A DNA stretch of 43,542 nucleotides from Planctomycetota bacterium. GTDB lineage: Bacteria; Planctomycetota; UBA11346. Below are positions 1-43,542 of the stretch, piece after piece; within the stretch, counting starts at the first letter, position 1; each line of letters starts with the position of its first letter. The position numbers and the translations under genes are program-made. The stretch lies in NCBI GenBank assembly GCA_003136555.1, contig PLEW01000244.1:34114-77655 (forward strand), in the 5' to 3' direction. The notes beneath the pieces were generated by a model. The model was not told where the DNA came from, searched no databases, and saw nothing but the letters and a program-made list of their open reading frames with translations.

Positions 1-362
1 TCGGCCTCGCCCAGCTGCACCAGATGCGCGGGCGGCTGGGGCGCGGGGCGCTGCCCGGACGCTGCCTGCTGTTCCACCGCGGAGCCGATCCGCCGGCCCG
101 GCTCGCTGTCCTGCTCACCCACGATGACGGTCTCGAACTGGCCGCCTACGACCTGTCGGAGCGCGGTCTCGGCGAACTCCTCGGTACCGCCCAGCACGGC
201 CACCAGCGACTGCGCATCGCCGACCTGGTGCGCGATGCCGATCTCCTCGACCGGGCCCGTGAGGAGGCGCAGCGCCGAGGAGCTGCTGGCGACAGCCACC
301 ATCGGGGTCTCGCACGCCTGCTTGCCGGCGGCCACCCCGCCAACCTGCCGTCAGGCGGCTGA
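1..362 (+). CDS. recG: ATP-dependent DNA helicase RecG, C-terminal fragment
   Basis: The window opens inside this gene; the first whole codon is at base 3 and TGA ends it at 360-362, leaving 119 residues. They match the C-terminal helicase part of RecG, which remodels stalled replication forks and branched DNA. Visible landmarks are LHQMRGRLGRG (helicase motif VI, normally LHQLRGRVGRG), then LLTHDDGLELAAYDLSERGLGELLGT (shown here only as landmark: HDDGLELAAYDLSERG), and the closing block RIADLVRDADLLDRAREEA. These follow the RecG order motif VI, 'DGFxIAExDLxLRGPGExxGT', 'ADLxRDxxLLxxAREdA'. Mfd shares motif VI but not this ending. Residues usually conserved as RGPG and GTRQSG read RGLG and GTAQHG, so the sequence is divergent. 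The N-terminal wedge domain and Walker motifs lie outside the window. A small hairpin (354-368) surrounds the stop. Confidence 0.85.
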   Translation, partial: GLAQLHQMRGRLGRGALPGRCLLFHRGADPPARLAVLLTHDDGLELAAYDLSERGLGELLGTAQHGHQRLRIADLVRDADLLDRAREEAQRRGAAGDSHHRGLARLLAGGHPANLPSGG

Positions 363-440
363 AGCGCCGTGCCGAGCCAACTGCCGGCTCACCGGCATGG
401 GCAGTTGGCGCCAGGGCGGATGGCGCAATGATCGTCCGCC

Positions 441-1406
441 GTGGACAGTGCCTATCAGCAACTCGCCAACCGCCTCTCCCGCGTCCACCGGCATCTGCGC
501 AAATGGGCGCGCCGCACCGGCACCACCTGCTACCGCCTATACGAGAAGGACATTCCCGACCAGCCGCTGATCGTCGACTGGTACGACGGCTCGGCGGTGG
601 TGTGGGCCTTCGAGCGCACCCGCAATGACACCAGCGCGCTGGAGGATGCCTGGCTGGCGCAGGTCACTGATGCCGTCTGCGCCGCCCTCCAGCTCCCGGC
701 CGAGCAGGTGTTCCTCAAGCGCCGGTTCCGCCAGAAGGACCGCCAGTCCGGCGACGGGCAGTACCATCGGCTCGAGCACCGCCACTGCACCAAGGTGGTG
801 ACCGAGCAGGGCCTGCGCTTCGAGGTCAACCTCTCCGACTATGTCGATACCGGGCTGTTCCTCGATCACCGACCGACACGCGCGCTGGTGCGGGCCCAGG
901 CCGCGGGCCTGGCGGTGCTCAACCTCTTCGCCTATACCGGATCATTCACCTGCGCCGCGCGCTCCGGCGGTGCCGCAACCACCACCACCGTCGACCTGAG
1001 CCACACCTACCTGGAGTGGGCAGGCCGCAATCTGGCGCTCAATGGCTACGCCGCGCACGCCGATCATGCGCTGGTGCGCGCAGACTGCCTGGAGTTCCTC
1101 GACGGCCTGGCACGCCGCACTCCCCGCTACGATCTGGTGATCTTGGACCCCCCCACCTTCTCCAACTCGAAGTCGATGTCCGGTTCGTTTTCGGTCTCCA
1201 GGGACCATCCGACGCTCTTGACCCAGTGCCATGCGGTGCTGCGTCCCGGCGGGGTGCTCTATTTCAGCACCAACTGCCGCGGCTTCCAGCTTGCCAGCGT
1301 AGGCGTTCCGCCATTCGCCATCACCGACATCAGCGAGAGCAGCATCCCGGAGGATTTCCGCAACCGCCGCATCCACCGCTGCTGGCGCATGGTGCGCAGC
1401 TCCTGA
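441..1406 (+). CDS. rlmK: RlmK-like 23S rRNA (guanine-N7) methyltransferase
   Basis: A 321-residue class I SAM-dependent methyltransferase matching the C-terminal (RlmK) half of E. coli RlmKL, which makes m7G2069 in 23S rRNA. The entry region HRHLRKWARRTGTTCYRLYE (18-35) matches the RlmK N-terminus, followed by LNLFAYTGSFT (160-170, SAM motif I), TTVDLSHTYLEWAGRNL (182-198, motif II) and LDPPTFSNSK (235-244, catalytic loop motif IV). The THUMP and RlmL half of the E. coli fusion is absent, so this is a stand-alone RlmK. The start is GTG at 441: an in-frame TGA at 429-431 rules out anything longer, and conserved sequence begins within 20 codons. The related RlmI family (m5C1962) has a PUA domain, not seen here, which favours RlmK. 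An 8-bp hairpin encloses the stop codon. Confidence 0.8.
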   Translation: MDSAYQQLANRLSRVHRHLRKWARRTGTTCYRLYEKDIPDQPLIVDWYDGSAVVWAFERTRNDTSALEDAWLAQVTDAVCAALQLPAEQVFLKRRFRQKDRQSGDGQYHRLEHRHCTKVVTEQGLRFEVNLSDYVDTGLFLDHRPTRALVRAQAAGLAVLNLFAYTGSFTCAARSGGAATTTTVDLSHTYLEWAGRNLALNGYAAHADHALVRADCLEFLDGLARRTPRYDLVILDPPTFSNSKSMSGSFSVSRDHPTLLTQCHAVLRPGGVLYFSTNCRGFQLASVGVPPFAITDISESSIPEDFRNRRIHRCWRMVRSS

Positions 1407-1414
1407 AGCTGCGC
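1394..1414 (+). terminator. Stop-codon hairpin of rlmK
   Basis: Perfect 8-bp inverted repeat GCGCAGCT (1394-1401) and AGCTGCGC (1407-1414) with a 5-nt loop CCTGA whose last three bases are the stop codon. No T-run follows. It may act as a U-less terminator or a 3'-end stabiliser; function is inferred from structure and place only. Confidence 0.5.
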
Positions 1415-1559
1415 TGGGCAGGGCGGAGGCCGGGGGCCAGCACCGTCAGCCGGCGGTCCTGGTGGCGGTCGGCGCGGGCGATTGATGGCTCAATGGCTGG
1501 GGCGGATCACAGCGAGTCCCGCTTGCAGAGCTTGCACGAGGTCGCCACTATCGTCGTCT

Positions 1560-3005
1560 ATGGCGCTCCCAGCTCCTCTCGTACCTCTCCATGAGGCGAC
1601 CCTCATCGACGAGGCGGCCGTGCTGCTCGGCCAGGATCTCGGGGTGCTGATGGAGAATGCCGGCGCCGCCATCGCCCGCGAGGCGCAGCAGCTCGCCCCG
1701 GACGGCACCATCCTGGTCGCCTGCGGTCCGAGCAACAATGGCGGGGACGGCTACGTATGCGCCCGGCTGCTCGCCCAGTCTGGTCGCCGTGTGCAGGTGT
1801 GGCCGGTGGTCAAGCCGCGCAGCGAGCTGTGCGAGGCGCAGGCCCAGCGCCTGCCGTCATCCGTCGAGCTGCTCACGGCGGTGCCGGGCGAGCCCCCGGC
1901 ACTGCTCATCGATGCCGTCCTGGGCGCCGGCATGCGCGGCCGACCCAGGGAACCGATCGCCTCGGGGCTAGTGGCCCTGAAGGCGCTCGCGTGCAAGATC
2001 CTGGCGGCCGACGTGCCGAGCGGCCTGGGAAGCGACCTCTGCCTGCCCGCGACCCTCACGGTCTGCCTGCAAGTGGCCAAGCTCGAGCTCCTGCGGCAGA
2101 GCGGCATCGGCGAGTTCAAGACGGTCGACATCGGGGTGCTGCCGGCTGCCTACCAGGATGTCCAGCCGACCTGCTTCCGGCGCTTCCCGCCGCTGAAACG
2201 GACAGGGCACAAGGGCACCCATGGTGAATTGCTGGTGGTCGGAGGCGGTGTGTTCCCCGGGGCCTTGGAGCTGGCGTGCCGGGCGGCGGTGATGACCGGC
2301 TGCGACCTGGTGCGCGCCTGGACCGGCGAGGGTCCCAAGCTGCCGCCGACGGTGGTCTACCACCGCCAATTCAACCGCACCCTCAGCCCGGCCGACCCGG
2401 AGGAGCTCACCCCCCTGCTGGTGCGCGCCAGCGCGGTGCTGATCGGCAATGGCCTGGGCCGCGAGCCGGGCTGCCATGAGGCGGCCCAGCAGGCCTTCAG
2501 CCTGGCCGTCGAGATGGGGGTGCCGGTGATCGTCGATGCCGATGCCATCGCCGCGCTCACCGACCAGCTGCGCAACCTTCCCGATGGCGATGCCCACATC
2601 CTCATCACCCCGCATCGCACCGAGGCGCGCAACCTCCTCGGCATGCCCATCGATGAGGAGACCCTGCACGGCTTCGCCCGTCCCGATCGCGTGCTGCTGG
2701 CCAAGGCGGTGGTCGACCTGATCAGCGATGGCTGGCGCTGGCAGCGCAATCCCCGTGGCAATCCGCGCATGGCCGTCGGTGGCACCGGCGATGTGCTGGC
2801 CGGCCTGGCCGCCGGACTGATGGCCCGCGGCGCGAGCCCATTCGATGCCGCGCGCATGGCCGCACTGTGGATCACCAGCGCCGCCGACCAGCTGTGGCAG
2901 GAACAAGGGCCCTGCTATGACGCCGAGAGCGTGCTGGAGCGCCTTCCCGCCACGCTGCGCTCGCTGCTGGCACCGCTTGGCATGTGGCCGCCGATGGTCG
3001 GGTGA
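1560..3005 (+). CDS. nnr: Bifunctional NAD(P)H-hydrate epimerase / ADP-dependent dehydratase
   Basis: A 481-residue YjeF-type metabolite-repair enzyme. The N-terminal domain (about 1-205) epimerises damaged NADHX/NADPHX: it carries MENAG (31-35) and the signature SNNGGDGYVCARLL (58-71). The C-terminal domain (about 220-475) is the ADP-dependent (S)-NAD(P)HX dehydratase, with GTHGELLVVGG near its start, ITPHRTEARNLLG, and the nucleotide-binding GGTGDVLAG (407-415). The order and length match E. coli YjeF/Nnr (about 515 residues). I chose ATG 1560 because homology begins there (LHEATLIDEAAV); the 26 codons before it, back to 1482, read as low-complexity non-homologous sequence. It stands alone between rlmK and a convergent exported protein. 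The family is near-universal housekeeping; the call is secure from both domain signatures. Confidence 0.92.
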   Translation: MALPAPLVPLHEATLIDEAAVLLGQDLGVLMENAGAAIAREAQQLAPDGTILVACGPSNNGGDGYVCARLLAQSGRRVQVWPVVKPRSELCEAQAQRLPSSVELLTAVPGEPPALLIDAVLGAGMRGRPREPIASGLVALKALACKILAADVPSGLGSDLCLPATLTVCLQVAKLELLRQSGIGEFKTVDIGVLPAAYQDVQPTCFRRFPPLKRTGHKGTHGELLVVGGGVFPGALELACRAAVMTGCDLVRAWTGEGPKLPPTVVYHRQFNRTLSPADPEELTPLLVRASAVLIGNGLGREPGCHEAAQQAFSLAVEMGVPVIVDADAIAALTDQLRNLPDGDAHILITPHRTEARNLLGMPIDEETLHGFARPDRVLLAKAVVDLISDGWRWQRNPRGNPRMAVGGTGDVLAGLAAGLMARGASPFDAARMAALWITSAADQLWQEQGPCYDAESVLERLPATLRSLLAPLGMWPPMVG

Positions 3006-3029
3006 AGCGCGGGTGCCCACCCTGCGGCG

Positions 3030-3042
3030 AGCGCTCAGCGCT
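3030..3042 (-). terminator. Hairpin with stop codon as its loop
   Basis: Perfect palindrome AGCGC-TCA-GCGCT on the plus strand. On the minus strand the 3-nt loop is exactly the TGA stop (3037-3035) of the exported protein. It also lies 25 bases past the nnr stop, so it could serve both convergent genes. The stem is 5 bp with no T-run. Confidence 0.4.
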
Positions 3043-3820
3043 GGAGCACTTCGTCGCTGAGGACCGCATCGTCCACCGCCCCGGGCGCAATGCTGATTAC
3101 CTGCCAGCGGTGGGTGACCTCATCACTGCGGTATTCGACCACCAGCGGCAGCCCGGGAAGCGTGGCCAGGTTGCTGGCGAGCGAATCCTTGTCGTCGGCT
3201 GAACTGCTGAGCAGGCCGATGGCATAGAGGTTCGGCAGCCCTTGGGCCAGCACCACGGTGCAGGACTTGCCGTCTGCGCGCATGGCGAAGCGCTTGGCGG
3301 GGATGCCCTCAAGCACGACGTCCTGCGCATCGTGATCGAGCTCGCGCACCGGCGGCAAGGCGGCGAGCGGGACGGTTTCGCGCTTGCCGCCGACATAGAG
3401 CAGCTCCTGCGCATGCGCGCGATCGACCAGCAGGCGCGGGCCGTCACCGGTGACCTGCATGCGGCCGCCCTTGATGGTGAACACGCTGGTGCCCACTTGG
3501 ATGGGCTTGCCGCTGGCCAGTACGATCCGCTCGAGCTCGGCTTCGTAGGTGCCGATATCCTCAAGCAGGATGCGCCGCACCGTCAGGGGGGCATTGTGCA
3601 TGTCCTGCTGGGCCTTCTGCAGGCGATCGCGCAGGATGCGGGAGTAGTCATCGAGCTCCACCCGGTCGGAACCGCCGACCGACGACGGGCCGACCAGGGT
3701 CTCCTCGACGGTGATGACACCTGACCATTCCACACCCCAGCCGGAGGCCGCTAGCATCAAGGGCAAAACCAGGCCCAAGGCCCGATTAAGCCAGCCGCAG
3801 CGGTGCTTTACCATAGCCAT
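3035..3820 (-). CDS. Exported protein of unknown function
   Basis: A 261-residue protein with a plausible Sec signal: basic start (KHRCGWLNR), then hydrophobic [15 protein letters not shown], then the mature part from about residue 28. I do not recognise the family with certainty. The mature region is mostly soluble: an acidic/helical stretch around 45-90 ([13 protein letters not shown]...), then short beta-rich repeats ([21 protein letters not shown]) and alternating segments ending [18 protein letters not shown]. The pattern of 'metric stored, tested, converted' beta strands resembles LolA/DUF4412-type periplasmic proteins, but that is only an impression. Two in-frame ATGs (3820 and 3814) could start it; I used the first. 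Homology would not extend further upstream, where codons are Pro/Gly-rich and signal-like order is lost. Convergent with nnr, divergent from cysD. Confidence 0.6.
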
Positions 3821-4098
3821 CCACCGTACCGCTGCGCGCCCGGCTGGCAATTGCAGGTACCCGACAGCGGTGGCGGCGCCTAGCGGCCCACCGCAGGGGG
3901 TCGGCACGGACTGATGACGGACCGCGCTCCGGCACGGCGGACAGCGCTCTCAGGGCATGGTCTCTCCGGGGCAGGTTGTTCGGGCAGGATCGGCGGTCGA
4001 CGCTACTGGGTGTGCGGAAGCCTAGAGCGAGCCACCACTTGCCACAACGCAGGAAGGCCAACAATGCGCCCTCCCCTAACGCCGCCGAGGCCCCCACG

Positions 4099-5010
4099 AT
4101 GGATCACCTTGATCAGCTCGAGCAGCAGAGCGTCTTCATCTTCCGCGAGGCATTCCGCCATTTCGAGCGGCTGTGCATGATGTGGTCGATCGGCAAGGAT
4201 TCGACCGTGCTGCTGTGGCTCGCACGCAAGGCCTTCTTCGGGCACATCCCCTTCCCGCTCATCCACATCGACACCAGCTACAAGCTGCCGGAGATGATCC
4301 AGTACCGCGACCGGCTGGCGATGGAATACAGGCTGACCATGATAGTCGGACAGGACGAGGCCACGATCAAGGCCCGCAACACCTTCCCCGACAAGTTCAA
4401 GGCCAATCCGGCGATGAGCGAAGCCGAGCAGGCGCTCGCGCGCAAGGAGTGCTGCTCGCTGCTGAAATCGTCCGCCCTCAAGGCGACGCTCCAGGGCACT
4501 GGCATCCGCCGCCGGCTCAACCTGACCACCGGCGTCTACGACATCGACCCTGATCACGAGCCTTACCACGGGGTGATCGGCGGTGCCCGCTCGGACGAGG
4601 AAGGCAGCCGTTCGAAGGAGCGCTACTTCTCGCCTCGCGACAAGAACAACGCCTGGGATGTCGGTGATCAGCCGCCTGAACTATGGAACCAGTTCAAGAC
4701 CGATTTCGCCCCCGGTACGCACGTGCGCATCCATCCGCTCCTGGATTGGACCGAGCTGAACATCTGGGAGTACATCAAGCGCGAGTCCATCCCCACCGTG
4801 TCGCTGTACTACGACCAGGGCAAGGGCACGCGCTACCGCTCGCTCGGCTGCGGTCCCTGCCAGAAGCCGATCGAGTCGACCTCCAAGAACGTCGACGAGA
4901 TCATCGCCGAGCTCAAGAGCGGCCGCCTGCACAACATCGCCGAGCGCTCGGGCCGCATGCAGGATGGCAAGCACGGCTTGGAAGAACTGCGCCGCGAAGG
5001 ATACATGTGA
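4099..5010 (+). CDS. cysD: Sulfate adenylyltransferase subunit 2 (CysD)
   Basis: A 303-residue PP-loop ATP pyrophosphatase, the catalytic half of ATP sulfurylase, which makes adenosine-5'-phosphosulfate (APS) from sulfate and ATP. Length matches E. coli CysD (302). Visible signatures are [20 protein letters not shown] near residue 30 (PP-loop), [35 protein letters not shown] (the conserved GARRDEE-type block) and [19 protein letters not shown] 4099 gives the family's usual N-terminus ([19 protein letters not shown]) and has GAGG eight bases upstream; a longer reading frame back to 3976 adds non-homologous codons. It leads a two-gene unit with the cysN fusion 115 bases downstream. No APS/PAPS reductase or sulfotransferase is in the window, so the use of APS here (assimilation or sulfonation) is unknown. 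Confidence 0.95.
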
Positions 5011-5125
5011 TGGCCATCAGCCGCTGCAGACCGCCGCACGCACCCGCCGTGCCCGCCCGTTCCATGTGCGCGGCGGCCCGCACCACCCACCGCCTGGCCC
5101 GAGCCGCGCTTCCGGGAAGGATGCC

Positions 5126-6949
5126 ATGACTCCATCCGCACCGATCGCGGATCGCGTCGAAGCCGATCGCGACCAGATGAACATCGTCATCGTCGGCCAT
5201 GTCGACCACGGCAAGAGCACGCTGGTCGGGCGGCTGCTCGCCGACACCGGTTCGCTGCCCCAGGGCAAGCTCGAGGGCGTCCGGCGGGAATGCGAGCGCA
5301 CCGGCAAGCCGTTCGAGTACGCCTTCCTGCTCGATGCGCTCTCCGACGAGCAGGACCAGGGCATCACCATCGACACCGCGCGCTGCTTCTTCAAGTCGAG
5401 CAGCCGCGACTACATCATCATCGATGCGCCGGGGCATATCGAGTTCCTCAAGAACATGATCTCCGGTGCGGCACGAGCCGAAGCCGCGCTGCTGATGATC
5501 GATGCCAAGGAAGGGGTGCGCGAGAACTCGCGCCGGCACGGCTACATCCTCGGCATGCTCGGCATCAAGCAGGTGGTGGTGTGCGTCAACAAGATGGATC
5601 TGGTCGGCTACCGCCAGGATGTCTTCGATGGCATCGAACGGGAGTACCGCGAGTTCCTCGCGGGGATCGGCGCGGTCAGCCCGCGCAACTTCGTCCCCAT
5701 CGCCGCGCTCAGCGGTGAGAATCTCATCACGACCAGCCCCAACATGCCGTGGTACCGTGGCGAGAGCATCCTCGCGCTGCTGGACGGATTCACCAAGCAG
5801 CCGCCCAAGACCGCCCAGCCGCTGCGCATGCCGGTCCAGGCCATCTATAAGTTCACCAGCCATGGCGATGAGCGGCGCATCGTCGCCGGACGCATCGAAT
5901 CCGGCCAGGTGAAGGTCGGCGACGAGGTGGTCTTCAGCCCTTCGAACAAGAGTGCGCACATTAGCACCATCGAAGGCTTCAACACCCAGCCGAGGAGCGA
6001 GATAACGGCCGGCTGGTCGACCGGCTTCACCCTCAGCGAGGAGATCTACATCACCCGCGGCGAGGTGATGAGCCGGAAGTCCCAGGCCCCGCTGGTCGGC
6101 ACGCGCTTCCGCGCCAACCTCATCTGGCTGGGCCGCAAGCCGATGGCCCAAGGCCGCGACTACAAGCTCAAGCTGCATACCTGCACCCAACCGGTGCGCA
6201 TTCAGAGGCTGCTCAAGGTCCTGGACGCGTCCCAGCTCGACGGGGTGCTGGAGAAAGACTCCATCGGCCGTCATGACGTCGCGGATGTAATCCTCGAGAC
6301 CCGCCAGCCGGTGGCCTTCGACCTCACCACCGACATCGAAGGGACCGGCCGCTTCGTCATCGTCGACGGCTACGACGTCGCCGGCGGCGGCATCATCACC
6401 CAGGCTGTGCCGGACGACCAGGATGAACTGCGCAGCGAGGCACGCCTTCGCGACTTCTCCTGGGTGCAGGGCAGCATCACCGTCGAGGAGCGCGCCAAGC
6501 GGCTGGGCCACCGCCCGGCCCTGGTGATGTTCGTCGGCAAGCAGAACTCCGGCAAGCACCGCTATGCCCGCGCGCTCGAGCGCGCGCTGTTCGATCGCGG
6601 TACGTTCAGCTACTTCATCGACGGCACCAACGTCCTGATGGGCGTCGATCATGATCTGACCGTCGACGCCACCCAGGCCGAGCTGGTGCGCCGCTTCGGC
6701 GAAGTCGCCTACCTGCTGCTCTCCGCCGGCGTGATCCTGGTCTCCACCACCAATGCCATCGGTCTGGCCGATCACAGTTCGGTCCAGGCCCTGATCGGCG
6801 CCTATGCCTCGGTCGCCGTCGAGGTCGATCCCGGCGGCCTCTCCACCGCCCCCTGCGACCTGCGCATCCGCGGCACCGAGACCGAAGCCGAGGTGATCGC
6901 CCGGATCATCGCTCTGCTCGGCCAGAAGCAGGTGCTCGGAGCACCCTGA
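5126..6949 (+). CDS. cysN: Sulfate adenylyltransferase GTPase subunit with degenerate APS-kinase domain
   Basis: A 607-residue fusion. Residues about 17-430 are the CysN GTPase that drives ATP sulfurylase: G1 GHVDHGKST (24-32), G3 [13 protein letters not shown]4 VNKMDLV, then two beta-barrel domains. G1 is EF-Tu-like (GHVDHGKS) rather than the GSVDDGKS common in enterobacterial CysN. Residues about 455-607 align with APS kinase (CysC), but the Walker A reads GKQNSGKH (471-478) with His in place of Ser/Thr. The usual signature block after the [17 protein letters not shown] strand (normally FVDTPLEVCEARDPKGLY) is not recognisable, so kinase activity is doubtful. I recall similar degenerate C-termini in CysN proteins of some other bacteria, but cannot check. 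ATG 5126 follows GGAAGG; the longer frame from 4964 overlaps cysD and is not homologous. Confidence 0.9.
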
Positions 6950-6966
6950 CGCTGCGCTGGCGTCAG
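6946..6966 (+). terminator. Hairpin at the cysN stop codon
   Basis: Stem C-TGACGC (6946-6952) pairs with GCGTCA-G (6960-6966), 7 bp with a 7-nt loop. The TGA in the left arm is the stop codon. It sits in the 44-base gap between convergent cysN and rsmG; no T-run follows on either side. Confidence 0.45.
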
Positions 6967-6987
6967 CTGTGCGCAGAGGCACCACCG

Positions 6988-7000
6988 CCGCTCTCAGCGG
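6988..7000 (-). terminator. Hairpin at the rsmG stop codon
   Basis: Plus-strand CCGCT (6988-6992) and AGCGG (6996-7000) flank a 3-nt loop; the minus-strand stop of rsmG (6996-6994) lies across loop and stem. The 5-bp stem is short, so it is weak on its own; it is listed because it fits the pattern at other gene ends. Confidence 0.3.
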
Positions 7001-7755
7001 TTGCGCTCGAACACCACCATCACGCGCTCCGGATCGCCATCCTCGAGCACTACTCGCCGCTCGCTGACGAAGCGATAGCCGAGTCCGGTACAGGCGGCCA
7101 GCGCGGCCTGGCGTTCATCACCGGCGAACGCCGGCCCCTTGTAGATGACCAGATGCCCGGATTTCTCCAGCAGATCCGCCGCCTCCTCGAGGATCAGCGA
7201 GGCCTGGCCCATGGCCCGGCAGGTGACCAGCTGGCAGGATCGGCGCAGCCCGCTGGCCTTGATCGCCGCTTCCGATCCGCGCATATGCAGTGCGCGCGCC
7301 TGCGCATTGCCGGTCAAGGTGCAGGCGGCGGAGAGGAACTCGACCTTCTTCAGGCGCGCATCGACCATCACCCACGGCATGTTCGCCAGCCAGGTCGCCA
7401 GCGGCAGCCCCGGATAGCCACCGCCCGAGCCGAGGTCGACGCATGCCGCCCCCTGGGAGAGGTGGCGCAGGCGGGTGTCGCCGACCAGGGCCAGGCTGTC
7501 GAGGACATGGAGCTTGAGGTAATCGCGCGGTTCGATGATGGTGGTGAGGTTCAGCCAACGGTTCACCCCCACCAAATGGCCATAGAGGGCCTCCATCTGC
7601 GTACGCCTGGCATCGGCGTCGGGGATGCCGAGCTCGCGGCAACGCACGGAAAACCAGCGCCAATGCTCATCGCCGAAGGCGATCGGCGGGTGCAGGGCGG
7701 GTTCAACGCTGCCCATCGCAGGGTCATCGGCTCTTTGCAGTTCGCGTTTCGACAT
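6994..7755 (-). CDS. rsmG: 16S rRNA (guanine-N7) methyltransferase RsmG
   Basis: A 253-residue GidB/RsmG protein, which methylates N7 of G527 in the 530 loop of 16S rRNA; loss confers low-level streptomycin resistance in other bacteria. Seen: NRWLNLTTIIEPRDYLKLHVLDSL (landmarks LNLT and KLHVLDSL, 68-88), the SAM-binding CVDLGSGGGYPGLPLA (105-120), and RAMGQASLILEEAADLL, where the family usually has 'RAvAxL..Ll'. It is somewhat longer than E. coli RsmG (207) because of about 30 extra N-terminal residues. No strong Shine-Dalgarno decides between ATG 7755 and the in-frame ATG 7716 (MGSVEP); I kept the first. It is divergent from dnaX with a 115-base gap. In many bacteria rsmG travels with mnmG and parAB; none is here. 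Confidence 0.92.
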   Translation of the reverse strand: MSKRELQRADDPAMGSVEPALHPPIAFGDEHWRWFSVRCRELGIPDADARRTQMEALYGHLVGVNRWLNLTTIIEPRDYLKLHVLDSLALVGDTRLRHLSQGAACVDLGSGGGYPGLPLATWLANMPWVMVDARLKKVEFLSAACTLTGNAQARALHMRGSEAAIKASGLRRSCQLVTCRAMGQASLILEEAADLLEKSGHLVIYKGPAFAGDERQAALAACTGLGYRFVSERRVVLEDGDPERVMVVFERNR

Positions 7756-7870
7756 AGTCCGATGGGAGCTTCACCGTCCGCTGGGCCATGCCATCGCTAA
7801 TACGCCCCCGGTCCGCAGGCCCGAAGCTCCCCCCGCTTGCCAGCGCCACCTTCCGCCCATCATCGTCAGC

Positions 7871-9043
7871 GTGGACTACCTCGTCATCGCCCGCAAATAC
7901 CGCCCTCAGACCTTCACCGAGGTGACCGGCCAGGAGGTCGTGGCGCGCACCTTGACCAATGCGATCAAGTCGCAGCGCGTCGCCCATGCCTACCTGTTCA
8001 CCGGGCCTCGCGGGGTGGGCAAGACCAGCATGGCGCGCATCCTCGCCAAGGCGCTGTGCTGCGAAACCGGGCCGACCACCGAGCCGTGCGGCGTCTGCCA
8101 GCATTGCCGCATGATCACCGACAGCGGGCATCCGGACGTCGCCGAGATCGACGCCGCGCGCTACAATGGCGTGGATGCGATCCGCGAGCTCTCGGACAAT
8201 GCCAGCTTCTCCCCGACCCTGGCGCGCTTCCGCATCTACATCCTCGACGAAGTGCACATGCTCTCGACCTCGGCGTGGAATGCCCTGCTCAAGCTGCTCG
8301 AGGAGCCCCCGGCCCACGTTCGCTTCATCTTCGCCACCACCGAGGTCGAGAAGGTGCTGCCGACGGTGCTGTCGCGCTGCCAGCGCTTCGACTTCCGCTC
8401 GATCGACCTCGATGCCATCGTCAAGCGCCTGCGCGAGATCTGCGTCAAAGAGCAGGTCCAGCTGACCGATGCGGTGCTCTACCGCATCGCCCGCGCCGCG
8501 GGAGGCGGCATGCGCGACGCGCAGACCCTGCTCGACCAGCTGATCGCGGTATGCGACGGCGAGGTCATCGAGGAGGACCTCAACCTGCTCCTCGGGGCAG
8601 CCCGCGGCGGCGATCTCGATCTGGTGGTCAATGACCTGCTGTCGGGCAATGCCAGCGCCGCTATCGAGACGCTCGATCGCATCGTCGCTGGCGGGGTGGC
8701 GCCGACGACCTTCCTCGAACAGCTCATCGATCACGCCCGCACCGTGCTGCTGGTGCAGGCCTGCGGGAGGGAATCGCCGGCCGTCCGCCGCCTCGGCACC
8801 TGCACGCCCGCCCTCGAGGCCCAGGCCAAGCTGGCCACCCCCGAGAAGACCATGCGCACCTGCCAGATCCTCATCGGCAGCCAATTGGCGCTGCGCCAGG
8901 GAGCCGACCCGCGCTTGCAGCTCGAGCTCTCCTTCGTCCGCATCGCCGGACTCGGGCAGCTGCTGGATGCCGACACCCTGCTGCGCCGCATCGAGCGCCT
9001 GGAAAGCGCGCCGGCAGGAGCGTCTGCTCCGCACCCCCGGTAG
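7871..9043 (+). CDS. dnaX: DNA polymerase III subunit gamma (0-frame product of dnaX)
   Basis: Clamp-loader ATPase, 390 residues in the 0 frame. Seen in order: the N-terminal signature YLVIARKYRPQTFTEVTGQ (3-21), Walker A GPRGVGKTS (45-53), zinc cysteines around C64, C73, C76 and C79, Walker B LDEVHMLS, the clamp-loader block WNALLKLLEEPP, and sensor/arginine-finger LPTVLSRCQRFDF. Domain III runs to about IERLE, then a short Ala/Pro tail ends at TAG 9041-9043. Length is close to the gamma form of other bacteria, which is truncated before the tau-specific part. The start is GTG 7871, since the conserved N-terminus begins there; upstream codons to 7625 overlap rsmG on the other strand and are not homologous. 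Coding clearly resumes in the -1 frame just past this stop (separate entry). Confidence 0.93.
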   Translation: MDYLVIARKYRPQTFTEVTGQEVVARTLTNAIKSQRVAHAYLFTGPRGVGKTSMARILAKALCCETGPTTEPCGVCQHCRMITDSGHPDVAEIDAARYNGVDAIRELSDNASFSPTLARFRIYILDEVHMLSTSAWNALLKLLEEPPAHVRFIFATTEVEKVLPTVLSRCQRFDFRSIDLDAIVKRLREICVKEQVQLTDAVLYRIARAAGGGMRDAQTLLDQLIAVCDGEVIEEDLNLLLGAARGGDLDLVVNDLLSGNASAAIETLDRIVAGGVAPTTFLEQLIDHARTVLLVQACGRESPAVRRLGTCTPALEAQAKLATPEKTMRTCQILIGSQLALRQGADPRLQLELSFVRIAGLGQLLDADTLLRRIERLESAPAGASAPHPR

Positions 9044-9076
9044 GGCCGGGACCGTCCCCGTCACGGTCACCGGCCC
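9034..9076 (+). promoter_or_regulatory. Candidate programmed -1 frameshift site in dnaX
   Basis: A run of five C (9034-9038) sits in 0-frame codons CAC CCC CGG, so a tRNA on CCC can slip back one base and still read CCC. Five bases after that codon a stem-loop begins: 9043-9049 pairs with 9070-9076 (7 bp), 9050-9055 pairs with 9063-9068 (6 bp), with one bulged A at 9069 and a 7-nt loop CCCCGTC. The 0-frame stop TAG (9041-9043) lies between the run and the stem. A smaller alternative hairpin (9036-9040 with 9046-9050) encloses the stop. Run, 5-nt spacer and strong stem-loop match the layout of known -1 signals, but the heptamer is not a canonical X-XXY-YYZ. A missing C in the assembly would give the same reading pattern. 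Confidence 0.55.
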
Positions 9077-9630
9077 GCACCGAACTCCCCTCCGAGCATC
9101 ATCCTTCCGCGGCGCGCCAGGGAGAGGGCGCCCCTGCCTGGCCGCTCACCCAGCAGGCCGACGCTGCGCCAGCCGCTCCCAGCCCGGCCGCGCCAGCCTC
9201 GTCGCCACGTCCAGCCGAGCTGGCCCCCCAGGCCCTGCTGAGCCTGCTGCAGAGCCGTTGGGGTGAACTGGCCCGCAACGCGATGCGCGATGGCCAGGTG
9301 AGCCTCGCCGCAGCACTCACCGACAGCGCGCCGGTGGCGCTCGCGGGCGACCTGCTGACCGTCGAGCTGCCGGCCCCCTTCTGCGCCCAGCTGACCATCC
9401 GTCCCGACATGACCCAGCAGTTCGAGGCCGTGCTGCAGGCGGTCGCCGGACGACGGCTGCGGGTGGTCGGCCGTCCGCGCAAGGGCCAGGCGGGCGATGA
9501 GCGCACTGACCGCTACCGCCAGGCGCAGGATCATCCCCTCGTGCAGCTGCTGATGAAGCGCTTCGAGGCGGACATCGTGGCGCGCGAGATCATCCCCACC
9601 GAAGAATGGCTCAGGCGCATGCAGTCCTAA
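9037..9630 (+). CDS. dnaX: DnaX tau-specific C-terminal extension (-1 frame)
   Basis: This is not a separate gene as far as I can see, but the continuation of dnaX one frame back. The frame is open from before the gamma stop to TAA 9628-9630. After slippage at 9037 it adds about 197 residues: first a Pro/Ala/Ser-rich linker of about 60-65 residues, then a folded domain starting near ALLSLLQSRWGELARN, with LLTVELPAPFCAQLTI and FEAVLQAVAGRRLRVVGRPR, ending DHPLVQLLMKRFEADIV. The 'W..', 'vp..f...l' and final 'dpxVqxxxxxFxaxiv' pattern is typical of DnaX C-termini in many phyla. Codon third positions stay GC-rich, as in real genes nearby. The full tau-like protein would be about 586 residues. An internal ATG at 9283 could start a 115-residue piece, but this would cut the domain. 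Confidence 0.75.
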   Translation, partial: PVGPGPSPSRSPARTELPSEHHPSAARQGEGAPAWPLTQQADAAPAAPSPAAPASSPRPAELAPQALLSLLQSRWGELARNAMRDGQVSLAAALTDSAPVALAGDLLTVELPAPFCAQLTIRPDMTQQFEAVLQAVAGRRLRVVGRPRKGQAGDERTDRYRQAQDHPLVQLLMKRFEADIVAREIIPTEEWLRRMQS

Positions 9631-9763
9631 TGGCGTACCGGCAGCCGGTCGTCAATGTCACACGCATGAGCATGGGGCGTTGCTCGATGTCGCATGGCGA
9701 CGAAATGTCCATGGCCCATCCGACATACTCTCCTAGCATCGCCCGCCAGCGGACCATCTTCCC

Positions 9764-12529
9764 ATGAAGCCAGAGCCTATCAGCGTGGATGCTCCCATCC
9801 GTCGCGATGAGACCTCCGAACTCATGGGCCAGGGCGGAACCTACCTCCGCCAGCCAACCCAGATCGGACCCTACAAGATCATCCGCGTCATCGGACGCGG
9901 GGGAATGGGGACGGTGTACCGGGCACAGGTCGTCGTTTCTTGCGAAGTGCCTATCGGGCAGGAAGTTGCGATAAAGCTTCTGCGCGAGACCGAGGAGAAG
10001 GAACGACTGCGTTTCGCACGCGAGGCCGGCTACCTCCAGGCGCTGCGGCATCCGGGGATTGTGCGCGTACTGGATGCTGGTGAATTCGAAGGCCAGCCCT
10101 ATCTGGTGATGCAGCTCGTCGAGGGCGGCCATGCCGACGACCTGCTGGTGCCGGGCAAGCCTTTGGACGAGCAGCGGGTGGCCGATCTGGCCATCCAGGC
10201 ACTCGAGGCGCTCCAGGTGGCCCACCTAGCCGGCATCCTGCATCGCGATATCAAGCCGGGCAACATCATGATCACCCCGTCGGGCCAGGTGAAGCTGGTC
10301 GATTTCGGCCTGGCCCAGTACATGGACGCCGAATCGCATCTGACCGCCACCGGGGCAGTGGTCGGCACCCCCGCCTACATGAGCCCGGAACAGGCTGCCG
10401 GACGGCGCAACGAGGTGGGCCGGCGCTCCGACGTCTACAGCATGGGCGCATGCCTCTATGAGCTGGTGACCGGCCAGCAGCCGTTCACTGCGGACAACTC
10501 GGTCGCCTTGCTGCGCCGCATCATCGAGGAGCCGCTGGTGCCGCCCTCGCAGCTGCGCAAGGACCTCCACCGCGATCTCGAGACCGTGATCCTCAAGGCG
10601 ATGGCGAAGGATTACCGCGACCGCTATGAGAGCGCCGAGGCGATGGCCGCCGACCTGCGCCGCTTCCGCCTGGGCGTGCGCATCCGTACCGGGCGTCCTG
10701 GCACCCTGCTGCCCTTCTTGCGCACCGCCTGGCACCACCGCAGCACCATTGCCGGCCTCGGGCTGCTGCTGTTCGTTTCGGCCTCCCTGGCGACCCTGAT
10801 GGTGGTCCAGGGCCTCAAACGGGCGAAGGCGCAGAACTCCAGCCCGAGCCCCGTCCTGACCACCACCGAGAAGCCTCCGGAGGACGATCCCTCGCCTTCC
10901 GATCCGTGGGTCGCGACCTTCAAACAGGCTGAAGCGCTCGATAACCCGAAGAGCGCCCTGAAGATCAAGCCCGCACCGACCTTCGGCAAGGACGCGGTCC
11001 GGACCGAGACCATCAAGCGGGTGAGCGGCTCGGTGCGGCTCTCGGTCAACATCGAGCTGCGCGACGTCAACTTCCTGGTCGAATTGATGATCAACGACCG
11101 CGACATCGGCCGCGGATACCGCCTACGGCTGATCGGCAGCAAGAACAACGACCGTCTCGAACTGCTGCGCGAGAAGCGGGTGGTCACCAGCCGCGACCTC
11201 GGTCAGCTGTCGCGCGGGCAGACCATGCGCATGACCATCGAGCGCAACGACAACACCATCATCGGCCTGATCGGCAAGCGCGAGCCGCTGCGCCTGCCCG
11301 ACCTGGTGCCCATCGAGGGCGAGAACGCCTCGGGCGTCTACATCGCCTATGTCCCCGGTGAGGTGCGCATCAGCGACATCCAGCTCGACCGCCAGCGCAG
11401 CACCCTGTTCATCAGCGCCCTGGAGCTGGCCGACAACGAGCGCCAGGAGAACAACTTCGGCCTGGCGAAGGAGAAGTACGAGGAGTTCCTCCATGATCAC
11501 CCCCAGTCGCCGCAGGTGCGTGACGCCCAGCTGCGCATCGGGCTGTGCCTCGAGGCGATGGACAATCCGCTGGCCTACGAGCAGGCGCTCAACACCTTCA
11601 TCGAGGTGGCCTCGGCCAATCGCGACGATCCGCGCTACGTCCTCACCGCCACCGTGCATGCCTGGAGCTGCGCCCTGCGCCTGGGGCGCTACGAGGAGGC
11701 AGAGGAGTTCTTCGATGCCGTGCGCCGCGACAACGACCTCAGCACCGTCCTGGCCACCGTCTCGGAGGCGATGATCCAGGACCTGGTCAAGGACTACCTC
11801 ACCAGGGCCAGCACCATCGCAGCCGCGGAACCTGAGCGGGCGGTAAAGCTGTACACCGATGGCGCGGAGATCGCCACCTACCTCAAGCAGACCGACGCGG
11901 CGGGCCTGGCGGAGACCGCCGCCGGCGACATCCTGATGTCCCTCAATCGCAGCAACGACGCGCTCGAGCGCTACCGCGCGGTCAGCAGCAACATGGAGCT
12001 GCCCGTGCCGTTGCGCATGAAGGCCCTGCTCAAGGTGGCGGAGGCGGAGCGCATGCGCGACCATCTGGAAGCCGCCGAGATCGCCTACGAGGTGATCCTG
12101 TCGCATCCGCAGCCGGTCGAGGACTACCAGTCCCAAGCGCGTCTCTGGCTCGGCGACATCTATGCGCAGAAGGGCGATACCGCCGGTGCGCTCGCCTGCT
12201 GGGGAAAATCGAAGGAGGACAAGAGCCTGGCCGGCATGATCATGCGCCACATGCTCAACGGCGAGGTGCCCATGCCCACCGGCGATGACCGTTTCCACGC
12301 CAATGATATCGAGTACTTCAATGCCCGCCTCGCCCTGCTGCGCGGCCATCCGGAGCAGTTCCTCGAACGTCTGCAGCACGTCGTCGACATGGGCCCGGCA
12401 AATGATTGGCCGTCACCCTTCGCCCAGCACCTCCTGCAAGTGCTCCAGAGCGGTCGCAGCGAGGCCGATGTCGAGGCCCACCCCTCTCCGGCAGCCGAAT
12501 CCAGCGAGATCGCCCAGCCGGTGCCCTAG
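9764..12529 (+). CDS. Membrane Ser/Thr protein kinase with C-terminal TPR region
   Basis: A 921-residue Hanks-type kinase. The kinase domain spans about 37-305: glycine loop GRGGMGTVY (44-52), catalytic Lys71 in VAIKLL, HRDIKPGN (160-167), DFG (180-182) and the activation segment ending GTPAYMSPEQ. All catalytic residues are present. One membrane helix follows (about 328-350, AGLGLLLFVSASLATLMVV). The outer part begins with a low-complexity stretch, then about 150 residues of beta-rich sequence (NIELRDVNFLVELMIND...) resembling a LamG/ConA-like sandwich. From about 545 helical repeats (QENNFGLAKEKYEEFLHDHP, then ARLWLGDIYAQKGDTAGALA) look like TPRs. It stands alone, so no target can be named. 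ATG 9764 has no strong Shine-Dalgarno but is the only start ahead of the kinase domain with a plausible context. Confidence 0.88.
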   Translation: MKPEPISVDAPIRRDETSELMGQGGTYLRQPTQIGPYKIIRVIGRGGMGTVYRAQVVVSCEVPIGQEVAIKLLRETEEKERLRFAREAGYLQALRHPGIVRVLDAGEFEGQPYLVMQLVEGGHADDLLVPGKPLDEQRVADLAIQALEALQVAHLAGILHRDIKPGNIMITPSGQVKLVDFGLAQYMDAESHLTATGAVVGTPAYMSPEQAAGRRNEVGRRSDVYSMGACLYELVTGQQPFTADNSVALLRRIIEEPLVPPSQLRKDLHRDLETVILKAMAKDYRDRYESAEAMAADLRRFRLGVRIRTGRPGTLLPFLRTAWHHRSTIAGLGLLLFVSASLATLMVVQGLKRAKAQNSSPSPVLTTTEKPPEDDPSPSDPWVATFKQAEALDNPKSALKIKPAPTFGKDAVRTETIKRVSGSVRLSVNIELRDVNFLVELMINDRDIGRGYRLRLIGSKNNDRLELLREKRVVTSRDLGQLSRGQTMRMTIERNDNTIIGLIGKREPLRLPDLVPIEGENASGVYIAYVPGEVRISDIQLDRQRSTLFISALELADNERQENNFGLAKEKYEEFLHDHPQSPQVRDAQLRIGLCLEAMDNPLAYEQALNTFIEVASANRDDPRYVLTATVHAWSCALRLGRYEEAEEFFDAVRRDNDLSTVLATVSEAMIQDLVKDYLTRASTIAAAEPERAVKLYTDGAEIATYLKQTDAAGLAETAAGDILMSLNRSNDALERYRAVSSNMELPVPLRMKALLKVAEAERMRDHLEAAEIAYEVILSHPQPVEDYQSQARLWLGDIYAQKGDTAGALACWGKSKEDKSLAGMIMRHMLNGEVPMPTGDDRFHANDIEYFNARLALLRGHPEQFLERLQHVVDMGPANDWPSPFAQHLLQVLQSGRSEADVEAHPSPAAESSEIAQPVP

Positions 12530-12662
12530 CGCGCCCGCAGCCACTCCGGCAGGCGCGCAGCAGCCTGCCCCGACGGTGCATGGCCAATCCTCTCCGCGGC
12601 ACCCCATCACCTGGTGCACGATGCCGCGGCTGGAGGCGGAGGCGCTGCCGGGGAGGTCGACG

Positions 12663-12833
12663 TCAGTCGTCCTCCTCTTCGGCTGCCTCCTCGTCTTCAT
12701 CGAGGTTTTCCTCCATGTCCTCGTTTTCCTCGTTGACGATGTCGACGAACTCGTCGAGCGCGTCGCGAATTGCTTCGTTGACCTTGAACCCCTCAGTCTT
12801 GAGGAGCTTGATGATATCCTCTTCCAAGCCCAT
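12663..12833 (-). CDS. Small highly acidic protein, 56 residues
   Basis: A short gene read directly from the minus strand. It starts at ATG 12833 with a good Shine-Dalgarno, AAGGAG, about seven bases upstream (plus-strand CTCCTT at 12841-12846), and ends TGA at 12665-12663. The protein begins MGLEEDIIKLLKTEGF, probably an amphipathic helix, continues VNEAIRDALDEFVDIV, then becomes extremely acidic: 16 of the last 22 residues are Asp or Glu. Codons use GAA/GAG and AAC/AAG and the local G+C is well below neighbours. It does not look like a shadow of a plus-strand gene, since none covers the region. I do not recognise a family. The shape recalls acidic tails that bind basic proteins or RNA polymerase (as in RpoE/delta), but nothing proves that. 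The stop sits in a CGAC-TGAC-GTCG hairpin. A TTGACA at 12996-12991 has only a poor -10 partner. Confidence 0.6.
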   Translation of the reverse strand: MGLEEDIIKLLKTEGFKVNEAIRDALDEFVDIVNEENEDMEENLDEDEEAAEEEDD

Positions 12834-13066
12834 TGGCGAACTCCTTACGGTGACGGCTGTGGCGGTTTCCTAGCAGGAGGGTTGGCGAACGCCAGAGCCT
12901 TGTCCTGATCACGCCTGAAGGCGGACCCTTCCGGCCCGGTGGCGCCGCATCGCCTGCCGATGACTCCGGACGTAGGGCTCCGCCCGCCGCTGTCAATGCA
13001 TCGCCTTTTCTGAGGCCATCGGGCAATGGCGCTTGAGCGCTCCAGGAAGGGGCTACATCGGCCTGC

Positions 13067-13612
13067 ATGAGCCCGTCCGATACCCTGCCGGCCACCATCG
13101 GCATCCTCACCGTCTCCGATCGCGCCAGCGCCGGACAGTACCAGGACCTGGGCGGTCCAGCGATCAGCGACACGCTGAGCGCCTATCTGCGCAGCCCATG
13201 GCGGAAGGTCTACCGCTGCATCCCCGACCAGCAGGAAGTCATCGAGGCGACGCTCTGCGAGCTCTGCGACCAGCAGGGCTGCGATCTGGTGGTGACCACC
13301 GGGGGGACCGGTCCGGCACCGCGGGATGTCACCCCGGAAGCCACGGAAGCCGTCTGCAGCAAGCTCCTGCCCGGCTTCGGCGAGCTGATGCGCACGACCT
13401 CGCTGCGCTACGTGCCCACCGCCATCCTGTCGCGCCAGACGGCCGGTATCCGCGGCCGCAGCCTGATCATCAACCTGCCCGGCAAGCCCAAGAGCATCCG
13501 CCAGTGCCTGGATGCGGTGTTCCCCGCCGTGCCCTATTGCCTCGATCTCATCGGCGCAGCCCGCCTGGAGACCGATGAAGCGGTCCTGCTCGCCTTCCGC
13601 CCCCCGGCGTGA
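13067..13612 (+). CDS. mog: MogA/MoaB family molybdopterin adenylyltransferase
   Basis: A 181-residue protein of the MogA/MoaB family, which activates molybdopterin by adenylylation before molybdenum insertion. Visible motifs: ILTVSDRASAGQYQDLGGPA (16-35), the signature VVTTGGTGPAPRDVTPEAT, and LIINLPGKPKSI near the C-terminus, in the order and spacing of the family (E. coli MogA 195 residues). GGTGxxxRDVTPEA is the substrate-binding signature. ATG 13067 is preceded by AGGAAGGGG at a somewhat long spacing. No other Moco genes are in view. MoaB-type members can lack activity, so MogA versus MoaB cannot be settled from sequence alone. Convergent with prfC; the 3' end carries a strong hairpin over the stop codon. 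Confidence 0.88.
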   Translation: MSPSDTLPATIGILTVSDRASAGQYQDLGGPAISDTLSAYLRSPWRKVYRCIPDQQEVIEATLCELCDQQGCDLVVTTGGTGPAPRDVTPEATEAVCSKLLPGFGELMRTTSLRYVPTAILSRQTAGIRGRSLIINLPGKPKSIRQCLDAVFPAVPYCLDLIGAARLETDEAVLLAFRPPA

Positions 13613-13622
13613 CTCCGGGGGG
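13600..13622 (+). terminator. Stop-codon hairpin between mog and prfC
   Basis: Perfect 8-bp stem CCCCCCGG (13600-13607) with CCGGGGGG (13615-13622) and a 7-nt loop CGTGACT that contains the TGA stop of mog. It lies in the 36-base convergent gap. No T-run follows on either strand, so it would be a U-less hairpin; it could end both transcripts. Confidence 0.5.
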
Positions 13623-13648
13623 ATCGCCCGAGCGCACGCCCAGCCCAC

Positions 13649-15277
13649 CTAGAGGATCTCGACCAGCTGGAAGCCGGGGTTCTGGCTGAGGCAATAGCGC
13701 TTGTCCCATTCGCTGGGCAGCAGCACCACCGGCTTGCCGCGATGATCCTTGGCCAGCAGGGTGCCATGCGTGGGCTTGAAGGCATCGACGTCGCCGACCA
13801 GCCAGCCGCTGCACTGGTAGGGCAGGTCGCTGAGCTCGGTCTCGACCCCGTACTCGTCGCGCAGGCGGTACTGGAAGACCTCGAATTGCAGACGTCCGAC
13901 GGCGGCAATGAAGGGATCGCCCAGGGGGTTCTCCCAGCTGCGCAGCACCTGCACCGCCCCCTCTGAAGCCAGCTGAGCCATGCCACGGTCGAACGATTTG
14001 CGCTTGGTCAGGTCGAGGGGACGCACGCGGGCGAAGACCTCGGGGGGGAACTGCGGCAGCGGCGCATGCTCGAAGCCGTCCTTCGCCGGCCCCCCCTGGC
14101 TGATGATGGTATCGCCGATGGCGAACCCGGAATTCACCAGGCCCACCACATCTCCGGGGTAGGCGAGATCGAGCGTCGTGCGGTCGCGCGCGACCAGGGT
14201 CTGGGGTCGACTCAGGCGCACCTCGCGGACGAATTCGCCACGATGGTAATGCTTGACCACCAGATCGCGCTCGAAGCGGCCGCTGACGATGCGTACGAAG
14301 GCGAGGCTGTCGCGATGGCGCGGATCCATGTTCGCCTGGATCTTGAAGGCATAGGCGCTGAAGGGCGAGCGGATCGGGTCGATCTCGATGGTCGCACCTG
14401 CCAGGGTGGTCGCCTGCCGGGGTCCCGGCGCGGGGGCGAGGGCGATGAAGGCGTCATAGAAGGGCTCGATGCCGAAGTTCGTCAGCGCCGAGCCGAAGAA
14501 CACCGGGGTCACCTGATTGGCGAGGAAGGCCGCATGGCTGAACGGGTTGCCGGCCACCTCGAGCATCTCGAGGTCGTTGCGCATCCTCGCCGCCAGCACC
14601 TCCCCGAGCTGCGCCGCCGCGCGCGCATCCGCGAGGGGGATGCGCATCATCTCGGCGCGCTGCGCGCCGCCGGCCGCGGTCTTGCGGAAGACCAGCAGGT
14701 CGCGGCTCGCACGATCCACGATCCCGGCGAATTCGCGCCCCATGCCCACCGGCCAATTCATCGCGCTCGCCTGGATGCCGAGCACCTCCTCGACTTCGGT
14801 CATCAGCTCCAGGGGATCGCGGCCCGGTAGATCGCACTTGTTGATGAAGGTCAAGACCGGGATGCCGCGCAGCTTGCAGGCGGTGAACAGCTTGCGCGTC
14901 TGGGTCTCCACGCCCTTGGAGGCATCCAGGACCATGATCGCGCTGTCGGCCGCCGTCAGCGTGCGGTAGGTATCCTCGCTGAAATCCTGGTGGCCAGGGG
15001 TATCGAGCACATTGATGATGTGGCCCTTGTACTCGAATTGCATCGCCGAAGCGGTGATCGAGATGCCGCGCTCCTGCTCCATCGCCATCCAGTCCGAGGT
15101 CGCCATGCGCCCGGTCTTGCGATTCTTGACCATGCCCGCCGTGCGGATCATGCCGGCGTAGAGCAGCAGCTTCTCGGTCAAGGTGGTCTTGCCGGCATCC
15201 GGATGGGCGATGATCGCGAAGGTGCGGCGACGGCTGGTCTCTGCCGGCAGTTCAGGGGCGCTGGGGAGTTCGGACAT
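13649..15277 (-). CDS. prfC: Peptide chain release factor 3
   Basis: A 542-residue translational GTPase, RF3, which recycles RF1/RF2 from the ribosome. Seen: G1 AHPDAGKTTLTEKLLLYAG, the RF3-typical block MVKNRKTGRMATSDWMAMEQ with G2 RGISITAS, G3 LDTPGHQDFSEDTYRTL, and G4 FINKCDLPGRDPLELM. The 'DxxRRGxAxSDWMxxEKxRGISxxS'-like order separates RF3 from EF-G. Domains II and III follow (LAFVRIVSGRFERDL), and the C-terminus matches the E. coli protein (529 residues). ATG 15277 gives the family N-terminus MSELPS...RRRTFAIIAHPDAG and has GAGG ten bases upstream; 25 further codons to 15352 look non-homologous. RF3 is not universal in bacteria, so its presence is informative about the lineage. Confidence 0.95.
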   Translation of the reverse strand: MSELPSAPELPAETSRRRTFAIIAHPDAGKTTLTEKLLLYAGMIRTAGMVKNRKTGRMATSDWMAMEQERGISITASAMQFEYKGHIINVLDTPGHQDFSEDTYRTLTAADSAIMVLDASKGVETQTRKLFTACKLRGIPVLTFINKCDLPGRDPLELMTEVEEVLGIQASAMNWPVGMGREFAGIVDRASRDLLVFRKTAAGGAQRAEMMRIPLADARAAAQLGEVLAARMRNDLEMLEVAGNPFSHAAFLANQVTPVFFGSALTNFGIEPFYDAFIALAPAPGPRQATTLAGATIEIDPIRSPFSAYAFKIQANMDPRHRDSLAFVRIVSGRFERDLVVKHYHRGEFVREVRLSRPQTLVARDRTTLDLAYPGDVVGLVNSGFAIGDTIISQGGPAKDGFEHAPLPQFPPEVFARVRPLDLTKRKSFDRGMAQLASEGAVQVLRSWENPLGDPFIAAVGRLQFEVFQYRLRDEYGVETELSDLPYQCSGWLVGDVDAFKPTHGTLLAKDHRGKPVVLLPSEWDKRYCLSQNPGFQLVEIL

Positions 15278-15480
15278 CGATGCACAACCTCGTCGCTGGA
15301 GCCGCGCCCGTGGCCGGTGGGCGAGGGCGCCATAGAGCAGGGGCAACACCATTCACAGCATCGGGCGCGGCGCAACTGGGTTTCCGTGCCCCTGCCACAC
15401 TGCGCCATGCCCGCTCGACGGTGCAGCGCCCGCAGGCCGACAGCGCTCGACCGCCAGGCCCGGGATGATGTGATGCGGCC

Positions 15481-16035
15481 GTGTCCACCCCCAGGTACCA
15501 ACCCTTCTATTGCGAGGAGAACATCTGGCAGCTCTGCCAGGATGCCACGCTGCCCGTCGGCGCCCACCTGGTCGCGGTGATCACCGGATCAGGGCGGCAG
15601 CAGCGCCAGCGCCGTTGCGCCTTATGGCATCAGCGCCTGGCACCCCACCCCGGCGGGGCGCTGCTGTGGGACTACCATGTCGTGCTGCTCGCCGACGCCG
15701 GCCCCTGGCAGGTGTGGGACCTCGACAGCGATCTCGGGGCGCCGGTCGCCGCCGCGGCCTATCTCGCCGCCACCTTCCCCGGCCAGGAGCACCTCGCACC
15801 GATGCTGCGTCCGCAGTTCCGCCTGATCCAGGCCGCCGCATATGTCGCGGCGCTGCGCAGCGACCGCTCGCACATGCGCACGGAATCCGGAGCCTACCGG
15901 CAGCCTCCGCCCTCCTGGCCGCCACCCGGCGGTGGCGGGACGCACAACCTCGATCGTCTGCTCGATCCAACCGACCCCTTCATCGGCGAGGTGGTGGATC
16001 TGCCCTCCTTGCGGATACGTCTCGCCTGCCGCTGA
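15481..16035 (+). CDS. Protein N-terminal glutamine amidohydrolase (WDYHV family)
   Basis: A 184-residue homologue of eukaryotic NTAQ1, which converts N-terminal Gln to Glu as the first step of the Arg/N-degron path. All diagnostic blocks are visible: YQPFYCEENIWQLC with the catalytic Cys11; LWDYHVVLL (62-70), giving the family its name and containing catalytic His66; VWDLDSDLG with Asp80; and SDRSHM followed by a Pro-rich segment (QPPPSWPPP), as in the human protein. Spacing His66 to Asp80 is slightly shorter than the human 16. Start is GTG 15481; the N-terminus aligns with the family directly after it, and no ATG lies between. It is not in an operon: prfC is divergent, the next gene convergent. 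Bacterial members are not common; what protein it serves here is unknown. Confidence 0.88.
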   Translation: MSTPRYQPFYCEENIWQLCQDATLPVGAHLVAVITGSGRQQRQRRCALWHQRLAPHPGGALLWDYHVVLLADAGPWQVWDLDSDLGAPVAAAAYLAATFPGQEHLAPMLRPQFRLIQAAAYVAALRSDRSHMRTESGAYRQPPPSWPPPGGGGTHNLDRLLDPTDPFIGEVVDLPSLRIRLACR

Positions 16036-16089
16036 CGGCGCAATCCGGGGAGCAAAGCGAAGCGGCCAGGATGGCGAGCAGCACCCTCC

Positions 16090-17637
16090 TCAGCGGGCGA
16101 AATCGCGCATGCCGTTGCGCAGCCGCCGCTGCAGATCGCGGTGGCGGCTGCCCTGGAATCCGCGCGCCAGCCCCGCGGCGCGGGTGAACTGCTCCAGGGC
16201 GGCGGTTCGGTCATCGAGCATGCCCAGCGCCTCGCCCAGACCGCACAGGTTGAACAAGCGCAGGCCATCCCCGTCGATGGCCACCTGGACATGCCCGGCG
16301 CCATCGACCCCGTCGATGTGGGCGAAGCAGGCTTCCGCCTCCCGGTGGAGACCGGCGATCAGGCGCCAATCGCTCCCGGGTATATGGTCGGGGCTGGCGC
16401 AGACCGCCTGCCAGTAGAGGCATTCGGCGCGCTCCTGCACCTCGTCCGCGCGCTGGAAGGCGCTGGCGGCATCGCCATAGGCCGCCGCGATCTGCCCCCA
16501 ATCCCCCGCCATGCGCTCCTGGCCGATCCTCAGCCAGCTGGCCATGTCCTTGATGATGCGCCCATATCCCCGCCAATCGCCCGAGCGCCGACAGAGCTCG
16601 GCGGCACTGCGGTAGGAGCCGCTGAGCACATCGCGCTCCTCGACCTGGATGCCGAACTTCCCCCAGCGCCGGAGATTGGCGAGCAGACCCTGGCAGCGAC
16701 CCTGGCGATCGATGTCGCCGGCCTCGGCGAACAGGGTCTCCGCCTCATCGAGGCAGGTGCGCCACTGCTCCATGCCGGCAGAGGACATGTCCATGCGCAG
16801 CATGCCCAGGTACAGGATGCTGACCCCCTCGGCGGCGATCGAGCCATGCTCGACACTGCGCGCCGCACCGCCGGCGAAAATCGCGCACGCGGCATTCCGC
16901 GCATCCGCATCCATGCACCAGGCGCACTGCGACAGCGCCGCACCGCGACCCTCGATCGCCAGCACATCGTCGGTGCTGAAGAGCGGATCGCTGGCGCAGG
17001 CCGCCAACGCCGTGTCGACCGACTGGTCGGCGCGCTCGCCCTGGACCGGGTCGATGCTGGCGGCAAGGTAGGCGTCCTCGGCCAGGAGCATCGGATGGCG
17101 CAGCGGCCACTGGCGCACGCGGTTCTGCCACTGCGCCCGCAGCGCCGCCGCATGCGGCATTCCAGGGCGGGATTCGCCCTGGCGACGTGCCAAGGCGAGC
17201 TGCGCGAAGATCTGGCCGGCAGTCAGCAGGCCGACCGCCTGGCCATCGCCCTCCCAGGCCGCGACCACCGGCCGGAGGCAATCGACGCGCTGCATGCCAT
17301 TCCACCAGCCCAGATCCACCAGGCGCGCAGCTGCGCTCAGCGAGCCGGCATTGGCGGCGGCGACCAGCCTGATCTGGTGAGCGGTCGGCTCGATGCGCGC
17401 CGGCTCGCGCAGGTCGTCGCGGATGAGCCCCTCGAGGGCGCGACGAACCTGGTCGAGCTGCACACCCTGCGTCAGCGCCGATGCCTCCTTGATCCACCCG
17501 GCCTCATCCGTGAGCTGCCCGGAGGGCGCCGGGGCATCCCCCGGCGAGGAGGGCGGCAATGCCGCTTCCGCGGCCGGCGCTGATGCGCCCAATGCCACGC
17601 CCACAAGCACGAGCAGCCAGGAGGGGAACCGCCTCAC
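16090..17637 (-). CDS. Exported helical-repeat protein of unknown function
   Basis: A 515-residue protein with a clear Sec signal: MRRFPSWLLVLVGVALGASA, then AEAA near residue 25 and a short Pro-rich linker. The rest is Ala-rich and largely helical, with repeated pairs of amphipathic helices (MEQWRTCLDEAETLFAEAG; DAASAFQRADEVQERAECLY; ALGMLDDRTAALEQFTRAAG), which suggest TPR-like repeats spread over about 200-510. I see no enzyme motif. Several Cys (QCAWC, CAIF) are scattered and do not form a recognisable metal site. The N-terminal third (70-190) has shorter helical elements. It lies 77 bases downstream of acnB on the same strand, so partial read-through is possible. Likely periplasmic; role unknown, perhaps a scaffold in protein complexes. 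Confidence 0.6.
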   Translation of the reverse strand: MRRFPSWLLVLVGVALGASAPAAEAALPPSSPGDAPAPSGQLTDEAGWIKEASALTQGVQLDQVRRALEGLIRDDLREPARIEPTAHQIRLVAAANAGSLSAAARLVDLGWWNGMQRVDCLRPVVAAWEGDGQAVGLLTAGQIFAQLALARRQGESRPGMPHAAALRAQWQNRVRQWPLRHPMLLAEDAYLAASIDPVQGERADQSVDTALAACASDPLFSTDDVLAIEGRGAALSQCAWCMDADARNAACAIFAGGAARSVEHGSIAAEGVSILYLGMLRMDMSSAGMEQWRTCLDEAETLFAEAGDIDRQGRCQGLLANLRRWGKFGIQVEERDVLSGSYRSAAELCRRSGDWRGYGRIIKDMASWLRIGQERMAGDWGQIAAAYGDAASAFQRADEVQERAECLYWQAVCASPDHIPGSDWRLIAGLHREAEACFAHIDGVDGAGHVQVAIDGDGLRLFNLCGLGEALGMLDDRTAALEQFTRAAGLARGFQGSRHRDLQRRLRNGMRDFAR

Positions 17638-17648
17638 CCCTTGTGTAT

Positions 17649-17662
17649 AGCGCCGAAGCGCT
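17649..17662 (-). terminator. UUCG-type tetraloop hairpin after acnB
   Basis: On the minus strand AGCGC-TTCG-GCGCT: a 5-bp stem closed by C(UUCG)G, an unusually stable RNA tetraloop. It lies 53 bases past the acnB stop and 12 bases ahead of the next same-strand start. No T-run follows. It may mark the acnB 3' end or affect initiation of the next gene. Confidence 0.4.
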
Positions 17663-17714
17663 CGCCAGCCAGCGATGAGCGCAGGCGACAGGGGTCGGCG
17701 CAGCCTCGAGCCGG

Positions 17715-20336
17715 TCAGGCCTTGAGGGCGAAATCGGGGACGCGGGCGCTGAGCTGGGAGAAGTCGAGATAGCGGTAGATCGACTTCTCGAACGGATTCA
17801 CGCAGGTGCTCATGGTCTTGAGGTATTCCTCCTTGGTCGGGATGCGGCCGAGGATCGAGATCACTCCCGCGAGCTCGGCACTGCCGAGATAGACCTTCGC
17901 ATCACGTCCCATGCGGTTGTCGAAATTGCGCGTCGAGGTCGAATACACTGCTGAGCCCGGGCGCACGCGCGCCTGGTTGCCCATGCACAGTGAACATCCC
18001 GGGATCTCGCGCCGGGCGCCGATGGCGCCGAAGAGGCCGTAGTGACCCTCCTGCTGCAGCACCGCCTCGTCCATGCGGGTCGGCGGGCAGATCCAGGTGG
18101 TGGCCGTCAGGTATTCCACCTTGCTGTTCTTGTACACGTTGGCGAGTGCGCGGAAATGGCCGATATTGGTCATGCACGAACCGACGAAGACCTCGTCGAT
18201 CTTCTCGCCGGCGACCTCGCTGAGGGTCTTGATCTTGTCCGGATCGTTGGGACAGGCGAGCAGCGGCTCATCGATCTGGTTGAGGTCGATGACGAAGATG
18301 CGGGCGTACCGCTTGTCAGCCGCCGCGCTGGCCGAGCCGATCCGGCGACCGCCCACGCTGATGTCGACGGTCGACGTCAGCTCGAGCCCGGCATCGGCAC
18401 GCAGCAGGGTCGGCTTGGCCAGCCAGGCCTCCATGGCGGAGATGCGCCGCTCGATGGTCGGCCTGGCGCCATAGCCGTCCTTGAGCATGTCCTTCAGCAG
18501 AGCGATGTTGGAACGCAGGTAATCGGCGACCGAGGCCTCGGAGAGGTTAACTACGCACGCTGCCGCCGAGCGCTCGGCGCTGGCATCGGAGAGCTCGAAT
18601 GCCTGCTCGGCGGTGAGATGCTCGAGCCCCTCGATCTCGAGGATGCGACCGTTGTAGACGTTCTTCTTGCCCTTCTTCTCCAGGGTCAGATCACCGCTTT
18701 GCAGCGCGATCCAGGGAATGGCGTTGACCAGATCGCGCAGCGTCACCCCGGGACGCAGCGCGCCGGTGAATCGCACCAGCACCGATTCCGGGACATCGAG
18801 GGGCATGTAGCCGATGGCGGCGGCGAAGGCCACCAGCCCGGAGCCGCCGGGGAAGCTGATGCCGATCGGGAAGCGCGTATGGCTGTCCCCACCGGTGCCC
18901 ACCGTATCGGGCAGGCACATGCGGTTCAGCCAGCTGTGGATGATGCCATCCCCGGGACGCAGCGACACGCCGTTGCGCTCGACGATGAATTCGGGCAGCC
19001 AGCGATGCATCTTGGCATCCTTGGAGCTCGGATAGGCGGCGGTATGGCAGAAGCTCTGCATCACCAGATCGGCGGAGAAGCTCAGGCAGGCGAGCTCCTT
19101 GAGCTCGTCCGCGGTCATCGGGCCGGTAGTGTCCTGGCTGCCGACGGTGGTGACCCGGGGTTCGCAGCTCATACCTGGGCGAACGCCGCGGACGCCGCAG
19201 GCCTTGCCGATGATCTTCTGCGCCAGGGTGTAGCCCTTGCCATCGTCGTTCGGCAGGTCGGGCTTGGCGAACAGCGGTGATTCGCCGAGCTTGAGGTAGG
19301 CGCGTGCCCTCCACGTCAGCGCCCGGCCGATGATCAGGTTGGTGCGCCCGCCTGCCCGGTATTCGTCGAATACCGTCGGCGACTTGACCGTCCCCACGGC
19401 GATGGTCTTGCCGCCCTTCAGCACTTCGCCGGTCTGGGTGCGGATGGTGATCTCATCGCCGGTGGCCAGCGCGGAGATGTCGGCGGTGTAGGCCATGCCT
19501 CCGGCATCGCGGAAGGTGTCGAGGAATATCGGCGCGATGATGCCGGCCAGGAGGAAGGCGGCGGTGCGCTTGTTGGGCACGTGCGGGATGTCCCGCCCGG
19601 AATACCACATCACCGAGTTGGTCGCGGATTTGCGCGACGAGCCGGTGCCGAACACGTCACCGATGATGATGGTCCTCTTGCCGGCCTTGCGGTTGGCGTT
19701 CAAGGCCGCGATCGCACCGGGGTCCTTGGTCTTGTAGATGTCCAGCGCATGCAGCGGGATGTCCGAGCGCGTGCCCGCGCTCTGCGCCGGCGACAGATCG
19801 TCGGTATTGGTCTCGCCGGGGATCTTGTAGACCACCCCGCTGACCTCGGGCTCGATCACCGCTCGGCTGGTGAACCATTCCGCCTCGGCCCAGCTGAGGA
19901 TCACCTCCTTGGCGGTGGCGTTGCCGCCCTCGGCAAGGGCGCTGACCACCTGGAAGTTGTCGAAGATCAGCACCGTCTGCTTGAGTGCCTGGGCGGCCTG
20001 GGCGCTCAAGGCCCCTTCCAGCTCGCGCACCAGGAAGGGCACATTGTAGCCGCCGATCATCGTCCCCAGCAGACGCACCGCCTCCTCACGCGAGATCACC
20101 GGACTGGCCACATCGCCGTGCTCGACCGCGCCCAGCCACTCCGCCTTGACCTTGGCCGCCGGATCGACCCCGGGGCTGACGCGGTCGACCAACAGGCGCT
20201 TGAGCACCTCCGCCTCGCCGGCAGGCGGCTTGAGCAGCAGGGCGCACACCTGCGTGGCCTGGTCGGCGGTCAGCGGCAGCGCCGGGATGCCCAGCTTCTC
20301 TCGTTCAGCGGCGGCGGTGCGGTATTCGGCTAGCAT
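17715..20336 (-). CDS. acnB: Aconitate hydratase B
   Basis: An 873-residue AcnB-type aconitase (E. coli 865), which interconverts citrate and isocitrate in the TCA cycle and may also dehydrate 2-methylisocitrate. N-terminal HEAT-like helices (1-155) with the AcnB opening MLAEYRTAAAEREKLGIPALPL precede the swivel domain, an order unique to AcnB versus AcnA. Cluster and active-site landmarks are present: VGSCMTNIGHFRA with the first cluster Cys and PGCSLCMGNQARVRPG with the other two. Also seen: GGDSHTRFPIGISFPGGSGLVAFA. ATG 20336 matches the family start and has GAGG upstream; 27 codons further out (to 20417) run into the operator and are excluded. Divergent from a LysR regulator across a 188-base gap containing an AT-rich dyad, which suggests direct control of acnB. 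Confidence 0.95.
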   Translation of the reverse strand: MLAEYRTAAAEREKLGIPALPLTADQATQVCALLLKPPAGEAEVLKRLLVDRVSPGVDPAAKVKAEWLGAVEHGDVASPVISREEAVRLLGTMIGGYNVPFLVRELEGALSAQAAQALKQTVLIFDNFQVVSALAEGGNATAKEVILSWAEAEWFTSRAVIEPEVSGVVYKIPGETNTDDLSPAQSAGTRSDIPLHALDIYKTKDPGAIAALNANRKAGKRTIIIGDVFGTGSSRKSATNSVMWYSGRDIPHVPNKRTAAFLLAGIIAPIFLDTFRDAGGMAYTADISALATGDEITIRTQTGEVLKGGKTIAVGTVKSPTVFDEYRAGGRTNLIIGRALTWRARAYLKLGESPLFAKPDLPNDDGKGYTLAQKIIGKACGVRGVRPGMSCEPRVTTVGSQDTTGPMTADELKELACLSFSADLVMQSFCHTAAYPSSKDAKMHRWLPEFIVERNGVSLRPGDGIIHSWLNRMCLPDTVGTGGDSHTRFPIGISFPGGSGLVAFAAAIGYMPLDVPESVLVRFTGALRPGVTLRDLVNAIPWIALQSGDLTLEKKGKKNVYNGRILEIEGLEHLTAEQAFELSDASAERSAAACVVNLSEASVADYLRSNIALLKDMLKDGYGARPTIERRISAMEAWLAKPTLLRADAGLELTSTVDISVGGRRIGSASAAADKRYARIFVIDLNQIDEPLLACPNDPDKIKTLSEVAGEKIDEVFVGSCMTNIGHFRALANVYKNSKVEYLTATTWICPPTRMDEAVLQQEGHYGLFGAIGARREIPGCSLCMGNQARVRPGSAVYSTSTRNFDNRMGRDAKVYLGSAELAGVISILGRIPTKEEYLKTMSTCVNPFEKSIYRYLDFSQLSARVPDFALKA

Positions 20337-20364
20337 GGTCGGCCTCAGGGTGGTGGTTGGGCAC

Positions 20365-20393
20365 AGCCTAGGACGCGCGAGCGGCCTTACCAA
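20365..20393 (-). promoter_or_regulatory. Weak sigma70-type promoter candidate for acnB
   Basis: On the minus strand TTGGTA (20393-20388) and TAGGCT (20370-20365) with 17-base spacing. Matches to consensus are 4/6 and 3/6. Transcription would begin near 20358, about 22 bases before acnB. The dyad at 20416-20430 would then be centred near -65. Fit is modest and the call rests partly on that geometry. Confidence 0.3.
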
Positions 20394-20415
20394 TGCGAGC
20401 GACGCTGGTCGAGCC

Positions 20416-20430
20416 ATAAGAAAAACTTAT
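20416..20430. promoter_or_regulatory. LysR-type operator dyad, ATAA-N7-TTAT
   Basis: A perfect dyad ATAAGAAAAACTTAT in an AT-rich island of a GC-rich genome, between acnB and a divergent lysR gene. It fits the T-N11-A rule of LysR-type sites (T 20417, A 20429). It also equals ATAA-N7-TTAT, the site described for CcpC, the LysR protein controlling aconitase (citB) in Bacillus subtilis. That the adjacent LysR protein binds here is inferred. Confidence 0.6.
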
Positions 20431-20439
20431 CGAGTTTTT

Positions 20440-20453
20440 TTACCGATCAGTAA
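20440..20453. promoter_or_regulatory. Second dyad, TTAC-N6-GTAA
   Basis: A second inverted repeat (TTAC at 20440-20443, GTAA at 20450-20453) lies ten bases from the first dyad, on the lysR side. It could be a second half of a LysR tetramer site or lie within the lysR promoter. Its shorter arms make it less certain. Confidence 0.3.
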
Positions 20454-20524
20454 CATGCCAGGGTGCACCGGGGCCTCGGCCGGCCCCGGGCTACGCGCGT
20501 CCGCCACACCACAGGATCAACGGC

Positions 20525-21460
20525 ATGGACACCGAGCACCTGCAGCACTTCCTCCTCCTCGCGCAATCGGGGAACATGACCAAGACCGCCGCGCGCGTCC
20601 ACCTGACCCAGCCTGCCCTCTCGGGGCAGATCAAGCGCCTCGAGCATCTCCTTGGCGCGACGCTCTTCCACCGCCAGGGCCGCGGCGTGGCGCTGACCCA
20701 GGCCGGGGAGACCTTCAGGAGCTTCGCCGCCGATGCCCTGAACCAGATCGATGCCGGACGTACTGCGCTCGGTTCGCTCAGCTCGCTGGCCAGCGGCACC
20801 ATCTCGATCGGCGGCGGGGCGACCAGCACCACCTGCATCCTGCCCGCGATCATCGGCGCCTTCCACGCACGCTATCCGGGCATCCGCTTCAGCATCCGCG
20901 AGGCGACCTCGCGCACGGTGGTCGAGGCGGTGCTGTCTGGCGAGCTCGACCTCGGCCTGGTGACCCTGCCGGTGCCATCGTCGGTCGACGCGACACGTCT
21001 CTCCGTCGAGCCCTGGGTGGTGGACGAGCTGGTGCTGCTCGTCCCGCCGCATCACCCGCTGCGGAACCGGCGGCGCTTCACCTGGCGCGATCTACACAAC
21101 CAGCCCCTGATCGCCTTCGAGAGCGGCTCGGCGGTGCGTCAGCTGCTCGATCGCCAGCTCAGCCACCATGAGGTCAGGCCGTCAGTGGTCATGGAGCTGC
21201 GCGCCATCGGCACCATCACCAACATGGTCGCCGCCGGCATCGGACTGGGCTTCGTCTCGCGTCTCGCGGTGCCCCTCGCCCACGCCCTGCGCTGCGCCGA
21301 TCGCACGCTCGAACGCCAGCTCGCCGTGATCGAGCGGCGCGACCGCAGCCGGACTCCGACCATGGAGGCCTTCAGGGCCGCCCTCTTCGCATGGGAACCG
21401 ACGCCAAACCAGGCCCGCCGCGCCACGCGCAGCGAACGCTCCCGCCATGGGTCGGTGTAG
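20525..21460 (+). CDS. LysR family transcriptional regulator
   Basis: A 311-residue LTTR. The winged helix-turn-helix is at about 4-62: LQHFLLLAQSGNMTKTAARV, then LTQPALSGQIKRLEHLLGATLF with the family's recognition helix, and VALTQAGETF. The effector-binding domain (about 90-295) follows the usual RD-I/RD-II layout (GTISIGGGATSTTCILPAIIGAFHARYPGI at its start, of which GTISIGGGA is the landmark), and ends VAAGIGLGFVSRLAVP, typical of citrate/aromatic-type LTTRs. ATG 20525 has AGGA eight bases upstream. It is divergent from acnB with a perfect LTTR dyad in between, so it is probably a regulator of acnB and perhaps of itself. The ligand cannot be read from sequence; citrate is an attractive guess by analogy with CcpC. 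Confidence 0.9.
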   Translation: MDTEHLQHFLLLAQSGNMTKTAARVHLTQPALSGQIKRLEHLLGATLFHRQGRGVALTQAGETFRSFAADALNQIDAGRTALGSLSSLASGTISIGGGATSTTCILPAIIGAFHARYPGIRFSIREATSRTVVEAVLSGELDLGLVTLPVPSSVDATRLSVEPWVVDELVLLVPPHHPLRNRRRFTWRDLHNQPLIAFESGSAVRQLLDRQLSHHEVRPSVVMELRAIGTITNMVAAGIGLGFVSRLAVPLAHALRCADRTLERQLAVIERRDRSRTPTMEAFRAALFAWEPTPNQARRATRSERSRHGSV

Positions 21461-21521
21461 CACGCACGCGCTTGCGCAGCGAATCGACACCGCCCTTGCC
21501 TGGTCGCCATCCCTTCGCAGC

Positions 21522-21541
21522 ATGGATGGCCAGCATCCCAT
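21522..21541 (+). terminator. Hairpin downstream of lysR
   Basis: ATGGATG (21522-21528) pairs with CATC-CAT (21534-21541) around a 5-nt loop, 7 bp with one bulged C. It lies about 60 bases past the lysR stop in a 256-base non-coding gap where I see no other gene. No T-run follows. May end lysR transcription. Confidence 0.35.
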
Positions 21542-21716
21542 AGCTGAAATGGCATAACAGCGTCTCGCGCGTCCCCCATGCCTGAGTCCGCTGTTTGCAT
21601 CGTCCCGTCAACCCCCAGGTGCGGTATCCAGACATGATCCTGGCGTCCCAACCGCACTATCGCCCCAGCAGCGCCCCGCCCCAGCTGGGCGCTGCGCGGC
21701 AGGACCTGCAGCCACG

Positions 21717-24254
21717 GTGCTACCCGGCGCAATCGGCCCGGTCAGCGCCGTGAGCGGGCCTGCGGCATGCCTCGCGGTCCTGCAGGCAACCCTCGATGGG
21801 CTGCCGGCGCCGCTCGCCATCCTCGATGCCCGGGGCGTGGTGGTCTCGACCAACGCCGCGTGGAAGCGCGCTGAGCTGGACAACGGCGCCTGGGAAGACA
21901 GCGGCAGCGAACGGCACAGCTACCTGGAGGTGTGTGCCGGCGCCGACGGGCCTGACCACGACCACCTCGACGAGGTGACGCGCGGCCTCGAACAGGTGCT
22001 GGCCGGTGCGCTTGCGCACTTCGTGCTGCCCTATGTGGTGCGCAACTCGGTCGCCGAACGGCCCTTCCGCCTGGTCCTCACCCCGGTTGCGCAGCCCGTG
22101 GGCGGCGCCCTGGCGCTGCATGAGCACTGCGGCCGCGACACGCAGACGCTGCCGGGACCCACGGATGGCGGCAGCCTGCACCTGCAGTACGCAGACCAGG
22201 CACCGGCGGTGATGTGGGCCGCCGACGTCCAGCTGACGGTGGGCTGGATCAACCAGGCGGGCCGCGCCTTCACCGGAGCCACTCCGGGCAGCTGCCCGGA
22301 GTGGGACGAGCTCATCCACCCCGACGATCGCCCGCACTGCAGTGTCCAGCTGCGCGACTTCGCGGTGTCGCGCGAGCCCACCGTACGACGCTACCGCCTG
22401 GCCCGCCAGGATGGCGTCTATCGCTGGGTGGAGGAGCGCATCACCGGGATGCGCCATCCGGATGGCACCTTCGCCGGCCTGATCGCCTGCTGCAGCGATA
22501 TAACCGACGCCATAGATGGCGAGGCGGCGATCCAGGACCGCTGCCTCCAGCTCGAGCGCGAGCTGCGCTTCGCAGATACCCTGCTGGGGATGTCCCAGGC
22601 GGTCACCGGCAGCGACAACCGCGACCACCTGCTGGATTCCATGGCGAGCATCCTCGGCCGGGCGCTCGAGGTCGACCGCTGCCTGATCTTCGATGTACGC
22701 CTGCCCAAGAGGCAGGCCATCGCACTGTGCGAATGGCTGAACCCCGCCTGCCCACGCGCGACCTCGATCAGGCGCGACTACCCGCTCGAACTCTTCCCGG
22801 AGAGCCTGCGCTACCTGTGGGAGATGCGCTCGCCCCTCGAGAGCCATCGCGATCAGCCAAACGCCCGCCTCGCCAGCGAGGGCAGCGCGCCTCTGCTGCA
22901 TGAGGGGATGGACATCAACAGCCTGCTGTGGCATCCGATCGTCTTCAGCAGCGATGGCTTCTTCCTCCTGGTCTTCAACCAGGTCTCGCATCGGCGCGCC
23001 TGGAAGGGCGAGGAGCGGCGCTTCCTCGATTCGATGGCCAACCTGGTCTCCATCGGGCTGCAGAAGATCGGCATCGCCAGCGAGCTGCGCGAACGCGGAA
23101 AGCGGGTGCGCCTGGCCGAGAGGCTGGAGGCCATGGCGCGCGTCTCGGGCGGGGTGGCGCGCGAGGTCGGCAGCCTCCTGGCGAGCATATCGAGCGAGGC
23201 GCAGGCGTTGGCGGACCAGCAGCTGCTGTCCGGCCCTGTCGATGCCCATGCGCTGGAGCTGCTGAAGACCATCGACCGGGCGCGCCTGATCAGCAGCCAG
23301 CTGCACGCCTTCAGCCGACCGCCGCCGCGCAATCCGCAACTGGTCGAGATCGGCGCGCTGATCGCCGGCCTGACCGCTTGGATGGCCGGCTGGCGCGACG
23401 ACCGCATCGCGGTGGCCTCCATCCAGCCGCCCCAGCCGATCTATGTACGCGCCGATGGCAACCAGCTCACCGTGGCGCTGATGAACCTCGCCACCAATGC
23501 CCGGGAGGCGATGCCGGAGGGCGGCCGCCTGGCCATCGCGACCTCCCTGCTGGCGCTCGACCAGGCCATGGCGCAGGGCCATGGCGTGCCCGCCGGCGTC
23601 TATGTCGCCATCCGGGTCAGCGACACCGGACGCGGCATGCCGCCGGAAACAATCGAGCGCGCCTGCGAGCCGTTCTTCACCACCAAGCAGCGTGGCCAGG
23701 GGTACGGCCTCGGCCTGTCAAGCACGCATGGGCTGGTGCACAGCTACGGTGGCCTCATCGCCATCGACAGCCAGCCGGGGCAGGGCACCACGGTCACCAT
23801 CTCCCTGCCGACGGTGGCAGTCTCCTCCGACAAGGCCACGGTCACGCCGTTGTGCCTGCAAGCGCTCGGGGGCGATGAGACCGTGCTGCTGGTCGAGGAC
23901 GATCCGGCCGTGCTCGGCCTAGTGCGCGATGCGCTCCGCCACCAGGGGTATTCGGTCCTGACCGCGACCGGCGGCGCCGAAGCGCTGGCGGTCGCCCAGG
24001 CGCACCGCGGGCATATCGACCTGCTGCTCACCGATGTGGTCCTGCCCCAGATCAGCGGACCCTCGCTGGCCTGCCAGCTGCTCATCAGCCGCCAGGACCT
24101 GCGCATCATGTTGATGTCCGGCTATCCCGCCGACGCCTTCACCGCCAAGCGCGAGATCGCCCAGGCGGCCTTCCTCGCCAAGCCTTTTACCATCGACGAG
24201 CTCATCCGTACGGTGCGCTCCTCGCTCAGCCGGGACGCTTCAGCCCCGCCCTGA
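21717..24254 (+). CDS. Hybrid sensor kinase with Arg in place of the H-box histidine
   Basis: An 845-residue soluble signalling protein. Order: a degenerate PAS-like region (20-135), a PAS/PAC domain (155-280, QLTVGWINQAGRAFTGA ... YRWVEERITGMRHPDG), a GAF domain (300-455), a HisKA-like two-helix region (465-535), an HATPase domain (555-700) and a receiver domain (715-840). The H-box normally reads GGVAHDFNN; here it is GGVAREVGS, so the phospho-acceptor His is Arg482 (codon CGC at 23160-23162). The ATPase looks intact: LMNLATNAREAMPEGG, SDTGRGMP and GYGLGLSSTHG. The receiver keeps Asp773 in LLLTDVVLP. No membrane segment is seen. It may work without autophosphorylation or via its receiver only. 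Start is uncertain: GTG 21717 or GTG 21750, neither with a strong ribosome site. Confidence 0.85.
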   Translation: MLPGAIGPVSAVSGPAACLAVLQATLDGLPAPLAILDARGVVVSTNAAWKRAELDNGAWEDSGSERHSYLEVCAGADGPDHDHLDEVTRGLEQVLAGALAHFVLPYVVRNSVAERPFRLVLTPVAQPVGGALALHEHCGRDTQTLPGPTDGGSLHLQYADQAPAVMWAADVQLTVGWINQAGRAFTGATPGSCPEWDELIHPDDRPHCSVQLRDFAVSREPTVRRYRLARQDGVYRWVEERITGMRHPDGTFAGLIACCSDITDAIDGEAAIQDRCLQLERELRFADTLLGMSQAVTGSDNRDHLLDSMASILGRALEVDRCLIFDVRLPKRQAIALCEWLNPACPRATSIRRDYPLELFPESLRYLWEMRSPLESHRDQPNARLASEGSAPLLHEGMDINSLLWHPIVFSSDGFFLLVFNQVSHRRAWKGEERRFLDSMANLVSIGLQKIGIASELRERGKRVRLAERLEAMARVSGGVAREVGSLLASISSEAQALADQQLLSGPVDAHALELLKTIDRARLISSQLHAFSRPPPRNPQLVEIGALIAGLTAWMAGWRDDRIAVASIQPPQPIYVRADGNQLTVALMNLATNAREAMPEGGRLAIATSLLALDQAMAQGHGVPAGVYVAIRVSDTGRGMPPETIERACEPFFTTKQRGQGYGLGLSSTHGLVHSYGGLIAIDSQPGQGTTVTISLPTVAVSSDKATVTPLCLQALGGDETVLLVEDDPAVLGLVRDALRHQGYSVLTATGGAEALAVAQAHRGHIDLLLTDVVLPQISGPSLACQLLISRQDLRIMLMSGYPADAFTAKREIAQAAFLAKPFTIDELIRTVRSSLSRDASAPP

Positions 24255-24257
24255 ACC

Positions 24258-24283
24258 GGACGGCGCCGCACGACGCGCCGTCC
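24258..24283. terminator. 9-bp hairpin between sensor kinase and NifU-like gene
   Basis: Perfect stem GGACGGCGC (24258-24266) with GCGCCGTCC (24275-24283), 8-nt loop. It starts four bases past the sensor-kinase stop and touches the stop of the convergent NifU-like gene, so it could end both. No T-run on either side. The longest uninterrupted stem found in the window. Confidence 0.5.
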
Positions 24284-25128
24284 TAGGGCGCATCCTCGAC
24301 GCCGAGGCCGGCATCGATCTCGGACTTCAGCAGCTGCTCCAGGGAAGCGAGCACGGCGCCGCGACCTGGCAGATCGCCGACCAGCCCGCCTTTCACCCGC
24401 ACCTTCACCACCCGGCCATCGAAATCCCAAAGTTCGAGATCCCCGCCGGCGGAACGCACCTCGGGCATGAGCTTGGACTGGACCACCTGCTGGATGCGCA
24501 GCAGGGTCTGGATGCGGCCCTTGGGACCGGCCGGCGCGGCGTGCGCGGCGGGTGCCGCGGCGGGCGCGTGCAGCATCTCGTCAATGATCTTGGGGATGTC
24601 GCTGCGGCAGCTGCCGCAGCCGGTGCCCGCGCCGGTGGCATTGACGACCTCCTCGGGGGTGGTGCATCCCAGGGTGGAGACCGCCTGGCGCACGGTCTCA
24701 TCCAGCACCCCGAAGCAGCGGCACAGCAGGGGATCGAGATCCTGGTCGTGCTCGCTCTCGCCACCCTGGTAGGCGGCCAGGGCGGCGTGCAAGCCGACCC
24801 TCCCCCAGAGGAGCGGCGGCAGTGCCGCCGGGTCCAGCCCGCCGAGGTGGCGCGTCAGCGCGAGCGGCCCCACCGTCTTGGCCTCGTCAAGCTCCATGCC
24901 GAGCAGAAGCTCGGCCATGGCCGAGGTGGCCGCCACCTGGTCAGCGCAGTTGAACACCTGGAACTTGGCCTGGACGATGCGCTTGCCGGCCGCATCCACG
25001 CTGAGGTAGAAGCGCAGCGCATCCCCGACCACGATCGAGCCGACGTCCCCCACCGCACTGGCGTTGAGCAGCTTGCCGACATTGCGGGGCCGGCGCGCGT
25101 GGTCATCGAGGAGTTCGGCGGGCGTCAT
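24283..25128 (-). CDS. NifU-like protein keeping only the ferredoxin-type cysteines
   Basis: A 281-residue protein with the three-domain plan of NifU: IscU-like scaffold (1-122), central BFD-like [2Fe-2S] domain (130-190) and C-terminal Nfu domain (203-275). The central domain has its ligands, C136, C138, C171 and C174 (LCRCFG ... GCGSC). The flanking domains do not. In the scaffold, the first Cys (PxCGD) is V34 in VVGD, only C61 (VFNCADQVAA) remains, and the HCS motif after LPP reads GRV. In the Nfu domain the CxxC is replaced by L249 and D252 (KGGLVGDLPG). It may be a 2Fe-2S electron carrier or a regulatory relic rather than a scaffold. ATG 25128 gives the IscU-like N-terminus; longer frames to 25368 overlap the peptidase gene. 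It follows that gene by 47 bases. Confidence 0.8.
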   Translation of the reverse strand: MTPAELLDDHARRPRNVGKLLNASAVGDVGSIVVGDALRFYLSVDAAGKRIVQAKFQVFNCADQVAATSAMAELLLGMELDEAKTVGPLALTRHLGGLDPAALPPLLWGRVGLHAALAAYQGGESEHDQDLDPLLCRCFGVLDETVRQAVSTLGCTTPEEVVNATGAGTGCGSCRSDIPKIIDEMLHAPAAAPAAHAAPAGPKGRIQTLLRIQQVVQSKLMPEVRSAGGDLELWDFDGRVVKVRVKGGLVGDLPGRGAVLASLEQLLKSEIDAGLGVEDAP

Positions 25129-25161
25129 GTGCCATGCAGGGTTGCCACAGGCGCGCGTGAA

Positions 25162-25183
25162 GCAAGCGCCTGACGCTACTTGC
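25162..25183 (-). terminator. Hairpin around the M16 peptidase stop
   Basis: Plus-strand GCAAG (25162-25166) and CTTGC (25179-25183) enclose 12 bases including the stop (25178-25176, minus strand); an inner AGCG/CGCT pairing is an alternative. It lies between two same-strand genes, so it may be an mRNA processing or stability element rather than a full terminator. Confidence 0.3.
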
Positions 25184-28079
25184 CTGCCGGCAGGGCGGAT
25201 CCGGCACACACCCCCACCACCTGCAGGGCCTTGTCGTTGATCAGGTAGCGTTTCGCCAGCGCGCTGATCTCGGCGCTGGTGATGGAGGCGTAGTCCGCCT
25301 CCATCCGCTCCGCCCACTCGATGCGGAAGGGCTGGCTGGCGGAACGGCTGAGCACGGATGCCAGCCAATATTGGTTCTGCTGGCGCTGGGCCGCCAGGTT
25401 CTTGAGGATGGGGGTCATGACCTGGGCGAGCAGCTCATCGGAGACGCCCTTCTCAGCGAGCTCCTGGGCGATCGCCAGGATCGCGGAGCGTCCCTCCTCC
25501 ACCTTGGCCGGGGCCACCCCGACCTGGGCGATGAGGTAGCCGAAGCCGCGATAGGCTTCGCTGGCGGTGCGCATCGCGAAGGGGCTGTAGGAATCCCCGA
25601 GCTCCTGGCGGATCTTGACGCGCATGCGCTCGTCCAGCACGCCCGCCAGCACCCCGACCCTGCGGGTCCTGGAGATGTCATAGAAATCCTCGGTCGGCCA
25701 GGCCACATCGATCAGCGCCCGCGCCACCGTCCCCGGCACCTCGATGCGGTGCAGACCGGCGGGCAGGGGCGGGCTCTCGGCCAGGTGGGAGGTGTCGATC
25801 GGCTGCCCAGGCGCGGCCCTGGTGGCCAGGCCGACGACCGGCTGGCGCGTCGGCAGGCTGCCGAAGTACTGGGCGATCAGGCTGGCGGTGGATTCCAGCT
25901 GCACATCGCCGACCACGTTGACGACAAGGGGCGCGCTCTCCAGGTAGGGCGTCAACCACGGACGGACGGCGGCGAAGCCGACGCCAGCTGCCTCCTCCGG
26001 GGTAGCCGCCCGGCGTTGCGGGGCACCGCTGACGGCGAGCGCCTGGAAGGTGCGGCCTACCTGCGCATCCAGGCTGGTGGCGATGCTCTGCAGCTGCTGG
26101 TGCCATTCCGCCTTGGCGATAGCCTCGCCGTCGGAGCGCCAGCCCGGATCGGTGAGGAAGGCGCGGATCTCCTGGAAGCAGAGCTCGAGCTCCTTGGGCA
26201 GGCAGGTCGCGGTGAAGGCGAAACCATCCTCGTCGAAACGTGGACCGCTGAGGTGCACCGAGCTGGCCGCCAGGACATCGTGCAGCTCGTCCGCCGAATG
26301 CTTGCCCAGGCCGCCGGCGAGGAAGGCCCGCTCAGCGAACTCCCGCAGTCCCGGTTGGTGTGGCGCCGCTGGGATGGTGATGCGCACCTGGATCAGCACC
26401 TCGTTGGGCTTGACCTCGGTATGCCTGAGCCGCACCGCCACGCCATTCGCGAGCGTGCCCGGCCAGATTGCCAGAGGCAGGGTCGCCGGATGCTCGTCGA
26501 GCCAGCGGCCTGGGGCGGGCGCCTGGCCATAGGCCCAGGTCGCGGTCTTCTGCTGGAGCGGCGGCTCGACCTGGACCAGCTGGGAGGCCTTGTAAGCGGC
26601 TGCGAGCTTCTGTGCCCCATCGGCACCGAGATCATCGGCCCCGGTGACCACCAGGGCGCCATGGCCATCCGGGCAGGTCTTGGCCCAGATCGCCTGCACC
26701 TGGGCGGCATCGGCATGCTCGATCATCGGCCGCAGGAGGTCGCGCTCCTGCGCCGGGCTGAGGAACACCTCATCGGCATGCACCGAGCGGTAGAGGGCGT
26801 CGGTGAGCGCGCTGTTGCTGCGGTTGGCTGCGTGCGCGACCGCCTCGTCGAGCTGCGCGCCGAATTCGGCGCGCGCCACTGTGAGCTCGGCCTCGGTGGG
26901 ACCATAGTGCAGGAAGCGGCGCACCTCCTGTTCGATCACCGCTACCGCCTCGAGCGCGCCGCCCTGGCGCAGCTTGGCCTGGATGCCGGCGTGGAAGAGG
27001 TCGAGCCACTGGTACGACTCCGCCTCCGCCTCGATCAGCGGCCCCTGGGGATGCTTGGCGATGGAATCGCGGAAGCGGCGCGACACGATCATCTCCCCCA
27101 GGGTGCGCAGGACGCCTTCCTGGCGAGCCGCGAGGCTGTCATGCGGGCGGGGCCGGCCGCGCACCAGGATCAGGCTCAGGCTGGTGCCCTCCGCCTCCGG
27201 CTCGCGGTGGTAGCTGGCATCGAAGCCGTCGCTCTTGGGCTGGCCAATGGCGGGAGGCTGGGGCGCGGGGGTGCGCGCCTTCAGGCCCGAGAAGGCGGTG
27301 CGGATGCGCTCGCTGATGGTGGCGGGGTCGATGGCGCCGGCGACGGCCAGGACCATGCGTTCCGGCCGGTACCAGGTGTCGTAATAGTCCCGCAGCAGGC
27401 TCGCATCGGCATCCTCGATCGCCGACTTGATGCCGATGGCGAAGCGGTCGGGGATGAGCAAGCCGGGATAGTAGGCGTGATAGATGGTCAGCCACTCACG
27501 GAAACCGGGATTGTCGCGATCGCGCATCTCCGCCAGGATCACGCCGCGTTCGCGATTGACCTCGATGGGCGAGATGAGCATGCCACCGGCATAATCGGCC
27601 ATCACCTGCAGCCCGGTGGTGATGGTCGCCGCCCGCGGATCGGGCAGATCGAGCTTGTAGACGGTCTCATCGAAGCTGGTATGGGCGTTGGTATCGGCGC
27701 CGAATGCCAGGCCGAGTCCCTGGAGTACGGTGATGAGCTTGCCGGGTGGGAAGTGGGTGGTGCCATTGAAGGCCATATGCTCGAGGAAATGCGCCAGCCC
27801 ACGCTGCTCCTCGCGCTCGAGCAGGCTGCCGCTCTCCACCAGGAGGCGCAGGGATACCTTGTCGAGGGGCTGCTGGTTGGGCATCAGGCAGTAGCGCATG
27901 CCATTGTCGAGCCGGCCCCAGGTGACCGCCGGGTCGGGATGCAGGTCGCTGACCGCCTGCGGGAATTCCGGCGCCACCACCACACCGTCCGCCGCGCCGA
28001 AGAGCACGGCCCCCCCCTGGAGCAGGCCGAGGGCAAGGCCGAGGCTGAGTGCGAAGATCGGTGGCAGGCGCTGGCTCAT
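25176..28079 (-). CDS. M16 family zinc peptidase, exported
   Basis: A 967-residue pitrilysin/insulinase-type protein in the full-length form with two halves. The signal peptide is clear: MSQRLPPIFALSLGLALGLL, mature from about 30. The inverted zinc motif HFLEH (97-101) is intact, followed by the third ligand Glu177 (NRERGVILAEM). The opening WGRLDNGMRYCLMPNQQP is the usual 'LxNGLxvxxxxxP' start of the family. The second half (from about 480) has the M16 fold without an active site, with domain landmarks such as PLVVNVVGD and RVGVLAGVLDERMR near the end. Probably a periplasmic protease clearing peptides. Start: ATG 28079, with AGAGG seven bases upstream; TTG two codons earlier is less likely. 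Upstream of the NifU-like gene on the same strand, with no obvious functional tie. Confidence 0.92.
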   Translation of the reverse strand: MSQRLPPIFALSLGLALGLLQGGAVLFGAADGVVVAPEFPQAVSDLHPDPAVTWGRLDNGMRYCLMPNQQPLDKVSLRLLVESGSLLEREEQRGLAHFLEHMAFNGTTHFPPGKLITVLQGLGLAFGADTNAHTSFDETVYKLDLPDPRAATITTGLQVMADYAGGMLISPIEVNRERGVILAEMRDRDNPGFREWLTIYHAYYPGLLIPDRFAIGIKSAIEDADASLLRDYYDTWYRPERMVLAVAGAIDPATISERIRTAFSGLKARTPAPQPPAIGQPKSDGFDASYHREPEAEGTSLSLILVRGRPRPHDSLAARQEGVLRTLGEMIVSRRFRDSIAKHPQGPLIEAEAESYQWLDLFHAGIQAKLRQGGALEAVAVIEQEVRRFLHYGPTEAELTVARAEFGAQLDEAVAHAANRSNSALTDALYRSVHADEVFLSPAQERDLLRPMIEHADAAQVQAIWAKTCPDGHGALVVTGADDLGADGAQKLAAAYKASQLVQVEPPLQQKTATWAYGQAPAPGRWLDEHPATLPLAIWPGTLANGVAVRLRHTEVKPNEVLIQVRITIPAAPHQPGLREFAERAFLAGGLGKHSADELHDVLAASSVHLSGPRFDEDGFAFTATCLPKELELCFQEIRAFLTDPGWRSDGEAIAKAEWHQQLQSIATSLDAQVGRTFQALAVSGAPQRRAATPEEAAGVGFAAVRPWLTPYLESAPLVVNVVGDVQLESTASLIAQYFGSLPTRQPVVGLATRAAPGQPIDTSHLAESPPLPAGLHRIEVPGTVARALIDVAWPTEDFYDISRTRRVGVLAGVLDERMRVKIRQELGDSYSPFAMRTASEAYRGFGYLIAQVGVAPAKVEEGRSAILAIAQELAEKGVSDELLAQVMTPILKNLAAQRQQNQYWLASVLSRSASQPFRIEWAERMEADYASITSAEISALAKRYLINDKALQVVGVCAGSALPAGK

Positions 28080-28256
28080 GTGCAATCCTCTGTGCTGTCT
28101 GACGGCAGTGGCCCGGACGGCTTACGCCCGGGTTCGGCAACGTAGTTGGACTGGGCAGCAGACACGGCTAGAAAGCCAGCACATGCAGCTTAGCGCGCTT
28201 GTCCAGATGCGATCCGCCACCCTCCGCCGCCAGCCGGACCAGGGAGCGGACTGCCC

Positions 28257-29996
28257 ATGCTGACAGCGGCCCGGCCATGGCAGTGCCGCCCGGCTCCGGC
28301 GGACATCATCAGCGAACTCGAGCACGAGTTGCGCCTGGGTCCGCTGACTGCCCGGCTGCTCGCCTTGCGTGGCGTGCAGGGATCCGAGCAGGCGCAGGCC
28401 TTCCTGGGCAAGCGCATGAAGGATCTGCATGCACCCGAGCTGATGCACGGCATGGCGGTGGCCGCCGCCCGCTTCGCCGACGCCATCGCCAAGCGGGAGC
28501 GCATCCTGATCCATGGTGACTACGATGTCGACGGCTCGACCTCGGTCGCCCTGCTGTGCCATTTCGTGCGCGTCTGCAGCCACCAGGCGATCGCCTGGAT
28601 ACCCCATCGCCGCATCGATGGCTATGGCCTGAGCGAAGCTAGCCTCCAGGCGGTGGTTGAGCACCGCGCGGATCTGATGATCACCGTCGACTGCGGCATC
28701 GCCGACCACGGCATCGCCCGGCGCATCGAGCAGGAGACCGGCTGCACGGTGCTCATCACCGACCATCATCTGCCCCAGGGCGAGCTGCCCGCCTGCACGG
28801 CGGTCTGCAATCCCAACCACCCGCAGTGCACCTACCCTGACAAGCATCTCGCCGGGGTCGGCGTGGCATGGAAGCTCGCCTGGGCGACCGCCAAGGTCCT
28901 CAGCGGCGGCGACAAGGTGACGGATCGCCTACGCGCCTTCCTGCTCGACAGCCTGAGCCTGGTGGCCATCGGCACCGTCGCCGACTGCGCTTCGCTGGTC
29001 GGCGAGAACCGCATCCTCGTCCACCATGGCCTGCTGGCGCTGGAGCGCAGCGCCAATCCAGGCCTGAGCGCCCTGCGCGAGCAGACCCGCCTCGAGGGCG
29101 CCATCTGCGCCGCCGACGTGGGCTGGAAGATGGGTCCGCTGCTGAATGCCTCCGGGCGTGTCGGCAGCGCGATGGCCAATATCCGCCTGCTGACCGCCGA
29201 TACCGAGCAGGAGGCCCGCGAGGTGCTGGGGACCATCGTCACCGAGAACGAGGAGCGAAAACGGCTGACCCAGATGCTGACCGCCGACCTGATGGCCGAG
29301 GTCGAGCACAATCCCGCCTACGCCTCGCGAGCCAGCCTGGTCTTCGCCGGCGAGGGCTGGCACGCCGGAGTGGTCGGCATCGTCGCCAGCCGGCTGGTCG
29401 AGGCCTTCGGCAAGCCGAGCGCCGTGATCGCCATCCAGGATGGCGCGGGGAAGGGCAGCCTGCGCAGCGTGCCCCTCATCCATCTCGGCGAGGCGGTGGA
29501 CGCGTGCCGGCACCTGCTGATCAAGGGCGGGGGCCACGCGATGGCGGCCGGCATCTCGATCCGCCACGATCAGGTGCAGGCCTTCAGCGAAGCCTTCGAG
29601 CGCCATGTCTCCGGCCGCGTACCATCGAGCCACCTGGTCCCACGGACCGAATATGATGGCGAGGTATCGATCAGCGCCCTGGACGCCGACTTCTTCACCC
29701 ATCTGGAATGGATGGCGCCCTTCGGCATCGCCAATCCGGAGCCCGTGCTCCAGGTCCGCGGTGCGCTGTTCGTCTCCCGGCCCAAGCTCTTCGGCAAGGA
29801 TGGCGACCATATGCGCGCCGCGATCAGCGATGCCGGCGGCGGGATGCGCGAGATGCTCGCCTGGCGCGCCAAGGAGCACTTCACCGATTTCTGTGCCGGC
29901 GGCTCGCGCTTCGATCTGCTGGTCCGCCCGCAAGCTGGCCGGTGGCGGGGGGGATTGCAGCCGCGCCTGGTCTTCGTCGATGGCAAGACGGTCTAG
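28257..29996 (+). CDS. recJ: Single-stranded-DNA exonuclease RecJ
   Basis: A 579-residue DHH-family 5'-3' exonuclease used in recombination, mismatch and base-excision repair. Conserved metal motifs appear in order: LIHGDYDVDGSTS (84-96), TVDCGI, LITDHHLP, and CNPNHPQCTYPDKHLAGVGVAWK (landmarks CNPN and HLAGVGVA). The DHHA1 domain carries FAGEGWHAGVVGIVASRL and KGGGHAMAAGIS. The C-terminal OB-fold part (FGIANPEPVLQVRG) is also present. Length agrees with E. coli RecJ (577). The block usually read RGSARS appears as KGSLRS. ATG 28257 is used: it precedes conserved sequence by about 25 residues, and no ribosome-binding sequence decides. Divergent from the M16 gene with a 177-base gap; the acyltransferase follows after 141 bases. 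Confidence 0.95.
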   Translation: MLTAARPWQCRPAPADIISELEHELRLGPLTARLLALRGVQGSEQAQAFLGKRMKDLHAPELMHGMAVAAARFADAIAKRERILIHGDYDVDGSTSVALLCHFVRVCSHQAIAWIPHRRIDGYGLSEASLQAVVEHRADLMITVDCGIADHGIARRIEQETGCTVLITDHHLPQGELPACTAVCNPNHPQCTYPDKHLAGVGVAWKLAWATAKVLSGGDKVTDRLRAFLLDSLSLVAIGTVADCASLVGENRILVHHGLLALERSANPGLSALREQTRLEGAICAADVGWKMGPLLNASGRVGSAMANIRLLTADTEQEAREVLGTIVTENEERKRLTQMLTADLMAEVEHNPAYASRASLVFAGEGWHAGVVGIVASRLVEAFGKPSAVIAIQDGAGKGSLRSVPLIHLGEAVDACRHLLIKGGGHAMAAGISIRHDQVQAFSEAFERHVSGRVPSSHLVPRTEYDGEVSISALDADFFTHLEWMAPFGIANPEPVLQVRGALFVSRPKLFGKDGDHMRAAISDAGGGMREMLAWRAKEHFTDFCAGGSRFDLLVRPQAGRWRGGLQPRLVFVDGKTV

Positions 29997-30094
29997 CGAT
30001 GCAGGTTGGACGGTGAACCGCCGACATCCGCCACTGGCCTGGACTGGCGCTGCGGTGCGGGCTGCCTCCCCGCCAAGCGCCTGGGCCCGTCCCG

Positions 30095-30112
30095 GCGGCG
30101 GCCTCCCGCCGC
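30095..30112 (+). terminator. 7-bp tetraloop hairpin between recJ and acyltransferase
   Basis: GCGGCGG (30095-30101) and CCGCCGC (30106-30112) with a 4-nt CCTC loop, 26 bases before the acyltransferase start and about 100 after the recJ stop. No T-run. Could mark the recJ 3' end or act in the leader of the next gene. Confidence 0.35.
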
Positions 30113-30137
30113 GACCGGACAGCGGGACCTGCCAACC

Positions 30138-31037
30138 ATGAGCCGCGACGTGCTCGCCGGCTATCCGAGGCTGAGGCTGCTCGTGTACCGCTGCAAATCG
30201 GCGATCGCCCGCACCAGCCCGCTGTGGCTGGGCCGCATCCTCGCGTACGGCGTGGGTACGGTGCTGTGGGCCTTCGATGCCCGCGGACGCAAGGTGGTCG
30301 CGCGCAATCTTGCCCATTTCATCCCCGTGCGCTGCCCTGAGGCGCGTGCGCGAGCGGTGCGCAGGAATTACATCGCCTTCAGCTGGTACATCTACGAATC
30401 CTTCCGCCTGCACCGCCTGCCGCCGGCCTTCTTCCGCCCCCCGGCGCTGACCATCACCGACCCTTGGGGGGTGTTCGCGCAGCGGCCGCTGCGCACACCT
30501 GCCATCCTGGTCACCGTGCACAGCAATTGGGAGCTCATCACAGCCGCCATCTATCATCTCGGCCTGATCGAGCGCGTCGAGGTGATCGCGCTCAGCAGCG
30601 GCGACCGGGCGATCGATGCGCTGTTCGAACGCATGCGCAACGCCGTCGGCGCCCATAGCCTGAACCTCGATCAGGCGCCGTTGGGTGCGCTGCGCGCCTT
30701 GCGCGCCGGCAAGATCCTCGGGGTCGTCGGCGATCGCGATTATACCGGCAACGGCCTGCGCGTGCCCTTCGCCGGCGAGGCCATGTCGCTGCCGCTGGGA
30801 CCGGCAGCCCTGGCGGTGCAGACGCATGCCCCGATCATCCCGCTGTACCTCGCGCGTCGCACGCACACCAGCTTCTCCCTGGTGGTCGGTCGTCCGATCC
30901 ACGCCGATCCCACCTGCTCGAAGGCCGACCAGGTGGTCGCCCTGACGCACCAGCTTGCTGCGGTGATGGTGCGCTTCATCGTCGCGGCGCCGGCGCAGTG
31001 GATCTCCTTCCACGATGCCTGGCGGCGGCAGCCGTGA
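30138..31037 (+). CDS. LpxL/HtrB-type lipid acyltransferase
   Basis: A 299-residue member of the LpxL/LpxM lysophospholipid acyltransferase family that adds late acyl chains to lipid A or related lipids at the inner membrane. Family landmarks are the early segment ARNLAHFIPVRCPEARARAVRRNY (ARNL, ARAVRRNY), a mid-protein ALRAGKILGVVGDRDYTGNG, VPFAGE, and PIIPLYLARR. The catalytic motif is normally HX4(D/E), as in GHFGNWE; here it reads H128-SNW-E132, one residue shorter (HX3E). It has a hydrophobic stretch in the first 50 residues. ATG 30138 gives a sensible N-terminus; 44 upstream codons (to 30006) are not homologous. It follows recJ on the same strand. No Lpx genes are nearby. The substrate is unknown; the call is to family. 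Confidence 0.8.
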   Translation: MSRDVLAGYPRLRLLVYRCKSAIARTSPLWLGRILAYGVGTVLWAFDARGRKVVARNLAHFIPVRCPEARARAVRRNYIAFSWYIYESFRLHRLPPAFFRPPALTITDPWGVFAQRPLRTPAILVTVHSNWELITAAIYHLGLIERVEVIALSSGDRAIDALFERMRNAVGAHSLNLDQAPLGALRALRAGKILGVVGDRDYTGNGLRVPFAGEAMSLPLGPAALAVQTHAPIIPLYLARRTHTSFSLVVGRPIHADPTCSKADQVVALTHQLAAVMVRFIVAAPAQWISFHDAWRRQP

Positions 31038-31046
31038 GGGCGCCGC
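31022..31046 (+). terminator. Stop-codon hairpin of the acyltransferase
   Basis: GCGGCG (31022-31027) pairs with CGCCGC (31041-31046), 6 bp, with a 13-nt loop that contains the TGA at 31035-31037. No T-run. It lies just ahead of the convergent CPVTG gene end. Confidence 0.35.
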
Positions 31047-31059
31047 AGCGAAGGCACGG

Positions 31060-31356
31060 CTAGTCGTGGATGTCGGCCTGGCGATTGGCCTTGGCGGCGG
31101 CGATGTAGGCCTCGGGATTGGCCTTGACGCGCTCGGCTGCCGCGGCATCGGCCACCGCGATGACCAGGCGCACGGCATGCTCGCCCTTGCCGGTGCTGAT
31201 CAATACCGGCGGGATGCTGCGATCGACCGCCCGGCCGGTGACCGGACAAATCGAATTGATCGGAACGAGATCGGCAGCACCCAGGACGGGGGAGGCGCAC
31301 AGGGCCAGCAGCAGGATCATGGGTGCGGGTCGCATGATGGGCGCAGATCCGGGCAT
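31060..31356 (-). CDS. Small exported CPVTG-motif protein
   Basis: A 98-residue protein with a signal peptide (MRPAPMILLLALCASPVLGA after a short leader) and a mature part of about 70 residues. The motif INSICPVTGRAVDRS resembles the 'NxxCPVSGKPVD' start of YHS-like heavy-metal proteins, and the ending ANPEAYIAAAKANRQ recalls their 'DPxKYxAK' C-terminus. The cysteine-rich middle (FCCxGC) found in that group is missing: one Cys remains in the mature part. It might be a single-Cys relative or an unrelated domain. ATG 31356 has GGAG about nine bases upstream; ATG 31335 lacks one. It lies 80 bases after the PII gene on the same strand and may share its transcript. The stop is in a small CACG/CGTG hairpin (31055-31068). 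Confidence 0.55.
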   Translation of the reverse strand: MPGSAPIMRPAPMILLLALCASPVLGAADLVPINSICPVTGRAVDRSIPPVLISTGKGEHAVRLVIAVADAAAAERVKANPEAYIAAAKANRQADIHD

Positions 31357-31436
31357 GTGGAAGCTCCAGCGTGGGAGAGGATCACGCGACGACAAGGACG
31401 GTTCGCCCGCGGTCGGACAGCGGATGCCGACCCGGT

Positions 31437-31748
31437 TCAGTAGGTCAGATCGGCGCCGCATTCCTGGAAGAGGATCTTGCCATCGCCGATCCGCCCGGTC
31501 CGGCAGATGGCGCACACCAGCTCGACCAGCTCATCCATGCGCTCCAGGGCGATGAATCCAGAGACCTCTACCTTGGGCAGGAAGTCGATGGCGTACTCGG
31601 CATCGTGGTAGTTCTCGAGATGGCCCTTCTGCCGACCGTAGCCCCGGCATTCGGCCGCGACCAGGTCCTCGACCCAGCCGGTGGCGCTCAGCCGCTGGCA
31701 CAGCACTTCGGCGCGCTGCGGACGCACCACCATCATCGCCTTGATCAT
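31437..31748 (-). CDS. PII-family signalling protein (GlnB/GlnK-like)
   Basis: A 103-residue PII protein, a trimeric sensor of ATP/ADP and 2-oxoglutarate. The T-loop block GYGRQKGHLENYHDAEYAIDFLPKVE is conserved at GRQKGH and DFLPK (positions 37-58), with Tyr52 at the site uridylylated in E. coli (Tyr51). The B-loop TGRIGDGKI is intact. Two differences: the T-loop tip is YHDAEY rather than YRGAEY, and the C-terminus ends FQECGADLTY without the RIRTGE tail carrying arginines that contact ATP. So nucleotide binding may differ from standard PII. Start ATG 31748 lies 15 bases after the accA stop, so the two are probably co-transcribed. No ammonium transporter or glutamine synthetase is nearby. 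A tie to acetyl-CoA carboxylase is suggested by position. Confidence 0.88.
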   Translation of the reverse strand: MIKAMMVVRPQRAEVLCQRLSATGWVEDLVAAECRGYGRQKGHLENYHDAEYAIDFLPKVEVSGFIALERMDELVELVCAICRTGRIGDGKILFQECGADLTY

Positions 31749-31763
31749 GCGTGAACGACCGCC

Positions 31764-32735
31764 TCAGGCCTGCGCAACCGACTGGTCGATCACCATGCCG
31801 ATCGAGCGATGCTTGCGGTAGCGGCGCTCGAGCAGCTCCTCGATGTCCAGGGCCTTGAGCTCCACCAGGTTGCGTACCACGGCATCGCGCAGAAGGTGCG
31901 CCATCTGGACCGGCTGGCGATGCGCCCCCCCGGCCGGCTCCTCGATGATCTCATCGACGATGCCATGGCGCTTGAGCTCCTGCCCGGTCAGGCCCAGGCG
32001 CTGGGCCGCGAGATCCTTCTTGTTGCCATCCTTCCATAGGATGGCGGCGCAGCCTTCCGGGCTGATCACCGAGAAGTAGCTGTTCTCGAGCATCAGCATG
32101 CGGTCGCCGACGCCGATGCCGAGCGCACCGCCGGAGCCGCCTTCACCGATCACCACGATGATCACCGGAGTGCGCAGCAGCGCCATGTCACGGATGTTCT
32201 CGGCGATCGCGATCGACTGGCCGCGCTCCTCGGCATCGACGCCGGGGAAGGCGCCGGGGGTGTTGATCAGGCACAGCACGCCGAGTCCGAACTTCTCGGC
32301 CAGGCGCATCTTGCTCATCGCCTTGCGGTAGCCCTCGGGATGCGGCATGCCAAAATTGCAGCGCCGGCGCTCATGGACATCCTTTCCCTTCTGCTGGCCG
32401 ATGAGCATGCATTGGTGGCCACCGATGGTTCCCAGGCCGCAGATGATCGCCTCATCGTCGCCGAAGGCGCGATCGCCCGACAGGGGCACGAAATCCTCGA
32501 TGATCTGGTCGATGTAGTCGGAGGATTGCGGCCGCAGGGGATGGCGGGAGAGCTGCACCCGCTGCCACGGGGTCAGCGAGGAGAACATCCTGCGGGTCTC
32601 AGCCGACAGCTTCTCGCGCAGCGACTGGACCTCGCCGGACATGCTCAGCCCGGTGGTCTCGCTCAGGCGTTCGAGTTCGACGATCTTCGATTCGAGCTCG
32701 ACCAGCGGCTCAAGGAAGTCAAAGGGATTGCTCAC
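31764..32735 (-). CDS. accA: Acetyl-CoA carboxylase carboxyltransferase subunit alpha
   Basis: A 323-residue AccA, which with AccD transfers CO2 from carboxybiotin to acetyl-CoA to give malonyl-CoA, the first step of fatty-acid synthesis. Length matches E. coli (319). Seen: coiled N-terminus (FLEPLVELESKIVELERLSE), WQRVQLSRHPLRPQSSDYI, GDRAFGDDEAIICGLG, MPHPEGYRKA, LINTPGAFPGVDAEERGQ and GEGGSGGALGIGVGDRMLMLE, the oxyanion-hole loops of the family. Start is GTG 32735 with GGAGA upstream; MSNPFDFLEPLVELE matches the usual N-terminus. AccD, AccB and AccC are not in the window. The PII gene 15 bases downstream suggests a shared transcript and possible PII control of this enzyme, as is known for the biotin carboxyl carrier protein in some bacteria and plants. 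Confidence 0.96.
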   Translation of the reverse strand: MSNPFDFLEPLVELESKIVELERLSETTGLSMSGEVQSLREKLSAETRRMFSSLTPWQRVQLSRHPLRPQSSDYIDQIIEDFVPLSGDRAFGDDEAIICGLGTIGGHQCMLIGQQKGKDVHERRRCNFGMPHPEGYRKAMSKMRLAEKFGLGVLCLINTPGAFPGVDAEERGQSIAIAENIRDMALLRTPVIIVVIGEGGSGGALGIGVGDRMLMLENSYFSVISPEGCAAILWKDGNKKDLAAQRLGLTGQELKRHGIVDEIIEEPAGGAHRQPVQMAHLLRDAVVRNLVELKALDIEELLERRYRKHRSIGMVIDQSVAQA

Positions 32736-32845
32736 GATGTCTCCATGCGGTCCGGCGCCATCCTAGGCCTCCTCGCGGCGAAGGAAGCCATCACCCTGGG
32801 CAGCGTGCCGGTTGGCCTGCCCCATCCACCAGATAGCGTGCGGGC

Positions 32846-33478
32846 ATGCGCCATCATCGCGAAGTCGAGCTGAAATGGGCGCTGCGCGCCGACCAGTATG
32901 CCGAGCTGTGCAGCCGGCTCGACCATGAGCTCGGGCCCGCGCGCCTGCTCAGGCAGGACAACCGCTTCTTCGACAGCCCTGATCACTGCCTGCGCCAGCA
33001 CGGCCTCAACATCCGCCTCCGCCATGAGAACGGCCGCCTGCTGCTGACCTGCAAGCGCCGCCTGGCTGCCGCGGATGCCCATGGGCTGCACCAGCATGAC
33101 GAATGGGAGGAATGGCTGGATGCCGGGCTGTGGTCGCGGCTGGATGATCCCCAGGTCGAGCTGGCCCACGTGCTCCCGCTGCCAGCGCCGATCATCGCCT
33201 CCCTCGGCGAGGCGCCGCTGCAGGCGCAGGGCGGGTTCAGCAACCTGCGGCGCGAGCACGACGACCACCATCCCGGAGCCAGCGCCCTGCTGTGCCTCGA
33301 CCGCACGGTGTACCCCGGCAATCGCATCGACCATGAACTGGAGATCGAGACCGCTCAGCCGCAGGAGGCCGGCGACCGCTGGCGCGCCACCCTCACCGCC
33401 TGGGGCATGACGCCGGTGGCGCAGCCGCTCACCAAGTTCGCCCGCTTCCTGTCGGCGAGCAGCGCGCAGGCACCCTAG
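32846..33478 (+). CDS. CYTH-domain protein
   Basis: A 210-residue protein of the triphosphate tunnel metalloenzyme superfamily. The diagnostic ExExK is at the start (E6-V-E8-L-K10 in REVELKW), and the acidic/basic tunnel strands follow: LLRQDNRFFDSPD, NIRLRHENGRLLLTCKRR, QHDEWEEWL and RIDHELEIET. These fit the eight-strand tunnel in order. Bacterial CYTH members include inorganic triphosphatases, adenylate cyclases (class IV) and thiamine triphosphatases; sequence cannot decide. The protein ends shortly after the CYTH domain with no CHAD domain. ATG 32846 is directly ahead of the ExExK motif. It overlaps the 3' end of the convergent kinase gene by four bases (shared CTAG). Confidence 0.85.
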   Translation: MRHHREVELKWALRADQYAELCSRLDHELGPARLLRQDNRFFDSPDHCLRQHGLNIRLRHENGRLLLTCKRRLAAADAHGLHQHDEWEEWLDAGLWSRLDDPQVELAHVLPLPAPIIASLGEAPLQAQGGFSNLRREHDDHHPGASALLCLDRTVYPGNRIDHELEIETAQPQEAGDRWRATLTAWGMTPVAQPLTKFARFLSASSAQAP

Positions 33479-36400
33479 GGCGGCAGCGGTGGGAGCGAGA
33501 TCGCGGAGATGGCTCCCGCGCGGTCGGCGAAGATCAGCAGCCCATGAACCTCGAGCGGCGCACCAAGCAGCGGCGAGGCGCTGGCGAAGCGTCGCTGCAG
33601 CGCCCCGGTCGAGCGCGCGTAGACGTAGATGGCACCCTGTTCATCGGCGATCAGCGCATGCTCCCCGGCCAAGCCCATGAAGCTGATGGCGGCGCTGTCC
33701 GCCGGCAGGTTCTGCGACCACACCAGTTCGGCATGGCCATCCTTCCAGCCCAGCAGGCGCATGCTGCGGTCGCTGCGTGCGACCAGCAGCTGGCTATCGG
33801 CGGCGACCACCTGCCGGCCATCGGCCTGATCGAGCTGCGCATCATGGAATATCTCCAGGCGATCGCCGGCTGCGCCCGCCGGGCGCATGAGCTCGATGCC
33901 GGAGGCGACGGGGATGGCGATGATGCCCCCCTGATCGATGAGCATCCCGGGGCCGGAGCGCTTGGCCGACAGCACGACGCTGCTGACCAGGTGGCCGTCC
34001 GTCTCGTCGATCGCCTGCACCCGTTGGTCATCGAGCACCACCACCTTGTCGTCATGGAACCACAGCTGCGGTTCGAGCTGCCCGACCAGGCCGGTCACCT
34101 TCCACAGCTCGTGCTCGCTGGTACGGGCCGTGAGCTTGGCGCCGCTGCTTTCGGCCTCGACCACGAAGATGGCATGCCGGCCTGCCTCGAAGGTCAGCTC
34201 GTGCTCGCTGACGGCGGTGATCGCACCATGGCCGCGGTACAGGGTGTCGATGACCGCCAAGCCGCTGGTGCCCGGATTCCCGAGCAGCATCGCCAAGCCG
34301 TCGGTGGTGCCGACGATCACCCCCTGCTGGGTGGGCGTCCATACGGTGGTAAACTGGGCCGGGGCATTGTCGCCCTGGGGCGTGGCCAGGAGCTGATTGC
34401 GGCCGAGGGTGGACGCCACCGTGCCATCGCTCAGATGCAGGGTGGCGATGCCTTCGTTGTGGCGCACCAGCAGGAGGTGCTCATCGATGTCCCGCAGGCG
34501 TATCCAAGCCAGGGAGGTGCCGATCTGCCGCTGCCAGCGCACTTCCGGATGGAGCACGACCTGGACATGCTGCTCCTGCTCATCGGCGATTGCCGCCAGG
34601 TGCAGCACCTCCTGGCGATAGCCGGGGACAGCGATTTCGATGGTCAGATCGCTGGTGGCGAAGCGGCAGAAGCGCCGTTCGCCAGCCGCCAGCTGCACCG
34701 CACCGGCGACAAAGCCACCGCTTGCGATCGGAGTGGCGAAGCTGGTGGTGATGCGCGCATCGGGGATCTTCCGCCCGCAATCGCCATCGATGATCTCCAG
34801 GCGACCCGGCAGCATGACCGGCAGCTCCTGGCCGCTGCGTCCATGCGCCTGGCGAAACTGGGCGATCAGCTCCTGGACGCGACCCTGCTGCCCGGCGGTC
34901 CAGGCGCTGCGGATGGCGGCGAGGTCCTTCTCGCTCGCCTGGATCTCGCGTTGCGCCTCGGCGCATACCTCATGCGCGCGCTCCGCCGAGGGTCCCGCCT
35001 GGGCTGCCAGGAGGGTGGCCTGCTTGGCGACCGCCGGCCACGGCGTGCCCGGGTCCTTGGCGGCCTTCTCGAGCGCCGTAAGCCTGGGATCTACCGGAGC
35101 CGGCATTGGCGCCGGAGCCTGCCTCGGCACCGGTACGGCAATGGGTGCAGCCACTGGCACCGGCGCCTGGGAGGCGACGGGGGACGGGGCGGTTGGGGTG
35201 GCTAGCGGCACGCCCACGCTGGAAGTGCGGCTGGGGGTCGGCGCCTGAGCGCTGCGGGGCGGGATGGCGGTCGATGGCAGATTCAGCTGCCGGCGCAGGC
35301 TCTCGGCCTCACGGCGCGCCTTGACCACCGCAGCGACCTGGTAGGGCTGCTGGAACAGCATCGAGTACCAGGTGTACGGCTGGCCGTAGGCATCGATGAA
35401 ATGCTCCAGCTCGCGCAGCCGTGCGTCTGGCACGATGATAGATTCGATTGGCGCGAGCTCGCGCTCGGCGAACTGGTTGTGCAGCACCGGCACCCCCTGC
35501 CAGGCGCTCAGGCCGGCCACCACCACCACCGCGAACAGCAGCGTCACGGTACGCAATGTGCGCCTGCGACCGCTGTACTGCCGGGCACGCAGGGCGCGGG
35601 CCTGGAGCTCCTGGCTCTCGCGCATGTTCGGGCTGAGCGCCGCCGCGCGCTGCCAGATCACCGCCGCCTCCTCGTGCTGGCCCGAAGCGGCGAGGCGGTT
35701 GGCAGAGGCCGCCATGGACTCGGCCTCCTCCTGGAGATTGCGGTTGCGCGCTTCGGCGAGCTTGACCCTGAGGTCGCGCAGGCCCGAGCCGCTGCCGCCG
35801 GGGGCCACCGGCGGCGGCGTCATGGGGGCGGGCTGGGCATGGGTCACCGACGACGCTGGCCGTTTGACCGTGGGCTGCTCGACCGGCTTGAGCCAATCCG
35901 GCACCTCGGTCGGCAATGGCGCAGGCGGCAGGGGTGCGCGGGCAGCAGGCATGGCCGGCAGCACCGGTCGCGCGGCGGCCGGCAGCGCCGTGCCGCGACC
36001 GTTCGCATCGACGGACTGGTCATCGCGCTGGCCCTTGCTGGTCATGCGCGCGTGCTCAACCGCCTCGAGGTCGGACATGGCGCGGAATGGGCCTCGCGAC
36101 TTGCGCAGGACATTGGTCGTCCCGGCGATCTCGACCTCGAGCTCCTCGACCAGTTCGACCAGCTCGCGCAGCGAGGCGAAGCGATCGGCCGGGGCCTTGG
36201 CGATCATGCGCTGGACCAGCGAATCGACCCGCGGGTGGATGTTGGGATTGAAGGAGCTCAGCTTGGGAACCGGATCGTTCTTGTGCTTGAGCATGATCGC
36301 GAACGGGGTGTCGGCATCGAAAGGCAGGCTGCCGGTCAGGGCGAGGAAGGCGGTGCAGCCGAGATTGTAGATATCGGAGCGGAAATCGACATCGATGCCA

Positions 36401-37875
36401 TCGCACTGCTCGGGGCTCATGAAGGCTGGGGTGCCGACCCTGACCCCGACATTGGTGACATCGCGCTCCGCCCCGTGCCCCTTGGCCAAGCCGAAATCGG
36501 AGACCTTGCAGATGCCTTCCGCCGTGAGCATGAGATTGTCCGGCTTGATGTCGCGATGGATCACGCCCTTCTGGGCCGCCATCTCCAGGCCGAGCGCCGC
36601 CTGCCGCACGATGTCGAGCACCTCCACCTGGCCCATGCTGAACTGCTCATGCAGGATCTCGCCGAGGTCCTTGCCCTCGACGAATTCGATGATCATGAAG
36701 TAGACGCCCAGCTGCGGCTCTTCGCCGAAATCGTAAATGTGCAGGATGTTCGGGTGGTTGATCTTGGCCAGGCTCTTGGCTTCGCGTTCGAAGCGCGAGA
36801 TGAAGTTGCGGTTGCGCGCCAGTTCAGGCGGCAGCACCTTGACTGCGACGCTGCGATCCAGGCTCAGCTGGCGGGCGTGGTAGACCGATCCCATGCCACC
36901 CTCGCCGATCTTGCGGTCGATGAGGCAGCCGCGCAGCGCTCGGCCGATGAGCGGATCATCGCTGGCCTGGCGCGGTCCTCCCGAAACCACATGCCCCTTG
37001 GCGATGTTGAACGACGTATGGCATTGCGGGCAGACCTGCTGATCGTTCTCGAGCTTGGTGCTCAGGAAGCCGTGGCCGCATACCGGGCAGGTGATCTGCC
37101 GGCTGACCAGTTGCTCGGCAGGCGTCGGGGCGGGGAGATCGGCAACGGTGTGCTGCCGGGCGCGCTGCTGCTGCGCATCACGTTCCATGCGATCGAAGAG
37201 ATCCGGGTCAAAGGGGTCGCCTGAAATCGGGCTGGCCACACCGACCTTCGCCGCCGCTTCCTGGACGCTGCTGGATGCGGGCGAGACCCCCTGCCTGGGC
37301 GAGGCCGGGCGTACCGCCGGGACAGGCGCTGCCAGGCCCGCCAGCGGACCGTCCCTGCGCGAGGTCAGCGCCTTGGTGCGCTGGCGCAGCTCGGAGGTCT
37401 CATCCGGAGGGTACTCGTTGGAATCATGCCGCACCCGAACCGGCAGTACGGGGATATTTGCCGCCGGCTCGCTCTGGCTCGCAACCGCTGCTGGCGCGAC
37501 CGGCGGCAGGAGCATCGCTGGCGGCGGGGGCGGCGAGGACATGTGCGGTGCTGCAGGCACGTTCTGCGCACTGGGTGCTTCCGCCACCGGAGGTGCTGTT
37601 GGTGCCATGGCCACGGGCACCGGTGTAATGATCGGGGGGGGCGGCGGAATTGGTGCCAACAGCGGCAGGTCGACGGCGACCGCGGCAGGAGGCAACGCCG
37701 GAATCGCGATGGGAGGAAGGGCCGGCGCCTCGGGGGCGGGCGCAGGTACGGGCGCAGCGTCCTCACGCGTCGACGGCAGCCAGCGATGGTTGCAGCGCCG
37801 GCAGCTCATCCAACCCGATGGCAGGGGAGGCCCAGCATTCGGCTCGCGACAGCGTGGACAGAACAGGGAGGTCAT
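33475..37875 (-). CDS. Large zinc-ribbon Ser/Thr kinase with C-terminal propeller-like region
   Basis: A 1466-residue kinase. The N-terminus has a zinc ribbon (C6, C9, C25, C28), then 200 residues rich in Pro/Ala, then a second zinc ribbon (CPVCGHGF...CPQCH, about 262-286). The kinase domain (about 315-590) has IGEGGMGSVY, VAVKVL, HRDIKPDN (about 437), SDFGLAK and GTPAFMSPEQ; all key residues are present. A TM helix (about 767-785, VTLLFAVVVVAGLSAW) follows a helical TPR-like stretch. Beyond the membrane there is a second Pro-rich linker, then from about 1110 to the end repeats of 'WD/PQQ'-like strands (LLLVRHNEGIATLHLSDG...) predicted as a beta-propeller. It follows the other zinc-ribbon kinase by 11 bases. 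ATG 37875 keeps the first zinc pair. The target is unknown; the propeller is an inference. Confidence 0.85.
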   Translation of the reverse strand: MTSLFCPRCREPNAGPPLPSGWMSCRRCNHRWLPSTREDAAPVPAPAPEAPALPPIAIPALPPAAVAVDLPLLAPIPPPPPIITPVPVAMAPTAPPVAEAPSAQNVPAAPHMSSPPPPPAMLLPPVAPAAVASQSEPAANIPVLPVRVRHDSNEYPPDETSELRQRTKALTSRRDGPLAGLAAPVPAVRPASPRQGVSPASSSVQEAAAKVGVASPISGDPFDPDLFDRMERDAQQQRARQHTVADLPAPTPAEQLVSRQITCPVCGHGFLSTKLENDQQVCPQCHTSFNIAKGHVVSGGPRQASDDPLIGRALRGCLIDRKIGEGGMGSVYHARQLSLDRSVAVKVLPPELARNRNFISRFEREAKSLAKINHPNILHIYDFGEEPQLGVYFMIIEFVEGKDLGEILHEQFSMGQVEVLDIVRQAALGLEMAAQKGVIHRDIKPDNLMLTAEGICKVSDFGLAKGHGAERDVTNVGVRVGTPAFMSPEQCDGIDVDFRSDIYNLGCTAFLALTGSLPFDADTPFAIMLKHKNDPVPKLSSFNPNIHPRVDSLVQRMIAKAPADRFASLRELVELVEELEVEIAGTTNVLRKSRGPFRAMSDLEAVEHARMTSKGQRDDQSVDANGRGTALPAAARPVLPAMPAARAPLPPAPLPTEVPDWLKPVEQPTVKRPASSVTHAQPAPMTPPPVAPGGSGSGLRDLRVKLAEARNRNLQEEAESMAASANRLAASGQHEEAAVIWQRAAALSPNMRESQELQARALRARQYSGRRRTLRTVTLLFAVVVVAGLSAWQGVPVLHNQFAERELAPIESIIVPDARLRELEHFIDAYGQPYTWYSMLFQQPYQVAAVVKARREAESLRRQLNLPSTAIPPRSAQAPTPSRTSSVGVPLATPTAPSPVASQAPVPVAAPIAVPVPRQAPAPMPAPVDPRLTALEKAAKDPGTPWPAVAKQATLLAAQAGPSAERAHEVCAEAQREIQASEKDLAAIRSAWTAGQQGRVQELIAQFRQAHGRSGQELPVMLPGRLEIIDGDCGRKIPDARITTSFATPIASGGFVAGAVQLAAGERRFCRFATSDLTIEIAVPGYRQEVLHLAAIADEQEQHVQVVLHPEVRWQRQIGTSLAWIRLRDIDEHLLLVRHNEGIATLHLSDGTVASTLGRNQLLATPQGDNAPAQFTTVWTPTQQGVIVGTTDGLAMLLGNPGTSGLAVIDTLYRGHGAITAVSEHELTFEAGRHAIFVVEAESSGAKLTARTSEHELWKVTGLVGQLEPQLWFHDDKVVVLDDQRVQAIDETDGHLVSSVVLSAKRSGPGMLIDQGGIIAIPVASGIELMRPAGAAGDRLEIFHDAQLDQADGRQVVAADSQLLVARSDRSMRLLGWKDGHAELVWSQNLPADSAAISFMGLAGEHALIADEQGAIYVYARSTGALQRRFASASPLLGAPLEVHGLLIFADRAGAISAISLPPLPP

Positions 37876-37886
37876 GGCCGGACCAA

Positions 37887-39923
37887 TCAGCTCTCTGACA
37901 TGCTGGTCGCTGAACTGAGCGACGCCGTCTTGGCTGGCGCTCCAGACAGCAGGTAGACCTTGGCCAGCACGCCACCGAGGATGACCGCGGCGATCAGCGC
38001 AGCGATGAGGATGATGCGCATCTGCTGCCGCCGCCGCAGCTTGGCGCGCAGACCAGTGATCTCGAGCAGCAGGCGGCTCTCGGCCCCGGTACTCGAGGCG
38101 GCGGTGTCGCGCACATCGCGCAGACCGCGCTCCAGGAGATCGATGCCGGCCTTGATATCCCCGCGCTCGAGCAGGTCCTTGCTGCGGTTCTGCAGCGCAT
38201 CGACCTGCTGCACCTGTTCAAGCGTGCGCGCTTCGCGCTCCTTGCTGCGCAGGATGGCGCGAGCGCGCTTGTCGGTCTCTCGATCCGCCAGGCGCTTGTA
38301 CATCTCGGCCGAGACGCGGAAATTGCCGGAGGCGAACAGCCGCTGCGCCTCGCCCTCCTGATCCTTGATCGACTGCTGGTCGCGAGCCGGCTCGCGCAGT
38401 TCATGGCCGCAGCGCGCACAGGCCGTCTGACCAGCGCGGTTGAGCAGGCCGCAGCGGGAGCAATTCAGCGATTCGACTGGAGCGCGCGAGGAGGACCGGC
38501 GTTCGGTCGTCGGTCGCTGCTGCCGATCGTTGTTCAGGCGTTCGCTGCCATGCTTATTCGAGTTGTCGCCGTCCTGGCCATGCGAATCGGTGCCCGGACG
38601 GCTCTTGCTCTTGCCAGCCTGCTCGTTCGCTGAGGTGCGTGCCGAATCGCGCGACGGCAGCATCGGCGGCATCGGTACCGCAAGCCCGGCCACCGGCAGG
38701 GCCGGCGGGATGACGACCTGTGGTGGACCCGCTGGCGGGATGGGCATGCTGGGGAGGGCAGGGATGAGCGGCGAGGACTTGCGCGAGGACATCGGCAAGT
38801 CGTTGGAGCGCACTCCGGAATCCTTGCTGGCGGCCCCCCCTCCCTGGACGCCCAGGCCCACGCCCAGCTCCACCCATGCCTGGCGGCACGCCTCGGCATC
38901 GCGGAAGCGATCATTGGCGTTCTTCGCCAGCATCTGCATGACCAGGTCGGATAACTCGCGTGGCACCGCGGGATTGAGCTTGGCCGGTGGTGGCGGCTGG
39001 TATTCCCTCTGCTTGGTCATGATCTCGAAGGAGGACTGGCCGGTGAAGGGCTTCTCCCCGGTCAGGGCCAGATAGGCGGTAACCCCGAGCGAATAGATGT
39101 CCGAGCGTCCATCGAGCTTGCGCCCCATGCATTGTTCGGGTGACATGTACGCCGGGGTGCCCATGGCCATGCCGACGGTGGTCAGATCCGTGCTGTCATT
39201 GCGGGTGACATCCTTCGCTAGGCCGAAGTCGGCTATCTTGGCCACCCCGTCCTTGGTGATGAGGATGTTGTCCGGCTTGATGTCACGATGGACGATGCCC
39301 TGCAATCCGACATGCGCCAGTCCTGCCAGGCATTGCACCAGGATCGGCACGATCTCCTCGGGGGACAGCATGAGCTGGTCGGCGATGCGCTTCGAGAGGC
39401 TCGAGCCCTCGATGTACTCGACCACCATGTACCACATGCCGTCGGTCTGCCCGAAATCGTAGACCGCCATGATGTTGGGGTGGTTGATGCGGGCGATTGA
39501 CTTGGCCTCGCGCTCGAAGCGTTTGATGAACTCCTCGTTGTCGCACAGGGCCTTGTTGAGGATCTTGACCGCCACTACGCGGTCCAGGCTGACCTGGCGG
39601 CCCTTATAGACCAGACCCATGCCACCCTGGCCGACCTTCTGCACCAGTTCGTAGCCGCCGAACTGGCGGCCGAGATAGGGATCCTTGCCCAGCGCTTGCG
39701 TCGCTGATGGATCGGCGGCGGCGATTTTGACGTCAGGGAGCTCCTGCAACGGCTGACGGTCGCTGTCATTGGCCGCATCGCCATCATCCAGCTGGAAATC
39801 GGGCGAACTGGTCATGCGCGTCATGTTGGTCGGGGCTTCACCCGCGGGATTGCCACGCATGCCCGGAAGATCGGGCAGGCTGGGTAGATCCCGCGGCGCT
39901 TTACTGTCGTCGGCGATCGCCAT
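37887..39923 (-). CDS. Zinc-ribbon Ser/Thr protein kinase
   Basis: A 678-residue kinase. A 90-residue variable N-terminus precedes a complete Hanks-type domain (about 91-350): VGQGGMGLVY (97-106), Lys120 in VAVKIL, HRDIKPDN (212-219), DFG (232-234) and GTPAYMSPEQ. Then a Pro-rich stretch (390-430), a hydrophilic region rich in Ser/Arg/Gln, a zinc ribbon LNCSRCGLLNRAGQTACARC near 487-505, helical repeats (ASGNFRVSAEMYKRLADRE), and a TM segment about 643-664 (ILIAALIAAVILGGVLA) close to the C-terminus. So most of the protein, including the kinase, is cytoplasmic. It is transcribed ahead of the larger kinase, with 11 bases between. A fair promoter lies upstream (39947-39975). A GGTC-N7-GACC repeat spans the next gene's start. 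Confidence 0.88.
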   Translation of the reverse strand: MAIADDSKAPRDLPSLPDLPGMRGNPAGEAPTNMTRMTSSPDFQLDDGDAANDSDRQPLQELPDVKIAAADPSATQALGKDPYLGRQFGGYELVQKVGQGGMGLVYKGRQVSLDRVVAVKILNKALCDNEEFIKRFEREAKSIARINHPNIMAVYDFGQTDGMWYMVVEYIEGSSLSKRIADQLMLSPEEIVPILVQCLAGLAHVGLQGIVHRDIKPDNILITKDGVAKIADFGLAKDVTRNDSTDLTTVGMAMGTPAYMSPEQCMGRKLDGRSDIYSLGVTAYLALTGEKPFTGQSSFEIMTKQREYQPPPPAKLNPAVPRELSDLVMQMLAKNANDRFRDAEACRQAWVELGVGLGVQGGGAASKDSGVRSNDLPMSSRKSSPLIPALPSMPIPPAGPPQVVIPPALPVAGLAVPMPPMLPSRDSARTSANEQAGKSKSRPGTDSHGQDGDNSNKHGSERLNNDRQQRPTTERRSSSRAPVESLNCSRCGLLNRAGQTACARCGHELREPARDQQSIKDQEGEAQRLFASGNFRVSAEMYKRLADRETDKRARAILRSKEREARTLEQVQQVDALQNRSKDLLERGDIKAGIDLLERGLRDVRDTAASSTGAESRLLLEITGLRAKLRRRQQMRIILIAALIAAVILGGVLAKVYLLSGAPAKTASLSSATSMSES

Positions 39924-39946
39924 GTCGGTGCGGGGTTCCTGCCCGA

Positions 39947-39975
39947 AGTGTAGACCTGCCTAGTCGCTAAAACAA
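39947..39975 (-). promoter_or_regulatory. Sigma70-type promoter candidate for the kinase pair
   Basis: On the minus strand TTGTTT (39975-39970) and TACACT (39952-39947) with exact 17-base spacing; matches are 3/6 and 4/6. Transcription would begin near 39940, 17 bases ahead of the kinase ATG. The short AT-rich patch around it (ctaaaacaag) stands out from the GC-rich background. Confidence 0.45.
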
Positions 39976-40055
39976 GCGTCGGAGAAGATACTTACGGCCA
40001 GCGTGACACCTTGCATCACACCGCTCGCCATCCTGGGCCCCTGACCCCTGTGTTT

Positions 40056-41015
40056 CTAGTGATTCTGCAGATAGTGCTCGGCCTCGAGCGCCGCCATGCA
40101 GCCCATCCCGGCCGCCGTCACCGCCTGGCGGTAGCGGTGGTCCCGCACATCGCCGGCGGCAAACAGGCCCGGGATGTTGGTGTGGCAGCCTTCAGTGACG
40201 ACCAGATAGCCATTCTCGTCCATGATCAGCCCGGTGCCCTTGAGGAAGGCGGTGTTGGGGGTGTGCCCGATGGCCATAAACACCCCCTTGACATCGAGCT
40301 TGGATGGTACGCCGGTGCGGGTGTCCACCAGCGTGACGGCCTCCAGCCGGTGCTTGCCATCGACGTGGTAGCCGCCCAGGGTGCTGTGCCAGACCGGGGA
40401 GATCTTGGGGTTCTTGAGCGCCCGTTCGGCCATGATCTTGGAGGCCCGCAGCTCGCCGCGCCGGTGCACCAGATAGACCTTGCTGGCGAATTTGGTGAGG
40501 AAGTTCGCCTCCTCGCACGCGGTATCACCCCCGCCCACCACTGCCACCGGCACCTGCTTGTAGAAGGCGCCGTCGCAGGTCGCGCAGGCGGTCAGCCCAT
40601 GCTTGCGGTTGGGGCCGTCGGTGAGGAATTCAGCCTCCTCGGGCAGGCCCAGGTAGCGCGCGCTCGCGCCAGTGGCGATGATGACCGCGGTGAAGAGCTC
40701 GGATTGGTCGGTCCCCTGGAAGAGATCGCTCCAGGTGAGGCGGAACCCGCCATCCTCGCGCTCGATGCGGGTGACCTCGCAGCCCTGCTTGAGCACTGTG
40801 CCGAAACGTGACGCCTGCTGCTCGAAGCGCGTCATCAGCTCCGGCCCCATGATGCCCTCGGGGAAGCCGGGATAGTTCTCCACCTCGGTGGTGGTGGTCA
40901 GCTGACCACCCGCCTGCCGGCCGGTGAACAGGTGGGGGGCGATGTTGGCTCGGGCAGCGTAGATGGCGGCGGTGTAACCGGCCGGGCCGGAGCCGATGAT
41001 GGCGAGATTCTGCAT
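40056..41015 (-). CDS. trxB: Thioredoxin-disulfide reductase
   Basis: A 319-residue low-molecular-weight thioredoxin reductase, which passes electrons from NADPH via FAD to thioredoxin. FAD site GSGPAGYTAAIYAARAN (8-24), LTTTTEVENYPGFPEGI (39-55), the redox-active CATC (C144, C147, followed by DG), the NADPH site VVGGGDTACEEANFL, and the C-terminal FAD motif GLFAAGDVRDHRYRQAVTAAG (landmark AAGDVRD) all match E. coli TrxB (321 residues). ATG 41015 follows AGGA at a spacing of six to seven bases. It stands between the kinase pair and the lipoate-ligase gene on the same strand; about 98 bases separate it from the latter. No thioredoxin gene is nearby. Confidence 0.96.
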   Translation of the reverse strand: MQNLAIIGSGPAGYTAAIYAARANIAPHLFTGRQAGGQLTTTTEVENYPGFPEGIMGPELMTRFEQQASRFGTVLKQGCEVTRIEREDGGFRLTWSDLFQGTDQSELFTAVIIATGASARYLGLPEEAEFLTDGPNRKHGLTACATCDGAFYKQVPVAVVGGGDTACEEANFLTKFASKVYLVHRRGELRASKIMAERALKNPKISPVWHSTLGGYHVDGKHRLEAVTLVDTRTGVPSKLDVKGVFMAIGHTPNTAFLKGTGLIMDENGYLVVTEGCHTNIPGLFAAGDVRDHRYRQAVTAAGMGCMAALEAEHYLQNH

Positions 41016-41113
41016 GGCTGATCCTGCTGGTGGGAAGTCAGCAGCACAACCGCGGGGATGAATAGGTCAAGCAGCGTCGCACCCGCACCTTCGACCGTCA
41101 GGTCACCTGCGAT

Positions 41114-41782
41114 TCATAGAGCATGCGGCGCAAGCTGCGCACGGCAGGCCTGGCCGATGGCCGCGCTCGCGCGCGGCACCGTCACCCCCCAGTGCGACAG
41201 GTGGGTGCAGAAATCGCCATGGCGCCGTCCGAGGCGGTACTGCGGCTCGCGGCTCGGGGCCTTGAGATAGCGCTCCATCAGCGCGGACTGGTCCTCGACC
41301 AGCATGGCGGCGAGGTAGTACACCGCGCGCGCGGTCTGCCTCAGGGATGCCCCGAGGATCTTGCGCGGCTGTCCGTCCGCACTGGCGAGAGTCAAATCGC
41401 CATGGCCGCGGGTGGTGGGCAGATGGCCAGCCAGCGTCCCGATGGCTGGCGCGAGCACGCCATTGATGAGGTCGAACCAGCAGGAGGTCCCAAGCAGGGT
41501 GTTGCGCAGGCGCAGGGCGATCAGCAGCATCCCGGGCGCCAGGACCACCGCCCCGCCGCCCGACACGCGCCGGTGGATGGGAATGCGGTCTGCACGGGCA
41601 ACCCCGGTCTGCAGCTCGCGCTCGGGGTCCTGGTGGCGGCCGATCACCAGGCGCACGTCGTGCGGTTCGTGCAGACGCAGCCACGGACTGAGCGGATCGA
41701 GCACGGACTCGCACAGGGGATCGTCCGCACCGCCCGGGTTGGGCTCGACCAGGTCGGGATGGGGCTCGATGAAGCCGCTCAC
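41114..41782 (-). CDS. Lipoate-protein ligase A-like protein
   Basis: A 222-residue member of the BPL/LplA/LipB superfamily. Seen: WLRLHEPHDVRLVIGRHQDPE (landmark VIGRHQDP), the substrate loop RRVSGGGAVVLAPGMLL, and GDLTLASADGQPRKILGASLRQ, where the Lys of RKILG corresponds to the catalytic Lys of the family. Also YLKAPSREPQYRLGRRHGDF, typical of LplA-type ligases ('PsxePxYRxxRxHxxF'). It lacks the LplA C-terminal accessory domain of E. coli (337 residues), like the shorter type in many phyla, which may need a partner or may transfer octanoyl/lipoyl groups. Start is GTG 41782, 33 bases after the lpd stop. Next to lpd and an E2 gene, so its job is very likely lipoylation of that E2. Confidence 0.85.
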   Translation of the reverse strand: MSGFIEPHPDLVEPNPGGADDPLCESVLDPLSPWLRLHEPHDVRLVIGRHQDPERELQTGVARADRIPIHRRVSGGGAVVLAPGMLLIALRLRNTLLGTSCWFDLINGVLAPAIGTLAGHLPTTRGHGDLTLASADGQPRKILGASLRQTARAVYYLAAMLVEDQSALMERYLKAPSREPQYRLGRRHGDFCTHLSHWGVTVPRASAAIGQACRAQLAPHAL

Positions 41783-41815
41783 CGCCGGCAGTCCGTCCCG
41801 ATCATCGGCCCAGGA

Positions 41816-43210
41816 TCAGCTGCCGTGGACACAGACGCCCAGGGCATCCGCCGCCGCTTCCATCACCGCCTCGGAGAGTGTGGGATGGGCGTGCACGGTC
41901 TCCATGATCTCGCGCGCGGTGCACTCCAGCTTGAGCGCCAGGCTCAGCTCGGCGAGCAGCTCGGTCGCATCGTAACCCACCAGGTGGGCGCCGATCAGCT
42001 GGTCGAACTCGGCATCGAAGATCAGCTTGACCAGGCCCTCGGGATGCCCGATCGCCTTGGCCTTGCCGCTGGCGGCGAAGGGGAAGCGACCGATCTTGAG
42101 CTTGCGGCCCTCGGCGAGCGCCTTCTTCTCGGTCAGCCCGAGCGAGGCGACCTGGGGCTGGCAGTAGGTGCAGCCGGGGATCTGGGCGTAATTGACTGGC
42201 GCGGGATGGCCGACGATGGCGCCTACCGCCGCCTCGCCCTCGAAGCTCGCCTTGTGGGCCAGCAGCTGCTTGCCGGCGACGTCGCCGATGGCGTAGATGC
42301 CCGGGGTGCTGGTGGCCTGGTTCTCATCGACCTTGATGAAACCCCGCTCATCGAGATTCACCCCCGCCTGCTCCAGGCCGAGGCCCTCGGTGTTGGCAAG
42401 GAATCCGACCGCAACCAGGACCTTGTCGACCTCGACGATCTCGCTCTTGCCATCCTTCTCCAGGTGCACCGTCACGCCATTGGTCTTGAGCTCCAGCTTG
42501 ACCACCTTGGTCGAGATCTTGATCACCACCCCGGCCTTGACGAACTGGCGTTCGACCACCTTGGCGATCTCGGCATCCTCGAGCGGCAGGACCTGATCGA
42601 GCACCTCGACGACCGTCACCTTGGTGCCGAGGGTCGAGAAGAAGTAGCCAAACTCCATGCCGATGGCCCCGGCGCCGATGGCGAGCAGGGAGCCAGGCTG
42701 CTCGGTGGCGGCGAGGAGATGGCGGTAATTGACCACCTGCTTGCCGTCGACCGGCAGGTGCGGGAAGGTCCGCGGCTTGTGGCCGGTGGCGATGATGATG
42801 TTGTCGGAGCTGATCTGCTGGCGCGAGCCGTCGGCCTTGGCGAGGGTGACGGTAGTGGCGTTGACCAGGGTGGCGGTTCCGGCGAACACCGTGATCTTGT
42901 TCTTCTTCATCAGGTACTCGATGCCTTTGGACATGCCGTTGGCAACGTCCCGGGAGCGCCTGATCACACCGGCGAAGTCGGCGCGCACGTTCTCGGCGCT
43001 CAGGCCGAACTCCTTGGCATGGCGCATGCCGTCGAGCATCTCGGCGCTCTTGAGCAGGGCCTTGGTTGGGATGCAGCCCCAATTCAGGCAGATGCCGCCA
43101 AGCTGCTCCTTCTCGATGATCGCGACCTTCTTGCCATGCTGGGCGGCCTTGATCGCCGCTACGTAGCCGCCGGGGCCGGCGCCGATGACCAGAACGTCGA
43201 AATCTGCCAT
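41816..43210 (-). CDS. lpdA: Dihydrolipoyl dehydrogenase
   Basis: A 464-residue E3 flavoprotein that reoxidises dihydrolipoyl groups of 2-oxoacid dehydrogenase complexes. Seen: FAD motif VLVIGAGPGGYVAAIKAAQ (6-24), the active-site GGICLNWGCIPTK (38-50, C41 and C46), the NAD site LLAIGAGAIGMEFGYFFS, second FAD motif GIYAIGDVAG, and the C-terminal HAHPTLSEAV, where the His/Glu pair forms the proton relay. Length matches the family. ATG 43210 has AAGGA eight bases upstream (minus strand). It lies downstream of the E2 gene and upstream of the lipoate ligase on the same strand. Whether the complex is pyruvate, 2-oxoglutarate or branched-chain dehydrogenase cannot be judged from this window. Confidence 0.97.
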   Translation of the reverse strand: MADFDVLVIGAGPGGYVAAIKAAQHGKKVAIIEKEQLGGICLNWGCIPTKALLKSAEMLDGMRHAKEFGLSAENVRADFAGVIRRSRDVANGMSKGIEYLMKKNKITVFAGTATLVNATTVTLAKADGSRQQISSDNIIIATGHKPRTFPHLPVDGKQVVNYRHLLAATEQPGSLLAIGAGAIGMEFGYFFSTLGTKVTVVEVLDQVLPLEDAEIAKVVERQFVKAGVVIKISTKVVKLELKTNGVTVHLEKDGKSEIVEVDKVLVAVGFLANTEGLGLEQAGVNLDERGFIKVDENQATSTPGIYAIGDVAGKQLLAHKASFEGEAAVGAIVGHPAPVNYAQIPGCTYCQPQVASLGLTEKKALAEGRKLKIGRFPFAASGKAKAIGHPEGLVKLIFDAEFDQLIGAHLVGYDATELLAELSLALKLECTAREIMETVHAHPTLSEAVMEAAADALGVCVHGS

Positions 43211-43270
43211 GGGATATCCTTCGTGAATCGAGGTGTAAGGCCGGCACGGGAAGATGCGGCGCTCAGGCCG

Positions 43271-43295
43271 GCATCCCCCTGCCAGAGGGGCATGC
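43271..43295 (-). terminator. Hairpin between E2 and lpd
   Basis: Plus-strand GCATCCCCCT (43271-43280) and AGGGGCATGC (43286-43295) form 9 pairs with one G-G (C-C on the other strand) mismatch and a 5-nt loop. It lies two bases after the E2 stop, in the 87-base gap before lpd. No T-run follows. Because both genes are on one strand, it may stabilise or cut the mRNA, or attenuate lpd. Confidence 0.4.
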
Positions 43296-43297
43296 TC

Positions 43298-43542
43298 TCA
43301 GACCAGCAGGGTCGCCGGATGCTCGAGGAGTTCGCGCAGGGTCTTGATGAAGGCGGCCGCGGCAGCGCCGTCGACAGCGCGATGGTCGGCGCTGAGGGTC
43401 ACGCGCAGGACCTTGCCTGCAACCACCGCACCGGCGCGCACCACCGGCTCATCCTTGATCCCGGCGATCGCCAGGATGGCGACCTGGGGGGGGTTGATGA
43501 TGGCCGAGAAGTCGCTGATGCCGAACATGCCGAGGTTCGAGA
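43298..43542 (-). CDS. Dihydrolipoamide acyltransferase E2, C-terminal fragment
   Basis: The window ends inside this gene; about 80 codons of its 3' part are visible. They match the catalytic domain of E2 proteins of 2-oxoacid dehydrogenase complexes: SNLGMFGISDFSAIINPPQ, AILAIAGI, and the active-site SADHRAVDGAAAAAF with the DHRxxDG motif (His and Asp catalytic). The final LLEHPATLLV is the typical C-terminus. I cannot separate pyruvate (AceF/PdhC) from 2-oxoglutarate (SucB) or branched-chain types from this part, although SNLGMFGISDFSAIINPPQ is more typical of the pyruvate type. Lipoyl and E1/E3-binding domains lie outside the window. It precedes lpd and the lipoate ligase, giving a 2-oxoacid dehydrogenase module. 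Confidence 0.9.
   Translation of the reverse strand, partial: SNLGMFGISDFSAIINPPQVAILAIAGIKDEPVVRAGAVVAGKVLRVTLSADHRAVDGAAAAAFIKTLRELLEHPATLLV

Follow-up and report, generated by a model that had tools for sequence, protein, structure and literature searches.

The dnaX gene in a class of Planctomycetota is very probably a programmed -1 ribosomal frameshift gene whose products, to judge from its sequence, come in the reverse order to those of E. coli: standard decoding is predicted to yield the short gamma-like subunit of the clamp loader, and the shift the long tau subunit. The locus lies in a 43,542-nucleotide stretch of DNA (the window; 68% G+C) from a draft genome of the class UBA11346 (253 contigs, 86% complete), and we compared it with the dnaX loci of relatives.

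A split dnaX gene in the window

In the window, dnaX is on the plus strand and is divided between two overlapping reading frames (Table 1). The two frames, the stop codon, a run of five C residues (9034-9038) and a stem-loop had been located in a sequence-only reading, and all of these coordinates were verified on the sequence. The GTG start at 7871 was assigned via homologues, and the open frame extends further upstream. The 0-frame product matches the DnaX N-terminal model TIGR02397 with 414.6 bits (cut-off 250; E 3.5e-124), and PF13177, PF22608 and PF12169 also score above cut-off, so that the ATPase core, lid and domain III are all represented. The -1 frame stays open from 9034 to a TAA at 9628-9630 (198 aa). 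With a shift at the joint, the predicted tau product would be 586 aa long, against 390 aa for gamma. The E. coli gamma and tau subunits have 431 and 643 aa, respectively.

Table 1 Features of the dnaX locus in the window
Feature	Position	Strand	Description
dnaX 0-frame ORF	7871..9043	+	AAA+ ATPase, lid, domain III; predicted gamma-like product, 390 aa
0-frame stop TAG	9041..9043	+	second codon past the slip codon
-1 frame ORF	9034..9630	+	Pro/Ala-rich linker and DnaX (tau) C-terminal domain
Putative slip site C_CCC	9034..9037	+	Pro codon CCC 9035-9037 with C before it; overlapping CCC 9034-9036
Putative stimulatory hairpin	9043..9076	+	13 bp, arms 9043-9055/9063-9076, bulged A9069, 7-nt loop; 5-nt spacer 9038-9042 after codon CCC 9035-9037

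The split is a trait of the class

In the collection searched, this class of the phylum Planctomycetota is represented by 23 species in 12 genera, all of a single family within a single order. All 18 loci that are readable across the joint, from 10 of the genera, have dnaX split at the same place, with 62-75% amino acid identity in the shared part. In every case the 0 frame runs through the clamp-loader domains and stops at about 384-397 aa, and the -1 frame carries the tau C-terminal domain (18/18). The window alone had suggested a dnaX split by a -1 frameshift, with a reversed logic in which the 0 frame gives the short form and the shift the long one; the same break in 18/18 loci supports both points, and no class member with an unbroken dnaX and no C run or stem-loop was seen.

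Five of the 23 species fall outside the count. Four showed no DnaX N-terminus match, and in the fifth (G020) the gene is cut by a contig end before the joint; for three of the four, the contig begins within the C-terminal part and the joint is unreadable. Contigs G011:C59, G012:C107 and G013:C544 (L063-L065) begin just inside the C-terminal part of dnaX, which may reflect a tendency of assemblies to break close to the joint.

In other (sister) families of the phylum, dnaX is unbroken in 18/18 genes read to the end. Since the class members are all split and the sister-family genes are unbroken, the split is a trait of this class. We found one dnaX per genome and no second dnaX in the class genomes searched, and a second gene elsewhere as the supplier of tau was rejected. 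Weaker matches in the dnaX search are probably delta-prime and RuvB-like ATPases, on the basis of size and identity. Among named genomes, a scan with the DnaX N-terminus turned up two distant relatives only. The window's own genome yielded no 16S gene; the two family members that have one (L053 and L054) carry the Planctomycetota signature, with an exact match to the PLA886 probe target and one mismatch to that of PLA46.

The gene 3' of dnaX encodes a Hanks-type Ser/Thr protein kinase, recognized by its motifs, in at least 11 of the 18 loci (the window, at 9764-12529, and L004, L005, L015, L016, L018, L020, L022, L023, L026 and L029). The two sister-family loci with translated downstream DNA (L036 and L045) have a YbaB/EbfC-like gene there instead.

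A conserved hairpin downstream of the slip codon

A GC-rich hairpin is present in 18/18 loci, with minimum free energies (MFE) from -14.7 to -35.4 kcal/mol. It begins about 3-6 nt past the slip codon: 5-6 nt in most members, and about 3 nt, shorter than usual, in the four whose stop comes right after the slip codon. For positions 9030-9090 of the window, the MFE is -32.6 kcal/mol (z = -3.6) and none of 200 shuffled sequences was equally stable. The strong stem-loop first noticed at this joint is thus stable against shuffles and recurs throughout the 18 loci, together with the break and the slip codon, far more consistently than chance would allow. The z-score is strong in about half of the members and weak in six or seven GC-rich ones.

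Compensatory changes were analyzed on subsets of like stem length. Two-sided changes that keep the stem paired occur at 8 of the 13 pairs of one set and at 6 of the 12 of the other, for example C-G/U-A and G-C/A-U exchanges in the outer stem and a G-C/A-U exchange in the window's own stem. RNAalifold over all 18 sequences returned five consensus pairs only, because the stem lengths differ. At the DNA level, the three genomes of the window's genus (g1) are 85% and 65% identical in the two 20-base bins that cover the slip site and the stem; identity falls to 30% in the bin immediately before and to 25% in the bin immediately after. The slip site and hairpin are an island of DNA conservation.

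A covariance model of the frameshift hairpin (R1) re-finds the dnaX joints and gives a few weaker matches elsewhere. One of these, at G005:C25:37191-37248 (E 2e-4), is a second match located away from dnaX, and could be due to chance or mark another recoded gene.

The putative slip site is a proline codon preceded by C

The motif C_CCN occurs at or adjoining the stop in all 18 loci, and the slip codon is CCC or CCU in 16 of them and CCG in two (L019 and L021). The search rule itself demanded a C before CCN, and the informative part of this result is that the nearest such codon is always at or adjoining the stop. The stop is the second codon after the slip codon in 13 of the 18 loci, including the window, the next codon in four (CCC_TGA, CCT_TAG, CCT_TAA and CCC_TAA) and the fifth in one. 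The C5 run to which the sequence-only reading had drawn attention is present in the window and is not conserved: the run is just C3 in 11/18 loci and ranges from C3 to C5, with T, A or G directly following. We therefore rejected a long C run as the conserved feature, which is C_CCN (mostly C_CCY) alone.

The base two positions before the slip codon is a purine in all 18 loci, which makes a two-tRNA heptamer impossible except in L005 (A_AAC_CCC). The X_XXY_YYZ heptamer of the E. coli A_AAA_AAG type was accordingly rejected, as it fits that one locus among 18. An ancestral slippery heptamer in the sister dnaX genes was rejected as well, heptamers being present in 7/18 and scattered. The poly-A run of reversed dnaX genes is absent; the sites are C_CCY, twice C_CCG, with no A run. 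An upstream Shine-Dalgarno-like element is not conserved, with anti-Shine-Dalgarno pairing that beats shuffled sequences (fraction <=0.06) in 3/18 loci only.

In E. coli, tetramers combined with a stimulator rank A_AAG >> U_UUC > U_UUU > C_CCU = C_CCC > A_AAA, and C_CCA and C_CCG are barely shift-prone, much weaker than C_CCU and C_CCC (PMC4066793). The preference of the class for CCC and CCU fits these rules, under which C_CCU and C_CCC shift more readily than the other C tetramers (PMC4066793). A search of the window's incomplete genome gave no tRNA-Pro(GGG), the tRNA able to read CCC and CCU, which hinted that its lack might cause slippage; this idea was rejected because two more complete class members have the tRNA. 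In G014, whose slip codon is CCG, GGG and UGG are the sole Pro isoacceptors among the tRNAs found. Tight tRNA arrays were observed at G000:C78:6180-7219 (the window's genome, 11 in a row) and at G004:C10:156206-160360 (about 20), and many of the tRNAs in them have lower scores and duplicate isoacceptors.

The shift could follow another route than slippage of tRNA-Pro in the A site, namely doublet decoding of CCN by tRNA-Thr or slippage in the P site while the next codon or the stop occupies the A site, which we consider improbable. Doublet decoding of a Pro codon does produce a -1 shift in vitro in the MS2 synthetase gene (PMC5009743), tRNA-Thr(GGT) is present, and in four members the slip codon is followed at once by the stop. 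Against this, slip codon and stop are not adjacent in the other 14, where a sense codon intervenes, and a C, which is needed for re-pairing and not for doublet decoding, precedes CCN in 18/18, an argument weakened by the search rule that required this C.

Transcriptional slippage, in which RNA polymerase adds or drops bases in the C run as it does in Thermus dnaX, appears very unlikely. It is known for poly-A dnaX genes, and most earlier reversed dnaX genes were assigned to it (PMC3711429). The described sites, however, are A or T runs of about 8 or more (about 8-9 or more for the Thermus type), whereas the runs here are 3-5 C and are ended by T, A or G. Furthermore, slippage by the polymerase has no need of a conserved hairpin at the distance typical of -1 frameshifting.

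The -1 frame encodes the tau tail

In nine within-genus pairs, third-position differences in the -1 frame exceed second-position differences in 9/9 and first-position differences in 8/9. By this pattern of substitution, the -1 frame is evolving as coding sequence. Its product in the window matches the tau region of PRK14950 (E 1.3e-9), and a profile of the -1 frame aligns with the C-terminus of the unbroken sister DnaX proteins (hhalign E 3.3e-12), placing the tau-specific C-terminal domain in the -1 frame. Matches to the Pfam families DUF3646/DnaX_C are below cut-off, and a PDB profile search with the C-terminal part gave no significant match. A tail motif around HPLVQxLxKRFxADIxxRE is kept in the -1 frame of all 18 members. 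The C-terminal region is reduced to 61-100 codons, with the middle domain lost, in L017, L022, L024, L026, L028 and L029, which still keep the tail motif and the frameshift.

An alternative is that dnaX here makes two separate proteins, with gamma terminating and the C-terminal part translated by re-initiation. A few members do have GTG or ATG near the joint (an ATGA overlap in L020; GTG at codon 5-6 in L015, L024 and L025). In most, the first start codon is 15-60 or more codons away, and the window offers no ATG, GTG or TTG in the -1 frame until 83 codons downstream, already within the domain. The joint itself is where the Pro/Ala linker of the -1 frame sets in, and no role is known for a tau tail that lacks the ATPase body. 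We hold re-initiation to be highly improbable.

The loss of the middle of the C-terminal region in six members might point to a decaying gene in which gamma alone is functional and the -1 frame is a relic. All 18 members, however, keep the tail motif in the -1 frame with coding-type substitutions, and none was seen among them that lacks the tail or has stops inside it; nor would a relic retain covariation in the hairpin, and decay is thus exceedingly unlikely. Least credible of all is an assembly or sequencing error, a base missing from the C run of a really continuous gene, which the single-base difference and the fragmented, 86% complete draft had made a legitimate doubt from the window alone, and which is ruled out for practical purposes: 18 genomes assembled independently of one another share the break, the stop, the slip site and the hairpin, and most of them have a C run of just three bases.

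A model for tau synthesis by -1 frameshifting

From the conserved elements and the coding in two frames, we infer the following course for programmed -1 frameshifting in the window. Standard decoding of ...CAC CCC CGG TAG would release the 390-aa gamma-like clamp-loader subunit, which is evident as an open frame. The 13-bp hairpin 5 nt downstream may hold a fraction of the ribosomes with codon CCC in the decoding or the peptidyl site. One tRNA-Pro could then slip one base back onto the overlapping CCC (CCY to CCC in the class), and reading would continue in the -1 frame as ...H-P-P-V-G-P... yielding a tau of 586 aa that includes the DnaX C-terminal domain. The tau:gamma ratio would be set by the slip codon, the stop and the hairpin.

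Because no second dnaX was found, the shift would be the only route of the cell to tau and should be efficient, perhaps at some tens of per cent. The shift in E. coli dnaX reaches about 50%. In the same species, C_CCY with a strong stimulator yields far less, from below 1% to a few per cent (PMC4066793). We think it rather probable that the whole class depends, for its sole tau, on a high-efficiency -1 shift at C_CCY that takes one tRNA-Pro and needs neither an A/U-rich heptamer nor a Shine-Dalgarno element.

Discussion

The reversed dnaX logic is not unprecedented. It was already published in 2013 (PMC3711429) and is restated in PMC5009743 (Atkins 2016). Antonov 2013 described 17 two-ORF reversed dnaX genes from 12 genera, including Chlorobium and Chloroherpeton; 12 of the 17 have runs of 7-10 A and are mostly assigned to transcriptional slippage (PMC3711429). 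As in those genes, the 0-frame stop of the class comes after gamma, the C-terminal ORF is in the -1 frame and tau needs a -1 shift. The class differs from the poly-A genes in having an A-free C_CCY site and a conserved hairpin in all readable members. Since a poly-A run is described for 12/17 of the Antonov genes only, it does not strictly define reversed dnaX.

Other recoded genes share parts of this design. As in E. coli dnaX, a -1 shift is predicted in the same part of the gene, a hairpin lies a few nucleotides downstream, and both tau and gamma would be made. In E. coli, the shift leads to the short gamma and uses the two-tRNA heptamer A_AAA_AAG with an upstream Shine-Dalgarno stimulator, whereas in the class the shift would lead to tau, at a one-tRNA tetramer without a conserved upstream element. 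The dnaX gene of Thermus thermophilus likewise gives two products by recoding, but it has an A9 run, encodes tau in one ORF and relies on slippage by RNA polymerase. The Z_ZZ.N shift of IS1/IS3 transposases also combines a one-tRNA slip with downstream RNA structure and produces a longer fusion; it belongs, however, to mobile elements, in which the common tetramers are A_AAG, U_UUU, U_UUC and A_AAA (PMC4066793). The prfB gene of RF2 has an in-frame stop near the shift site and needs the shift for the full protein, but there the shift is +1, driven by a Shine-Dalgarno element and autoregulated by RF2, whereas that proposed for the class dnaX is -1 with a hairpin.

In a literature search mostly outside subscription journals, we found no paper on reversed dnaX in Planctomycetota or with a proline-codon site. 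Set against the published cases, the class stands out for its A-free tetranucleotide site, for having no conserved Shine-Dalgarno element, and for the conservation of the signal throughout. In practical terms, gene callers will split or mis-annotate dnaX across the class. The 18 natural variants of a compact signal offer a test of how Pro codons, stops and hairpins set efficiency. If our reading is true, a core replication protein here cannot be made without a bacterial frameshift signal of a kind for which we found no description. The two-product dnaX would then have arisen once more on a slip site of different chemistry, built on strong C-G pairs and one tRNA, and a core replication subunit could rely on frameshifting at a motif with weak activity in E. 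coli.

Follow-up and report, generated by a model that had tools for sequence, protein, structure and literature searches.

The window, by which we mean the whole 43,542-nucleotide stretch of DNA analyzed here, contains a gene for aconitate hydratase B (acnB; 17715 to 20336, minus strand) and, divergent from it, a gene for a LysR-type transcriptional regulator (LTTR; 20525 to 21460, plus strand), with the two start codons 188 bp apart. The 873-aa AcnB matches PRK09238 at 1269 bits and carries the Aconitase_B_N and Aconitase_2_N domains; its start, an ATG at 20336, is kept among relatives. The 311-aa regulator has the domain plan and approximate length (about 300 aa) of an LTTR, with an N-terminal HTH_1 domain (71.4 bits; cut-off, 26.6) and a C-terminal LysR_substrate domain (160.8 bits; cut-off, 28) in Pfam. 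Its structure model has a pLDDT of 92.8, and the fold neighbors of this model are LTTRs. Among named relatives, the nearest are metagenome-assembled genomes of Planctomycetota, which places the window in that phylum.

Within the gap, an AT-rich patch in GC-rich DNA houses a perfect dyad (ATAAGAAAAACTTAT; 20416 to 20430, center 20423), as an earlier note on this DNA had claimed. By pattern matching, it is an exact ATAA-N7-TTAT, with an AT-N11-AT frame and the T-N11-A form of an LTTR recognition site, and this match together with its conservation makes it a putative site of that kind. The window has one copy of the pattern, where shuffles would give 0.01. The whole 5.9-Mb genome contains it in seven places, compared with six for a control pattern read backwards; the short motif is thus not significant genome-wide, and the case for the dyad therefore stands on conservation. 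The fuller form ATAAG-N5-CTTAT has a single occurrence in the genome, which is the acnB-lysR dyad. A genome-wide regulon of the exact dyad was rejected, since the six remaining sites are as many as the control gave, and reading of their flanking frames by eye turned up no recognizable TCA-cycle genes. One site in the same genome (ATAAATTATGCTTAT; positions 1501 to 1515 of L186, contig C188) lies between two divergent open frames with high GC3, which by eye are unrelated to the TCA cycle.

Alignment of the acnB-lysR gaps of relatives had been proposed in the earlier note as one test that could refute its reading, and the dyad was found in every relative in the family with this gene pair. In four of them (L002, L003, L004, and L008), the intergenic regions can barely be aligned outside the dyads (ATAAGTAACGCTTAT, ATCAATTTTGGTTAT, ATAAATTTCCGTTAT, and ATAAGGATTACTTAT) and a CCAAT element 25 to 26 bp before them. 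Dinucleotide shuffles of each of the five intergenic regions, window first, matched the observed score in 3, 2, 57, 0, and 0 of 2000 cases. A sixth pair (L162) came from a search by acnB alone, after the motif was defined; it has ATAAGAATCGCTTAT with CCAAT at -25, on a contig that stops within the start of lysR. All six family genomes with divergent acnB and lysR therefore carry the dyad (five at 8/8 positions and one at 7/8), in register and at a constant distance from the CCAAT/-35 element, while the LysR proteins are 60 to 73% identical. In contrast, none of 12 family genomes in which acnB has no neighboring lysR has the dyad beside acnB (best, four to six of eight positions), and none has CCAAT at that place. 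By arithmetic this division amounts to 1 in 18,564 if the loci are taken as independent, which they are not entirely, because they are related. The 12 genomes, which include two of the same genus (G001 and G002), also indicate that acnB can do without the regulator.

The conserved CCAAT reads as ATTGG on the acnB strand, where it would form the -35 element of acnB (TTGGTA; 20388 to 20393, minus strand), conserved in the six family genomes. At 16 to 18 bp beyond ATTGG, the relatives and the window have TAGGCT, TATCGT, TACGAT, TAGGAT, or TAGCAT; in the window, the putative -10 element is TAGGCT (20365 to 20370, minus strand) after a 17-bp spacer, and transcription is predicted to start near 20358. 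This promoter matches the consensus at only 7 of 12 positions, and a strict sigma-70 scan of the gap reported no promoter, so it is inferred from conservation. A search of the gap for terminators found none. We scored the -35/-10 signal at every distance from the dyad center, group by group, and the best offsets were 32.5 bp in the window family, 31.5 bp in the acnA group, and 32.5 bp in the gammaproteobacterial acnB group. These offsets place the dyad center at about -65 of the aconitase promoter, the classical position of an LTTR recognition site, and the T-N11-A dyad of the window likewise has its predicted center at -65 of acnB. The suggestion that a weak promoter would put the dyad near -65 thus gains from the agreement of three groups of relatives, although the promoter itself is weak and the strict scanner is silent. 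A LysR operator at this position of acnB, in a distant, GC-rich phylum, was the central proposal of the earlier note; it holds up to the extent that the site is conserved with the gene pair, with binding as a prediction.

On the other strand, a putative -35 element of lysR (TTATCG; 20427 to 20432, plus strand) shares bases with the right arm of the dyad, an overlap seen by eye in L002, L003, and L004 too, and may be followed after an 18-bp spacer by a -10 element (TAACAT; 20451 to 20456, plus strand). In the acnA and gammaproteobacterial groups, a second AT-N11-AT box, a putative activation site, is centered 22 bp from the first, on the side of the aconitase -35 element. At the corresponding place, the window has what may be a degenerate second site (CCAATGCGAG; 20390 to 20399); in its family, the outer half of the box alone is kept (AATcG), and the second arm is absent.

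Nearly all of the closer relatives of the window LysR have an aconitase gene next to them or close by. We sampled these relatives by searching genome contigs, together with 392 genomes of the phylum, with the LysR protein only, and neighbors were examined afterwards. A tree of 136 LTTRs places 85 of them, including the window LysR, in one clade (SH-aLRT 96), which has support of 99/94 in a more careful tree of 50. An aconitase gene lies within the fetched flank in 79 of the 85 members, and several of the other six are cut off by the end of the contig or locus. The arrangements comprise divergent AcnB, divergent AcnA, downstream AcnA (in Phycisphaerales at distances of up to about 3.5 kb), and a third type, identified in L107 as mitochondrial-type aconitase (971 bits; cut-off, 825). 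A single origin of all AcnB-linked members was rejected in the tree of 50 (AU test, p = 6.75e-5). According to the titles of the metagenome-assembled genomes, which can be wrong, the clade spans Planctomycetota, Myxococcota, and Pseudomonadota. No gene family other than aconitase recurs as a neighbor across the divergent groups, and outside the clade only one of the 136 rows (L035) has an aconitase-superfamily neighbor. That row, from a genome of the window's family (G020), is a distant LysR (about 30% identity) divergent from an aconitase-superfamily gene with a 26% match to AcnA. Thr100, Ser129, Arg205, Arg226, and Arg264 are invariant in the clade.

LysR control of aconitase is known mainly from Firmicutes, through CcpC and CcpE. 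Searches of the openly accessible literature gave no published account of this clade or of a LysR-aconitase pair outside Firmicutes, which is weak evidence of novelty. The best named NCBIfam models for the clade are LysR_Sec_metab (NF040786), CynR (NF008416), CidR (NF047520), and GltC (NF053705), at about 150 to 205 bits; all of these scores are under the curated cut-offs, and none of the models describes an aconitase-linked regulator. The clade is apparently an undescribed group of LTTRs dedicated to aconitase and distinct from CcpC.

The operators of the clade share a frame and differ in their letters. AT-N11-AT is invariant in all 11 intergenic regions of the acnA group and in 31 gammaproteobacterial ones. 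The former have sites of the form AT(A/C/T)(A/G)-N7-T(T/C/G)AT or close to it, whereas the usual form in the gammaproteobacterial and Myxococcota acnB loci is ATGC-N7-GCAT, or else a hybrid in which one arm is ATAA. The automatic search for the best dyad chose the activation site in several gammaproteobacterial loci and the wrong place in L047, and anchors were reset on a conserved AATnGAT element; the gammaproteobacterial consensus is thus partly dependent on the anchors. Scoring that used no anchors found 8/8 ATGC-N7-GCAT dyads in 16 gammaproteobacterial and Myxococcota loci. The site also varies with residues 34 and 35 of the recognition helix. Where these are xQ (GQ, AQ, SQ, or NQ; 16 loci), the arms are of the A/T type and none has GC arms, and where they are RR (38 loci), 29 have a GCAT arm. 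Such covariation of helix and site is as expected of protein-DNA coevolution, although a single ancestral change may explain most of it.

Judged from these sequence comparisons, the dyad is very probably a genuine control site of the adjacent LysR. We think it highly probable that it is, more specifically, the high-affinity site of a dedicated aconitase LTTR that would control both acnB and its own gene. A LysR tetramer would sit on the dyad at -65 of acnB, with its second dimer reaching towards the acnB -35 element at an activation site at about -43, which is a half-site only here. The ligand-bound regulator would activate acnB, the ligand most likely being citrate or another substrate of aconitase, and LysR would repress its own gene, as is expected because the dyad overlaps the lysR -35 element. 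Much of this arrangement is shared with classical divergent LTTR activators such as PltR-pltL, which have a divergent gene, a T-N11-A dyad at -65, a second site towards -35, and an overlap of the site with the promoter of the regulator itself. Unlike in those systems, the target here is a central TCA-cycle enzyme, which is kept while its family switches among AcnA, AcnB, and the mitochondrial type.

One alternative concerns the ligand part of this scheme only. It is possible, but on balance doubtful, that LysR senses redox or nitrosative stress that damages the Fe-S cluster of aconitase, or 2-oxoglutarate, rather than a tricarboxylate. By both sequence and fold, the nearest solved full-length structure is CcmR, the Rubisco operon transcriptional regulator of Synechocystis (PDB 5y2v), solved with 2-oxoglutarate, and OxyR follows by fold; in addition, open reading frames near the pair in L107 (Myxococcota) read like a hybrid cluster protein and an oxidoreductase. 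However, CcmR is only about 24% identical and has different target genes, and fold neighbors among LTTRs say little on the ligand. The clade has no invariant cysteine, so that redox sensing of the OxyR kind is unlikely, and the hybrid cluster protein does not recur at other loci.

The site might instead serve autoregulation of lysR only, with acnB as a divergent bystander. Autoregulation alone is common among LTTRs, the dyad overlaps the putative lysR -35 element, and the lysR start codon follows the site after about 10 bp in many gammaproteobacterial loci. We nevertheless regard this reading as unlikely, because the spacing that is fixed is that to the aconitase -35 element (31.5 to 32.5 bp in three groups), whereas the lysR start codon may be anywhere from 6 to 297 bp from the site. 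A conserved second site towards the aconitase promoter also argues against it, as does the history of the pairing: aconitase is the sole recurrent neighbor, and the pairing was kept when the type of enzyme changed.

The earlier note had called the arrangement CcpC-like, and with respect to the sequence and position of the box, it is. The CcpC box of citB in Bacillus subtilis is ATAA-N7-TTAT with its center at -66 (PMC8514465), and acnB has the same first box near that position. A true CcpC orthologue, that is, a citrate repressor of the CcpC/CcpE type with a two-box operator like that of citB, would further account for the shared regulator superfamily, for the shared activity of the target enzyme, and for the invariant clade serine, Ser129, which has the same number as a CcpC citrate contact in an alignment to CcpC that reaches residue 146 only. 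Yet we consider such orthology very improbable, and it was rejected on the profile score, on the absence of CcpC from 294 genomes of the phylum, and on the missing second box. Against the NCBIfam CcpC model (NF058504), the window LysR scores 84.0 bits (cut-off, 400), CcpC being only its 24th-best model, and the clade members L072 and L052 score 78 and 76 bits. A search of these 294 Planctomycetota genomes found no CcpC. CcpC structures are absent among the 50 PDB fold matches listed and stand far down the PDB matches by sequence. The citrate-binding Arg147 and Arg260 of BaCcpC have tentative counterparts in the clade, a Thr at 147 and an Arg at 264, both invariant, since the match to CcpC stops at residue 146. 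The second half-dyad of CcpC, TATT at -27 to -33, is absent from the predicted acnB promoter, which reads TCGCATTGGTAAGGCCGCTCG from -40 to -20; the second site lies instead at about -43.

The shared box can be understood as a resemblance that runs through the whole LTTR family, since ATAA-N7-TTAT is one form of the general T-N11-A pattern. The sites of CcpE have been described as T-N11-A as well (PMC11315280), and the unrelated PltR-pltL system uses a T-N11-A box at -74 to -53 (PMC3382589), which points to general LTTR usage. Like CcpC of Bacillus and Listeria and CcpE of Staphylococcus at citB, the window protein is a LysR-type regulator at an aconitase promoter, but its profile scores set it apart in a different LTTR subfamily, it is dedicated to aconitase and encoded divergently from it, its partner is AcnB, and it is predicted to be an activator. 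The likeliest account of the resemblance to CcpC is that an LTTR was recruited to aconitase independently. Where the earlier note had offered convergence or an old link between citrate sensing and aconitase, the link between LTTR and aconitase does appear to be old and widespread, but through a clade other than that of CcpC.

That the dyad arose by chance as a palindrome in the AT-rich patch of the promoter, or serves an unrelated factor, scarcely seems credible: the seven genomic ATAA-N7-TTAT sites do about equal the reversed control, but the dyad keeps its register in six genomes whose gaps can otherwise hardly be aligned, is absent where lysR is absent, and covaries with the recognition helix.

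Taken more broadly, the comparison somewhat favors the view that one ancient LTTR clade has served as a dedicated aconitase sensor-regulator in several phyla. The regulator would have followed function, with AcnA, AcnB, and the mitochondrial type swapped while the operator geometry stayed fixed and its letters changed with two helix residues (xQ with ATAA and RR with ATGC...GCAT). A different LTTR clade appears to do the job of CcpC and CcpE in Planctomycetota, Myxococcota, and Pseudomonadota, beside three aconitase families. The clade lends itself to comparative study of how regulators hold on to a target function through replacement of the gene that provides it; its apparent two-residue switch in DNA recognition is directly testable, and its members are a possible source of new tricarboxylate biosensors.

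Several neighboring genes are also of note. In six gammaproteobacterial loci, an acetyl-CoA synthetase-like frame lies downstream of lysR, in L087 at about 1 kb. In L107 (JAJDAP010000116.1), the frames beside the pair of mitochondrial-type aconitase and LTTR (1692 to 7719), as read from their translations, resemble an Hcr-type oxidoreductase and a hybrid cluster protein, which hints at a context of nitrosative or Fe-S stress in this Myxococcota lineage. In the window itself, a frame at 24283 to 25368, about 4 kb from the gene for the Fe-S enzyme AcnB, reads like a NifU-type Fe-S scaffold protein, possibly by coincidence.
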